In this document: piece by piece, positions 1-52,049 of the stretch
Layout: each line of letters begins with the position of its first letter
Position numbering within the stretch: position 1 is the stretch's first letter
From: an uncultured Flavobacteriaceae bacterium
GTDB lineage: Bacteria > Bacteroidota > Bacteroidia > Flavobacteriales > Flavobacteriaceae
Reading direction: 5' to 3'
Assembly (NCBI GenBank): GCA_905479745.1
Contig: CAJQNO010000081.1
Location: forward strand, 1 to 52,049
Length of the DNA stretch: 52,049 nt
The notes under the pieces: generated by a model
What the model was told of the DNA's origin: nothing
What the model saw: only the letters and a program-made list of their open reading frames with translations
Database searches by the model: none
Program-made: the position numbers and the translations under genes

Positions 1-1299
1 TTCAGAAAAATTAATAAAGACCCGAAGGGTGGGCTTTTTGTGACTTCCGGATTGGGAGGAATGAGTGGTGCCCAACCAAAAGCCGGTAATATCGCAGGCT
101 GCGTAACCGTGTGCGCCGAAGTAAATAAAAAAGCTACCCACACCAGACATTCGCAAGGCTGGGTGGATGAGATCATTTCAGACTTAAAAATACTGGCCGA
201 CCGTGTTAGGGAAGCCTGTGCCAATGGAGAAACTGTATCCATAGCCTATGACGGAAATGTTGTGGATGTATGGGAATTTTTTGCTGAAGAGAATATTAAG
301 ATCGACTTGGGAAGCGATCAAACCTCTCTTCACAATCCATGGGCAGGTGGTTATTATCCTGTGGGAATGACCTATGAAGAGGCCAACGACATGATGGCCA
401 GCGATCCTGAAGGATTTAAAGAAAAGGTAAGGCAAAGCCTAAGACGCCATGCAGCGGCAATTAACAAACACACCGAAAGAGGCACTTATTTTTTCGATTA
501 TGGAAATGCATTTCTGCTGGAGGCTTCCAGGGCAGGTGCCGATGTTCGCTCGGATGATCCGGTTCGGGAATTTAAATATCCAAGTTATGTTCAGGATATT
601 ATGGGCCCGATGTGTTTCGATTATGGTTTTGGGCCATTCCGGTGGGTTTGTGCTTCGGGTGATCCCGGTGATCTAGCAAAAACCGATGAGATCGCAACAG
701 CTGTCCTCGAGCAACTGAAATTAAATGCCCCTGAAGAAATCCAGCAGCAAATGGCAGATAATATAAAATGGATAAAAGGAGCACAGGAGAACAAACTGGT
801 GGTTGGGTCGCAGGCACGTATCCTCTATGCAGATTCGGACGGTCGCATACAAATTGCTTCGGCATTTAATAAGGCCATTTCCGAAGGAAAAATAGGGCCG
901 GTTATTCTTGGTCGCGATCACCATGACGTATCGGGCACCGACTCACCTTACAGGGAAACATCCAATATCTATGACGGCAGCCGTTTTACGGCCGATATGG
1001 CCATCCAGAATGTGATAGGAGATAGTTTTAGAGGAGCTACCTGGGTAAGTATTCACAACGGCGGAGGTGTTGGTTGGGGGGAAGTAATTAATGGAGGTTT
1101 CGGTATGGTTCTTGATGGAAGTAAAGAAGCCCAACGTCGTCTGGAAAGCATGCTTTTCTGGGACGTAAATAATGGGATAGCCCGAAGAAGTTGGGCGAGA
1201 AATGAAGAAGCCGTTTTCGCCATCAAACGAGCAATGAGAGACAATCCAAACCTAAAAGTAACGCTTCCGAATTTCGTCGATAACAATTTGTTTAAGTAA
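1..1299 (+). CDS. hutU: Urocanate hydratase, 5' end cut by window edge
   Basis: Urocanase converts urocanate to imidazolonepropionate, the second step of histidine degradation, in the cytosol. The frame is open from base 1, so the gene starts upstream; 432 codons are visible, and the GTG at base 40 is only an internal valine. The glycine-rich NAD+ site (SGLGGMSGAQPKAG) lies at the start of the visible part. The stretch DYGFGPFRWVCASGDPGDL contains the conserved catalytic-region cysteine, and HNGGGVGWGEVINGG follows towards the C-terminus. These three signatures make the family call firm. It ends 10 bases before the next gene, so the two may share a transcript. Other hut genes must lie upstream of the window. 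Confidence 0.96.
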   Translation, partial: FRKINKDPKGGLFVTSGLGGMSGAQPKAGNIAGCVTVCAEVNKKATHTRHSQGWVDEIISDLKILADRVREACANGETVSIAYDGNVVDVWEFFAEENIKIDLGSDQTSLHNPWAGGYYPVGMTYEEANDMMASDPEGFKEKVRQSLRRHAAAINKHTERGTYFFDYGNAFLLEASRAGADVRSDDPVREFKYPSYVQDIMGPMCFDYGFGPFRWVCASGDPGDLAKTDEIATAVLEQLKLNAPEEIQQQMADNIKWIKGAQENKLVVGSQARILYADSDGRIQIASAFNKAISEGKIGPVILGRDHHDVSGTDSPYRETSNIYDGSRFTADMAIQNVIGDSFRGATWVSIHNGGGVGWGEVINGGFGMVLDGSKEAQRRLESMLFWDVNNGIARRSWARNEEAVFAIKRAMRDNPNLKVTLPNFVDNNLFK

Positions 1300-1309
1300 A
1301 CCATATGCT

Positions 1310-1852
1310 ATGAAATCACTTAAATTCACATCATTACTTTTAGTACTTTTTGTCTTTACCTCTTGTACCACGGTACGGGTGGTGAGTGACTATGACAGAC
1401 AGGCCAATTTCAATGAATACAAGTCTTTTGCTTTTTATAAGCCCGGGATAGATAAGGCCGAGATCTCAGACCTGGATAAAAAACGTATTCTTCGAGCCAT
1501 CAATTCTGAATTAGCGGCGAAAGGCATGAATAAGTCTGAATCTCCCGATCTGCTGGTTAGTATTTTCACCAAAGAACGTGAACGAATTAACGTTTACAAT
1601 AATAATTTTGGCTGGGGCTGGGGTTGGAACCCCTGGTGGTATGGAGGTTATTACGGAAATTCCGTTTCCCGATCCACAGAAGGGTCTCTGTACATAGACC
1701 TCATTGATGCTAAAACCAACGAATTGGTTTGGCAAGGTGTTGGTAGTGCAAGATTGATCACGAGCGGAAATATAGAAAAGAAGGAAGCACGTATTAGAGA
1801 GATAGTGCGTGAGATCTTAATGAAATACCCGCCTGGAAATACAATGAATTAA
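1310..1852 (+). CDS. DUF4136 family lipoprotein
   Basis: This 180-residue protein starts with a hydrophobic signal and a lipobox (FVFTSC, Cys near residue 19), so it should be a lipoprotein. The mature part begins with VRVVSDYDRQANFNEYKSFAF, typical of DUF4136 proteins, and carries a Trp/Gly-rich loop (GWGWGWNPWWYGGYYG) at about residues 100-115. The C-terminal half (LYIDLIDAKTNELVWQGVG) also fits the family. The molecular function of DUF4136 is unknown. It follows hutU by 10 bases and is closed by a strong terminator, so it is the last gene of that transcript. A link with histidine use is not shown by anything but position. Confidence 0.85.
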   Translation: MKSLKFTSLLLVLFVFTSCTTVRVVSDYDRQANFNEYKSFAFYKPGIDKAEISDLDKKRILRAINSELAAKGMNKSESPDLLVSIFTKERERINVYNNNFGWGWGWNPWWYGGYYGNSVSRSTEGSLYIDLIDAKTNELVWQGVGSARLITSGNIEKKEARIREIVREILMKYPPGNTMN

Positions 1853-1856
1853 AAAT

Positions 1857-1883
1857 AAACCCTCCAAAAATGGAGGGTTTTTT
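1857..1883 (+). terminator. Rho-independent terminator after hutU/DUF4136
   Basis: A perfect 10-bp stem (1857-1866 with 1871-1880) with an AAAA loop is followed by a T run reaching 1883. It lies 5 bases after the DUF4136 stop. The A-rich left arm means it may also stop the convergent T9SS gene at 1942. Confidence 0.9.
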
Positions 1884-1941
1884 ATTTGGATAAATAACTT
1901 GCAAATTGTTAGACCGAAGAACAACAAAGTTTTAAAATTTC

Positions 1942-3567
1942 TTATTGTTTAATAACCCCAACTGCTTTATTGCTGGTGTCTTCGAAATACACTTCTAATA
2001 TATAGTACCCACCGCTTAAGCTCTCCATGGATAATTCTAATTGCTCCTGCAGATGTACCTCTTCCAAAATTACTTGTTGCCCTATACTGTTGTACAATTC
2101 AAGTTTTTCAATTGGCCGGTTACTTTTTATTGTTAGTATGTCTTCCACCGGGTTGTTAAATACGAATAACAGATTGGAAGATTGGTGATCATCTATTCCT
2201 AATACCTCATCGATAAAATTCTGGGCATAGATCCTAGAGCCGCTTCCTTTGTCCTCAATAAAAACAGCAACAGATTGATTGTTAACAGGTGTGGTATAGT
2301 TAATTCGGCTTTTGTTGGCAGCATATGTAGCCACAGGTCTAAGTTCTTCCGGCCAGAAAAACTCACCATTGTCATCAAGATACAAAACGTGTAATGTAGT
2401 TGGGGTAGCACCATTGTCCACTCCATCTTTAATTAGAAATATCGGACTATCATTTTTGAGGAAAAGGGTCCCCGCATGTACTTTTTCCTCGCCTATTGCA
2501 TACACAACCTTGCCATTATCTGTAAACTGCCTTGCTCCTGTATCTTTATCAAATTTTTGCACAGATTCCCCTCTCTGGTTTTGTGAGCTATCGGTATAGG
2601 TGCATACCGCCCAAACGTATTGCGAACCAGGGTTCATAGCAATAGTAGTACTGATCTCATAATCTGTTTCGTTTGTATCGAAGTCGGAACCATTGATGCC
2701 CCAGGGTAAAGATCCATCCGGATTTACCCGCTGCACATACGAATCGAATCTAATTGCCGACGCCAATGAATACCCCATATATACCACATCACCGTTCTTA
2801 ACACCTGTATAGGATCTATTGAAAGCAGTGGCCCTGTCCGCCAATTGAACCGGATTTGCCCAAACAGCGACACCATTTGCATCGTACCGCTGGGCCCACA
2901 TATAAGAATTTATTCCCCCAATTAATGTGTGAAAAACTGCTATATAATTATCGTTGGAGATTTCGAAGAAGTTTGCCGGAGCTGTTGTACTAGAGCCATT
3001 TTCTATAGGTTGATCTGAAGGCCAAACAGGCATTCCGTTAGAATCGAACTTTTGCATTAACCCTCCACTTGATGAGAGCCAACTCACTAACGCATCTCCT
3101 GAAGACAGGGGTAGTATGGTCACGAGGTTTCCGCTTCCCACGTTTACGCCGTTGCTATTCCATAAATGGTTGCCTGCAGTGTCCAACTTAAATACATACG
3201 CCGGGTCTCCACCACCAGTTCCCGTAACCCCAATATAAATATTGTTGGCATCATCTACCGCTATATTCCAAATTACGGTAAACGTACTCATAGGAATGGT
3301 ATTGCTAATTAAAAGTCCGTCATTTCCCAGGGTTTTATTCCCGTCCACATCGAGGACCTGCATCCTAAGTTCATAATTAACAGGAGCCGCCACCGATTTC
3401 CAAAAAACAACATAAGTTTTTCCATCGCCAGCACCAATCGCTTTCATATCACCTCCTTCCGAATCTACAACAAGTGTATTTATTTCGGTATTGGAATTCC
3501 ATTGAGCAATAGCCTGTGAAAAGTACAGACTTACAATGATCATGATAAGTATTCTCATAAGATTCAT
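1942..3567 (-). CDS. Secreted protein with type IX (T9SS type A) sorting domain
   Basis: The 541-residue product has an N-terminal signal peptide ending near SQAIAQ. The body is a run of beta-rich repeats with recurring motifs such as FDSNGMPVW, YDANGVAVW and LDDNGEFFW, like delta-60/propeller-type extracellular repeats. The last 80 or so residues form a type A sorting domain: NNPVEDILTIKSN, then YNSIGQQV, and a final GGYYILEVYFEDTSNKAVGVIKQ-type strand pair ending in KQ. The protein is therefore predicted to cross the outer membrane by T9SS and be released or anchored on the surface. No enzymatic motif is visible, so the function is unknown. The start is the first ATG with a good signal sequence. 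Confidence 0.85.
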   Translation of the reverse strand: MNLMRILIMIIVSLYFSQAIAQWNSNTEINTLVVDSEGGDMKAIGAGDGKTYVVFWKSVAAPVNYELRMQVLDVDGNKTLGNDGLLISNTIPMSTFTVIWNIAVDDANNIYIGVTGTGGGDPAYVFKLDTAGNHLWNSNGVNVGSGNLVTILPLSSGDALVSWLSSSGGLMQKFDSNGMPVWPSDQPIENGSSTTAPANFFEISNDNYIAVFHTLIGGINSYMWAQRYDANGVAVWANPVQLADRATAFNRSYTGVKNGDVVYMGYSLASAIRFDSYVQRVNPDGSLPWGINGSDFDTNETDYEISTTIAMNPGSQYVWAVCTYTDSSQNQRGESVQKFDKDTGARQFTDNGKVVYAIGEEKVHAGTLFLKNDSPIFLIKDGVDNGATPTTLHVLYLDDNGEFFWPEELRPVATYAANKSRINYTTPVNNQSVAVFIEDKGSGSRIYAQNFIDEVLGIDDHQSSNLLFVFNNPVEDILTIKSNRPIEKLELYNSIGQQVILEEVHLQEQLELSMESLSGGYYILEVYFEDTSNKAVGVIKQ

Positions 3568-4051
3568 TTTTGTTTAGTTTTATTTAATTAACTGTTTTCC
3601 TAGTGTTCTAATAATATACCCACCCGAATTATCCTCTTCATGTATATTACAAAATGCTTTCACTTTTTGAACTTCGAATGAGATTAATTTAAGATCTATT
3701 TTAAAGGATATGCAAATTCAAAAAATATAAAACCCAAACAATTTGCAATCCACATCAAGTGACAGCTTGTATTTATAATAATATTCCCTTTCGAAGGATT
3801 TATGTTACATATGTTTTATTTCGCTCCCAATTATGTGTGCGATGTTACGATATTTATACAAATTGATACATTAATTATAAAGGTTGCCACAGGGGAAATA
3901 TACTTTAGCCCCGGTTAGGTATTGTCCCAGTTACTACAGGAAAAATCCCTTTTTAAAATAGAGTCTTTAACTATTAATAAACTCTAGGCTGGAATCTACT
4001 TTTACACCATAATCAAGAAGCATATAAAATTAACCTTTTAATTAAACTACG
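3568..4051. other. 484-base intergenic region between divergent T9SS genes
   Basis: AT-rich DNA with no convincing ORF or RNA gene. It must hold the promoters of both flanking genes. The best -7 candidates for the plus-strand gene are one-mismatch versions of TAnnTTTG at 3901-3908 and 3997-4004. A 6-bp inverted repeat (TAGAGT 3959-3964, ACTCTA 3981-3986) encloses an AT-only spacer. I see no clear regulator site. Confidence 0.5.
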
Positions 4052-5146
4052 ATGAAACAATTTTTTACTTTCTTACTGGTGCTGGCAACCACGGCTGTCA
4101 TTGCACAAAATTCAATGTTCGTTCATACCGCTACGGTAGCGAACAGTTCTTTCAATGTTACCTACATTGATCATCCAGACCTCAACGCGAATCCCAATGC
4201 CAATTTGGTGGTTAGCCATAACTGGAACCCTGTGGGGTCTTCCGGCGTGTATAACGATAATGTTACCGGAGTCTGGTACGACACCTTTACCCAACAATGG
4301 GCCATTTACAATGAGAATCCTGGTGTAAATATTGTTCCGGATAGTTCGTATAATGTTTATTATTCTACCAATACTGCCACGATCACTCATATTGCCACGG
4401 TTGGTAATCAAGGATCTGTAGACTCATACACCGTTTTAAATAGCCCGCTATTAAACGGTAATCCAAATGCTCATGCCGTTTTAACTACCTATTATAATCC
4501 TAACAATCAATACAATGATACTGTATATGGATTTTGGTACGATGATACACTGGACAGATGGATCATCTATAGTGAGGACAGCAGCACTATACCCTTAGGC
4601 TCTGCCTTTTTTGTAGCGGTGAATGGAGCAGATGTTCAAACCATGAGACATGTGGCTATTCCTAGTAATATATTTGGCAATTACACGATAATCGATCATC
4701 CGGTTTTAAACGGTGATCCTAATGCTGTTTTCGTATTTGGCCATAATTGGGGTATTTCAGGAGATCCCTCGAATGTGATAATGGATCATAACATGGGCGT
4801 GTGGTATGATGGTGCTAACTGGAGTATTTATACTGAAGACTTATCGGCAATGCCAGAAAATGCCACTTTCGATCTTCTTATTTACGACGAAACACTGGGT
4901 GTTACCGAAAATAATATTGAAGGCCTTAGTTACGGTCCAAACCCTGTAAAGGACATACTCGATATTCGTGCTAACAACCCGATAACTTCGGTAACCATTT
5001 ATAATATACTAGGGCAGAAACTAACCAAAGTATCTGGAGATGGTAACGCCATTGGCATAAATCTTTCTGGTTATGCATCTGGTAGTTACTTCGCCACCGT
5101 TATCGCCGGCGACGCTTCAGAAACTATAAAGTTGATCAAACAATAA
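4052..5146 (+). CDS. Secreted three-repeat protein with T9SS type A sorting domain
   Basis: The 364-residue product has a signal peptide (about residues 1-18, ending VIAQ). Three repeats of roughly 85 residues follow, at about 20-108, 109-195 and 196-283. Each has the pattern H-x-A ... (I/L)xxPxLNxNPNA ... (H/Y)NW/YNP ... VWYD ... W.IY.ED ... F.V. This looks like the module now called DUF7452, though I cannot check the accession. The last 75 residues are a type A sorting domain (GPNPVKDILDIRAN, YNILGQKL, final IKLIKQ). It should be exported by T9SS. Function is unknown; the repeats may be adhesive or structural. A terminator follows. Confidence 0.85.
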   Translation: MKQFFTFLLVLATTAVIAQNSMFVHTATVANSSFNVTYIDHPDLNANPNANLVVSHNWNPVGSSGVYNDNVTGVWYDTFTQQWAIYNENPGVNIVPDSSYNVYYSTNTATITHIATVGNQGSVDSYTVLNSPLLNGNPNAHAVLTTYYNPNNQYNDTVYGFWYDDTLDRWIIYSEDSSTIPLGSAFFVAVNGADVQTMRHVAIPSNIFGNYTIIDHPVLNGDPNAVFVFGHNWGISGDPSNVIMDHNMGVWYDGANWSIYTEDLSAMPENATFDLLIYDETLGVTENNIEGLSYGPNPVKDILDIRANNPITSVTIYNILGQKLTKVSGDGNAIGINLSGYASGSYFATVIAGDASETIKLIKQ

Positions 5147-5173
5147 TGTTTGGAGTTTTGTTTAGTATTGTTG

Positions 5174-5202
5174 AAAGGAGCGTCTTAGGCGCTCCTTTTT
5201 AT
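5174..5202 (+). terminator. Terminator between T9SS gene and the large paa/bkd operon
   Basis: A perfect 9-bp GC-rich stem (5174-5182 with 5190-5198) with a 7-base loop is followed on the plus strand by T5 and AT-rich DNA. On the minus strand the T run is only three bases, so it should work mainly for the plus-strand gene, though it may also mark the end of the operon that stops at 5203. Confidence 0.85.
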
Positions 5203-7305
5203 TTAATAATTAAGAATCTCAATGATCTTATCCTTCACTTTTTCAACAGAAGGGATCATGGTTTGTTCTAAGGTACTATTAAGCGGAATTGCAGGCATAT
5301 TCTCACTTCCAATGATCATTACAGGCCCGTCTAACTCCTGAAAACACGCCTCCTGGATTCTCCCCTGCAACGCTCTACTAAAACTATTATCGGAAGGTTC
5401 TTCGGTAACAACAAGGCATTTGCCACATTTTTTTACACTCTTGAACACGGTGTCATAATCCAAAGGATGTAACGTTCTAAGGTCCACAATTTCGATCTTA
5501 TCCTGAAGACCTAGTTCTTCGGAAGCATTCATCGCCCAGTGAACTCCCATGCCATAGGTTATTATAGATAGAGTCTCTTCGTTTTCCTGCTTCCAGATTT
5601 CTTGTAATACCCATGCTTTTCCGAAGGGAAGGATGTAGTCTTCGGCAGGTTCTACCGAAGTAGCTCCCTTGGTCCCGGGAACCTTACTCCAATATAGCCC
5701 TTTGTGCTCGAAGATCACTACAGGATTCGGGTCGTAATAGGCAGCTTTTAAAAGCCCTTTTAAATCGGCACCATTGCTTGGATAAGCTATCTTCAAACCA
5801 CGGATATTGGTAACTACGCTTTCAACAGAAGATGAATGATAGGGCCCACCGCTTCCGTAGGCTCCAATTGGAACTCTCAGGATCATGGAAACCGGCCATT
5901 TACCGTTCGATAAATAGCAACTACGGCTTACCTCGGTGAACAACTGGTTAAGTCCAGGCCAGATATAATCTGCGAACTGTACCTCAACTATTGGCTTTAA
6001 ACCAACCGCACTCATCCCTACGGTTGAACCTACTATAAATGCTTCCTGAATTGGTGTATTGAATACCCGGTTATCACCAAACTTCTGGGCCAGTGTGGCT
6101 GCTTCCCTGAAAACGCCTCCCAGTCTTCCACCAACATCCTGGCCATAGAGCAGGCATTCTTTATGTTTTCGCATCAGTTCTTCTATGGCGAAAAGCGCGC
6201 AATCTACCATCACCACTTTGTCGGCTCCTTTCGGACTTCTTTCGCCTGTTTCTTCCACGATCGGTGTGGGAGCAAAGTCGTGAGTAAAGAGATCCTCAGG
6301 CCTTGGATCCTCTGCCTTTAAGGCTTTTTCAAAATCGGCTCGTACTATATCGATACATTTATTCTCGAATTCCTGAATTTCGTTATCGGTAAAGCCTGTT
6401 TCCTTTAATAATGCCTTCATTTTAGGGTACGGATCACGGGACTGAGCCTCTTCCAGATCGTCCCTGTACCATTCCATCCTAACCCCGGAGGTATGATGAT
6501 TTAGCAATGGCACTCTTGCGTGAACCAAAAATGGTCTACGCTCTTTCCTGATCGTATCCAGCACTTTTGAAATGGTGGAATAACTTTCGTTAAAATCGGT
6601 TCCATCGATGGTGACCGCTTCCAGTCCATGGAATCCGGCAGCGTATTCAAAAGCGTTCTGTGCACGGGTCTCTGCGGCATTTGCCGAAATATCCCATCCA
6701 TTGTCCTGTACCAGATAAAGAATGGGCAATTGTTTAAGAGCTGCCATCTGGAAGGCTTCCGAAATTTCACCTTCGGTTACCGAAGCATCTCCCAATGAGC
6801 ATACAACCACAGGATTATTTATAGATTTCCCAGCCGTATCAAGGCCTGAAATTCCTTCGGCTTCCTTATACCAGAATCCCATTGCCACACCCGTTGCCGG
6901 GATGGCCTGCATACCCGTTGCAGAGCTTTGATGAGGAATTTTAGGTTTATCGTCTTCTCTAAGACTAGGGTGCGAATAATATGTTCGGCCTCCGGAAAAC
7001 GGATCGTCTCTTTTAGCTAAAACCTGAAGCATAAGATCGTATGGTCTCATACCGATGGCCAATAACATGGCATCATCCCGATAGTAAGGAAAGGCGTAGT
7101 CCTGAGGTTTTAACTGTAAACCCACTGCGGTCTGGATCACTTCATGTCCACGAGAAGTGGCATGCACATACTTGGAAACTGTTTTAAAGTTTTCCTCATA
7201 CAGGTATGTAAGTGCTTTGGCAGTGCACAGGTTCTTAAAACCCTTTACAAGTATCTCTTTCTTCAGTTTACTATTATTCACAGTGATTAAATTATCCTTG
7301 ATCAT
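5203..7305 (-). CDS. 2-oxoacid dehydrogenase E1, fused alpha and beta subunits
   Basis: This 700-residue thiamine-diphosphate enzyme decarboxylates a 2-oxoacid and passes the acyl group to lipoyl-E2. The N-terminal half is E1 alpha, with the ThDP motif GDASVTEGEISEAF followed by VQDN, and the conserved HHTSG loop. From about residue 355 (GADKVVMVDCALFAIEELM) it is E1 beta, ending in the transketolase C-terminal domain. Alpha/beta fusions of this kind are common in Bacteroidota, where they are annotated as branched-chain types. I start at the ATG at 7305, two bases after the ilvE stop; the in-frame GTG at 7329 overlaps ilvE and is less likely. It is the last gene of the paa operon, and no E3 gene is in the window. 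The substrate may be branched-chain oxoacids, phenylpyruvate, or both. Confidence 0.9.
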   Translation of the reverse strand: MIKDNLITVNNSKLKKEILVKGFKNLCTAKALTYLYEENFKTVSKYVHATSRGHEVIQTAVGLQLKPQDYAFPYYRDDAMLLAIGMRPYDLMLQVLAKRDDPFSGGRTYYSHPSLREDDKPKIPHQSSATGMQAIPATGVAMGFWYKEAEGISGLDTAGKSINNPVVVCSLGDASVTEGEISEAFQMAALKQLPILYLVQDNGWDISANAAETRAQNAFEYAAGFHGLEAVTIDGTDFNESYSTISKVLDTIRKERRPFLVHARVPLLNHHTSGVRMEWYRDDLEEAQSRDPYPKMKALLKETGFTDNEIQEFENKCIDIVRADFEKALKAEDPRPEDLFTHDFAPTPIVEETGERSPKGADKVVMVDCALFAIEELMRKHKECLLYGQDVGGRLGGVFREAATLAQKFGDNRVFNTPIQEAFIVGSTVGMSAVGLKPIVEVQFADYIWPGLNQLFTEVSRSCYLSNGKWPVSMILRVPIGAYGSGGPYHSSSVESVVTNIRGLKIAYPSNGADLKGLLKAAYYDPNPVVIFEHKGLYWSKVPGTKGATSVEPAEDYILPFGKAWVLQEIWKQENEETLSIITYGMGVHWAMNASEELGLQDKIEIVDLRTLHPLDYDTVFKSVKKCGKCLVVTEEPSDNSFSRALQGRIQEACFQELDGPVMIIGSENMPAIPLNSTLEQTMIPSVEKVKDKIIEILNY

Positions 7306-7307
7306 TT

Positions 7308-8372
7308 TTAATCGATCTTTACCATCCACCCAAACGGATCTTCTATCTTTCCTGTTTTTATTTTGTTCAACGTATCGTTTACATCCTGTCCAACCGGATG
7401 CTCATCGGAAATACGGATCACCTGGTCCTCACTACCTATGGCTTCAATATAAGCGATCCCCACAGCGGTTCCTGTTCCGAAGGCCTCTTCAAGGGTCCCA
7501 TTCTTTTCTGCATCTAATATCTCATCAATGGTGATTGGCCTTTCAGTAACCTCGTAGCCTTTATATTTTAGAAGTTCGATAACGCTTAAACGGGTAATTC
7601 CATTTAATATCGCGCCATCGAGGCTAGGAGTAATAAAAGCACCATTGATCTTAAAGAAGATATTCATAGTGCCCACTTCCTGAATATACTTATGCTCAAT
7701 GGCGTCCAGCCACAGCACCTGGTCATACCCTTTGGCTTTCGCTATTTCTGTAGGCCGGATTGCCGCAGCGTAATTTCCTGCTGCTTTCGCTTCTCCGGTT
7801 CCTCCTTCCACCGCACGGATAAATTTCTTTTCGGCCCATAATTTTATGGGTTTACTGAAAAGCGGCCCCGAGGGAGAAGCGATGATCATAAATTTAAAAC
7901 TGGTAGCTGCGCGCATTCCAATAAACGGTTCGTCGGCATACATAAACGGCCTTAAATACAATGCACTGCCCTCCATTGGAGGAATCCATTTACGCTCCAT
8001 ATCGACAAATGCCTTCAATCCTTCCACGAATAACTCTTCGGGAAATTCGGGCATACCCATACGCCGCGCACTAAAATTTAATCGTTCTGCATTCTTATCG
8101 GGTCGAAAAATTAATGGCTTCCCGTCACTATCCAGCGTTGCCTTCATTCCTTCAAAAATGGCTTGCCCATAGTGCAAGGCCATCGCCGCAGGGTGAGTAG
8201 GAATATCGGAGAGTGGCTCTATTCGGGCCTGCTGCCATTTTCCATCCTTATAATCACATATAAACATATGATCGGTAAAGGTTCTTCCAAGCGGAATCGA
8301 ATTAAAATCCAATGACGCTAGTTTAGAATTAGTGGTTTTTTTAATACTGATTTGTTCCATGGTCTCCATCAT
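7308..8372 (-). CDS. ilvE: Branched-chain amino acid aminotransferase, eukaryote-like type
   Basis: A 354-residue fold-type IV PLP transaminase that swaps amino groups between branched-chain amino acids and 2-oxoglutarate. The PLP lysine is K196 in GEAKAAGNY, and the EVGTMNIFF motif and C-terminal GTGTAVG loop match the BCAT subgroup. Length is normal (about 350-360). It sits 8 bases after the E2 gene and 2 bases before E1, so all three are co-transcribed. The operon context suggests a catabolic role, feeding oxoacids to the neighbouring dehydrogenase. BCATs of this group can have weak activity on phenylalanine, so phenylpyruvate formation is possible but is inference. Confidence 0.92.
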   Translation of the reverse strand: MMETMEQISIKKTTNSKLASLDFNSIPLGRTFTDHMFICDYKDGKWQQARIEPLSDIPTHPAAMALHYGQAIFEGMKATLDSDGKPLIFRPDKNAERLNFSARRMGMPEFPEELFVEGLKAFVDMERKWIPPMEGSALYLRPFMYADEPFIGMRAATSFKFMIIASPSGPLFSKPIKLWAEKKFIRAVEGGTGEAKAAGNYAAAIRPTEIAKAKGYDQVLWLDAIEHKYIQEVGTMNIFFKINGAFITPSLDGAILNGITRLSVIELLKYKGYEVTERPITIDEILDAEKNGTLEEAFGTGTAVGIAYIEAIGSEDQVIRISDEHPVGQDVNDTLNKIKTGKIEDPFGWMVKID

Positions 8373-8380
8373 TCTATTCT

Positions 8381-9670
8381 TTAAATTTTTCGTTTTAAGT
8401 TAAACTGTTCCATTTCGTCTGCGATCCTTCTTAAGAAAGATCCTGCCAGGTAGCCATCAACTATGCGATGATCGAAAGACAATGACAGGTACATCATCTG
8501 TCTAATTTCGATCGTATCACCATTCTTACCCTCCATTACTTCGGCTCGTTTTTTTATGATCCCTGTCGCCAGGATAGCTGCTTCAGGCTGATTGATTATG
8601 GGTGTTCCCATCAAACTCCCGAAGGTACCTACATTACTGATAGTAAAAGTACTTCCTCGGGTATCGTCTGCAGATAACTTCCCGTCCCTTGCCTTGGCAA
8701 CTAACTCATTAGTACTTGCTGCCAGTGCCGGGAGGTCTAATTTATCGGCATTACGAACTACAGGAACGATCAAATTCCCGGAAGGTAAGGCTGTGGCCAT
8801 TCCTATATTAATGTCTTCTTTTACTATAATATTCTTTCCGTCCAGAGAAGAATTTATCATAGGGTAAGCTTTAATTGCTTTAGCAATACATTCTATAAAT
8901 AGCGGTGTAAAAGTTAATTTCTCTTTGTATTTCTTCTGAAATTTCTCTTTAACCTCGTTTCGCCAGTTCACCATATCGGTAAGGTCTGCTTCCACGTAGG
9001 CAGTCACATGAGGGGAGGTATGTTTACTAAACACCATGTGGTCTGCGATCATCTGGCGCATACGATCCATTTCGATCACCTTTCCCGTACCCTTATCAAA
9101 CTGAAGATCGGGCACTTTAAGCCCTGGACTCTCCGCAACCGGTTGAGCAAATTGGAATGGCCTGCCTTCAGCCAGATAATTCATGATATCACTTTTCCGA
9201 AGCCGGCCATCTTTTCCCGTCCCGGGTATCCTGGCAAGTTCTTCGTAACTAATATGATGTGCCCTTGCAATACTGTCTATCAACGGACTCACAAACACAT
9301 TCTCATTCACCTTAAAATTGGTTGCCGGTACTGCTTTAGATTTTCTTTTAGGTTGAGATTTTGGAGTGCCGGTAGTTTTTTCGGTTTCCGTCGATTTTTT
9401 ATCTTCTGAAGTTGATTTAGGGATTTCCCCATCGGTTTTAATAATGGCGATCACCTCCCCTATCTCCACCACATCATTAGGCTGGTAAAGCAATTCAACT
9501 ATTTCTCCCGAGACAGTCGAAGGAACTTCCGAATCGACCTTATCCGTTGCGACTTCCAGCAATATCTCATCAAATTCAATAGTATCTCCCACGCTCTTGA
9601 ACCATTTGATTATGGCAGCCTGTGTAATACTTTCACCCATTTTGGGCATTTTAAATTCAAAATTGCTCAT
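8381..9670 (-). CDS. 2-oxoacid dehydrogenase E2, dihydrolipoamide acyltransferase
   Basis: A 429-residue E2 with a single N-terminal lipoyl domain (lipoylated K44 in ATDKVDSE), a charged Lys/Ser/Thr linker, an E3/E1-binding domain at about residues 125-168 (VSPLIDSIARAH to GRLRKSDIMNYL) and a C-terminal catalytic domain ending with the active-site FDHRIVDG motif. It takes the acyl group from E1 and gives an acyl-CoA. The start overlaps the paaY stop in an ATGA, which implies translational coupling inside the paa operon. One lipoyl domain is typical for branched-chain E2. Its acyl specificity cannot be read from sequence, and the location among paa genes makes phenylacetyl-CoA a candidate product. 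Confidence 0.92.
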   Translation of the reverse strand: MSNFEFKMPKMGESITQAAIIKWFKSVGDTIEFDEILLEVATDKVDSEVPSTVSGEIVELLYQPNDVVEIGEVIAIIKTDGEIPKSTSEDKKSTETEKTTGTPKSQPKRKSKAVPATNFKVNENVFVSPLIDSIARAHHISYEELARIPGTGKDGRLRKSDIMNYLAEGRPFQFAQPVAESPGLKVPDLQFDKGTGKVIEMDRMRQMIADHMVFSKHTSPHVTAYVEADLTDMVNWRNEVKEKFQKKYKEKLTFTPLFIECIAKAIKAYPMINSSLDGKNIIVKEDINIGMATALPSGNLIVPVVRNADKLDLPALAASTNELVAKARDGKLSADDTRGSTFTISNVGTFGSLMGTPIINQPEAAILATGIIKKRAEVMEGKNGDTIEIRQMMYLSLSFDHRIVDGYLAGSFLRRIADEMEQFNLKRKI

Positions 9671-10266
9671 TCGTTCCTTTTAAATTGTTCCAATGTCTTA
9701 TAAAAGTCCTCTTGAACAGGTCTGTTTTCAGGTATGGATCTAAGTGGTTCCACTTCTCTTAAACTTGCATGGCAATCTGTAGGCAGCTGCTGATACAATC
9801 GGGTTCCGGCAGTTTTCCATTCGATCATTTCATCCGAAACTTCTTTAATTGCCTTCGCCGGGTTTCCAACGATCAGCTGCCTCTTTACAAATTTCGATTC
9901 GGCCTTCACAAAACTCATAGCACCTACAATACATTCATCTCCTATTTCGGAATCATCCATAATAACACTATTCATTCCCACCAGGCAATTCCTACCCAGG
10001 TTAGCGCCGTGAATTACAGCACCATGTCCCACGTGAGCTCCTTCTTTCAATACTATGCTCTTCCCGGGAAACATATGCACCGTACAATTCTCCTGAACAT
10101 TCACCCCGTCTTCTAATACGATCTCACCCCAATCCCCGCGGATGGCTGCTCCCGGGCCGATATAACAGTTCCTTCCAATGATAACGTTCCCGGTAACGGC
10201 CGCCAGCGGATGCACGAAACTGGATTCGTGTATTACTGGTATATGTCCTTTGAAACTGTATATCAT
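9667..10266 (-). CDS. paaY: PaaY-type hexapeptide-repeat thioesterase/carbonic anhydrase-like
   Basis: A 199-residue left-handed beta-helix protein of the gamma-carbonic-anhydrase/PaaY family, with hexapeptide repeats from about residue 14 to 125. The metal-ligand histidines appear in VHMFPGKS, VGHGAVIHG and nearby. In other bacteria PaaY is a thioesterase that removes dead-end ring-derived CoA esters of the phenylacetate pathway. Length (196-200) and the C-terminal tail fit PaaY better than a generic carbonic anhydrase. It lies 23 bases after the hydratase gene and overlaps E2 by four bases. Confidence 0.85.
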   Translation of the reverse strand: MIYSFKGHIPVIHESSFVHPLAAVTGNVIIGRNCYIGPGAAIRGDWGEIVLEDGVNVQENCTVHMFPGKSIVLKEGAHVGHGAVIHGANLGRNCLVGMNSVIMDDSEIGDECIVGAMSFVKAESKFVKRQLIVGNPAKAIKEVSDEMIEWKTAGTRLYQQLPTDCHASLREVEPLRSIPENRPVQEDFYKTLEQFKRNE

Positions 10267-10289
10267 TAGTAATTCCTGGTATTAGAGGG

Positions 10290-11042
10290 TTATTTAAATC
10301 TTTTTAATGTTTCTTTTGTAAATTCTGAAAGCACCAGCCTTCCGCTAATCGCTGCCCGTTCGGCCAAAAGCTCATCCCAGTCTTCAGTGCCTTTCCAAAA
10401 AACTGCCTTCATTTCCTTCATAGCATCAGGGTTATACGTGCAAAGTTGTTCGGCAAAATTTTGTACAGCCTCATCCAGCTTTTCGGTGGACTCGAACACC
10501 TGGGCATACAATCCTTTTTGCCGGGCCCATTCTGCATCGTAAAAACTGTTGGCATCGATCGCTATTTGAGACATCCCGCTCAATCCTAATTTTCGCTCTA
10601 CTGCAGGCCCCACCACAAACGGCCCTATCCCAACGTTCAACTCACTCAACTTGATAGAGGCAAATTTTGTGGCCATACAAAAATCGGTTGCCGAAGCCAC
10701 ACCTACGCCTCCACCAACGGTCTTACCTTGTATACGACCTATAATGAACTTAGGGCATTTGCGCATAGCGTTTATTACATTGGCGAAACCACTAAAGAAG
10801 ATTCGTCCCGTTTCGGCATCATTGATATTAATTAGTTCCTTGAAACTGGCACCTGCGCAAAAAGTTCGGTCACCTCCACTTTTTAAAACGATTACTTTCA
10901 CCTTATCGTTTGCTCCCGCCCCGCTTATGGTATCTGCCAATTTTGCCAGCAGATCCCCTGGCAAGCTGTTATGAGCCGGATGAAAGAATTCGATGGTTGA
11001 AATTCCGTTGTTTATATCTTCTTTTACGTATGGTGCGGTCAT
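10290..11042 (-). CDS. Enoyl-CoA hydratase/isomerase family protein (PaaF candidate)
   Basis: A 250-residue crotonase-fold protein. The oxyanion-hole region is CAGASFKEL and the second is KTVGGGVGVAS. The first crotonase catalytic glutamate is kept (KLSELNVGIGP), but the second position aligns with glutamine in GMSQIAID, so hydratase chemistry may be altered. The phenylacetate pathway needs a 2,3-dehydroadipyl-CoA hydratase (PaaF). PaaG is encoded separately at 17028, so this is the natural candidate. The family is too broad for certainty. It is tightly packed between paaZ (12 bases) and paaY (23 bases). Confidence 0.75.
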   Translation of the reverse strand: MTAPYVKEDINNGISTIEFFHPAHNSLPGDLLAKLADTISGAGANDKVKVIVLKSGGDRTFCAGASFKELININDAETGRIFFSGFANVINAMRKCPKFIIGRIQGKTVGGGVGVASATDFCMATKFASIKLSELNVGIGPFVVGPAVERKLGLSGMSQIAIDANSFYDAEWARQKGLYAQVFESTEKLDEAVQNFAEQLCTYNPDAMKEMKAVFWKGTEDWDELLAERAAISGRLVLSEFTKETLKRFK

Positions 11043-11054
11043 AAAAAATTAGAT

Positions 11055-13550
11055 TTAGATCAGGTCAAATTGTTCGAAATGATGATTCAGGTGCTTACGT
11101 TCCATTAAGTACCATTCAAATCTGTTCAATTCTCCAAAGACAACATTCTTTGTTCGCGCATCGGGATTCGCTTTAAAATATTCTAAATATTCCTGTCTTG
11201 CTTCCTTGAATTTAGCTTTGGCAGTCTCGAGGTCCGGATGTCTTAATTGGTGCATCGCAGACTTCTCGCGTAATGGGAAATCGTATCCCCGAGGCATTTT
11301 TTCGTAATTATAAAGGGTGGCATGTACTTTTTCCAGGATCTTATCGGGAGTGCTTATCTCGAAATCCTGGATCTCTCCCGATGCTATCCTGTAGGTATAT
11401 TCCAAATGTTCTACCATTTGCTGAGGATTTAGATCCCCCCATTTAGGTTTCGATTCTTCAGAAAGCTTATCGAGGCATTCATCTATTTTTTCGGTGGTCA
11501 TTTCAACAAAGGTGGTTTGTTTCTTCTGAACCATGGTAAGTACGGTTACAATGGCCACCAACTCATCATCTGCATCGAAAACCTCCCCGTACCACTTCAC
11601 GATACCGCTGGGAAGCTCGGTTCCCCGCTGATCGCGATCGATCTTTTGCTTACAGGTAAGTCGCACATAGATCGTATCATTGTGATAGATCGGGCGTAGG
11701 AACCTACAGTCCTCTAATCCGTAGTTCGCTGCAACAGGACCTTTATTTGGGTAAACAAACAAACCTGCAGCAGCGGCTAGAAGGAAATAACCATGAGCGG
11801 TCCTTTTTTCGAAGATACTGCCATCCAGGGAAGTGATATCTGTATGGGCATAAAAATGATCCCAGGTTAAGTTGGCAAAATTAACGATATCACCATCTGT
11901 GATCGTTCGTTTGTGTGTTTTCAATGACATGCCGGGTTCTATATCCTCCCAATGATATTTAAAGGGATGTTGTTCGGCTTCCTTGTAGGCGCCTTTGGGC
12001 TGATATATCCCGGTTACCTCCGTAAGCGTGGTGGGTGTTCCCTGTACTGCACATCGCTGTAAGTAATGCTTTACTCCACGCATACCTCCCATTTCCTCGC
12101 CGCCACCGGCTCTACCGGGTCCGCCGTGAATAAGGGTAGGTAAAGGAGAGCCATGGCCCGTACTTAATCGTGCGTTCTCCCTGTTCAGTACTAATATTCT
12201 ACCGTGATGAGATGCCGCGCCAATCACATATTCCTTTGCTATCTTATCGTCGAAAGTTGCTATGGAGGAAACCAGAGATCCTTTCCCCATCTGTGCCAAA
12301 GTAATCGCCTCATTAAGATCTTTATAAGGCATTAACGTACTTACGGGACCAAAGGCTTCTATCACATGGGCAGCCTCATTCTTGAAAGGATCGTTCTCCC
12401 GCAGTAAAATTGGTTTTAGGAACGCACCTTTCTCAGCATCGGCGCCAATCGTTTCCACATTTTCCAGGTCCCCATATACTATCTCGGCCGTAGAGGCTAT
12501 CTTCCCCACCTGTTCTTTTACAGATTGTCGCTGTGCGTCGCTCACTAGAGCACCCATACGCACTTCCTGTAATCTGGGGTCTCCTATTGTTACCTTATCC
12601 AATTGTTTTCCCAACTCGATCTGCACATCTTCCATTAATTTTTCAGGAACGATAATTCGGCGGATCGCGGTACATTTCTGACCCGCTTTTACGGTCATTT
12701 CTTTTCTCACTTCCTTGATAAATAGATCGAATTCCGGAGTGCCGGGGACGGCGTCTTCGCCTAAAACAGATGCATTCAAAGAATCTGCCTCCATGGTGAA
12801 CGGTACAGCTTCCTCTATGATCTGTGGGTGGTTCTTTAGTTTTCGTCCTGTACTTGCCGACCCTGTAAAGGTTACCACATCCTGGGATTGGACAGTATCC
12901 AGGATATTTCGTGCGGTGCCGCTAATAAGCTGTAGAGATCCTTCAGGAAGAATTCCGGAAGCAACAATTTCTTTAACTACTGCTTCGGTTAAGTATGCTG
13001 TCTGAGGTGCAGGAAGTACAACTGCCGGCATCCCTGCCATCCAGTTTACGGCGCATTTCTCTAACATGCCCCACACCGGGAAATTAAATGCATTGATGTG
13101 TACTACTACCCCTTGCCTTGGCACCATGATATGATGTGCCATAAAGCGACCTCCTCGGGAAAGGTCGATAGGTTCTCCTTCTACATGATAAGACTGATTG
13201 GGAAACAATTTCCTCAAAGAGGCATTGGCAAAAAGGTTTCCGAAGCCACCTTCAATATCGATCCAGCTATCTACTTTGGTAGCGCCAGTACGATAGCTTA
13301 GTTCGTAGAATTGATCTTTTTTCTTAGTGAGATATAAGGCCAGTTTTTTCAGCATTAACCCTCGCTGTTGAAAAGTCATTTTCCTAAGTGTGTCTCCTTT
13401 TTCCCTTCCATACTGAAGAATGGATGGGATATCCAGGCCTTCCACCGTTACGGAAGTGAACTGTTCTCCGGTTACCGAATCGAATATAGGAGAACCGTCA
13501 CCAGTCCCGTCTATCCATTTTCCCGTAACATAATGTTGTGTTTTATTCAT
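11055..13550 (-). CDS. paaZ: PaaZ ring-opening enzyme with extra C-terminal DinB-like domain
   Basis: PaaZ hydrolyses oxepin-CoA with its MaoC-type hydratase domain and oxidises the resulting aldehyde with NADP+. Residues 1-520 are the aldehyde dehydrogenase, with E254 (FTMEADSLNA) and nucleophile C293 (GQKCTAIRR). Residues 530-678 are the hydratase, with D564 and H569 in WDHFYAHTD. Canonical PaaZ ends near residue 680, but this one has 831 residues. The extra 150 form a helical domain with H715 (MVEHLEY) and H820/H823/H824 (MERKHLNHHFEQ), resembling DinB/DUF1569 four-helix metal-binding domains. I prefer the ATG at 13550 to the in-frame TTG at 13559. It lies 27 bases after the SDR gene. Confidence 0.93.
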   Translation of the reverse strand: MNKTQHYVTGKWIDGTGDGSPIFDSVTGEQFTSVTVEGLDIPSILQYGREKGDTLRKMTFQQRGLMLKKLALYLTKKKDQFYELSYRTGATKVDSWIDIEGGFGNLFANASLRKLFPNQSYHVEGEPIDLSRGGRFMAHHIMVPRQGVVVHINAFNFPVWGMLEKCAVNWMAGMPAVVLPAPQTAYLTEAVVKEIVASGILPEGSLQLISGTARNILDTVQSQDVVTFTGSASTGRKLKNHPQIIEEAVPFTMEADSLNASVLGEDAVPGTPEFDLFIKEVRKEMTVKAGQKCTAIRRIIVPEKLMEDVQIELGKQLDKVTIGDPRLQEVRMGALVSDAQRQSVKEQVGKIASTAEIVYGDLENVETIGADAEKGAFLKPILLRENDPFKNEAAHVIEAFGPVSTLMPYKDLNEAITLAQMGKGSLVSSIATFDDKIAKEYVIGAASHHGRILVLNRENARLSTGHGSPLPTLIHGGPGRAGGGEEMGGMRGVKHYLQRCAVQGTPTTLTEVTGIYQPKGAYKEAEQHPFKYHWEDIEPGMSLKTHKRTITDGDIVNFANLTWDHFYAHTDITSLDGSIFEKRTAHGYFLLAAAAGLFVYPNKGPVAANYGLEDCRFLRPIYHNDTIYVRLTCKQKIDRDQRGTELPSGIVKWYGEVFDADDELVAIVTVLTMVQKKQTTFVEMTTEKIDECLDKLSEESKPKWGDLNPQQMVEHLEYTYRIASGEIQDFEISTPDKILEKVHATLYNYEKMPRGYDFPLREKSAMHQLRHPDLETAKAKFKEARQEYLEYFKANPDARTKNVVFGELNRFEWYLMERKHLNHHFEQFDLI

Positions 13551-13577
13551 TTTTTCCAATACTTTGCTCAGTTCTAC

Positions 13578-14177
13578 TTATGCTATCACGCGTATCACCT
13601 GTCCGTTTATTTTGCCTTCCACACTTTTAATATATCCATTCACTACTTTATTCATAGCCACCGGGTTATGACCCGGGAAGTAATCTTTATATTTTTCATA
13701 GGCATCCTCTACTAAACCGGCCGAAACCGCATTCACCCTAACATTATCAAGTTCAAGAACCACAGCTTTAACAAAGCTATGGATGGCCCCATTTACCATA
13801 GCCGCACTTGTGGTCATTTCAACCGGGTCGTCTGCCAGGATACCCGTAGTTAATGTTATGGATCCTCCGGGGTTGATAAATTCCTTTCCAACCTTAACCA
13901 GGTTTACCTGTCCCATTAATTTGCTTTTAATTCCTATATAGAAATCTTCTTCACTTAAATTCTCGAAAAGATCCCACTTAGCTTCACCGGCAATGCAAAC
14001 TGCAGCATCTACTTTTCCAACCGATTCGAACATGCGACGAATCGATTCCATATCGGCAATATCGACCGTAACATCACCCGATTTTCTACCGGCGATGATC
14101 ACTTCATGCTTTTCGGCCAAATGTGAAGTGACGGTGCGCCCTATAGTTCCGTTCCCACCTATAATTAGTATTCTCAT
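13578..14177 (-). CDS. Small short-chain dehydrogenase lacking the catalytic Tyr/Lys
   Basis: A 199-residue Rossmann protein with a clear nucleotide-binding start (GGNGTIG, residues 7-13) and a second-strand AGRKSGD that suggests NADP. The region where normal SDRs have YxxxK reads TSAAMVNGAIHS, with neither the tyrosine nor the lysine, though the following helix and VRVNAVSAGLV motif are well kept. It is shorter than the usual 240-250 residues. The gene lies 3 bases after paaJ and 27 before paaZ, so it belongs to the operon. The role is unknown: an atypical reductase or a binding protein. Confidence 0.8.
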   Translation of the reverse strand: MRILIIGGNGTIGRTVTSHLAEKHEVIIAGRKSGDVTVDIADMESIRRMFESVGKVDAAVCIAGEAKWDLFENLSEEDFYIGIKSKLMGQVNLVKVGKEFINPGGSITLTTGILADDPVEMTTSAAMVNGAIHSFVKAVVLELDNVRVNAVSAGLVEDAYEKYKDYFPGHNPVAMNKVVNGYIKSVEGKINGQVIRVIA

Positions 14178-14180
14178 TTA

Positions 14181-15392
14181 TTACAAATTTGGGTTTTCAA
14201 TGATCGCTGCATACCCTTGGCCTACACCTACACACATAGTGATCAAGGCATATCGTTTGTTCTGTTGTTGCAATTCCAGCGCGGCAGAATAGGCTATCCG
14301 AGCTCCGGTTACGCCCAGGGGATGTCCAATAGCGATGGAACCACCGTTAGGATTGATCCTGGGATCGTCGTCTGCCAGACCCCATTCTCTAATGCATGCA
14401 AGGGCTTGAGACGCAAATGCTTCATTTAATTCGATAACATCTATATCGTCCATGGATAATCCTGCTTTGGCAAGTGCTTTGTTCGAAGCCTCAACGGGTC
14501 CAATACCCATGATCCTGGGCTCGACGCCAACAACCGCAGAACTCACGATCCTCGCAAGGGGCTTGAGATCGTATTTTTTTAAGGCTTCTTCGGAAGCAAT
14601 GATGGTCGCAGCAGCACCGTCGTTCAGGCCCGAACTATTTCCTGCAGTCACACTGCCATCTTTTTTGAACGCTGGTCTCAGTTTCGCCAGAATTTCTTTG
14701 GTAGTTGTAGGTTTCACAAATTCATCTTCAGAAAAGATTATGGGATCCTTTTTACGCTGCGGGATCACCACATCTACTATCTCCATGCCCAACCTCCCGT
14801 TTTGTTGCGCTTTTGTCGCTTTCATCTGGCTCCAATAGGCAAATGCATCCTGATCTTCACGAGTGATCTTGTATTTTTCTACCAGGTTCTCAGCAGTATT
14901 TCCCATGCCGTCGGTTCCGTATAGCTCGTGCATCTTTGCGTTCACAAAGCGCCAACCAAAACTGGAATCGTACATCTTGGCATCGTTACCATAGGCGGAT
15001 GACGGTTTCGCGATCACATAAGGTCCGCGTGTCATGTTTTCCACACCTCCCGCAATGAATAGATCACCATCTCCTGCTTTAATCGCTCTGTTGGCGTGAA
15101 TAATAGCTGAGAGCCCGCTGCTGCACAGTCTGTTGACTGTTTCACCGGGAACGGTGAATGGCAGTCCTGCCAGCAGCAGCGCCATACGAGCAACATTCCT
15201 GTTATCTTCCCCCGCCTGATTCGCACATCCCATGATCACATCGTCATAATCTTCCTTAGGAATATTGGGGTTCCTTTTGGTAACTTCCTCAATTACCAGG
15301 GCCCCCAGATCGTCCGTTCTTACCTGGCTAAGGGTACCTTTGTAATTCCCTATAGGGGTCCTAATTCCGTCGATTATAAATGCATCTTTCAT
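14181..15392 (-). CDS. paaJ: 3-oxoadipyl-CoA thiolase (PaaJ type)
   Basis: A 403-residue type II thiolase that cleaves 3-oxoadipyl-CoA to succinyl-CoA and acetyl-CoA, and in the paa pathway probably also the earlier C8 intermediate. The acyl-accepting cysteine is C90 (VNRLCSSGLSA), with C-terminal GGSIAIGHPLG histidine and MCVGVGQG cysteine. I start at the ATG at 15392, giving the standard length; the upstream extension from 15437 has no family similarity. A 65-base gap to paaI is the largest in the operon, and an internal promoter there cannot be excluded although no TAnnTTTG is obvious. Confidence 0.92.
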   Translation of the reverse strand: MKDAFIIDGIRTPIGNYKGTLSQVRTDDLGALVIEEVTKRNPNIPKEDYDDVIMGCANQAGEDNRNVARMALLLAGLPFTVPGETVNRLCSSGLSAIIHANRAIKAGDGDLFIAGGVENMTRGPYVIAKPSSAYGNDAKMYDSSFGWRFVNAKMHELYGTDGMGNTAENLVEKYKITREDQDAFAYWSQMKATKAQQNGRLGMEIVDVVIPQRKKDPIIFSEDEFVKPTTTKEILAKLRPAFKKDGSVTAGNSSGLNDGAAATIIASEEALKKYDLKPLARIVSSAVVGVEPRIMGIGPVEASNKALAKAGLSMDDIDVIELNEAFASQALACIREWGLADDDPRINPNGGSIAIGHPLGVTGARIAYSAALELQQQNKRYALITMCVGVGQGYAAIIENPNL

Positions 15393-15457
15393 TCGTTCAA
15401 TTTTTCTTTGCCCACCGCTATTTGGACGGCTTATCATTATAGGGCTTTATTTCAGTT

Positions 15458-15865
15458 TTACTCCCAGTCTTTAGCTGTTCTGTAGACCACTCCTTTAAAA
15501 AGTGCGACCATTTCATCACCTCTTTTTACTTCAATAACATTAAAGCCTAATTTAGTTTTTGTCACGTCGATCACAGCTTCTGCGACCAGATAATCTCCGG
15601 CTTCCACGGTCTCGATATGGTTAATAGATGTCTCTATGGAAACCGCAAATTTTCCATGGGTGTTGGCAGCAAAACCAAAGGCAGTATCGGCAAGCGAGTA
15701 TGTAATTCCGCCATGTGCCTTACCCATGCTATTTAGCATCTCCTCCCGCACGGTCATGGCCACTTTACATCTTCCTATCTCACACTCCAGGATCTCTATA
15801 CCCAACCAGCTACTGAACGGGTCCAGAGTTAGCATCTTATAGGGTATGGATGTTCCTTTCTTCAT
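15458..15865 (-). CDS. paaI: Phenylacetyl-CoA-pathway thioesterase PaaI
   Basis: A 135-residue hotdog-fold thioesterase. The HGG motif (KAHGGITY) and the aspartate in SLADTAFGFA are the family's catalytic features. PaaI releases CoA from ring-hydroxylated phenylacetyl-CoA dead-end products and so protects the CoA pool. Length is typical (about 135-150). It starts one base after the end of paaH. Confidence 0.92.
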   Translation of the reverse strand: MKKGTSIPYKMLTLDPFSSWLGIEILECEIGRCKVAMTVREEMLNSMGKAHGGITYSLADTAFGFAANTHGKFAVSIETSINHIETVEAGDYLVAEAVIDVTKTKLGFNVIEVKRGDEMVALFKGVVYRTAKDWE

Positions 15866-15866
15866 C

Positions 15867-17027
15867 TTAAAAAAAAGTATTTTGTTCTTTATTCATTCGG
15901 CGTAAAAGCGGACTGCATCTGTACCGGTCCTCTCTGTATTCCTCGTATAAAGCATCCAGCTTCATTACGCACCAGTCTATACTTTTCTCGTCTGCCCAGG
16001 CCAGTAAGCCTTTTGGGTAATTCACGCCCTTGGTCATAGCATTATCTATATCCTCGGCCGACGCTATGTTCCAGAACAATGCGTCCGCGGCTTCATTGAT
16101 AAGCATTACAAGTACCCGATCGAAAATTTTCTGGGCAAGACCAACATCCTCATTTGGCTTAGGATTTACTGCACCTTCTTTATAATTATAATATCCCTTT
16201 CCAGTTTTTCGTCCCAGAAAACCGGCTTCACTCAATCGTTTCTGTGTAAAGGACGGTTTGTACCTCGGATCGTAATAAAAGGCTTCGAAGACAGTCTCTG
16301 TAACAGTATAATTGATATCATTTCCTATAAAATCCATTAATTCAAAAGGACCCATTCTAAACCCTCCCAGTGATCGCATAGCCCAATCAATGGTCGCAAA
16401 ATCTGCGATTCCTTCTTCATAGATGCGGAGGGATTCACCATAAAATGGTCTGGCTACTCGGTTTACGATAAATCCGGGGGTGTCCTTGGTTACCGCTATA
16501 GTCTTACCCCAGTTGCTAATATTTTTAATGGTGTTTTTTAAAGTTTTTTCTGAAGTCTGTACCGCAGGAATCACCTCTACCAGCTTCATGAGCGGCGCGG
16601 GATTAAAAAAATGAATCCCGATACATCGCTTTGGATTATCGAGGGAAGATGCAATAGACGCAATGGAAAGCGAAGAGGTATTAGTAGCAATGATGGCATC
16701 TTTGGCGACTATCTTTTGTAGTTTCTGAAATAACTCTTTCTTGATCTGCAAATCTTCGATGATCGCTTCGATGATCAGTTCCGAATTCGACAAACTTTCA
16801 AGACTGCTTACATACTTTATATTACCACGGATCCTCGACTTTTCACTCTCGTCTATCCGGCCTTTTTCGATCAACCTGTTTAGTATTTTCTCCAGGGAAT
16901 CCTCAGCTTTTCTCAGGGCATCCGGATTAGCGTCATAGATACACACCATACACCCAGCCGTTGCTGCAACCTGTGCGATACCATTACCCATAGTACCAGA
17001 GCCTATTATACCTACCGTTTCGATCAT
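15867..17027 (-). CDS. paaH: 3-hydroxyacyl-CoA dehydrogenase (PaaH type)
   Basis: A 386-residue NAD-dependent dehydrogenase that oxidises 3-hydroxyadipyl-CoA to 3-oxoadipyl-CoA. The Rossmann motif is IIGSGTMGNGIAQ near the N-terminus, followed by ATNTSSLSI and the catalytic HFFNPAPLMKLVEV stretch. The C-terminal 3HCDH domain is at about residues 187-280 (PGFIVNRVARPF to GKGYYNY), with a second, shorter copy after it (YPKGLLAWADE). This is longer than single-domain HBDs (about 285) and shorter than E. coli PaaH (475). It abuts paaG with no gap. Confidence 0.92.
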   Translation of the reverse strand: MIETVGIIGSGTMGNGIAQVAATAGCMVCIYDANPDALRKAEDSLEKILNRLIEKGRIDESEKSRIRGNIKYVSSLESLSNSELIIEAIIEDLQIKKELFQKLQKIVAKDAIIATNTSSLSIASIASSLDNPKRCIGIHFFNPAPLMKLVEVIPAVQTSEKTLKNTIKNISNWGKTIAVTKDTPGFIVNRVARPFYGESLRIYEEGIADFATIDWAMRSLGGFRMGPFELMDFIGNDINYTVTETVFEAFYYDPRYKPSFTQKRLSEAGFLGRKTGKGYYNYKEGAVNPKPNEDVGLAQKIFDRVLVMLINEAADALFWNIASAEDIDNAMTKGVNYPKGLLAWADEKSIDWCVMKLDALYEEYREDRYRCSPLLRRMNKEQNTFF

Positions 17028-17810
17028 TTAATTTCCTTTAAATTTTGGCTTGCGCTTTTCCACAAAGGCTGCCACACCCTCGGCATAGTCATCAGTTTGG
17101 GCCGACGCAATTTGCAATTTAGATTCCATCGATAATTGTTCTTCTAAGGTGTTTTCCATAGAAGCATTGAGTAATTGCTTAGTGTAGCCCAGAGCTTTTG
17201 TAGGCATCATTGCAAGTGTTGATGAAATTTCCTTAATGGTTTCAGAAAAACTATCCTGTGACACTACCTTGTAAACCATCCCCAATCGTTCTGCTTCTTC
17301 GGCACTTACTTTATCGCCTAACATCATTAGGGCAGATGCTTTCTGAAATCCAATCAGCCGGGGTAAAAAGAAAGTTCCGGCGCTATCCGGAACCAAACCA
17401 ATTTTGCTAAACGCCTGAATAAAAGCAGCGCCTTCAACCGCAATAACGATATCACAGGCTAGTGCGATATTAGCACCGGCTCCTGCTGCCACCCCATTCA
17501 CGGCTGCAATGATGGGTTTATTTATCGCACGAATTCTCTTAATAATGGGATTGTAATGTTCCTCCAGGATCTTCCTGAATCCTGGGTTCAATTCTGGAGA
17601 AGTCACTTCTTTTAGGTCTTGTCCGGCACAAAATGCCTTTCCATTCCCAGTGATCACAATGGCGCGGATGTTTTGATCGGCTTCACATTGGTCGAGTTCA
17701 GATTGAAATAAGAGTGCCATCTCACGGTTAAAACTGTTAAAAACCTCAGGTCTGTTAAGTCTTAACCAGGCTACTCCATTTTCTATTTCTTTCTGAATAT
17801 ACGTACTCAT
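17028..17810 (-). CDS. paaG: Ring-epoxide isomerase PaaG
   Basis: A 260-residue crotonase-fold isomerase that turns the phenylacetyl-CoA 1,2-epoxide into oxepin-CoA and also shifts double bonds in a later C8 intermediate. The isomerase aspartate is visible in GLVPDSAGTFFLPRLIG, and the hydratase glutamate positions are absent, which separates it from the hydratase at 10290. The oxyanion-hole segment CAGQDLKEV is intact. It lies 4 bases after paaD and directly before paaH. Confidence 0.92.
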   Translation of the reverse strand: MSTYIQKEIENGVAWLRLNRPEVFNSFNREMALLFQSELDQCEADQNIRAIVITGNGKAFCAGQDLKEVTSPELNPGFRKILEEHYNPIIKRIRAINKPIIAAVNGVAAGAGANIALACDIVIAVEGAAFIQAFSKIGLVPDSAGTFFLPRLIGFQKASALMMLGDKVSAEEAERLGMVYKVVSQDSFSETIKEISSTLAMMPTKALGYTKQLLNASMENTLEEQLSMESKLQIASAQTDDYAEGVAAFVEKRKPKFKGN

Positions 17811-17814
17811 ATTT

Positions 17815-18315
17815 TTACTTTAAACATTTAAAATAATCGAACGGCTCCATACAATCTTCACATTGAAAAAGAGCTTTACAGGCGGTGGAACCAAATTGAC
17901 TCACAAGTCGTGTATGGGTACTTCCACAGTTGGTGCATTTCACCAGAGGTTTATTTCCCAGCAAAGCCTCCTTGTCTGCAGTCTCTTCTAACGGTGCAGC
18001 AATCCCATAGGCTTCCATTTTACGTTTTCCCTCTTCGCTGATCCAGTCTGTAGACCAGGCCGGGGCCAAAACCAATGTTATTTCTGCCTCCATCCCTTTC
18101 TTTAAAAAAGCGGCCTTGAGATCATCGCCTATCACGTCCATGGCCGGGCATCCGGAGTAGGTAGGCGTAAGTTTTATCAATACCTTCCCGTTTCTTATTA
18201 CCGCTTCTCTAATAACACCCAGATCCAGCACCGTTAGCACCGGGATCTCAGGGTCTGCCACCTCCTCCAGGATTGGTATGAGTTCTGCGTCGATATTGGG
18301 GTGCAGGTCGATCAT
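17815..18315 (-). CDS. paaD: Phenylacetyl-CoA epoxidase maturation subunit PaaD
   Basis: A 166-residue protein with an N-terminal MIP18/DUF59 domain (EEVADPEIPVLTVLDLGVIR; catalytic-type cysteine in YSGCPAMDVI) and a C-terminal zinc-ribbon-like segment with four cysteines (CTNCGS ... CEDCMEPF). PaaD is needed for an active epoxidase, probably by helping iron or Fe-S assembly. Length matches the family. It lies 4 bases after paaC. Confidence 0.95.
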   Translation of the reverse strand: MIDLHPNIDAELIPILEEVADPEIPVLTVLDLGVIREAVIRNGKVLIKLTPTYSGCPAMDVIGDDLKAAFLKKGMEAEITLVLAPAWSTDWISEEGKRKMEAYGIAAPLEETADKEALLGNKPLVKCTNCGSTHTRLVSQFGSTACKALFQCEDCMEPFDYFKCLK

Positions 18316-18319
18316 CGTA

Positions 18320-19075
18320 TTACCAGGTCATATTTGGATAGGTACGCTGCATATATTGCAATTCGGTTAAAATGTACCCCATATGTTCCGTATGAATCCC
18401 TTGTTTTCCACCTCTTTTGGAGTATGGGTTATCGGGAATTGTTAAGGTTGCCTCTTCAAGAACTTCGGAAATTTGCTTGTAGTACTCGTCTTTCAGGGCC
18501 GTTAAATCCACACCAATCCCTTGCTCTGCCATCTTTTTATCCGAATCTGACATATCGAAAAGTTCATCGGTATAGGGCCAGAAATGATCGATAGCTTCCT
18601 GTATCTTTTGTTTACTTTCATCTGTTCCATCACCCAGGCGTTTTAGCCAATCGCCGGAAAAACGTTTGTGATAACTCACTTCCTTCACACCTTTTCTCGC
18701 AATTGCCACCAGCATTTCGTCCTCACTATGTTGTAAGGCATTCATTAACTGAAGGTGGTAAACATCGAACAGGAATTGCCTGGCGATTACATGACCAAAA
18801 TGAGTATTTGGCTGCTCTACCAGAAGTACATTTTTATAATCCCTTTCGTTGCGAAGCATAGCAATATCATCCTCGGTTCTTCCATCACCAGCTATTTTAG
18901 CTGCATATTGATAATAACTTCGTGTTTGTCCGAACAGATCCAGGGCAATATTGGTAAGTGCTATATCCGTTTCCAGATTAGGTCCGTGACCACATAGCTC
19001 ACCTAATCGTTGTCCAAGAATAAGTGAATTATCTGCTATTCCAAGTATATAATTGTATAGGTCCTGATCTTTCAT
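18320..19075 (-). CDS. paaC: Phenylacetyl-CoA epoxidase structural subunit PaaC
   Basis: A 251-residue ferritin-like helical protein. It pairs with PaaA in the epoxidase but in studied systems has no active diiron site. Recognisable stretches are NSLILGQRLGELCGHGP at the N-terminus, DIALTNIALDLFGQTRSYY and EVSYHKRFSGDWLKRLGDGT. The start codon directly follows the paaB stop. Length is typical (about 250). Confidence 0.95.
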   Translation of the reverse strand: MKDQDLYNYILGIADNSLILGQRLGELCGHGPNLETDIALTNIALDLFGQTRSYYQYAAKIAGDGRTEDDIAMLRNERDYKNVLLVEQPNTHFGHVIARQFLFDVYHLQLMNALQHSEDEMLVAIARKGVKEVSYHKRFSGDWLKRLGDGTDESKQKIQEAIDHFWPYTDELFDMSDSDKKMAEQGIGVDLTALKDEYYKQISEVLEEATLTIPDNPYSKRGGKQGIHTEHMGYILTELQYMQRTYPNMTW

Positions 19076-19360
19076 TTACATATGTTTTACTTCGTCCGGG
19101 AGATCATAAAATGTAGGATGTCTGTAAATTTTGTCCTGAGCCGGTTCGAAGAACTCTCCATTGTCGGCCGGATTTGAGGCAGTGATATACTTACTCTCTA
19201 CTACCCAAATACTTACACCTTCGTTCCTTCTGGTATATACATCTCTTGCGTTTTCCAGGGCCATTTCGGCGTCTGCAGCATGCAGACTTCCAAAATGACG
19301 ATGTTCAAGACCGTTCTTCGATCTTACGAATACCTCCCATAATGGCCAATCTTTTTTCAT
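19076..19360 (-). CDS. paaB: Phenylacetyl-CoA epoxidase small subunit PaaB
   Basis: A 94-residue subunit that bridges PaaAC dimers in the epoxidase complex. The pattern WPLWEVFVRSKNGLEHRHFGSLHA, then ARDVYTRRNEGVSIWVV, is diagnostic. It lies 10 bases after paaA and abuts paaC, in the usual A-B-C-D order. Confidence 0.96.
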   Translation of the reverse strand: MKKDWPLWEVFVRSKNGLEHRHFGSLHAADAEMALENARDVYTRRNEGVSIWVVESKYITASNPADNGEFFEPAQDKIYRHPTFYDLPDEVKHM

Positions 19361-19370
19361 ATCTAACTCT

Positions 19371-20327
19371 TTAACTTGCTTTTGCTACTTTTTTCTTCGC
19401 CTGCTTCTCTGCATAGGCCATGGCGGCTTCCCGTACCCAGCTTCCTCTTTCCCAGGCGCCAACTCTGGCCTCCATCCGTTCTTTATTACAGGGTCCGTGA
19501 CCCTTTACTACCTGCCAGAATTCATCCCAGTCGATCTCGCCAAAATCGTAATGCCCTGTTTCGGCATTGAATTTTAGATCGGGGTCCGGAACCGTGATTC
19601 CTAAAATATCTGCCTGCGGAACAGTTTGGTCTACAAACTGCTGCCGTAATTCATCGTTGGTCTTTCGTTTTAACTTCCATTTCATCGATTGTTCCGTATG
19701 CGGCGAATCGGCATCTCTCGGTCCAAACATCATCAGGCTTGGCCACCACCATCTGTTTAAAGCATCCTGGGCCATAGCTTTTTGTTCGGGTGTTCCATTG
19801 CACAAAGTGAGCATGATCTCATACCCTTGTCGTTGGTGAAAACTTTCCTCTTTGCAAATTCGTACCATCGCTCTTGCATAAGGCCCGAATGAAGTTGTAC
19901 ATAAGGCTACCTGGTTAATAATAGCAGCCCCATCCACCAACCACCCAATCGCGCCAATGTCTGCCCAGGTAATGGTGGGATAATTGAAAATGGATGAATA
20001 TTTAGCTTTACCACTGTGCAGTTGGTCAAATAATTCTTCACGTGAGATCCCAAGGGTTTCGGTAGCAGAATACAAATACAATCCGTGTCCTGCTTCATCC
20101 TGAACCTTGGCCAAGAGCGCTGCTTTACGTCTTAGCGAGGGTGCCCGGGTGATCCAGTTTCCTTCCGGCAACATGCCCACTATTTCCGAGTGTGCGTGCT
20201 GTGATATCTGCCTTATATGGGTTTGCCTGTACTTTTCCGGCATCCAGTCTTTAGGCTCGATCTTTTCATCGCGAGCTATACGCGCTTCAAAAATAGCTTC
20301 CAGGTTCTTTACTTCTTTTTCACTCAT
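19371..20327 (-). CDS. paaA: Phenylacetyl-CoA epoxidase catalytic subunit PaaA
   Basis: The 318-residue catalytic subunit uses a diiron site to epoxidise the ring of phenylacetyl-CoA with O2. Two iron-binding helices are clear: [13 protein letters not shown] and [13 protein letters not shown] (E-x-x-H type). The binding region [13 protein letters not shown] and the C-terminal [18 protein letters not shown] are also conserved. It lies 11 bases after paaE. The gene order E-A-B-C-D differs from the E. coli A-B-C-D-E order, placing the reductase first behind the promoter. Confidence 0.96.
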
Positions 20328-20338
20328 GTCGTTTATTT

Positions 20339-21412
20339 TTAGACGTCGAAATCTACTTTTACTTTATCTGTGATTGGTACCGACTGGCAACTCAATACAT
20401 AATCCTGGGCCAATTCGTCTTCTTCAAGGGCGTAATTCACCTTCATCTCCACCTCACCATCTATCACCTTACATTTACATGTGCTGCATACACCACCTTT
20501 ACAGGCAAATGGAAGATCGGCTCCGGCTCCAAGGGCAGCATCCAGGATGTTGTCGTAATCTTTGGTCATCGTAAAATGGAACTCTTTTCCACCATCGATA
20601 ATTGTGAGTTCCACTCCTTCCACATTTTGCTGGGCGAGACGCTCGGCTCTCAACTTATCTTCTTCAGAAAGACCCGTAACAAACAACTCGAAATGAATCA
20701 TTTCTTTTGGTAAACCTGCTTTCACCAGGTAATCACTTACGTAATGTACCATATCCTCCGGGCCACAAAGAAATACCTCACTGGTATCCGGAATGTCTAT
20801 AAAGGTGGAGCAAAGGACCTTCATTCTATCATCATCAAATCTACCATTGAAAAGGTCTATGTCCCTTCTCTCCTTTGTAAGGAAATAATAAATTTCCAGG
20901 CGGCCGAAATAGGTATTTCGAAGCTGTTCCAATTCTTCCTTAAAGATAATGGATTTGGCTGTCTTATTCACATAAAACAACTTACAGGTTGCATGCGGCT
21001 CGGCAGCGAGATGCGTCTTTATCATCGATATGATAGGAGTGATCCCACTTCCTGCCGAAAAGAACAGGTAATTCTTCGGTTTTTCAGGATTGAGATCCAC
21101 CCCAAATGTACCGCTAGGAGGCATCACCTGGATAGTATCACCGGTTTTTAATGCTGAATTTACAAAGGTGGAGAATTTCCCGCCGGGTATCTGCTTAACC
21201 GCGACACACCACTTATCTTCCAGCGGACTCGAACACAAACTATACGATCTTCGTATGTCTTCTCCATCTATATCGGCCTTCAAGGTTAAATGCTGTCCCT
21301 GCTGATATGAAAAGGTTTCCTTTATATCTTCAGGCACCTCAAAACTAATAACAGAACAATCGTCTGTTTCCTTATAAATGTTCTTTATCCTTAATGTATG
21401 AAATATAGCCAC
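20339..21412 (-). CDS. paaE: Phenylacetyl-CoA epoxidase reductase subunit PaaE
   Basis: A 357-residue NADPH:ferredoxin-type reductase that supplies electrons to PaaA. FAD domain ([10 protein letters not shown]), NAD(P)H domain ([13 protein letters not shown]) and a C-terminal plant-type 2Fe-2S domain with cysteines in [12 protein letters not shown] and VLSCQS. The start is a GTG at 21412; the overlapping ATG two bases upstream is out of frame, and the upstream in-frame stop leaves no other good start. It is the first gene of the operon, 46 bases from the start of the best -7 element's first gene-side base region and under the palindromic operator described at 21429. Confidence 0.94.
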
Positions 21413-21428
21413 ATCTCTTATTTTTCGG

Positions 21429-21463
21429 CTAACAAAACTAACGTTTGTTAGTTACATATGCAA
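21429..21463 (-). promoter_or_regulatory. Promoter of the paa operon with embedded TetR-type operator
   Basis: Reading the minus strand, TTG (21463-21461), a 20-base spacer and TAGTTTTG (21440-21433) make a full Bacteroidota promoter. A perfect 7-bp inverted repeat AACTAAC/GTTAGTT (21436-21453, 4-base centre) overlaps the spacer and the -7 box, and a second, interleaved 8-bp repeat CTAACAAA/TTTGTTAG spans 21429-21451. The core CTAACGTTTGTTAG differs at one defined position from the CNAACGNNCGTTNG site I recall for Thermus PaaR. A repressor bound here would block RNA polymerase. Confidence 0.75.
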
Positions 21464-21475
21464 GTTAATAATTTG

Positions 21476-22045
21476 CTAAACAATTCCTTCCAGCAATACT
21501 GCTACCATGTCTTTTTTCAGCACATTCACGTCCAGTTTGCCTCTTTTCTGATACCACAGGTAGAGGGTGCGTAGCGTAGACAGTATTGAAAATAATATAA
21601 CTTCCGGATGTCGGGGTTTAAGATCTCCTTCTTCAATGCCTTGTTTTATGATCTTTCTGAAATTATCCTCGTAATCCTCGCGCATCCGAACAAAATTGGA
21701 CAAATCCTCGTTTTCAAGATGCATCCAGTCGTTATTTAGTGCTGCAAGTGCTTCCGAATGATTGACCGTGATGTCTATATGCATCTCTATCACTTCTTTG
21801 ATCTTATCAAGAGGTGTTCCTCCGGAGTCTATCACCGCCTGCATCCCCGAGGTAAATTTTCTCGCGAGATATAAGATGAGCGTTGATAGTATTTCCTGCT
21901 TGCCGGAAATATGATTGTATAGGCTCGCAGCTTTTATTCCCATTTCCTGGGCGATGTCGCGCATGGAAACAGCATTATACCCTTTTTCCTTAAAAAGTGA
22001 AGATGCGACGGCTACGATTTCTTCCTTACGGGTTGCTGTGTTCAT
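21476..22045 (-). CDS. TetR/AcrR family regulator, probable paa operon repressor
   Basis: A 189-residue regulator with an N-terminal helix-turn-helix (GYNAVSMRDIAQEMGIKAASLYNHISGKQEIL, about residues 19-50; shown here only as a landmark by positions) and a C-terminal TetR_C-type ligand domain. It lies directly upstream of paaE on the same strand, 63 bases away, with the palindromic operator in that gap. By analogy with PaaR proteins the ligand may be phenylacetyl-CoA or another acyl-CoA. It could also belong to the FadR-like acyl-CoA-responsive regulators. The 82 bases upstream separate it from the divergent hydroxylase gene; I found no full promoter for it there. Confidence 0.85.
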   Translation of the reverse strand: MNTATRKEEIVAVASSLFKEKGYNAVSMRDIAQEMGIKAASLYNHISGKQEILSTLILYLARKFTSGMQAVIDSGGTPLDKIKEVIEMHIDITVNHSEALAALNNDWMHLENEDLSNFVRMREDYEDNFRKIIKQGIEEGDLKPRHPEVILFSILSTLRTLYLWYQKRGKLDVNVLKKDMVAVLLEGIV

Positions 22046-22088
22046 TTACCTTGCAAGATAACGAAATCGCGTTTAAAAGTCTAAGGCT

Positions 22089-22120
22089 TTTGGAAAGCTC
22101 CCACGGCTGTAGTACTTTTG
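22089..22120 (+). promoter_or_regulatory. Promoter of the aromatic amino acid hydroxylase gene
   Basis: TTTG (22089-22092), a 20-base spacer and TACTTTTG (22113-22120) match the Bacteroidota consensus exactly. With the usual -7 geometry transcription would start near 22125, only about 3 bases before the ATG at 22128, so the mRNA may be almost leaderless. Confidence 0.75.
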
Positions 22121-22127
22121 AAAGCTT

Positions 22128-23891
22128 ATGGAAGAACGCTACGAAAGTAACGAGTTGATAGAGCGCTTACCACCGCACCTGAAGCAATTTATCAAACCAC
22201 AAAATTACGAGGATTATACGGCTGTCGATCAGGCCGTTTGGCGCTATGTAATGCGAAAAAATGTGGATTATCTCAGCCAGGTAGCACATGAGAGTTATCT
22301 GGACGGACTAAGAAAGACCGGGATCTCTATAGACCGCATACCTTCCATGTACGGGATGAATCGTATCCTTAAGGAAATTGGCTGGGCGGCTGTGGCTGTT
22401 GATGGTTTTATCCCCCCAAACGCGTTTATGGAATTCCAGGCTTATAAGATCCTGGTAATTGCCAGCGACATACGCCAGCTTGAAAACATCGAATATACTC
22501 CTGCCCCGGACATCATTCATGAAGGTGCCGGACATGCCCCAATTATAGCAAGCCCGGATTATGCCGAGTATCTTAGGCGTTTCGGAGAGATAGGTGCCAA
22601 GGCGATCACCAGTGCACATGATAACGAAATGTACGAAGCAGTACGAGAACTCTCTATTCTCAAAGAAGCGCATAATTCCTCCGTGGAAGACCTGGAGGAC
22701 AAGATCAGGGCAGCTGAACAAAAAGTGGATGCGCTTCAGCAGAAAAAAGTAGAACCATCCGAAATGGCACTCATCCGTAATCTACATTGGTGGACGGTAG
22801 AATACGGTCTTGTTGGCACTATTGATAACCCAAAGATCTACGGAGCCGGACTGTTGTCGTCCATAGGTGAAAGCGCATGGTGCATGAAACCGGAAGTGAA
22901 GAAACTGCCGTACTCTATAGACGCGGCCTACCAGGAATTCGACATTACAAAACCGCAACCCCAACTATACGTCACACCGGATTTTGCGTACCTCCAGGAA
23001 GTACTTGAGGAGTTTGCAAATACCATGGCTGTGCGAAAAGGTGGCTGGCGGGGCTTAAAAAAACTTATTGGCAGCAAACAACTGGGCACCATAGAATTAA
23101 GTACTGGCTTGCAAGTAAGTGGAGTGTTTACCCGGATGATCCAAAATGAGGATAATGAAGTTGTCTATTTTGAAACAGAGGGTGAAACGGCTCTTGCATA
23201 CCGGGAGAAGGAGGTGATCGGACATGGTATTAGCCGTCACAAGAATGGATTCCGTTCACCTCTCGGGAAATTGAAAGGAATTAACTTATCGATCGAGAAT
23301 ATGGGCCCCAGAGACCTTCAGGCGTATAATTTCTACGATGGAAAACCCATTTCCTTCGAATTTGAAAGCGGAATTACCGTAGATGGCCTCAATGTTACAG
23401 GTATGCGAAACCTCAGCGGCAAATTAATGCTTATCCAATTTACCGATTGTACGGTAAGATACAGGGATGAAATCCTATTTTCTCCCGAAATGGGCGATTT
23501 CGATATGGCGGTAGGAAAGGAGATCGTTTCGGCTTTCGCGGGCGCGGCAGACTATCGTTCCTACGATGTACTAGCCCATACTCTAAGTGGCACTGAAACG
23601 GTTCGTGTGTCCCTTTCAGAAGTGGAAAAAAAACGCAACCAGCTTTATCAAAAGGTTCGGGATCTGAGAGAGAGCAATGCGATAGACTTACCAGCCCTTA
23701 CATCAGTCTTTAATATTTTATCGCAGGAATTCCCGGAAGACTGGCTGTTAAGTCTGGAAATTCTGGAACTCACACGAGGCAAAGACGATTCGTTTTCAGA
23801 AAAAATAATAGAACACCTAACCACTGTAAAAAAGAATAGGCCTGAAGTAGCTCATCTTGTAGACAATGGCCTTTCTTTACTGAATAAATAA
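22128..23891 (+). CDS. Long aromatic amino acid (phenylalanine-4-) hydroxylase
   Basis: An iron and pterin-dependent hydroxylase that would convert phenylalanine to tyrosine. Iron ligands are H131 and H136 (IIHEGAGHAP) and E225 (WWTVEYGLVG). Between them, about residues 175-212 form a charged, coiled-coil-like insertion (HNSSVEDLEDKIRAAEQK), absent from short bacterial enzymes. The protein has 587 residues against about 260-300 for proteobacterial PhhA; residues 320-587 form an extra C-terminal region I do not recognise (starts LGTIELSTGLQVSG). Long forms of this kind occur in Bacteroidota. It is divergent from the TetR gene and followed after 2 bases by the rhodanese gene. Confidence 0.9.
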   Translation: MEERYESNELIERLPPHLKQFIKPQNYEDYTAVDQAVWRYVMRKNVDYLSQVAHESYLDGLRKTGISIDRIPSMYGMNRILKEIGWAAVAVDGFIPPNAFMEFQAYKILVIASDIRQLENIEYTPAPDIIHEGAGHAPIIASPDYAEYLRRFGEIGAKAITSAHDNEMYEAVRELSILKEAHNSSVEDLEDKIRAAEQKVDALQQKKVEPSEMALIRNLHWWTVEYGLVGTIDNPKIYGAGLLSSIGESAWCMKPEVKKLPYSIDAAYQEFDITKPQPQLYVTPDFAYLQEVLEEFANTMAVRKGGWRGLKKLIGSKQLGTIELSTGLQVSGVFTRMIQNEDNEVVYFETEGETALAYREKEVIGHGISRHKNGFRSPLGKLKGINLSIENMGPRDLQAYNFYDGKPISFEFESGITVDGLNVTGMRNLSGKLMLIQFTDCTVRYRDEILFSPEMGDFDMAVGKEIVSAFAGAADYRSYDVLAHTLSGTETVRVSLSEVEKKRNQLYQKVRDLRESNAIDLPALTSVFNILSQEFPEDWLLSLEILELTRGKDDSFSEKIIEHLTTVKKNRPEVAHLVDNGLSLLNK

Positions 23892-23893
23892 TT

Positions 23894-24199
23894 ATGGGAC
23901 TTTTAGATTTTCTCTTCGGAAATAAAACAAAGAAAATTGAGGAATTCATTGAAAAGGATGCGGTCATCCTGGATGTTCGCACCAAGGCCGAATACGTTGG
24001 AGGAGCCATCCCGGGATCTAAGAATATACCCTTGCAACAGCTATCGGTACAACTTTCAGAAATAAAAAAATGGAATAAACCAGTAATCACCTGTTGCGCC
24101 AGTGGGATGCGATCGGGAAGCGCCGCCACTATCCTTCGAAACAATGATATAGAAGCTGTAAACGGTGGCGGTTGGGCCAGCCTTCAGAAAAAACTCTAA
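23894..24199 (+). CDS. Single-domain rhodanese-like protein
   Basis: A 101-residue rhodanese domain with the active-site loop CASGMRS (C68) and the conserved DVRTKAEYVGGAIPGSKNIP substrate-side segment. Such proteins carry sulfane sulfur as a cysteine persulfide. The N-terminal MGLLDFLFG may be a short amphipathic helix. It follows the hydroxylase gene by 2 bases, so it is co-transcribed with it; a functional link is not evident. Its last four bases overlap the end of the convergent small gene at 24196. Confidence 0.9.
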   Translation: MGLLDFLFGNKTKKIEEFIEKDAVILDVRTKAEYVGGAIPGSKNIPLQQLSVQLSEIKKWNKPVITCCASGMRSGSAATILRNNDIEAVNGGGWASLQKKL

Positions 24200-24366
24200 G
24201 AATCTTTCTCCTTCTCTTTCTCTTTCTTCTTTCGGGCGCGTTTTGGTTCCAGCACAAATACATAATAAAACAAAGCCACACAAAAGATACCCATTGCTAA
24301 ATACCCCAATAATCGACCTTGTGCTTCGGCTTGGGATTGTACGGTAAGTAGGGCGAGAGAATTCAT
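24196..24366 (-). CDS. Small single-span membrane protein with Lys/Glu tail
   Basis: A 56-residue ORF: ATG at 24366, TAG at 24196-24198. The N-terminus is MNSLALLTVQSQAEAQGRLL, then a hydrophobic span of about 20 residues (LGYLAMGIFCVALFYYVFVL, residues 20-39) and a tail of alternating Lys and Glu. The composition and membrane topology look like a real gene: outer N-terminus or short loop, one helix, positively charged cytoplasmic tail. It begins 29 bases after the stop of the outer-membrane barrel gene, so it is probably the last gene of that operon. I do not recognise a family. Confidence 0.65.
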   Translation of the reverse strand: MNSLALLTVQSQAEAQGRLLGYLAMGIFCVALFYYVFVLEPKRARKKKEKEKEKDS

Positions 24367-24395
24367 ATTAATATTTAGGTTTTTTTATGAACGGC

Positions 24396-27122
24396 CTACA
24401 AGTCATACTTCACTACCAGCATCAATATTCTCGGTAAAACGTAATATTGAGAAGTGGTGTTGAACTGCTCATTAAAGCTGTCGTTGTTCGTGAATTCGGT
24501 GTCTAATATATTGGTTGCCTGAATAGAGAATTCCCACGGACTTTCCCCCTCCTGATAATACAAATTGGCATTGAAGAACGAATAGGTGTTGTCTACCGTG
24601 TTCTCTTCGTTAGAATAGTTATAATAGTCCCACTCTGCATTGAATGAAAAGTGTTTCAGGAAACGGAGATCCATATTTGCGTAGGGCCTTTGGGTATAAA
24701 AGATCTGTTCAAGGCCACCGTTATCATAACGGTTTACAGTGAGCCTGTATCCCACTTCGAAATTAGGCCACTCTCTGAAATTAGAGCGAATACTACCTCT
24801 ATATCCCTGCGTAAGGCTTTCGCTTTCTGTAATGATATCGTTAATAAGGTTGTTCGACTTGCTTAGGGTTACATTAGCATTTAAGTTGAACTGGATCTTT
24901 TTTATGGTTTTACTGAATCGTGCAGCAGCCGAGAATGTCTCGTCCGGGAAATTACTGTCAATATTAAACAGGCTTCCCACTCGGTTAATCCCAATAACCT
25001 CTGAATTGTTCTTGAAACCTTCAATTCGGCGTGTATAATTGAGAGATCCACTAATGTTGGTATAATTGAACAAATTGAAACTAAAATAGTTGAGGCTATA
25101 CTGATGTGATAGGGCATTCTCAAGGTTTCTGTTACCCCTAAACATACTGTTGTAATTATTAAACACAAATGCCTCGGCATAGTTATTTATATCGGTATAC
25201 TCTGCAGAGATCGAGTAGTTAAACCTGAGGCTTTCACTTTTTTTAATATTCCAGATCGCGTTAAAATCGGGAAGTACCATCCAGTCATTCTGGGTAACCG
25301 TTGTTCCCAGTTGTTCGTTCTTCAGGTTATAATTATGAAGGGTTAATCCCGGAGTGAAGATAAACTCGCCTGTTTTCACTTTGTAATGCAAACCAAGGAA
25401 TGCATCGGTAAATCCGTAGGTAACATTGTTAACCAGGGGTAGATTTTCTCCGTCTATTTCGGGTGTCTCTGTGAAATTAAGCATACCACCACCATTGAGA
25501 AGCTGGAATATATTCGAATCGAATTGCTGGTTACTGTACGTGGCACCCAGAGTGAAATTTATGTTACTGGTATTATTCAGCACATAGTAATAATCGATCT
25601 TCGCATCCAGTTTGTTGGTTTTTATATTTTTCTGCTGATTTATATTGTAGCGGTTCTGGGTAGAATCCACAGGAATAATTCCACTAAAAGGGAGCAGATC
25701 TGTTATGGCATTGTAAAAAGGGTCCTCATCCTGCCAAAGATGTTGTAACTGCCCCGCAAAAATGTTATTGTCGTCCAGCGTATAATACGCATTCACGTTT
25801 TGATTGATAGAATAGGGCTTATTCTCTTTAGCCTCTTCAATATTATTGGAAGAATCGACAAACTGTGAGAGGGTGTTATCGTCTTCGGTCTGTTTGGATA
25901 TTTTGAATATCGCGTCATAATCCAACTGAAAATCGGTATTAGGCTTATACACACTACTTAATTTCATCATGGCCAACTGGCTCCTCTGGTCGTTAACACT
26001 AGCCGTTGTTTCGGTAACGCCCGAGGCTATATACTGTCTAATGGAATTATTTACAATATTGGTCCTGTTATCTGATAGTATAGCAAAACCACTAAGATCA
26101 AGCTTGCTGTTCGCCCTCCAACTGAAATTTCCTGCCAGGAACTTGGTCTCTATTTCATTGGCCCTGTTATTTTGTGCTACGGCAAATCCCAGGTCGCTTT
26201 GGCTGATATTAAAATTGGTCCCGCCTCCGCGATTAAAATTTCTAAAGCCCCCGGTAAAGTTGAAATAATCCCTCCAGGAAAAGGGCACTTCACCTATGTC
26301 GTTGAAATCGGTAATCAGGTTGATGCTGTACTCCGGGCTGTAATAAAACAACTTTGGGTGCACGAGGTATTTTGCATTATCATCGCTGTCTATACCCACT
26401 CCGGCAGTTACTTCTCCAAACCAGAAATTCTTTTTTCCTTCCTTTAGTTTAATATTAATGGCCACATTATCCTGATCGTTCCCCAGGCCTCTCATCTGGT
26501 CCACTTCATTGTAATTACGCAGTACCTCTACTTTATCTACCGCGTCTGCCGGGATGTTTTTAGTTGCCAATTTAGAATCCCCATCGAAAAAATCCTTTCC
26601 TTCTACCATTACTTTGGTAACGGCCTTTCCTTCCACTTCTATCTCCCCATCATCATTAACCTCAACTCCCGGAAGTTTTTTCATCACATCTCCCAATTTT
26701 CGTTCATCTCCACTGGTAAACGAATCGGCATTATAAACAATAGTATCCCCTTTTACGGTTACGGGCATTTCGTAAACGATCTCAACCCCATCTAATTCGG
26801 TGGATATTGATTTCAGCACGAAATCTATTTTCATATTTTCGGCATCCTCGGGAACGGTAAGAGATTTGGTTACGGTTTCGAAGCCCAGGAAACTGGCTCG
26901 AAGGGTATAGGTTTCCCCTTTTGGTAGATCGAGTTGATATAAGCCGTCTTCGTTCGTGATTCCGTAAGATTCGATGTCTCCGCTTGCCTCTATTGTGGCG
27001 ATCACATTTGCAAATTCAAGGGGCTCACTCAAGGTGTCCTGGATGACTCCACGAACTTTTATACTTTGAGCACTAAGAGAAGTGGCGAACAGTATTACTG
27101 CCGCAATAAGTAGTTTTTTCAT
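24396..27122 (-). CDS. Outer-membrane beta-barrel protein, TonB-dependent-receptor-like
   Basis: A 908-residue protein. Signal peptide at 1-18 (ending SLSAQ), then a carboxypeptidase-regulatory-like domain at about 20-110 (VRGVIQDTLSEPLEFANV, LPKGETYTLRASFLGFE), a plug-like region with VMKKLPGVEVNDDGEIEVEGK and a long barrel of alternating strands ending LMLVVKYDL. This matches the outer-membrane beta-barrel family found next to GLPGLI genes. The C-terminal strand suggests insertion in the outer membrane. The transported ligand is unknown. It starts 18 bases after a GLPGLI gene and is followed by the small membrane protein, forming an operon with both GLPGLI genes. Confidence 0.88.
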   Translation of the reverse strand: MKKLLIAAVILFATSLSAQSIKVRGVIQDTLSEPLEFANVIATIEASGDIESYGITNEDGLYQLDLPKGETYTLRASFLGFETVTKSLTVPEDAENMKIDFVLKSISTELDGVEIVYEMPVTVKGDTIVYNADSFTSGDERKLGDVMKKLPGVEVNDDGEIEVEGKAVTKVMVEGKDFFDGDSKLATKNIPADAVDKVEVLRNYNEVDQMRGLGNDQDNVAINIKLKEGKKNFWFGEVTAGVGIDSDDNAKYLVHPKLFYYSPEYSINLITDFNDIGEVPFSWRDYFNFTGGFRNFNRGGGTNFNISQSDLGFAVAQNNRANEIETKFLAGNFSWRANSKLDLSGFAILSDNRTNIVNNSIRQYIASGVTETTASVNDQRSQLAMMKLSSVYKPNTDFQLDYDAIFKISKQTEDDNTLSQFVDSSNNIEEAKENKPYSINQNVNAYYTLDDNNIFAGQLQHLWQDEDPFYNAITDLLPFSGIIPVDSTQNRYNINQQKNIKTNKLDAKIDYYYVLNNTSNINFTLGATYSNQQFDSNIFQLLNGGGMLNFTETPEIDGENLPLVNNVTYGFTDAFLGLHYKVKTGEFIFTPGLTLHNYNLKNEQLGTTVTQNDWMVLPDFNAIWNIKKSESLRFNYSISAEYTDINNYAEAFVFNNYNSMFRGNRNLENALSHQYSLNYFSFNLFNYTNISGSLNYTRRIEGFKNNSEVIGINRVGSLFNIDSNFPDETFSAAARFSKTIKKIQFNLNANVTLSKSNNLINDIITESESLTQGYRGSIRSNFREWPNFEVGYRLTVNRYDNGGLEQIFYTQRPYANMDLRFLKHFSFNAEWDYYNYSNEENTVDNTYSFFNANLYYQEGESPWEFSIQATNILDTEFTNNDSFNEQFNTTSQYYVLPRILMLVVKYDL

Positions 27123-27140
27123 CTATATTGGTTGTAGTTT

Positions 27141-28046
27141 TTATCCCCCGAAACGCCTTCCTCCACCGCCGCGTCCACCGCGACCTCTGAAATTCTCCCG
27201 CATTTCATCCATTTTTTCTTTTACGATCTCGTTATATTCTTCACGTGTTACTTCCTTTCCTTTTGTAGGAGCCACTATTTTATCGGCTTCTTTAGGATTA
27301 AGTATGATCTTAGAGCACAGCAAAGTTGTGCGATGTGCATTCAGTTCTAATATTAATCCGGGTAATCCTGCGTATTCTCCGGGTCCGTTCCCAACGGGGA
27401 TCTGTGGGGTAAACCAGGCAGTCACCTCAATAGTTTTCGGGATCTCGATCTCATCGAACGGATCTGCGGGTTCTGTCTTGGTAGTATCGGCAACCTTTTC
27501 TCCTTCATTTTCTTCTTCATTGGTATTATCCCGGTTCCTGTCGCGGTTTCTACGGCGAGCCATACTTAAATCGTTCTCGTCTATGGGTTTTACCGCCGTT
27601 GCTTTTATTGCCAGGTATTGCCCAATTTGCTTAGATTCCTTGGTAATTTGCCAATCCAGGTTAGTAAGTGTATCATTAATGAGAAACTCTTTCCCAAAGA
27701 ATTCACGCTCTTCCAGGATCTGATTGTTCTTTAAATTCTTATACTGTTTCCCGGCCGAAAAACTCCCCATCATCATAGCAAATCCACCTCTCCCGCCACC
27801 GGTTTCCAATTTTTCCTCTTCCTTATAAATGGACTCGTTGCCATTAAATGTAAGGATGAAGGTTTTTTCCAGGTAGTTTTTCATACGTTCGGCGATCTGC
27901 CTTTTCATATCTTCACTCATCTCTCGGTTTCCGAAGTTATCCATATCGACCGTGGTCTTGGATTCGTAGTAGGCAACACCACTAATATTTTGTGAAAAAC
28001 CAGTAAAGGATATCAATATAATTGCCAGAAAGGATAGTAGTTTCAT
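27141..28046 (-). CDS. GLPGLI family protein
   Basis: A 301-residue exported protein with a signal peptide (ending TGFSQ) and the family hallmark YAGLPGLILELN near residue 230. It also has the upstream motif TAWFTPQIPVGNGPGEY and a Gly/Arg-rich C-terminus (RGRGGRGGGGRRFGG). GLPGLI proteins have no known activity; they typically sit next to outer-membrane barrel genes. It is similar in layout to the GLPGLI gene at 28142, so the two may be paralogues from a duplication. It lies 18 bases upstream of the barrel gene. Confidence 0.92.
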   Translation of the reverse strand: MKLLSFLAIILISFTGFSQNISGVAYYESKTTVDMDNFGNREMSEDMKRQIAERMKNYLEKTFILTFNGNESIYKEEEKLETGGGRGGFAMMMGSFSAGKQYKNLKNNQILEEREFFGKEFLINDTLTNLDWQITKESKQIGQYLAIKATAVKPIDENDLSMARRRNRDRNRDNTNEEENEGEKVADTTKTEPADPFDEIEIPKTIEVTAWFTPQIPVGNGPGEYAGLPGLILELNAHRTTLLCSKIILNPKEADKIVAPTKGKEVTREEYNEIVKEKMDEMRENFRGRGGRGGGGRRFGG

Positions 28047-28141
28047 TATATTTTAATTTGAATGATTCACAAAGTAAATCGATTCCGATAATATCCTTAG
28101 ACAATTATATGTTAAAAAGGTTTAATGGCAACTTTAGAAAA

Positions 28142-28993
28142 TTAACCCCCTATCCTTATTTCAACAGATCTTCCCTCACCGCGGCGGCTCGACTGAAACC
28201 GTTCCTGCATCTCCTTAGACTTCTTCTCTGAGATCTCGTCGTACTCTGCTCTACTCACAACTTTTCCTTTTGTGGGTTCTTTTATTTTTACCCCGTTCTT
28301 AGGATTAAGCACCACCTTATTACAAAGTAAGGTCTCCGTGCCATCGGATACTTCCAAAATAAGACCGGGAAGACCAAAATATTCCTGAGGCCCATGTTTT
28401 ACAGGTATCTGTGGCGTATACCAGGCCGTAACCGTATATTCCTCTTCTTCTGATTCTTCTTTAGTATCGGTTTTACCGTTCTCTGAAGAAGATACCATAC
28501 GGGTAATCGTCCTAGAATCTGTATAGGTTGCCTTAAAGCAAGTATAGGTTCCTATATTCTTGCTCTCTTTAGTTAAGGTCCAGTTTGGAAGTTCTAACAA
28601 GTCCTTGATTAGAAACTCCTTTCCCATCAATTCATTCTGATTCACGTACCGGTTCTCGGCCACATTCTTGTAGAGCTCGTCGGCTGCTCCCGAACCCGAC
28701 ACCACAACCATAACTTCTGCACCATTCCCTATCATGGTTTCCGGCTTCTCCAGGGTCGCTACTTCCTTATACATAGATTCTGTCGCAGTGAATTCGAGCG
28801 TGTACTCCTTTTCAAATTGCTTTCTTAGCATGGCCTCCATGCGATCCCGCATCTCATCGTTCATCCGCGTACTGTCCATTTGAATATCGACCTTGCGATG
28901 TGATATGTAGGTTGCTACCCCCTGCACTTCCTGTGCGAGCACTGAAAAGACCAGCATGGAGAAGATGAGAGTGAGTGTTAAGTGAGATTTCAT
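28142..28993 (-). CDS. GLPGLI family protein, first gene of the barrel operon
   Basis: A 283-residue exported protein with a signal peptide (ending SVLAQ), the motif TAWYTPQIPVKHGPQEY and the hallmark FGLPGLILEVSDG. It resembles the second GLPGLI protein throughout, including KEFLIKDLLELPNWTLTKESKNIGTY against KEFLINDTLTNLDWQITKES. The 95 bases after it contain two TTAA half-sites and possibly a second promoter. Upstream it faces the histidine kinase gene across 123 bases containing three direct repeats. Confidence 0.92.
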   Translation of the reverse strand: MKSHLTLTLIFSMLVFSVLAQEVQGVATYISHRKVDIQMDSTRMNDEMRDRMEAMLRKQFEKEYTLEFTATESMYKEVATLEKPETMIGNGAEVMVVVSGSGAADELYKNVAENRYVNQNELMGKEFLIKDLLELPNWTLTKESKNIGTYTCFKATYTDSRTITRMVSSSENGKTDTKEESEEEEYTVTAWYTPQIPVKHGPQEYFGLPGLILEVSDGTETLLCNKVVLNPKNGVKIKEPTKGKVVSRAEYDEISEKKSKEMQERFQSSRRGEGRSVEIRIGG

Positions 28994-29050
28994 AATTTAT
29001 ATTTTTTAAATTTTACAGTACAAATATGGGACAAGCTAGTTTTAATTTGA

Positions 29051-29080
29051 GTTAAGCTGTGTTAACGTGTGTTAACGCCT
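29051..29080. repeat. Three 10-bp direct repeats, probable response-regulator site
   Basis: Three consecutive decamers start with GTTAA at 29051, 29061 and 29071 (GTTAAGCTGT, GTTAACGTGT, GTTAACGCCT). The exact one-helical-turn period suits tandem binding of an OmpR-family regulator on one face of the DNA. The array lies between the divergent GLPGLI and kinase genes and ends at the kinase promoter's -33 element. Confidence 0.65.
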
Positions 29081-29112
29081 TGCCAGCCACCCGGAAATAC
29101 TTCCTACTTTTG
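29080..29112 (+). promoter_or_regulatory. Promoter of the histidine kinase/response regulator pair
   Basis: TTG (29080-29082), a 22-base spacer and TACTTTTG (29105-29112). The -7 box is exact, and the start codon at 29117 begins about where transcription should start, so the transcript may be leaderless. The direct repeats lie immediately upstream. Confidence 0.65.
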
Positions 29113-29116
29113 GGTT

Positions 29117-30604
29117 ATGAATAATTTAAAGTACAAAAGTATTCTGTATTTCATTGCAGCTGTGATCGTTGCCACTTTCTGTATCCAGGTATATTGGAAT
29201 TATAAGAATTATGAGGTGGGAAAGCAGCAATTGATAAACGATGTACAAACAAGCCTGGATAATGCGGTAGAACAGTATTATTCTGAAATCCCCAAAGAAC
29301 AATCCTTTAGTGTGATCTCTGAAGGAATGAAATTCTCATCAATCGACATGGTGGATAGTGTATCGTTTAACAGGGATTCAATTTTAAATAAATTAGGCGT
29401 TGGGGTCTTCACCGAAAATATTCACCAACGATCTTCGTTGACGCACGCTGCTTTGAAGGATAGTACCGAAATACAAATTATGATCGTGGATAGTGCTGAG
29501 AAAGGGAAGATCCTGAAAAGAACCTGGGAGATGAACGACAGCAGCCAGGATCCCATCACATCACTTTCTTCAAAAATTATTGTTTCCATAACCGAAGACT
29601 CCCTCTCTTTAAAAACCCTCGACACCTTGTTCTTAAATGAACTGGGGCGAAAGAATATTTCTTTGGACTATGGGCTCTCCTACGAAGGGATAATGGGATT
29701 AACAGAACAATTAAGACCGGAGAAGATCGAAAGTTCCAAGTTGTCAACAACTGCACAGTCTCCCTATTCATTTCACGATTATGCCCTAACAGCCCATTTT
29801 GGTAATATTACCTTAACAGTTTTAAAGAAAAATCTTCTTGGGCTGTTTTTATCATTTGTCCTGGTTGCGGCTGTGATCTTATGTTTAATGTACCTGTTAA
29901 GGATCATCCGGCAGCAAAAACAACTGTCTGAACTCAAGAACGACCTTATTAATAACATTACACATGAATTTAAGACTCCAATTGCTACCATCGGTGTGGC
30001 CATGGAGGCCATACAGGAATTCAACACCGAACAAGACATCGAAAAGAATTTACGTTATGCCAAAATTTCCCATGATCAGGTAAACAAGCTCAATGTAATG
30101 GTAGAAAAGTTATTGGAGACCGCCACGCTGGACAGTGAGAAATTACAATTGAATCTGGAAACAACAAACCTGGTGGAAATGCTGGAAAAAACCACTTTAA
30201 AAGAGATCTATGAGACCTCAGACAAACGTATCTCCTTTAAAAGCAAGGAGGAGAGTATTATGTGCGAGGTGGATGTTTTTCACTTCGAAAACGCTCTCAA
30301 TAATGTTATCGACAACGCCGTTAAATACGGAGGTAATGAAATAATCGTTACTATAGAAAGGCAAAAGGCCGGGGTGGAAATTAAGGTTAGTGATTCGGGC
30401 AATGAGCTTACCGAACAACATAGGAAACGGGTTTTTGAGAAGTTCTACCGGGTGCCCAAAGGAAATACTCACGATATTAAAGGCTTCGGAATTGGCCTTT
30501 ATTATACCAAGAAGATCATAGAAAAACACGGCGGTAGCATCGATCTGCTTCTCGACAAATTAACTACCTTCAAGATACACTTACCCTATGCGAACCAAAA
30601 CTAA
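29117..30604 (+). CDS. Membrane sensor histidine kinase
   Basis: A 495-residue sensor. Membrane helices are at about residues 8-24 and 240-263, enclosing a 215-residue periplasmic sensor domain of no family I recognise. The HisKA phosphoacceptor is H283 (NNITHEFKTPIAT), followed by an ATPase domain with N-box NNVIDNAVKYGG, SDSGNE and the G2 loop GFGIGLYYTKKI. I start at the ATG at 29117, where a transmembrane helix follows directly; the upstream extension from 29069 covers the promoter. It overlaps the response regulator gene by 17 bases, so the two are translated together. The pair faces the GLPGLI/barrel operon, which is its likely target. Confidence 0.93.
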   Translation: MNNLKYKSILYFIAAVIVATFCIQVYWNYKNYEVGKQQLINDVQTSLDNAVEQYYSEIPKEQSFSVISEGMKFSSIDMVDSVSFNRDSILNKLGVGVFTENIHQRSSLTHAALKDSTEIQIMIVDSAEKGKILKRTWEMNDSSQDPITSLSSKIIVSITEDSLSLKTLDTLFLNELGRKNISLDYGLSYEGIMGLTEQLRPEKIESSKLSTTAQSPYSFHDYALTAHFGNITLTVLKKNLLGLFLSFVLVAAVILCLMYLLRIIRQQKQLSELKNDLINNITHEFKTPIATIGVAMEAIQEFNTEQDIEKNLRYAKISHDQVNKLNVMVEKLLETATLDSEKLQLNLETTNLVEMLEKTTLKEIYETSDKRISFKSKEESIMCEVDVFHFENALNNVIDNAVKYGGNEIIVTIERQKAGVEIKVSDSGNELTEQHRKRVFEKFYRVPKGNTHDIKGFGIGLYYTKKIIEKHGGSIDLLLDKLTTFKIHLPYANQN

Positions 30605-31271
30605 AATACTACTGGCTGAAGACGAACCTTCCCTGGGGCAGATCGTTAAAGAAAGTCTGGAATCCCGTGGTTTTGAAGTAGTATTTTGTAAGGACGGGAA
30701 GGAAGCCGAAGCCAAATATCACGAAAGCAGTCCACAACTAATGGTGCTGGACGTTATGATGCCAAAAATGGACGGATTCACCTTAGCCAGGGAGATCCGG
30801 CGGCACGACAAAGACATTCCTATTATCTTTCTTACTGCCAAGTCTCAAACTCACGACGTTGTTGAAGGCTTTACCCTGGGTGGTAACGATTATCTGAAAA
30901 AACCATTCAGCATGGAAGAGCTTATTGTGCGTATTGAAAATCTCCTTAAAACAGAGCATAATAATCAAGATGAAACCGAATGTAACATTGGCAAATATGT
31001 GTTTAACCCAAAGAACCAATCGCTACGATATATGAATGAAGAGAGTATTGCCTTAACGCACAGGGAGTCACAGCTACTGCTACACTTAAATGCCAATAGA
31101 AATGCCGTTCTGGATAGATCTTTCATTCTTAAAAAGTTATGGCAAAATGATGATTTCTTTAGTGGACGGAGTATGGATGTGTTTATTAGCCGTCTTCGGA
31201 AGAAATTGAAAAAGGATAAGAGTATTCAGATAGTGAATATTAGGGGGTATGGTTATAAACTAATCTGCTAA
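30588..31271 (+). CDS. OmpR-family response regulator
   Basis: A 227-residue two-domain regulator. The receiver domain has the acidic pair E11/D12, phosphoacceptor D55 (VLDVMMPKMDG), the conserved Thr in FLTAK and Lys in LKKPF. The C-terminal winged helix (about 130-227) ends with RSMDVFISRLRKKLKKD and IRGYGYKLIC, typical of OmpR/PhoB. It is encoded overlapping its kinase. Proteins of this class bind tandem direct repeats spaced 10-11 bp, and such an array lies upstream of this same operon, suggesting autoregulation and control of the divergent GLPGLI genes. Confidence 0.94.
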   Translation: MRTKTKILLAEDEPSLGQIVKESLESRGFEVVFCKDGKEAEAKYHESSPQLMVLDVMMPKMDGFTLAREIRRHDKDIPIIFLTAKSQTHDVVEGFTLGGNDYLKKPFSMEELIVRIENLLKTEHNNQDETECNIGKYVFNPKNQSLRYMNEESIALTHRESQLLLHLNANRNAVLDRSFILKKLWQNDDFFSGRSMDVFISRLRKKLKKDKSIQIVNIRGYGYKLIC

Positions 31272-31302
31272 TTTCTACGTTGCTTTTTGTATATTGTTGC
31301 AT

Positions 31303-32097
31303 ATGAAAAGCTTTGCTTTTTTACTTTTATTATGTTCGGCTACACTTTCGGCCCAAATGCTGAAGAAAGTAGATTCCTGGCCCCTTAATGCCGATACCTT
31401 TGTAGGGATAGATTCTTATAAGAACACCTATTTCATCAAAGATATGGTCCTGCACAAAAGCGGGCCATTAGGAGAATTTGTGTTTAGGGATTATCAACTA
31501 GGACCTGTTTCGTCGGTCGATATCATCAATCCCCTGAATGTTGTTGTTTTTTACGAAGAAACCAATACAGTCGTTCTCGTGGATAACCGCCTTAATGAGA
31601 TCGAACGAATTAGTTTTAACAACCTCCCTCAATTTATCAATGTAGCCATGGCAACTAATGCCGGAAATAACCAGTTGTGGATATTCAATATTGAGACGCA
31701 GCAGCTCGAGCTATATAATTACCGAAGCGGCAGGAAAACTTTGATATCTCAACCCATATCGAGTTCGGTTTTAGGTTTGGCAAGCGATTTCAATTACTGC
31801 TATGTTCTTACAGCAGAGTCGATTCAGAAATACAATATCTACGGAAGTTTTCTATCTGAAACTTTTGCTGAAGGATTTGAAAAGATCATTCAGCAAAATG
31901 AACAACTGATAGCCGTAAAAAACAATGAGATTCATTTTCAGGCGCAGCTCGATTCGGATACTGTTCTATTACTTAATCCATTAAAAGTTCCACTTCCCGA
32001 AAACAACGTAAAAGACTTGCAGCTTACCCAAGATTTCCTGTATATTTATGACGGATTAAGCGTCCATTCTTTTACACTAACCCAACCTAAGCAATAA
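31303..32097 (+). CDS. Exported protein of unknown function, propeller-like
   Basis: A 264-residue protein with a signal peptide (MKSFAFLLLL to LSAQ). The mature part is beta-rich, with short repeated strand motifs such as NPLNVVVFYEETNTVVLVD, NQLWIFNIETQQLELYN and DFLYIYDGLSVHSF, suggesting a small beta-propeller. No catalytic motif is visible. I use the ATG at 31303 rather than the TTG at 31294, because the signal peptide then starts normally. It lies 31 bases after the response regulator and 5 before the kinase gene that follows. Confidence 0.75.
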   Translation: MKSFAFLLLLCSATLSAQMLKKVDSWPLNADTFVGIDSYKNTYFIKDMVLHKSGPLGEFVFRDYQLGPVSSVDIINPLNVVVFYEETNTVVLVDNRLNEIERISFNNLPQFINVAMATNAGNNQLWIFNIETQQLELYNYRSGRKTLISQPISSSVLGLASDFNYCYVLTAESIQKYNIYGSFLSETFAEGFEKIIQQNEQLIAVKNNEIHFQAQLDSDTVLLLNPLKVPLPENNVKDLQLTQDFLYIYDGLSVHSFTLTQPKQ

Positions 32098-32102
32098 TAT
32101 TT

Positions 32103-32723
32103 ATGCATGTTGCAATTGCAGGAAACATAGGCTCCGGAAAGACCACCCTTACCAGATTACTCGCCAAACACTACAAATGGAAGGCGCATTACGAAGATGT
32201 TGAGGACAACCCTTATCTGGACGATTTCTACAATCAGATGGAACGATGGAGTTTCAATCTGCAGGTTTATTTCCTGAACAGTCGATTTCGCCAGATCCTG
32301 GATATTCGTGAAAGCGGTAAGAATATCATACAAGACCGCACAATTTACGAAGACGCCTATATTTTTGCGCCTAACCTGCACGCCATGGGGTTAATGACCA
32401 ATAGGGATTTCGAGAACTACCGTTCGTTATTCGACCTGATGGAGAGTGTGACAAAAGGGCCGGATCTGTTAATCTATCTGCGAAGTAGTATCCCTAACCT
32501 GGTTCAGCAAATTCATGCCCGTGGACGTGAGTACGAGAATTCTATCAGTATAGATTATCTAAGCAGACTAAACGAACGCTATGAAGCCTGGATACAGGAA
32601 TACGACAAAGGCAACCTAATTGTTTTTGATGTGGACAACATCAATTTTGTGGACAATCCCGAACACCTGGGTAAGGTAGTAGAAAAGATAGACGCCGAGA
32701 TCCACGGATTATTTCAAAAATAA
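32103..32723 (+). CDS. Deoxynucleoside kinase (dNK/dGK type)
   Basis: A 206-residue P-loop kinase that phosphorylates deoxynucleosides for nucleotide salvage. The P-loop is GNIGSGKT (residues 7-14), followed by the substrate-side ERWSFNLQVYFL motif, the DRTIYED catalytic motif (DRS/DRT class) and the LID region with HARGREYE. Length fits the family (about 200-215). It ends with a strong two-way terminator. Confidence 0.92.
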   Translation: MHVAIAGNIGSGKTTLTRLLAKHYKWKAHYEDVEDNPYLDDFYNQMERWSFNLQVYFLNSRFRQILDIRESGKNIIQDRTIYEDAYIFAPNLHAMGLMTNRDFENYRSLFDLMESVTKGPDLLIYLRSSIPNLVQQIHARGREYENSISIDYLSRLNERYEAWIQEYDKGNLIVFDVDNINFVDNPEHLGKVVEKIDAEIHGLFQK

Positions 32724-32730
32724 ACACAAA

Positions 32731-32759
32731 AAAAGCCCGAAACTTGCGCTCGGGCTTTT
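32731..32759. terminator. Bidirectional terminator between dNK and hppA
   Basis: A perfect 10-bp stem (32731-32740 with 32750-32759) rich in GC, with a 9-base loop. On the plus strand it ends in TTTT, and on the minus strand in a run of seven T. It therefore closes the dNK gene and the convergent pyrophosphatase gene that stops at 32778. Confidence 0.92.
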
Positions 32760-32777
32760 CTTCAGAAGAAAAAAAAA

Positions 32778-35279
32778 TTAGTTTTCCTCTTCAATTTCTT
32801 CTACAACCTTTTCGATCACTTTCTCACCTTTTTCGACATTCACATCAACATCCTTTAAGGCATCGATCTGTGCTCGTACTTCTTCTTCGGTTCCTGTAAA
32901 GGTTTTTGTTTCTGAAGTGGTTTCACCATCTCTGGTAGTTTCAATAGTTACTTTAGCTGTGGTAACATCACCTTCGGTAGACATCTCCACTTTCACCTCT
33001 TTTGAAACCTTCGCCTTATCGGCCACCATCTTATTATTCGATTTATCGGTTAAAACGGTTTTGTTTCCATCTTCGTCGATAAAGATCATCTCATCGGAAG
33101 TATGAACTCCGCTATCGGCATGACCATGTCCTGAACCCAGGATAGGAGCGATCACCAATCCAACAAGACAGGTAAGTTTTATAAGGATGTTCATAGAGGG
33201 ACCCGAGGTATCTTTAAACGGATCTCCAACAGTATCTCCTGTTACAGCTGCTTTGTGCGCTTCACTTCCTTTATAGGTCATTTCACCATCAATCATTACT
33301 CCTGCTTCGAAAGACTTCTTAGCATTATCCCATGCACCACCTGCATTGTTCTGGAAGATGGCCCACATCACACCACTTACACATACTCCGGCCATATAAC
33401 CTCCAAGAGGTTCTGCACCAAACACTAAACCGATCACCACAGGGGTGACGATGGTAAGCAGACCGGGCAATAGCATTTCCTTAAGAGCTGCCTGAGTTGA
33501 AATATCAACACATTTAGCATATTCCGGAGTACCGGTTCCTTCCATGATCCCAGGGATCTCACGAAACTGTCTTCTAACTTCTTTCACCATTTCCATGGCT
33601 GCCTTACCTACAGATTTCATTGCCATGGCAGAGAATACTACAGGAATCATCCCTCCTACAAACAACATAGCCAATACATCTGCACGGAAGATATTAATTC
33701 CATCGATGCCTGTAAAGGTTACATAGGCAGCGAAAAGAGCAAGTGCTGTTAAAGCGGCAGAAGCAATAGCGAATCCTTTACCAACTGCGGCAGTTGTATT
33801 TCCAACAGAATCCAGAATATCGGTTCGCTCACGAACGTGTGGTTCCAGTTCACTCATTTCGGCAACACCACCAGCATTATCTGCAATAGGTCCGAAAGCA
33901 TCGATAGCCAATTGCATGGCTGTAGTCGCCATCATAGCAGATGCGGCCAGAGCCACACCATAGAATCCAGCTAACTCGTAAGATCCGTAGATAGCAGCTG
34001 CAAATAATAGTACACTCCAGAAGGTAGATCGCATACCTACCGCCAATCCGGCGATGATGTTGGTTGCGGCACCTGTGGAAGAATTTTTTACGATATCCAT
34101 TACCGGCTTTTTACCAAGGCTGGTAAAATGAGCCGTCACATAAGAGATAAGGGCTCCCACGGCGAGACCTATCATACAGGCATAGAATACATGTCTGGAA
34201 GGTATTTCTTTAGCACCTTCTCCGAAGAAGTTCATAGTCATTGTTTCCGGAAGCATCCAGCGAATAAGAAACCAGCTGGCAACCAGTGTTAGAATGATGG
34301 CAGTCCAGTTACCCATATCCAGGGCTCTTTGAACCTGTGCCTCTTTCGCATCGTTATTTTTGATCTTTACAATAAAGGTCCCAATAATAGAAGCCAGGAT
34401 CCCAACTCCAGCTATCACAAGAGGAAGCAGAATTGGTCCCATATTATTAAATGCATCGGTGAACTGAGTTCCCATGCTCATATCTCTAATTACATAGTTA
34501 CCTAATACCATAGAAGCAAGAACTGTTGCAACGTAACTACCAAACAGGTCGGCTCCCATTCCGGCAACATCACCTACGTTATCTCCAACGTTATCTGCAA
34601 TGGTTGCAGGGTTACGAGGATCATCTTCAGGAATTCCCGCCTCTACTTTTCCAACTAGGTCGGCTCCTACGTCGGCGGCTTTGGTGTAGATACCACCTCC
34701 CACACGTGCGAATAGCGCTATACTTTCAGCCCCAAGGGAGAATCCGGCCAGAGCCTCAAGTACAATTGTCATATTATCGTAGAAAGATCCGTCGGGATTT
34801 CCCATAAATTGTCCTACGAAGAAAAAGAAGAACAGACTAAGGCCTAACACGGCTAATCCGGCAACACCAAGTCCCATTACGGTTCCACCTCCAAAAGACA
34901 CTTTCAGCGCCTGTGGAAGACTTGTTTTGGCTGCTTCGGCAGTTCTGGCATTAGCTTCGGTAGCCACGCGCATCCCGATATTTCCTGCCGCCGCCGAAAA
35001 GATCGCTCCAAAAACGAAAGCTGGTACGATCATCCAACTGGTAGACTCTACCTGGGTAGAAATGAAGAATAAAAGACCGGCAGCTACGATAGCAAAGATC
35101 AATAGTAGTCGGTACTCTGCGTTGAGGAAGGCAAGCGCTCCTTCTTTAATACTTTTGGAAATGAATTGCATCCGTTCACTTCCGGCAGCTTGTTTCTTAA
35201 CCCAGCTCATTTTGATGAGCATGAAAATGAGGCCTAATACAGAAAGTGCGATTGGTACATAGATAATGTTCTGTTCCAT
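32778..35279 (-). CDS. hppA: Membrane cation-translocating pyrophosphatase, K+-dependent type
   Basis: An 833-residue integral-membrane pump that couples PPi hydrolysis to H+ or Na+ export. The substrate site is [20 protein letters not shown] with DNVGDNVGD following, and a second set of aspartates is in [14 protein letters not shown]. The sequence GNTTAA marks the K+-dependent class (K+-independent enzymes have GNTTKAT). Whether Na+ or H+ is moved cannot be read. After the last transmembrane helix (ends near residue 718) there is a 114-residue acidic hydrophilic tail, unusual for the family. A -7 element lies at 35321. Confidence 0.94.
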
Positions 35280-35320
35280 TATTGTTTATTTAGTTAGAAA
35301 TGTCTTCTTTTTTGCGGTTG

Positions 35321-35328
35321 CAAAAGTA
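35321..35328 (-). promoter_or_regulatory. -7 element of the hppA promoter
   Basis: TACTTTTG on the minus strand, matching TAnnTTTG exactly. The predicted start near 35316 leaves a leader of about 37 bases. No clear -33 element is at the right distance. Confidence 0.55.
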
Positions 35329-35368
35329 AGAAATTTTTTGAGGGTAGATAAGATAAAAATCGTAGATT

Positions 35369-37849
35369 TTAAAACGAAAACCCAAATACCCCGGTAACCC
35401 CAAATTTACGTGCGTCGGGATTTCCCAGGTAGTTCCCACGGAAATTGAAATCCAGACGGAACACCCGGAAGATATTACCCACTCCAACACTCCACTCCCA
35501 GTAGATGTCCTCAGGCGCCTGCATTAATAATCCGTTAGGTGCATTCAAGGCGATGTTTTCGTCGGAAATTGTTCCATAAGCGGCCCTAAATCCTACTACT
35601 TCCCTGAGGTCGAGTTTTCTTAGTAAAGGAACCCGTGAGAAGATCCTGCCACCAAAATTATGCTGTAAATGCAGACTTGCATAACTATCGGTAACGAATT
35701 CGTAAAAATCCAAGTTGGTAAAGGCATTATAAATACTAAATAAGGTCTGGTTTCCAGGAATGGGACTTAAAAGGCCGAGAGGTACCGGATCGTAGATCTT
35801 CCCCACCTCGATAGTACTCCATAATCTCCCTAAACCTCCAATATTCCATGGTTGGGTGTACAATGCCTGAAGCTTATTATATTCGAAATCACCTCCCAGG
35901 ACGTCCTTTAACCCATAGGTATATCCCAAATAGAAAGATGGAAAATCCCCGTCGTTGATGATGGTTCGCTCCACCCCATATCCGGACGTTTTACGTTTTG
36001 GAGTATAAAAAACAGCAAACTCGATCTCCGGCTGTGATATCTCACTCTGCACCTCACCGTTCTGGTCTAAATAATCCAAACTAAAGGTATCGGTGGCAGA
36101 CGCCAGTGTTCTATACGAGCCGGTAAGCTGAAACTTTAAATTCTTCGCAGGCTCCATACTAAATCCTGCCGTACTTAGATTGATTCGTGATAGTTTGTCG
36201 TTGGCTCCCACTGTAATTAGTGAAGATGACGCCAAACTTCGTCCCAGCACATCGTTACTGGTGGTAAGACTGGCTCCAGTTTGCTCTACGTCCTTCCGGT
36301 TTCCACCAAATACGGTAAGCCTGGACTTTCTGTCGAGTAACCATTTACCCGAGACTCCATATTTGAACCGTTCATCCCTGAAACCATAGGCGCCAAAGAC
36401 TTCCAGCCTCCAGGGGTCGTTCTGACTGAAATACGTTCGGCCACCGAGACGGATACGAAGGCCTTCGGCCTCATTGAATCCGAAGACAGAAAATACCGGG
36501 CCTATGTCGAAATTACCTACTTCGTAGTAACCGGATGCGAGGGTTGCGGCAATATTGTAAAGCGATTTGAATCTGGGTATGGTCTTTAGGGTGTCCAGCA
36601 TTTTATAGACCCCCTTCTCATCCTTACTTAGACTTTCCATTCGCCGCTGTTCCCAGAAATCATCAGGGCGGTTGTAGATCTCGTATGCATACGGGTCTGT
36701 TTGCTCACTATAGAATTTCTTATCCTTTACCCGGTCAAATTGGTAATTATCATACAAGGTTGTTCGCTTTCCATAGATACCACGGGCACCTTCTTTCTTC
36801 TTTAAACTGAAATCGGATAGGAAATAGTCCCTTGTAATAAGAAAGATAGAGTCGTTCAGCACATCGAATTCCTGTTCGATGTACACCTCTCTCACCCAGT
36901 TTAGGTTTGCACTTTTAGAAGCCTGAAGATTGATCTCCTTGATCGCCCAGGTAGTATCGTTTACCCAGAAATCTCCTTTGAAGGTAAGTTCGTTCTTTCT
37001 ACGCGGATAGTAAACTATATTATAACACCATTTATTATCGCGAAAGGCGCTATCCAGCAATACGTAGTTATAAACATCTATGCCCGTTTTCGACAAGGGG
37101 CTGGTAAAAGCCTTATCGAAGAACTTCATATAATTGTCGTAGACATCGTACTCTTTGTAGAGATCTTTTATGAATGCAATTAGCGTTTGATTATTTTCAA
37201 ATCCTGAATTCTTATTCCCCTCCAGGATCTCCTTTTCTTCTTTTAACTGGTTATCTCCGTACACCTTAGAATAGGCCTCATTGACAAAAATAGGAAGGTA
37301 GCTGTTCCCGGTTATATTTGAGGTGTCGATCTGCTCCCAGATAAACTCCATTCCTTTAAAAACTTTACTCTTAATAAGGCCGGAATCTATGGTATTCAGG
37401 TCGAATTCTAGCTTTTCGTACTTATCGTATTCGTACTGATCGAATTTCTTAACTCCGTTCTCACGACGATTCTCCCATATTTTCCGAAGAATTACCAGGG
37501 CAGGATTGTCTTTTTTGGAAGTTTTCCCACTGTAAACCACCACCTCATCAAGGGATGAAGCCTCTTCTTTCAGGACCACGGACAGATCGTAGGTAACTCT
37601 GGCAGTAAGTTCTATATTCTTTAATTCGTACCCTACAAACGACACCCAGATCGCGCTGTAAGAATCACTACTTTCCAGGTAAAATCGTCCATCTTCGTTG
37701 GTAATAGTGCCCTCATTAGAATCTTTAAAGATCACATTGGCAAAGGCCACAGGGTCACCAAATTCGTCATTTACTACTCCGCTTACTTTGGTTTGAGCCA
37801 AAGCCTGGATACTGATAAGAAAAATAAAAGCAAATAAAGAATGCTTCAT
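35369..37849 (-). CDS. DUF5686 family outer-membrane-associated protein
   Basis: An 826-residue protein with a signal peptide (ending ALAQ), a carboxypeptidase-regulatory-like domain at about 20-105 (VSGVVNDEFGDPVAFANV) and a long DUF5686 region with many beta strands, ending in a beta-barrel-like C-terminus (GVTGVFGFSF). DUF5686 proteins are widespread in Bacteroidota, with unknown function. The final aromatic residue suggests outer-membrane barrel insertion. It precedes hppA by 89 bases on the same strand, with an hppA promoter in the gap. Confidence 0.88.
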   Translation of the reverse strand: MKHSLFAFIFLISIQALAQTKVSGVVNDEFGDPVAFANVIFKDSNEGTITNEDGRFYLESSDSYSAIWVSFVGYELKNIELTARVTYDLSVVLKEEASSLDEVVVYSGKTSKKDNPALVILRKIWENRRENGVKKFDQYEYDKYEKLEFDLNTIDSGLIKSKVFKGMEFIWEQIDTSNITGNSYLPIFVNEAYSKVYGDNQLKEEKEILEGNKNSGFENNQTLIAFIKDLYKEYDVYDNYMKFFDKAFTSPLSKTGIDVYNYVLLDSAFRDNKWCYNIVYYPRRKNELTFKGDFWVNDTTWAIKEINLQASKSANLNWVREVYIEQEFDVLNDSIFLITRDYFLSDFSLKKKEGARGIYGKRTTLYDNYQFDRVKDKKFYSEQTDPYAYEIYNRPDDFWEQRRMESLSKDEKGVYKMLDTLKTIPRFKSLYNIAATLASGYYEVGNFDIGPVFSVFGFNEAEGLRIRLGGRTYFSQNDPWRLEVFGAYGFRDERFKYGVSGKWLLDRKSRLTVFGGNRKDVEQTGASLTTSNDVLGRSLASSSLITVGANDKLSRINLSTAGFSMEPAKNLKFQLTGSYRTLASATDTFSLDYLDQNGEVQSEISQPEIEFAVFYTPKRKTSGYGVERTIINDGDFPSFYLGYTYGLKDVLGGDFEYNKLQALYTQPWNIGGLGRLWSTIEVGKIYDPVPLGLLSPIPGNQTLFSIYNAFTNLDFYEFVTDSYASLHLQHNFGGRIFSRVPLLRKLDLREVVGFRAAYGTISDENIALNAPNGLLMQAPEDIYWEWSVGVGNIFRVFRLDFNFRGNYLGNPDARKFGVTGVFGFSF

Positions 37850-37958
37850 AAGTAGGAAACGAAAGGGATATAAAAAAATTTTAGCGGCCTATTTCAAGCC
37901 TACAAAGAAACAATATTTCTAATAATGTCCTTTTAATAAAATCACAAAACTCAATGTA

Positions 37959-37995
37959 CAAATCTCAAATAAATTACAAATACCAATAGCCAAAT
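37959..37995. repeat. CAAAT repeats, left flank of the four-helix-bundle pseudogene
   Basis: Four CAAAT copies (37959, 37966, 37977, 37991) on the plus strand. The matching flank at 38415-38440 has ATTTG, the reverse complement. Together they bracket the broken gene in inverted orientation. Confidence 0.4.
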
Positions 37996-38360
37996 CAACT
38001 GGATTTTTCGATTATTGCTGACAATATTTTCTTTAATTCATTAGCCTCCCTGAATAAAAGTGCAGGTGAATCTTTTATTGAGAATTCATTAGTTTCAAGA
38101 ATAAGTCTCAACCAATATGCACTCTCTTTCGCTTATTTTCTACTTATTTTTATCCGAAATAGAAAATCCTTTTTGCTTACAGCCTCATTGGCTTCGATGT
38201 AATTTGCACCAATTGAACCCGACGAGCGAATTAGCTGTTTAATATCTTCATTATTCGCACCCGATGCTGGCAGATTCTTCGCGAACAACCGAACTTCTTT
38301 CGCAAACAAGAAAGTTCGTTCTTCTAGATCAAAGGGCTTTCTATTTGTTTTTTCTAACAT
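37995..38360 (-). pseudogene. Four-helix-bundle (23S rRNA intervening-protein-like) gene with one nonsense codon
   Basis: The first 75 residues (MLEKTNRKPFDLEERTFLFA, IKQLIRSSGSIGANYIEANEA) match the S23/IVP-type four-helix-bundle family, usually 115-125 residues long. Translation stops at a TAA (38133-38135) after KISRK. Reading on in the same frame gives AKESAYWLRLILETNEF and so on to a TGA at 37995, for 121 residues in all, the standard size. The family normally has KISRKEAKES here, so the stop is a single GAA-to-TAA change. Sequencing error or a real loss of function cannot be told apart. Function of the family is unknown. Confidence 0.8.
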
Positions 38361-38414
38361 CCGTGATGAAATTATTCGGGAGTTAGAATTTTAGTAATTG
38401 TAAGGTTGGAGATT

Positions 38415-38440
38415 ATTTGTGATTTGGTTATTGTGATTTG
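38415..38440. repeat. ATTTG repeats, right flank of the pseudogene
   Basis: A perfect direct repeat of TTGTGATTTG (38417-38426, 38431-38440) and three ATTTG copies, the reverse complement of the CAAAT repeats on the left flank. Position is just before the pdhB stop codon. Confidence 0.4.
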
Positions 38441-38451
38441 ACTTGTTAAAA

Positions 38452-39429
38452 CTACTTATATAACACTTTTTTAACAGCCTTGATCACATCATTGCTATTT
38501 GGCAGCCATTCTTCAAGGAGTGCCGGCGAATAAGGTGCAGGGGTGTCACCAGTGTTAAGTTTTACAATGGGAGCATCAAGGTAGTCGAACGCCTGCATTT
38601 GGACCTGGTAAGTGATTTCGGTAGCCACATTGCCAAAAGGCCAGGCCTCTTCCAGAATTACAAGTCGGTTTGTCTTTTTCACCGAATCCAGGATGGTTTT
38701 ATGATCCATAGGCCGCACGGTACGCAGGTCGATGATCTCACATTCTATACCCTCATTCGCTAGTTCCTCGGCTGCTTTATAGGCCTCTTTTATGATCTTT
38801 CCGAAGGAAACGATCGTAACATCCTTGCCTTCTCTTTTTATTTCAGCTACCCCAATAGGTATGAGATATTCGCCTTCAGGAACCTCCCCTTTATCACCAT
38901 ACATCTGCTCACTTTCCATGAAGATCACCGGGTCGTCGTCCCGGATGGCGCTTTTCAGTAAACCCTTTGCATCTGCAGGATTACTGGGAACCACAACTTT
39001 TAACCCGGGGCAATTAGCGTACCAGCTCTCGAAAGCCTGTGAGTGGGTTGCGGCTAGCTGTCCTGCTGAAGCCGTTGGCCCTCTGAACACTATAGGAATA
39101 TTGAACTGCCCACCGCTCATCTGCCGCATTTTCGCAGCATTATTAATGATCTGGTCAATTCCCACCAAGGAGAAATTGAAGGTCATAAATTCGATAATTG
39201 GCCTGTTGCCATTCATCGCACTACCCACACCAATACCCGAGAAACCTAATTCGGAAATAGGAGTATCGATAACCCGTTTTGCACCAAATTCATCCAGCAT
39301 ACCTTTACTGGCTTTATAAGCCCCGTTGTATTCGGCAACCTCTTCACCCATTAGATAAATGGATTCATCACGGCGCATCTCTTCACTCATTGCCTCGGCT
39401 ATTGCTTCCCGGAATTGTAATGTTTTCAT
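38452..39429 (-). CDS. pdhB: Pyruvate dehydrogenase E1 component, beta subunit
   Basis: A 325-residue protein that forms the E1 beta half of the pyruvate dehydrogenase complex. Conserved stretches are LMGEEVAEYNGAYKASKGM, the E1 beta core IEFMTFNFSL, and the C-terminal transketolase domain (VTIVSFGKIIKEA, VILEEAWPFGN). It is a separate beta subunit, unlike the fused E1 at 5203, and the near-universal Bacteroidota PDH type makes pyruvate the likely substrate. pdhA is not in the window. Its promoter overlaps a long inverted repeat. Confidence 0.93.
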   Translation of the reverse strand: MKTLQFREAIAEAMSEEMRRDESIYLMGEEVAEYNGAYKASKGMLDEFGAKRVIDTPISELGFSGIGVGSAMNGNRPIIEFMTFNFSLVGIDQIINNAAKMRQMSGGQFNIPIVFRGPTASAGQLAATHSQAFESWYANCPGLKVVVPSNPADAKGLLKSAIRDDDPVIFMESEQMYGDKGEVPEGEYLIPIGVAEIKREGKDVTIVSFGKIIKEAYKAAEELANEGIECEIIDLRTVRPMDHKTILDSVKKTNRLVILEEAWPFGNVATEITYQVQMQAFDYLDAPIVKLNTGDTPAPYSPALLEEWLPNSNDVIKAVKKVLYK

Positions 39430-39456
39430 ATTGAAAGCTTCAGAAAATTAGAATGA

Positions 39457-39508
39457 CAAAAATAGACAATTCTATTATTTATTTCAGCTAAATTTTAGAA
39501 TTGTCTAT
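39457..39508 (-). terminator. Inverted repeat: terminator of the lipoprotein gene overlapping the pdhB promoter
   Basis: Two perfect 13-bp arms (39462-39474 and 39496-39508) enclose a 21-base loop. On the minus strand the stem is followed by TTTTTG, so it could stop the upstream lipoprotein transcript. The same bases contain TATTTTTG (39464-39457), an exact -7 box for pdhB, giving a leader of about 22 bases. Confidence 0.55.
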
Positions 39509-39516
39509 CTCGGCTA

Positions 39517-40392
39517 TCAATGATTTTCATCTTCTTCTGAACCTCCGCTCCCCTCTTCCTGATTATTATCAGGACAACAATAGATATGTAAATTAGAAAG
39601 CTCCGGGGTTGAAGTACCGGTAAAGTCCAGATTGTAAAGGCCTTTGTCTTCATAGCTAGCCGTAAGTGTACTCTTCCAGGATATATATCCGAAACGCGGA
39701 TCGTTCACACCAGAATCTTCATCACATTTACAATTATAAATAACCTGCCTGTGAACCGAGAAGAGAAGCTGCTTTGCGCCGGTGTTGACCGACTTAAATC
39801 GCACGGCAAGGTGTTCGGAAAAGGCACATTTACCTATTTCCGTATGTCGGGCGTTTAATATGTGATACCCCTTTTTTACATCTTCACGAAATTTATTATA
39901 CAAATTTTTCAAGGCATCCTCCTCTGCCGCAGTGAGATCACCATTTCCTTTAACTTCATCCACGAACTCTTCAGCAGTATAACCGGCATCGATCTTTATT
40001 AAGATTCTATCTCGAACAGGATGTGCCAGAAAAGCGACATCGGCACCTTCTATGTCTCCGAAATTCCCTTCATCCACAGGTTTTTGGATTAGCTGGGAAA
40101 AGTCGAATACCCGCAAAATTTCGTCAAAACGTCTTTCATCAATATCGAGGTCTGCCAATTGGCCGTACATATTCATCAGCGATTGGAAACAAGGCTTGCT
40201 GGTTTCTTCATTGAGCTGTGGGCCCGGTGGATTATGAGCTTTCCAATCGATCCCGTTTACCGCAGCAGTGAACGAATCCACACTTTCCTGAGCAATGGGC
40301 TTGAGTTTCTTCTTCCTTTCTCTCTCCTGCTTATCACAGGAAACTAACGTGATTAGAATGAGCAATGCGATTGTTAAATACCTGGTTTTCAT
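39517..40392 (-). CDS. Lipoprotein of unknown function
   Basis: A 291-residue protein with a lipobox (ITLVSC, cysteine at residue 19), so lipid-anchored. It is rich in charged residues, with a basic stretch after the cysteine (ERERKKKLK) and an acidic tail (EEGSGGSEEDENH). Cysteines are clustered near CKCDEDSG and YCCPDN, suggesting disulfides. I see no domain I recognise. A -7 box lies upstream at 40418. Confidence 0.75.
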   Translation of the reverse strand: MKTRYLTIALLILITLVSCDKQERERKKKLKPIAQESVDSFTAAVNGIDWKAHNPPGPQLNEETSKPCFQSLMNMYGQLADLDIDERRFDEILRVFDFSQLIQKPVDEGNFGDIEGADVAFLAHPVRDRILIKIDAGYTAEEFVDEVKGNGDLTAAEEDALKNLYNKFREDVKKGYHILNARHTEIGKCAFSEHLAVRFKSVNTGAKQLLFSVHRQVIYNCKCDEDSGVNDPRFGYISWKSTLTASYEDKGLYNLDFTGTSTPELSNLHIYCCPDNNQEEGSGGSEEDENH

Positions 40393-40417
40393 AATATTGG
40401 ATTTTATATTTCTGAAT

Positions 40418-40425
40418 CAAATCTA
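40418..40425 (-). promoter_or_regulatory. -7 element upstream of the lipoprotein gene
   Basis: TAGATTTG on the minus strand matches TAnnTTTG exactly, with a predicted leader of about 20 bases. No -33 element is evident. Confidence 0.5.
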
Positions 40426-40566
40426 AAAACAGTACATACCATATATTAGTCAGATGTGATTTAGATACCTCCTAATGAGCAACTACATACTTTCGATTAG
40501 AATTCGAAAATCCGAAGAAAATATTTTATTATGCATGCATAGGAAAATTGGGAATATAATCGTATC

Positions 40567-40609
40567 TTGCGTAGCGCAAAATTTGGGTGGTTTAATAGCC
40601 TTATATTTG
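40567..40609 (+). promoter_or_regulatory. Palindrome and -7 element upstream of etfB
   Basis: A perfect inverted repeat TTGCG-TAG-CGCAA at 40567-40579 is followed by TATATTTG (40602-40609), an exact -7 box. The start site would be near 40614, leaving a 29-base leader before etfB. The palindrome overlaps the -33 region and could be an operator. Confidence 0.55.
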
Positions 40610-40642
40610 CCGAATATTTTTCAATTTTAAATCGATTTATTT

Positions 40643-41383
40643 ATGAAAATAGCAGTGTGCATTAGCCATGTACCAGACACCACTTCGAAGATCAACTTCA
40701 CGGAGGGTGACACAAAATTCGATACCAACGGCGTTCAGTTTGTGATAAATCCTAACGATGAGTTCGGACTTACACGCGCTATGTGGTTTAAAGAAAAACA
40801 AGGTGCCACAGTACATGTTTTAAATGTAGGCGGCCCTGAAACCGAACCTACATTACGTAAAGCTCTGGCCATTGGTGCCGATGAAGCCATAAGAGTAAAT
40901 ACAGCTCCCATCGATGGTTTTTCGGTAGCTAAGCAACTGGCTCATGTAATTGCCGAAGGCGGTTACGACCTGGTTATAGGCGGCCGCGAATCTATAGACT
41001 ATAACGGAGGAATGGTACCGGGAATGATCGCGAAATTGAACGACGCGAATTTTGTAAATACCTGTATCGGCCTGGAGATCGAAGGAAATTCTGCAACCGC
41101 AGTGAGGGAGATCGATGGCGGTAAAGAAACTATAAAAACAAGTCTTCCACTTGTAATTGGTGGGCAAAAAGGACTCGTGGAAGAAAGTGATCTGCGCATC
41201 CCAAATATGCGTGGCATCATGCAGGCGAGATCTAAACCCCTTCACGTAAAAGAAGCTGTAGACAGCCAGGCTGAGACCCGATCGGTTCAATTTGAAAAGC
41301 CAGCACCAAGAGGAGCCGTAAAGCTTGTGGACAACGTGGACGACCTAATAAATCTATTACACAACGAAGCAAAAGTGATCTAA
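40643..41383 (+). CDS. etfB: Electron transfer flavoprotein beta subunit
   Basis: A 246-residue subunit carrying the AMP-binding half of ETF, which takes electrons from acyl-CoA dehydrogenases. Recognisable stretches are CISHVPDTTSKI near the N-terminus, ALAIGADEAIRV and LVIGGRESIDYNGG. It lies 3 bases before etfA. ETF:quinone oxidoreductase is not in the window. Downstream of a strong -7 box. Confidence 0.95.
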   Translation: MKIAVCISHVPDTTSKINFTEGDTKFDTNGVQFVINPNDEFGLTRAMWFKEKQGATVHVLNVGGPETEPTLRKALAIGADEAIRVNTAPIDGFSVAKQLAHVIAEGGYDLVIGGRESIDYNGGMVPGMIAKLNDANFVNTCIGLEIEGNSATAVREIDGGKETIKTSLPLVIGGQKGLVEESDLRIPNMRGIMQARSKPLHVKEAVDSQAETRSVQFEKPAPRGAVKLVDNVDDLINLLHNEAKVI

Positions 41384-41386
41384 ATT

Positions 41387-42346
41387 ATGGTATTAGTATA
41401 TACAGAATCTGAAGAAGGAAAATTCAAGAAAATAGCACAAGAGGCTGTTTCTTATGCCAAAGGAGTTGCAGACATGCTGGGGACAACTGTAACAGCTGTT
41501 ACCGTAAATGCAGGAGATACTTCCGATCTAGGAAATTACGGTGCTTCCAAAGTGCTTGAAGTTAGTAACGACGCCCTGGCCAATTTCAATGCCGAGGCAT
41601 ATGCCATGGTGGTTTCGGAAGCCGCCCGAAAGGAAAACGCTTCTGTGGTGATACTCACCTCCAGTGCAAACAGTAAATTTATGGCACCATTGGTGGCTGT
41701 AAACCTAAATGCAGGCTATGTGCCCAATGTAACAGCTTTGCCGGAGAGTACTTCACCCTTTAAAGTAAAACACAATGTGTTTACCAATAAGGCCTTTTCA
41801 ATTACCGAGATCACGACAGATGTGAAGTTGATCGGGGTGGCAAAAAATGCCTACGGTCTTGTTGAGAACCAAACCTCCGCGACCGCCGAATCATTTGCAC
41901 CGGAAGTTTCTACCGGAAACAGTGAAGTGGTTTCGGTAGATAAAGCAACCGACAAAGTAACGATTGCCGACGCAGAAATTGTTGTTTCCGCCGGAAGGGG
42001 AATGAAAGGCCCTGAGAACTGGGGTATGATTGAAGAACTGGCAGCAACTCTTGGAGCTGCAACGGCATGTTCCAAGCCTGTTAGCGATATGGGCTGGAGA
42101 CCACATTCTGAGCACGTTGGCCAAACAGGAAAACCCGTTGCTTCCAATCTATATATAGCGATAGGTATTTCAGGAGCAATTCAGCATTTAGCTGGAATTA
42201 ACGCCTCTAAAGTAAAGGTGGTTATCAATAACGATCCGGAAGCACCTTTCTTTAAAGCCGCCGATTACGGCATCGTTGGTGATGCCTTCGAGGTGGTACC
42301 TCAACTCACAGAAAAATTAAAAGAGTTTAAGGCACAAAACGCGTAA
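41387..42346 (+). CDS. etfA: Electron transfer flavoprotein alpha subunit
   Basis: A 319-residue protein with the FAD-binding C-terminal domain (VVSAGRGMKGPENWGMIEELAATLGA, GQTGKPVASNLYIAIGISGAIQHLAG, NNDPEAPFFKAADYGIVGD). It pairs with EtfB to shuttle electrons from fatty-acid and other acyl-CoA oxidation to the quinone pool. Three bases after etfB, then a long hairpin. Confidence 0.95.
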   Translation: MVLVYTESEEGKFKKIAQEAVSYAKGVADMLGTTVTAVTVNAGDTSDLGNYGASKVLEVSNDALANFNAEAYAMVVSEAARKENASVVILTSSANSKFMAPLVAVNLNAGYVPNVTALPESTSPFKVKHNVFTNKAFSITEITTDVKLIGVAKNAYGLVENQTSATAESFAPEVSTGNSEVVSVDKATDKVTIADAEIVVSAGRGMKGPENWGMIEELAATLGAATACSKPVSDMGWRPHSEHVGQTGKPVASNLYIAIGISGAIQHLAGINASKVKVVINNDPEAPFFKAADYGIVGDAFEVVPQLTEKLKEFKAQNA

Positions 42347-42368
42347 ATTTTAGTATTTTGTGCTTCGA

Positions 42369-42414
42369 AAAAGGGCTGTTTAAATGAGTAAATCCCTTAT
42401 TTAAGCAGCCTTTT
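42369..42414 (+). terminator. Long hairpin after etfBA
   Basis: The arms 42369-42385 and 42399-42414 pair over about 16 bases, with two G-U or mismatch positions and a 13-base loop. A short TTTT follows. It probably terminates the etf transcript. Confidence 0.6.
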
Positions 42415-42439
42415 AATATCCAATTGATTTATCGAATAA

Positions 42440-43063
42440 ATGAGTTTAGTACGGCTAAATATTAAAGGAATATCGTATAGTCAGACCCAAAATGGTGCCT
42501 ACGCCCTAATACTTAGCGAAGTGGATGGTGAGCGCAAACTCCCAATAGTAATTGGCGCCTTTGAAGCACAATCCATCGCGATAGCCCTGGAGAAAGAAAT
42601 TAAACCCCCAAGGCCCCTAACCCATGATCTTTTTAAGAATTTTGCAGATCATTTCGATATAGTCGTTAAACAGGTGATCATTCATAAACTGGTAGATGGA
42701 GTGTTCTATTCAAGTATTATTTGTGAACGCGATACCATCGAAGAGATCATCGACGCCCGAACCAGCGATGCTATTGCCCTTGCACTGCGTTTTAAGGCAC
42801 CCATTTTTACCTATAAGAACATACTGGACAAGGCAGGTATCTATTTGAAGACCCAAAAGAAAAAAGAAGCAACAACCGAACAGAAAGAAGCTGTGATCGA
42901 AGAACTACTCGCGGGTGACGATAAGGAGTCTGTCGCCCCAAAACTAAGTGAAGATTTCAGCAAATTTAGTTTGAAAGAACTCAATGAAATGCTGGATCAG
43001 GCAGTGGCCGATGAAAATTATGAAAAAGCCGCCGCTATAAGGGATGAGATCTCCAAAAGGTAA
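42440..43063 (+). CDS. Bifunctional nuclease family protein with UVR motif
   Basis: A 207-residue BFN/DUF151-type protein at the N-terminus (LVRLNIKGISYSQTQNGAYALIL, PIVIGAFEAQSIAIALEK, LTHDLF) and a C-terminal UvrB/UvrC (UVR) motif (LNEMLDQAVADENYEKAAAIRDEI). Family members are described as having RNase and DNase activity. The second domain often binds other UVR-containing partners. Four bases after its stop a transporter gene starts. Confidence 0.85.
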   Translation: MSLVRLNIKGISYSQTQNGAYALILSEVDGERKLPIVIGAFEAQSIAIALEKEIKPPRPLTHDLFKNFADHFDIVVKQVIIHKLVDGVFYSSIICERDTIEEIIDARTSDAIALALRFKAPIFTYKNILDKAGIYLKTQKKKEATTEQKEAVIEELLAGDDKESVAPKLSEDFSKFSLKELNEMLDQAVADENYEKAAAIRDEISKR

Positions 43064-43067
43064 CACT

Positions 43068-44843
43068 ATGCGAAAATCACTCTTGCTGTTATTGCTGGTT
43101 CTGACCTTCGGAAGTAATTTCGGACAAGAGCTGGAAAAAACCTGGCACTTTTCGGCAATAGAGAATGAACAGGGTGAAACCCTGGTTGCTGTCGATCCCG
43201 ACATCGATTTTTTAACCCTTTCGGATGGAACCTTCAACTATGAACTCGCTGCTAAGAACAACCTAAAGGCCTCCGGAGATTATATAATTCAGAATAATTT
43301 ACTGCTGTTCTTCTACGTGCAACCCAACGACACTCTAAGAAGATACCGAATAACCGAACACACAGATAGTACCCTGGTTTTCAAAGAGAATCAGGTTATG
43401 TATAAATTCCATTCTCCAGTTGATACTCCCCCTGTGGTTACCTCCACAGATCAACAACAAACGCTGGCAGTCGACCCTACAAAGGGATTAGGCGTTACTT
43501 TCAATAGCGTTATTCGCGGAGCCATAGGAATGATCTTTCTGCTTCTTATTTGTTATCTCCTAAGCAGCAATCGTCGACAAATTAGCTGGCGCCTTGTTTT
43601 TTCGGGACTCGCTCTTCAGTTGATCTTTGCAGTATTAGTGCTGAAAGTTCCGTTTGTAGCTACTATCTTCGAATGGTTTTCAGAAAAGGTTGTTGCATTT
43701 CTTTCTCTGGCAGATATTGGCGCAAATTTTGTCTTTGGTGCATGGCCGGATCTGGCCGAAATATTTCAGGTTAGGTTCGACGCAGATGGCAACATAATAA
43801 AAGAATCCTTCACTATAGGTTACATTTTTGCCTTTAAGGTGCTCCCAACCATAGTTTTTTTCTCAGCTTTTACCTCTCTGTTATATTACCTCGGAATCTT
43901 GCAAAAGATCGTATATGCCTTTGCCTGGGTAATGAGTAAGACCATGAGATTATCCGGAGCTGAAAGTTTAGCGGCGGCCGCCAACATCTTTATTGGACAA
44001 ACCGAAGCGCCTCTGGTAGTAAAACCCTACCTGGAGAAAATGACTAAAAGTGAGATGCTTTGCCTGATGGTGGGTGGCATGGCAACCATAGCAGGAGGCG
44101 TACTGGCTGCTTTTATAGCTTTTTTAGGAGGCGATAGTGACGCCGAACGTGTGATCTTTGCCAAGCATTTGTTAACTGCCTCGATCATGTCTGCTCCTGC
44201 GGCTATCGTAATTGCCAAAATGTTGTACCCCGAAGTTGAAACGGTGAACACCAAACTTAGTATTGCCCGCGATAAAATTGGCTCTAACGTACTGGATGCT
44301 ATTTCGAAAGGTACGACCGTTGGAGTGAAACTTGCGGTGAATGTGGGTGCCATGTTATTGGTATTTACTTCGCTTATGGCAGTTTTAAACTGGATCTCCT
44401 CGGATCTGGTGGGTGGCCCAACCGGGTTGAACGATAAGATCGCCAGCGTTACAGATGGCAGGTATACCGAACTTTCCATGCAATACATACTGGGTAACCT
44501 TTTTGCTCCTGTTGCATGGATCATCGGCGTCCCCGCCGAAGATATCGTTGTGGTGGGACAACTCTTGGGAGAAAAAACCATTTTAAACGAATTCTACGCT
44601 TATGCTTCATTAAGTGACCTGAAGAATAACGGTGCGATCACTAATTATCGATCTATCGTGATCGCAACCTACGCGCTTTGTGGTTTCGCGAATTTCGCAT
44701 CCATCGGGATACAGATTGGTGGAATTGGGGTGCTGGCACCATCCCAGCGAAAGACATTGGCCGCTTTCGGGATCAAAGCCTTAATAGGGGGTACTGTCGC
44801 TGCCTTGCTTACGGCAACAATTGCCGGAATGTTGATCGGGTAG
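43068..44843 (+). CDS. CNT-family nucleoside transporter with exported N-terminal domain
   Basis: A concentrative nucleoside transporter. The transport part is about residues 140-591 with the CNT signature (ESLAAAANIFIGQTEAPLVVKPY) and C-terminal GFANFASIGIQIGGIG. The first 130 residues are unusual: a signal-peptide-like start (MRKSLLLLLLVLTFG) and a beta-rich lipocalin-like segment (KTWHFSAIENEQGETLV, DNDTLRRYRITEH-type strands) before the first CNT helix. I start at the ATG at 43068, 4 bases after the previous gene; the upstream start at 43044 overlaps it. Canonical CNTs are about 400 residues. Confidence 0.9.
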   Translation: MRKSLLLLLLVLTFGSNFGQELEKTWHFSAIENEQGETLVAVDPDIDFLTLSDGTFNYELAAKNNLKASGDYIIQNNLLLFFYVQPNDTLRRYRITEHTDSTLVFKENQVMYKFHSPVDTPPVVTSTDQQQTLAVDPTKGLGVTFNSVIRGAIGMIFLLLICYLLSSNRRQISWRLVFSGLALQLIFAVLVLKVPFVATIFEWFSEKVVAFLSLADIGANFVFGAWPDLAEIFQVRFDADGNIIKESFTIGYIFAFKVLPTIVFFSAFTSLLYYLGILQKIVYAFAWVMSKTMRLSGAESLAAAANIFIGQTEAPLVVKPYLEKMTKSEMLCLMVGGMATIAGGVLAAFIAFLGGDSDAERVIFAKHLLTASIMSAPAAIVIAKMLYPEVETVNTKLSIARDKIGSNVLDAISKGTTVGVKLAVNVGAMLLVFTSLMAVLNWISSDLVGGPTGLNDKIASVTDGRYTELSMQYILGNLFAPVAWIIGVPAEDIVVVGQLLGEKTILNEFYAYASLSDLKNNGAITNYRSIVIATYALCGFANFASIGIQIGGIGVLAPSQRKTLAAFGIKALIGGTVAALLTATIAGMLIG

Positions 44844-44901
44844 ACTTTCAGAATAAAAACCGTTGATAACTTGTAATAAAAGAACTGATTTACTGTTCTT
44901 T

Positions 44902-44926
44902 AAAAACAGCCTGTTTTATATTTTTA
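44902..44926 (+). terminator. Probable terminator after the nucleoside transporter
   Basis: AAAACA/TGTTTT with a three-base loop, followed by an AT-rich, T-rich stretch. A second small stem (AAAGAAC 44879-44885, GTTCTTT 44895-44901) lies just before it. Confidence 0.5.
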
Positions 44927-44946
44927 TTTCCTGAAAAAAGATCGGC

Positions 44947-45771
44947 ATGAAACAATATCACGACCTCGTTAAACATATTTTAGAACACGGAGCAGAAAAG
45001 AGCGATCGTACCGGTACGGGCACCAAAAGTGTGTTTGGCTACCAGATGCGTTTCGATCTCAGTGAAGGTTTTCCTATGGTCACTACCAAAAAGCTTCACC
45101 TGAAGTCGATCATCTACGAATTACTCTGGTTCCTGAACGGGGATACGAATATAAAATACCTGCAGGAGAATGGTGTTCGGATATGGAACGAATGGGCAGA
45201 CGAAGAAGGCAACCTGGGACCTGTTTACGGCCACCAATGGAGAAATTGGAATAGTGAGGAGATCGACCAGATCTCTGAGGTGATCCAAACTTTAAAGACC
45301 AATCCCGATAGCAGGCGAATGCTGGTTAGCGCCTGGAATCCTTCCGTACTACCCGACACCTCAAAACCTTTTGCCGAAAATGTGGCTAACGGAAAAGCGG
45401 CCCTCCCTCCTTGTCACGCCTTCTTCCAGTTCTATGTAGCCGATGGAAAGCTCTCTTGCCAACTCTATCAACGAAGCGCCGATGTTTTCTTGGGAGTACC
45501 CTTTAATATCGCCTCCTACGCTTTGTTCACCATGATGATAGCACAGGTTTGTGGTTATGAAGCCGGAGATTTCATTCATACCTTTGGCGATGCACACATC
45601 TACAGTAATCACATGGAGCAATTGGAGCTTCAGTTGTCCCGGGATCCACGCCCATTACCGAAAATGTTGCTCAATCCGGATGTAAAAGATATCTTTGGCT
45701 TTAAATTTGATGATTTCAAACTTGTAAATTACGACCCCCACCCCCATATAAAAGGTGTGGTTGCCGTTTAA
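44947..45771 (+). CDS. thyA: Thymidylate synthase
   Basis: A 274-residue ThyA that methylates dUMP to dTMP with methylenetetrahydrofolate. The catalytic cysteine is in [12 protein letters not shown]; the dUMP-binding segment is [22 protein letters not shown]. The motif [10 protein letters not shown] is intact. DHFR (folA) is encoded 5 kb further on, not adjacent. It leads into two small secreted-protein genes (12-base gap). Confidence 0.97.
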
Positions 45772-45783
45772 AGAAAACTATTT

Positions 45784-46215
45784 ATGAAAAATCTAATAGT
45801 ACTGCTATGCCTTATTGCCACTGTTGGCGGTTATGCCCAGGAATGGGGAACAATTGACAAGAACAAGATAACTATGCGGGAAGTAGCTCCTGTTTGGCCG
45901 GGTTGTGAAAGTAGCAGTACCACCAAAAGAGATAACTGCTTCAATACTCAACTTGCCACCCATATTGCCAAAAACTTTAAATATCCTGCAGAAGAATACA
46001 AAAAGAACATTCAGGGGCGTGTGGTAGTAACCTTTATCGTAAATACGGAAGGTTTAATTGAAATAAAGAACATCACGGGAGGAAACGAGGGATTACAGGC
46101 AGAAGCCAAGCGCAACATCATGTCCATCCCAAAAATGGCCAAACCGGGGATGTTAGCTGGTAAACCCCGGGCTATAGAATACACTGTGCCAATTACCTTT
46201 AAAACAGGTAAGTAA
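45784..46215 (+). CDS. Exported TonB C-terminal-domain-like protein 1
   Basis: A 143-residue protein with a signal peptide (ending GYAQ) and a TonB-C-like domain with the Bacteroidota motif VWPGCESSS ... NCFNTQLATHIAKNFKYP, GRVVVTFIVNTEGLI. It has neither an N-terminal membrane anchor for ExbB/D nor a proline-rich linker, so it is unlikely to energise transport. The two conserved cysteines may form a disulfide. It lies 12 bases after thyA and 1 base before its paralogue. Confidence 0.8.
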   Translation: MKNLIVLLCLIATVGGYAQEWGTIDKNKITMREVAPVWPGCESSSTTKRDNCFNTQLATHIAKNFKYPAEEYKKNIQGRVVVTFIVNTEGLIEIKNITGGNEGLQAEAKRNIMSIPKMAKPGMLAGKPRAIEYTVPITFKTGK

Positions 46216-46216
46216 A

Positions 46217-46717
46217 ATGTTTAAAAATATCTTTCTTGTTTCTACTCTTTTGATGGGTATAAATATGTATGCCCAGAACGAAAGTGATGCTTCATCTATT
46301 ACTAAGGAAGCCGATGTTCCATTCGCTACAATTGAAAATGTACCAGTATATCCGGGCTGTGAAGGTTCAGACAATATGATTCTGAAAAAATGCATGTCGG
46401 AAAACATAGCCCGAGTAGTGAGTGAAAATTTCGACATGAAACTGGTAAAATCCCTTGATCTCAAGCCGAGAAAATACAGGATCGCAGTACAATTTAAGAT
46501 AGATAAAACAGGAAATGTGGTGGATATTCGTTCCAGAGCAGACCATGAGATGCTGGAAGCAGAAGCCATACGTGTAGTGTCTCTTCTCCCCCAAATGAGG
46601 CCGGGAAAACAACGTGGACAAGAAGTAGGAGTACTATATGCACTCCCCATCATATTTGAAGTGGAACCTTCGGCCAAAGCAGAACGGCGGCTAAAACGCA
46701 AGAAATCCAGGAATTAG
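46217..46717 (+). CDS. Exported TonB C-terminal-domain-like protein 2
   Basis: A 166-residue protein with a signal peptide (ending NMYAQ) and the same core as the preceding one (VYPGCEGSDNM, KKCMSENI, YRIAVQFKIDKTGNV). The C-terminus is basic (RRLKRKKSRN). It appears to be a tandem duplicate that has diverged. As with its neighbour, no transmembrane anchor or ExbBD-binding region is seen. Confidence 0.75.
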   Translation: MFKNIFLVSTLLMGINMYAQNESDASSITKEADVPFATIENVPVYPGCEGSDNMILKKCMSENIARVVSENFDMKLVKSLDLKPRKYRIAVQFKIDKTGNVVDIRSRADHEMLEAEAIRVVSLLPQMRPGKQRGQEVGVLYALPIIFEVEPSAKAERRLKRKKSRN

Positions 46718-46774
46718 CAGCATTACGGTTTAACAAAGCATAAAGAAAATTCGAAAAAAATGTTTGGTATCTTT

Positions 46775-46806
46775 AAGGGTCGGAGATAAATTCCGACTCT
46801 TTTTTT
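46775..46806 (+). terminator. Terminator whose T-run ends at the egtB start codon
   Basis: A stem of about 9 bp (46776-46784 with 46792-46800, one G-T pair) is followed by a T run ending at 46806. The egtB ATG is 46807-46809. It looks like a normal terminator for the TonB-like genes, but it sits so close that it must also shape egtB expression. Confidence 0.8.
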
Positions 46807-47970
46807 ATGATCCATACCAAAAACCTGGTTTCTTTCTTTTTAGAGACTCGTTCACATACCGAATCACTTTGTAAACCTCTGGAGATCGAAGATTATGTTG
46901 TTCAGCCGGTGATTGATGTATCTCCGCCTAAATGGCATCTGGGACATACAACCTGGTTTTTCGAAGAATTTATACTGAAACCATACAAACCTGGCTATAA
47001 ACTCTTTCATGAAGATTTTGCCTTCGTATTCAACAGTTACTATGAAACGGTTGGAAAACGAGTGGTTAGAAGCGATCGGGGTAACTTATCTCGCCCGGGT
47101 GTAGCCAAGGTTTACGACTATCGCCATTACGTGACCAACGAAATGAAAGAATTTCTTTCTTCAGAAGATATTACCGAACAGATCTATTCACTTCTTGAGA
47201 TAGGTATTCACCACGAAAAACAACATCAGGAACTACTCCTTACCGATATTAAATATATACTGGGAAACAATCCTATACTTCCTGTATACAACGATAAATT
47301 CCGGGAAAATCCTGTTCAAAGCGAAGCGCAACAATGGATTCCGGTACATGAAGGGATCTACGAAATAGGACATGCATCCTCCGATTTTTGCTACGATAAC
47401 GAATTGGGCCGACACAAGGTCTACCTTCACGATTATGAAATTTCGAATAAGTTGGTCACTAACCAGGAATTCCTGGCCTTTATCGAAGATGGTGGATATT
47501 CGAAATTCGATCTATGGCATGCCGAAGGATGGGATTGGGTGCAACAGCAAAAGATCACCCAACCTATGTACTGGCATAATATAAATGGTAATTGGCAGCA
47601 GTACACCCTGGCAGGCCTTCGGGAATTAGAGATGGAATCCCCTCTAAGTCATATCTCCTATTTTGAGGCTTTTGCTTACGCCCAATGGAAAGGCTGTCGC
47701 TTACCTACCGAATTCGAATGGGAAGCTGCACAGCAACATTTTCCTTGGGGAGATCGATGGGAATGGACCGAAAGTGCTTATTTGCCATATCCCGGCTATG
47801 AAAAACCGCCCGGCGCAATTGGCGAATACAATGGTAAGTTTATGGTGAATCAAAAAGTTCTACGAGGCGGCTCTGTTGCCACTCCCGTAAATCACACCCG
47901 ACCTACCTACAGAAATTTTTTTCAAACGAACCTGCGATGGCAATTTACCGGGATCCGGTTAGCCAGATAA
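46807..47970 (+). CDS. egtB: Ergothioneine biosynthesis sulfoxide synthase EgtB
   Basis: An iron enzyme that joins a sulfur donor to trimethylhistidine (hercynine) with O2. The N-terminal DinB domain has the probable iron ligands H47 (HLGHTTWF), H136 and H140 (HHEKQHQELL). The C-terminal domain is the formylglycine-generating-like fold (EIGHASSDFCYDNELGRHKV, LPTEFEWEAAQ, LRGGSVATPVNHTRPTYRNFF). The start is 46807. It is followed 13 bases later by egtD. The sulfur donor (cysteine or gamma-glutamylcysteine) cannot be read with certainty; no egtA is in the window. Confidence 0.93.
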   Translation: MIHTKNLVSFFLETRSHTESLCKPLEIEDYVVQPVIDVSPPKWHLGHTTWFFEEFILKPYKPGYKLFHEDFAFVFNSYYETVGKRVVRSDRGNLSRPGVAKVYDYRHYVTNEMKEFLSSEDITEQIYSLLEIGIHHEKQHQELLLTDIKYILGNNPILPVYNDKFRENPVQSEAQQWIPVHEGIYEIGHASSDFCYDNELGRHKVYLHDYEISNKLVTNQEFLAFIEDGGYSKFDLWHAEGWDWVQQQKITQPMYWHNINGNWQQYTLAGLRELEMESPLSHISYFEAFAYAQWKGCRLPTEFEWEAAQQHFPWGDRWEWTESAYLPYPGYEKPPGAIGEYNGKFMVNQKVLRGGSVATPVNHTRPTYRNFFQTNLRWQFTGIRLAR

Positions 47971-47983
47971 ATGCGATAAGCTT

Positions 47984-48961
47984 ATGAGTGCTATTACCGA
48001 AACTATTCTCGACACTGCCTTTAAAAAGGATGTATTTAATGGTCTTACCGCCAACCCGAAATATTTATATTCAAAATACATCTACGACAAACGGGGAGAT
48101 AAACTCTTCCAGGACATCATGGCACTGGACGAATATTATCTTACCAACAGTGAATTTGAGATCCTCAGTTTTCACACAGAAGCGATTTCAGAATTATTCC
48201 GTGGAAATGGTAAGGGTATAGACCTTATAGAGCTGGGAGCTGGCGATGGTAAGAAAACCAAGGTACTTTTGTCCTACCTTTCTGAAAATAACTTTGACTT
48301 TGTTTATAAGCCGATAGACATTAGCGAGAATGCCATCGATCTGTTAACAACCAATTTACAACATGAACTTCCCAAAGTTAGAGTAGACGCCGAAATTGGT
48401 GAATATTTTGAAGTACTGGAGCGTCTCCATCAATTTAATACGCGTAAAAAGGTGATCATGCTCCTTGGTTCCAATATTGGGAATTTACTACATCCGCGAG
48501 CCATAGATTTTCTTTCACACTTAAAAGAAACCATGAATGCCGGAGATCTTGTCTTTATGGGATTCGATCAGAAAAAAGATCCGCAAACAATACTTAACGC
48601 TTATAATGACCCTAAGGGGGTTACTGCAGAATTCAATAAGAATCTTTTACATAGGATCAATTCTGAAATGAATGCGAATTTCGACACTAAAAAATTTAAA
48701 CACTGGGAGCTTTACGACCCGGAGACTGGAACCGCCAAGAGCTATTTGGTTGCAACCGAAAAAATGATGGTTAATATCGAAGCCATAGATCTAACAGTGC
48801 ATTTCGATCCCTGGGAGACCATTCATACAGAGATATCACAGAAATACGATGATAAGGTAGTACAATGGCTGGCGGAAGAATCGGGTCTTTCGATAGTAAC
48901 CTCATTTTCAGATTCGAAGAATTATTATAAAGATTATGTCTTCTGCAGAAAAAGAAAATAA
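47984..48961 (+). CDS. egtD: L-histidine N-alpha-methyltransferase EgtD
   Basis: A 325-residue SAM enzyme that trimethylates histidine to hercynine. The SAM site is DLIELGAGDGKKTKVLLSYL, and YIYDKRGDKLFQDI at the N-terminus and SNIGNL mark the family. It forms an operon with egtB. Together the two give the sulfoxide intermediate; a C-S lyase is needed to finish ergothioneine. Confidence 0.94.
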   Translation: MSAITETILDTAFKKDVFNGLTANPKYLYSKYIYDKRGDKLFQDIMALDEYYLTNSEFEILSFHTEAISELFRGNGKGIDLIELGAGDGKKTKVLLSYLSENNFDFVYKPIDISENAIDLLTTNLQHELPKVRVDAEIGEYFEVLERLHQFNTRKKVIMLLGSNIGNLLHPRAIDFLSHLKETMNAGDLVFMGFDQKKDPQTILNAYNDPKGVTAEFNKNLLHRINSEMNANFDTKKFKHWELYDPETGTAKSYLVATEKMMVNIEAIDLTVHFDPWETIHTEISQKYDDKVVQWLAEESGLSIVTSFSDSKNYYKDYVFCRKRK

Positions 48962-49049
48962 AATGCCCTGTTTCGCACCAGAATTAATAACGGGTTAATT
49001 ACATCCTTAGAGATCGCCCTAACATTTTCTAAGGGTTATATAAGGGAAG

Positions 49050-50144
49050 TTAATATGCATCGATGATCTCTAGTAGTTTGTGAAGATCTTCTCTGGTGTT
49101 GTAGATATGAAAACTCACCCGAATTCCTTTTCCCCTAAGCGAGCAGATCACTTTTTCGGCTTTTAACCTATCGAACAACTCCTGGCCACCTTTAATATTG
49201 AAAATGGTAGAGTGTGCTTTTCTATCCACAACAGCTTCATCAAGGAGATCCCTTTTAATGAATTCTGCCTTCGCTAAACAAATAAGATCTTTTAGATATT
49301 CTTCCACTTTGTCCATCCCCAATTTTTCGAGATATCCCACAGACTCACCCAGGCTGCCAAAATTGAGCGTATCCAGATGTCCCGGCTCCATCCTACCTAC
49401 AAATCCAATCTCGTCTCTTCGGCCAAAACTGGCATCGGCCGAATTAAACCCGATCGTTCTCAGTGAAAACCTATGTTGAGCCTCTGGTTTGATCATAAAA
49501 AGTCCGTTACCATAGCCGGCTAACAACCATTTGTAAGGACTTGCACCGATTATATCCAGCGGACTTTCAGAAAAACTGAAATTGGTAGTTCCCAGAAATT
49601 GGGTGCCGTCTGCAATGAGCAGGAGTTTGGGATGATAGGCTTTTATTCGGTTTAAAAATTCCAGATCCATCATGATTCCACTTATATATTGTACCATACT
49701 AAACGCAAAAACATCAGGGTTATATGCCGCTAAGGCTTCCTCTATGTTTTGCTCCAGGTTAGCATCGATCCTGGCGTAACAAACTTCGAAATTCCGAAAC
49801 TCTGTGGGCCAGATGATCGACGGATAATCTCCCTCAAGCAGCAATATTTTACTTCCAGGGGTTAATCCGTCGAGGAGTGCGTTCATACCTATGGAAAAAT
49901 TAGGAACCAGGGCTATAGACTCTTCAGAAGTAGAAAAAAAACGTGCTAAACCAGATCTGATTTCCCTTATATGTTGTTTGTGTGTATCTCTAAAAATACT
50001 ACCCCCTTCCATCAATTTTATATCTTGCTCTCGTCTCCATGAAACAAGAGATCGGGAAAATAAACCACAGGAAGCTGTATTGAGATAGGTATAATGTTGG
50101 GTAAGGGGAAACTCTTTTTTAAAATCTTCCATATAACGGGACAC
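49050..50144 (-). CDS. Class V PLP-dependent enzyme, candidate EgtE-like lyase
   Basis: A 364-residue fold-type I PLP enzyme. The PLP lysine is K205 (GASPYKWLLAGYG), the pyridine-contacting aspartate is D179 (LIADGTQFLG) and the N-terminal YLNTASCGLFS is typical of the cysteine desulfurase/aminotransferase V superfamily. It converges on egtD, 88 bases away. EgtE, the C-S lyase of ergothioneine synthesis, belongs to this superfamily, so this is a candidate. It may equally be an unrelated enzyme. Confidence 0.85.
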   Translation of the reverse strand: MSRYMEDFKKEFPLTQHYTYLNTASCGLFSRSLVSWRREQDIKLMEGGSIFRDTHKQHIREIRSGLARFFSTSEESIALVPNFSIGMNALLDGLTPGSKILLLEGDYPSIIWPTEFRNFEVCYARIDANLEQNIEEALAAYNPDVFAFSMVQYISGIMMDLEFLNRIKAYHPKLLLIADGTQFLGTTNFSFSESPLDIIGASPYKWLLAGYGNGLFMIKPEAQHRFSLRTIGFNSADASFGRRDEIGFVGRMEPGHLDTLNFGSLGESVGYLEKLGMDKVEEYLKDLICLAKAEFIKRDLLDEAVVDRKAHSTIFNIKGGQELFDRLKAEKVICSLRGKGIRVSFHIYNTREDLHKLLEIIDAY

Positions 50145-50193
50145 TTAAACCGTGAATTTTCAATATTTTTACAATAGCCTAAAAGTAGTCAGC

Positions 50194-50622
50194 ATGTTTT
50201 CAAAAAACAAAAAAACCGAAGGATTAGATCACGAACAACGACTGCAATACGAATATGCCAGAAAACGCATCGTACAAAAGAAGAGATTGATGCAGCATTT
50301 TATCATCTTTCTGGCGGGTTCGGTACTGTTGATCATTATTAACCCGGTACTAGGCATTGGTGATGAATTTTTTATAAAAGACTGGTTTATTTGGGCCATC
50401 CTTATTTGGGCTTTCCTGTTCCTGATACATCTTTTCAACGTTTTTATGATGAATAAATTCATGGGGAAAGAATGGGAGGACAAACAATTGGAAAAATTGA
50501 AAGCAAAACAAAGTGAACGAATTGCAGAATTGCAGAAAGAAGTAGACGGCGAATTACTTAAACAGCAACAAGCTTTAAAAAAAAACGAAACTCTAAATCC
50601 TTTACCACCGGAAAACGAATGA
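50194..50622 (+). CDS. 2TM domain protein
   Basis: A 142-residue protein with two transmembrane helices (about residues 31-50 and 62-82), typical of the 2TM domain family: YEYARKRIVQKKRLMQHFIIFL then DWFIWAILIWAFLFLIHLFNVF. A charged C-terminal coiled coil follows (EKLKAKQSERIAELQKEVD). I start at the ATG at 50194. The ORF could begin at 50152, but this extension has no family similarity. Its stop overlaps folA by four bases (ATGA). Confidence 0.8.
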   Translation: MFSKNKKTEGLDHEQRLQYEYARKRIVQKKRLMQHFIIFLAGSVLLIIINPVLGIGDEFFIKDWFIWAILIWAFLFLIHLFNVFMMNKFMGKEWEDKQLEKLKAKQSERIAELQKEVDGELLKQQQALKKNETLNPLPPENE

Positions 50623-51107
50623 TTACAATGATTGCCGCTGCCGGGGAGAATAACGAACTCGGTTTGAACAACCAGTTGGTCTGGCATCTGCCGGACGATT
50701 TCAAAAGATTTAAGCAAATAACCTCTGGGCATTTTATCATTATGGGACGAAAGACCTTCGAGTCCTTTCCCAGCCCCTTGCCCAACAGAACACATATTGT
50801 TATCACCCGAAACCAGGGCTTCAACGCAGAAGGTATTACGGTAGTGCATTCTATGGAGAAAGCGTTGGAATTATCTAAAACAGATAATCAACCTTTTATT
50901 ATTGGAGGAGGTGAGATTTATGCACAGGGCCTTGAAGTTGCCCAGAAGATTGAATTAACGAGGGTTCATGGCACTTTCGATGCCGATACCTATTTCCCTG
51001 AGATCCCGGAAAGCGATTGGGAACTTGTAGCGGAGCACTACCATCCTATAGACGAGCGACATGATCATGCTTTTACTTACGAGACATGGGTCCGAAGGCC
51101 TATCTAG
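50619..51107 (+). CDS. folA: Dihydrofolate reductase
   Basis: A 162-residue DHFR that reduces dihydrofolate with NADPH. Family signatures are MIAAAGENNELGLNNQLVWHLPDDFKRF at the N-terminus and IIMGRKTFESFPSPLPNR. The catalytic acid is D in LPDDFK, and FIIGGGEIYAQ is in place. The start overlaps the upstream stop, so translation is probably coupled. It works together with ThyA, encoded at 44947. Confidence 0.96.
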   Translation: MITMIAAAGENNELGLNNQLVWHLPDDFKRFKQITSGHFIIMGRKTFESFPSPLPNRTHIVITRNQGFNAEGITVVHSMEKALELSKTDNQPFIIGGGEIYAQGLEVAQKIELTRVHGTFDADTYFPEIPESDWELVAEHYHPIDERHDHAFTYETWVRRPI

Positions 51108-51110
51108 AAA

Positions 51111-51956
51111 ATGGATTCCGTACTCCGCTCGATCGCTGCACTAAATTCGCTCAATATACAGAGTTACCAACCTTTGGCCGGAGGCGATATTAATGATGTC
51201 TTCCTACTGCGTACCAATGATGGTGATCTTGTGGTGAAAATAAATTCGGTCGAAAAATTTCCCGCTATGTTCGAAACAGAGAAAGCCGGCCTCGAATTAC
51301 TCGCTACCACACAGACATTCAGAATACCAAAAATTATTGGATATGGTTTAGCAGAGGATCATGCCTATCTATTACTGGAATATATAGAAACAGGTGCGAA
51401 AAAAAATAAATTCTGGGATGAATTTGGTAGTCAACTGGCCAGATTGCACCTAAACAGTGCCGATCTGTATGGTTGGAAACACAACAACTACATAGGGAGT
51501 TTGTATCAGTCGAACAGCTTTTACAACCGCGCTTCCGAATTCTACATCGAAAACAGGCTAAGGCCCCAGATCGAGCTTGCCCGACGACAGGGATACTTGC
51601 ATAAAGACCTCACTCATTTCTTTAATCACATAGCCGATATAATCCCACAGGAAGCACCGGCTCTTATCCACGGCGACCTGTGGAGTGGTAATTACCTGAT
51701 TGATACCACAGGCGCTCCCGTCCTTATAGATCCATCGGTATCCTACTCTCACAGGGAAATGGATCTGGCAATGATGCACTTGTTTGGTGGCTTTCCCAGC
51801 CAGGTTTTCAATGTGTATCAGGAAGAATTCCCATTGCCGCCCGATTGGGAAGAACGGATCGCCTTATGGCAGCTGTATTATCTTTTGGTACACCTCAATA
51901 TTTTTGGAAGTGGTTATCTCGCCAGGGTAGAGTCTGTGATTTCGCGATATTCTTAA
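51111..51956 (+). CDS. Fructosamine kinase family protein
   Basis: A 281-residue kinase of the APH/fructosamine kinase fold. The catalytic loop is LIHGDLWSGNYL (Asp and Asn) and the metal-binding LIDPSVSYSHREMDLAM follows. Substrates of bacterial members include ribulosamines or fructosamines on proteins. It lies 3 bases after folA. Confidence 0.9.
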   Translation: MDSVLRSIAALNSLNIQSYQPLAGGDINDVFLLRTNDGDLVVKINSVEKFPAMFETEKAGLELLATTQTFRIPKIIGYGLAEDHAYLLLEYIETGAKKNKFWDEFGSQLARLHLNSADLYGWKHNNYIGSLYQSNSFYNRASEFYIENRLRPQIELARRQGYLHKDLTHFFNHIADIIPQEAPALIHGDLWSGNYLIDTTGAPVLIDPSVSYSHREMDLAMMHLFGGFPSQVFNVYQEEFPLPPDWEERIALWQLYYLLVHLNIFGSGYLARVESVISRYS

Positions 51957-51965
51957 ATAAAAGAT

Positions 51966-51973
51966 TATTTTTG
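51966..51973 (+). promoter_or_regulatory. -7 element upstream of fabD
   Basis: TATTTTTG matches TAnnTTTG, with a predicted leader of about 18 bases before the ATG at 51996. No -33 element is seen at the expected distance. Confidence 0.5.
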
Positions 51974-51995
51974 TAGCCACAACGAACAACTACAT

Positions 51996-52049
51996 ATGAA
52001 GGCATATTTATTTCCCGGTCAGGGGGCGCAATTTACAGGAATGGGGCTT
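51996..52049 (+). CDS. fabD: Malonyl-CoA:ACP transacylase FabD, 3' end cut by window edge
   Basis: Only the first 18 codons are in the window. They read MKAYLFPGQGAQFTGMGL, the conserved N-terminal motif of FabD (FPGQGAQ). The enzyme loads malonyl groups onto acyl carrier protein for fatty acid synthesis. The start is the ATG at 51996. Confidence 0.88.
   Translation, partial: MKAYLFPGQGAQFTGMGL

Follow-up and report, generated by a model that had tools for sequence, protein, structure and literature searches.

To our knowledge, binding sites are known for few response regulators of the Bacteroidota. SaeR of Staphylococcus aureus recognizes the sequence GTTAA-N6-GTTAA (PMC5083920), E. coli ArcA sites consist of direct repeats in tandem, spaced by about one helical turn and often numbering three or more (PMC3798270), and the CpxR box is GTAAA-N5-6-GTAAA (PMC9600279). 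The motif of Riemerella anatipestifer PhoP has TTTAACA as its most conserved bases; this regulator binds its own operon, and its direct targets include GLPGLI and outer-membrane barrel genes (PMC9603813). Porphyromonas gingivalis RprY also binds its own promoter (PMC3646045). In the open-access literature we found no description of a GTTAA box for RprY of Porphyromonas or Bacteroides, nor a direct one for Flavobacterium or Bacteroidetes regulators.

An array of three 10-bp direct repeats was compared with these systems. It lies in the window, that is, the whole stretch of 52,049 nucleotides analyzed, from an uncultured Flavobacteriaceae bacterium. GTTAA starts exactly at 29051, 29061 and 29071, as the original prediction had it, and the core pattern GTTAA-N5-GTTAA-N5-GTTAA spans 29051-29075. 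The claimed placement between divergent genes is also correct, since the array sits in a 123-bp gap between the start of a GLPGLI gene at 28993 (minus strand) and the kinase ATG at 29117 (plus strand) (Table 1). Operators of the OmpR/PhoB type have at least two direct repeats about one helical turn apart and are linked to an OmpR-family regulator gene; here there are three GTTAA words at 10-bp spacing, and the linked gene encodes a protein with Response_reg and Trans_reg_C domains. Judged by its sequence, the array probably adds a new member to the OmpR-type direct-repeat operators.

Table 1. Features of the array locus, in window coordinates.
Feature	Position	Strand	Evidence or remark
Outer-membrane beta-barrel protein with carboxypeptidase-regulatory-like domain, third gene of divergent operon	24396..27122	-	PF13620, PF13715 above cut-off
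GLPGLI family protein 2	27141..28046	-	TIGR01200, 166.6 bits
GLPGLI family protein 1, first gene of divergent operon	28142..28993	-	TIGR01200, 192.4 bits
Probable -7 element of GLPGLI operon promoter (CATATTTG on minus strand)	29021..29028	-	23-bp gap to array, counted from CAAATAT
Three 10-bp direct repeats, GTTAAGCTGT GTTAACGTGT GTTAACGCCT; probable response-regulator operator	29051..29080	+	Sequence; 41/48 orthologous loci; unique in genome
Probable -7 element of kinase promoter (TACTTTTG)	29105..29112	+	29 bp after array
Sensor histidine kinase, 495 aa; mRNA probably leaderless	29117..30604	+	HisKA, HATPase_c
OmpR-family response regulator, RprY-like; presumed array binder	30588..31271	+	Response_reg, Trans_reg_C

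The array shares with SaeR sites an identical GTTAA half-site, the direct repeat and an OmpR-family regulator, and we also count as a likeness that the autoregulated SaeR operon encodes accessory envelope proteins. It differs in having an N5 spacer and three copies, whereas SaeR, from a Gram-positive, has N6, two copies per site and no divergent arrangement. The array was not classed as a SaeR box because its spacer is N5 rather than N6, although N6 forms occur in divergent relatives. ArcA sites resemble it in their tandem repeats spaced by about one helical turn, often in three or more copies, but have 11-bp centre-to-centre spacing and serve a global redox regulon, while one site per genome is usual here. 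The CpxR box has a 5-bp half-site and an N5 spacer as well; membership was rejected because the half-site here is GTTAA, not GTAAA. The cpxP-cpxRA layout is divergent, with a sensor operon paired with an envelope-protein gene, as at the array locus. We know of no relationship between GLPGLI proteins and CpxP, and of no established function for GLPGLI proteins. Riemerella PhoPR also belongs to the Bacteroidota and resembles the kinase-regulator pair at the array in its published motif and targets; it differs in that PhoP has hundreds of binding sites, with one 121-156 bp upstream of phoPR (PMC9603813).

The closest named regulator model is RprY of Porphyromonas/Bacteroides (NF051850), which is the best NCBIfam model for the regulator at 258.7 bits; this is below the curated cut-off of 370, and the protein was therefore not identified as RprY proper. 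Both GLPGLI neighbors pass the 50-bit cut-off of TIGR01200, and the OMP_b-brl_3 match of the barrel protein falls below its cut-off. The regulator gene is followed (31294-32723) by genes for a 267-aa protein and a probable nucleoside kinase, an order kept in many relatives; the 267-aa protein has no Pfam or NCBIfam match. At four loci (L036, L037, L038 and L046), a gene for a small, apparently exported protein (about 120-135 aa) lies between the array and the first GLPGLI gene, so that the first output gene differs among genera.

Across the window, this array alone repeats a 5-mer perfectly three times at 10-bp spacing. Under a first-order Markov model, 0.1 perfect triples are expected per window, with P=0.00015 for the 123-bp intergenic region. 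The exact three-copy pattern has one match in the 3.1 Mb genome and its reversed control none. The two-copy form is not enriched genome-wide (14 matches, three of them the array itself, vs 20 for the reversed control), and a large regulon with the same box in this genome is thus unsupported. Elsewhere in the genome there are few three-copy sites with one mismatch, and these have no related gene alongside. A candidate fourth copy, TTTAA at 29041, is weak and is not kept among aligned relatives. The first unit in the window reads GTTAAG. Palindromic GTTAAC units occur in 21 of 41 orthologous loci, and there the array can be read without mismatch on either strand, a property that would fit a two-sided operator. 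Many relatives have CCGATTAG after the array, a partly conserved tail best kept in its first three bases; the corresponding positions in the window (29076-29083) read CGCCTTGC.

Kinase homologues from relatives and named genomes were gathered by protein similarity, blind to the array. Loci were treated as orthologous, by identity threshold, when the regulator had at least 58% identity and upstream DNA was present (n=48). The original prediction expected the repeats to be kept in relatives with the same gene arrangement, and the exact three-copy array is found in 41 of these 48 loci. Among the seven exceptions, four (L012, L014, L055 and L061) have arrays with 1-2 mismatches, L057 begins close to the end of a contig, and the array stands farther from the kinase in L011 and L066. 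At L011 a small exported-protein gene stands in front of the kinase, and the array separates this gene from the GLPGLI side. Of 149 genomes of the family, one per genus, a search by DNA pattern only found the array in 59 and the reversed control in 7; of the 30 pattern-found sites examined, 21 adjoin the same kinase and GLPGLI genes. In two other genera (L154:2001-2634 and L161:2001-2629), an extra three-copy array precedes similar small exported-protein genes, which are a possible second target.

A conservation profile anchored on the array was made from 42 distinct sequences. As all were chosen for an exact array, the invariance of the GTTAA columns is not independent evidence, in contrast to the distances and the flanking elements. 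In the profile, conserved islands are seen at the array, to its left (CAAA(T/G)AT, a -7 element on the minus strand) and to its right (a TAnnTTTG-like element); between these three islands the DNA is close to background. In 41 of the 42 sequences, CAAA(T/G)AT or a near form stands 23 bp from the array. The right-hand element lies 27-29 bp from the array in all 42, four of them with a relaxed form. TAnnTTTG is the Bacteroidota -7 consensus (PMC7366714). No conserved -33 element was seen in the profile of 42 sequences, and Flavobacterium johnsoniae likewise yielded no -33 motif (PMC7366714). Transcription starts were placed from the -7-like elements. By this reckoning the array would extend from about -35 to about -65 at each promoter, a usual position for OmpR-family activators.

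The locus of Kordia aestuariivivens (L066) has two genes between the GLPGLI and kinase operons. Its GLPGLI promoter has its own three repeats, with CAAATAT at the 23-bp gap, while its kinase promoter has two repeats, with TACTTTTG about 28 bp downstream. Each promoter of this separated locus therefore has its own repeats.

At 37 of the 42 loci the kinase start codon lies 4 nt beyond the -7 element (29105-29119 in the window), so that transcription should start at or next to the AUG. This spacing suggests a leaderless kinase mRNA across the family. The start of a paralogous kinase in the same genome looks alike (TACTTTTG GCTT ATG). Few leaders in Bacteroides thetaiotaomicron are very short (3.7% have less than 10 nt), but the examples named include two-component sensor kinases (PMC7366714).

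The box extends well beyond the orthologous loci. We examined a divergent set of 42 kinase-regulator loci across the Bacteroidota, in which the regulator had less than 53% identity or was not found. GTTAA-N5-GTTAA or GTTAA-N6-GTTAA is present upstream of the kinase in 35 of them. These upstream regions, 14.7 kb in all, hold 51 boxes on the kinase strand and one on the other strand; the rest of the loci holds 7 boxes in 754 kb of strand, which makes the upstream enrichment 374-fold. Counts of GTTAA-GTTAA spacings peak only at 5 and 6 and then at 15 and 16, and permuted words show no peak. In most divergent loci with N5, TAnnTTTG follows the box by 27-30 bp. Many of the divergent RprY-like operons with a box show no GLPGLI neighbor. 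Ten regulators were compared, nine from box-bearing loci or near ones and one own-genome paralogue, and for all ten RprY was the only strong NCBIfam match, below cut-off. The box thus goes with the RprY-like regulator clade, which supports the adjacent regulator as the binder. The paralogue belongs to a second RprY-like kinase-regulator operon of the same genome (L172, G000:C168:17500-22500), with GTTAACATTTGGTTAA, an N6 spacer, upstream of the kinase.

The original prediction of a single OmpR-type site serving both operons is supported by the conservation of the array, by its distances to both -7 elements and by the Kordia locus. We consider it probable, at about three chances in four, that the array is the site of the adjacent OmpR-family regulator, phosphorylated by the kinase, and that it reaches both back-to-back promoters. 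The kinase would sense an envelope signal and phosphorylate the regulator, whose molecules would bind the GTTAA decamers head-to-tail, one per helical turn. The phosphorylated regulator would then activate both promoters, controlling the kinase-regulator operon to the right (autoregulation) and the GLPGLI/GLPGLI/barrel operon to the left (output). The identity of the binder, the role of phosphorylation, the response of both promoters and activation as the outcome are all inferred from sequence; activation is preferred to repression because of the position of the array upstream of the -7 elements. A point against this explanation is that a single dimer would not account for three half-sites; for E. 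coli ArcA three repeats are proposed to hold two adjacent dimers (PMC3798270).

Repression of one or both promoters from the array is unlikely, though it has precedents: P. gingivalis RprY has been suggested to be a repressor (PMC3646045), and 34 of 50 direct Riemerella PhoP targets rise in a phoP mutant (PMC9603813). The array, however, lies 23-29 bp upstream of both -7 elements and not over them, a position that suits activation better. It is improbable that the regulator controls its own operon only, with the nearby GLPGLI promoter driven independently. The repeats do point towards the kinase, and divergent RprY-like operons have the box before the kinase, often with no GLPGLI gene beside it, but the array holds a tighter distance to the left -7 element than to the right one, and at the Kordia locus the GLPGLI promoter has a three-copy array of its own, at a distance from the kinase.

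The genome also encodes RprY-like paralogues with a similar box. A regulator of this kind could bind the array instead, which would make the locus the output of another sensor. The box before the paralogous kinase indicates that the half-site is shared within the clade; that box has an N6 spacer, however, and the three-copy N5 form accompanies this kinase-regulator pair at most orthologous loci, so we regard a different binder as quite improbable. It is extremely improbable that the repeats are a functionless chance feature. GTTAA is a short word and the intergenic region is AT-rich, but the array is unique in the genome, has a very low P value for this region and is conserved at near-fixed positions across many genera even though the DNA around it drifts; as far as comparison of sequences can tell, it is not due to chance. 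Binding by the adjacent regulator, with activation of both operons, is thus our preferred reading.

The wide occurrence of the box at RprY-like operons and the geometry shared with the GLPGLI operon appear to be undescribed in the open-access literature. As a tentative proposal, the GTTAA box (2-4 direct repeats, N5 or N6) may be the ancestral autoregulatory site of the RprY-like clade across the Bacteroidota, driving kinase mRNAs that start with AUG. In Flavobacteriaceae it may have become a shared three-copy operator, in which neighboring regulator dimers would compete for or share the middle copy and so set the balance between the kinase and the divergent GLPGLI operon. The box, recognizable in sequence and at near-fixed distances to two promoters, links a widespread sensor pair with one particular outer-membrane operon. 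It makes the apparent leaderless start of the kinase mRNA directly testable, and it would allow the prediction of target sites for RprY-like regulators across the phylum.
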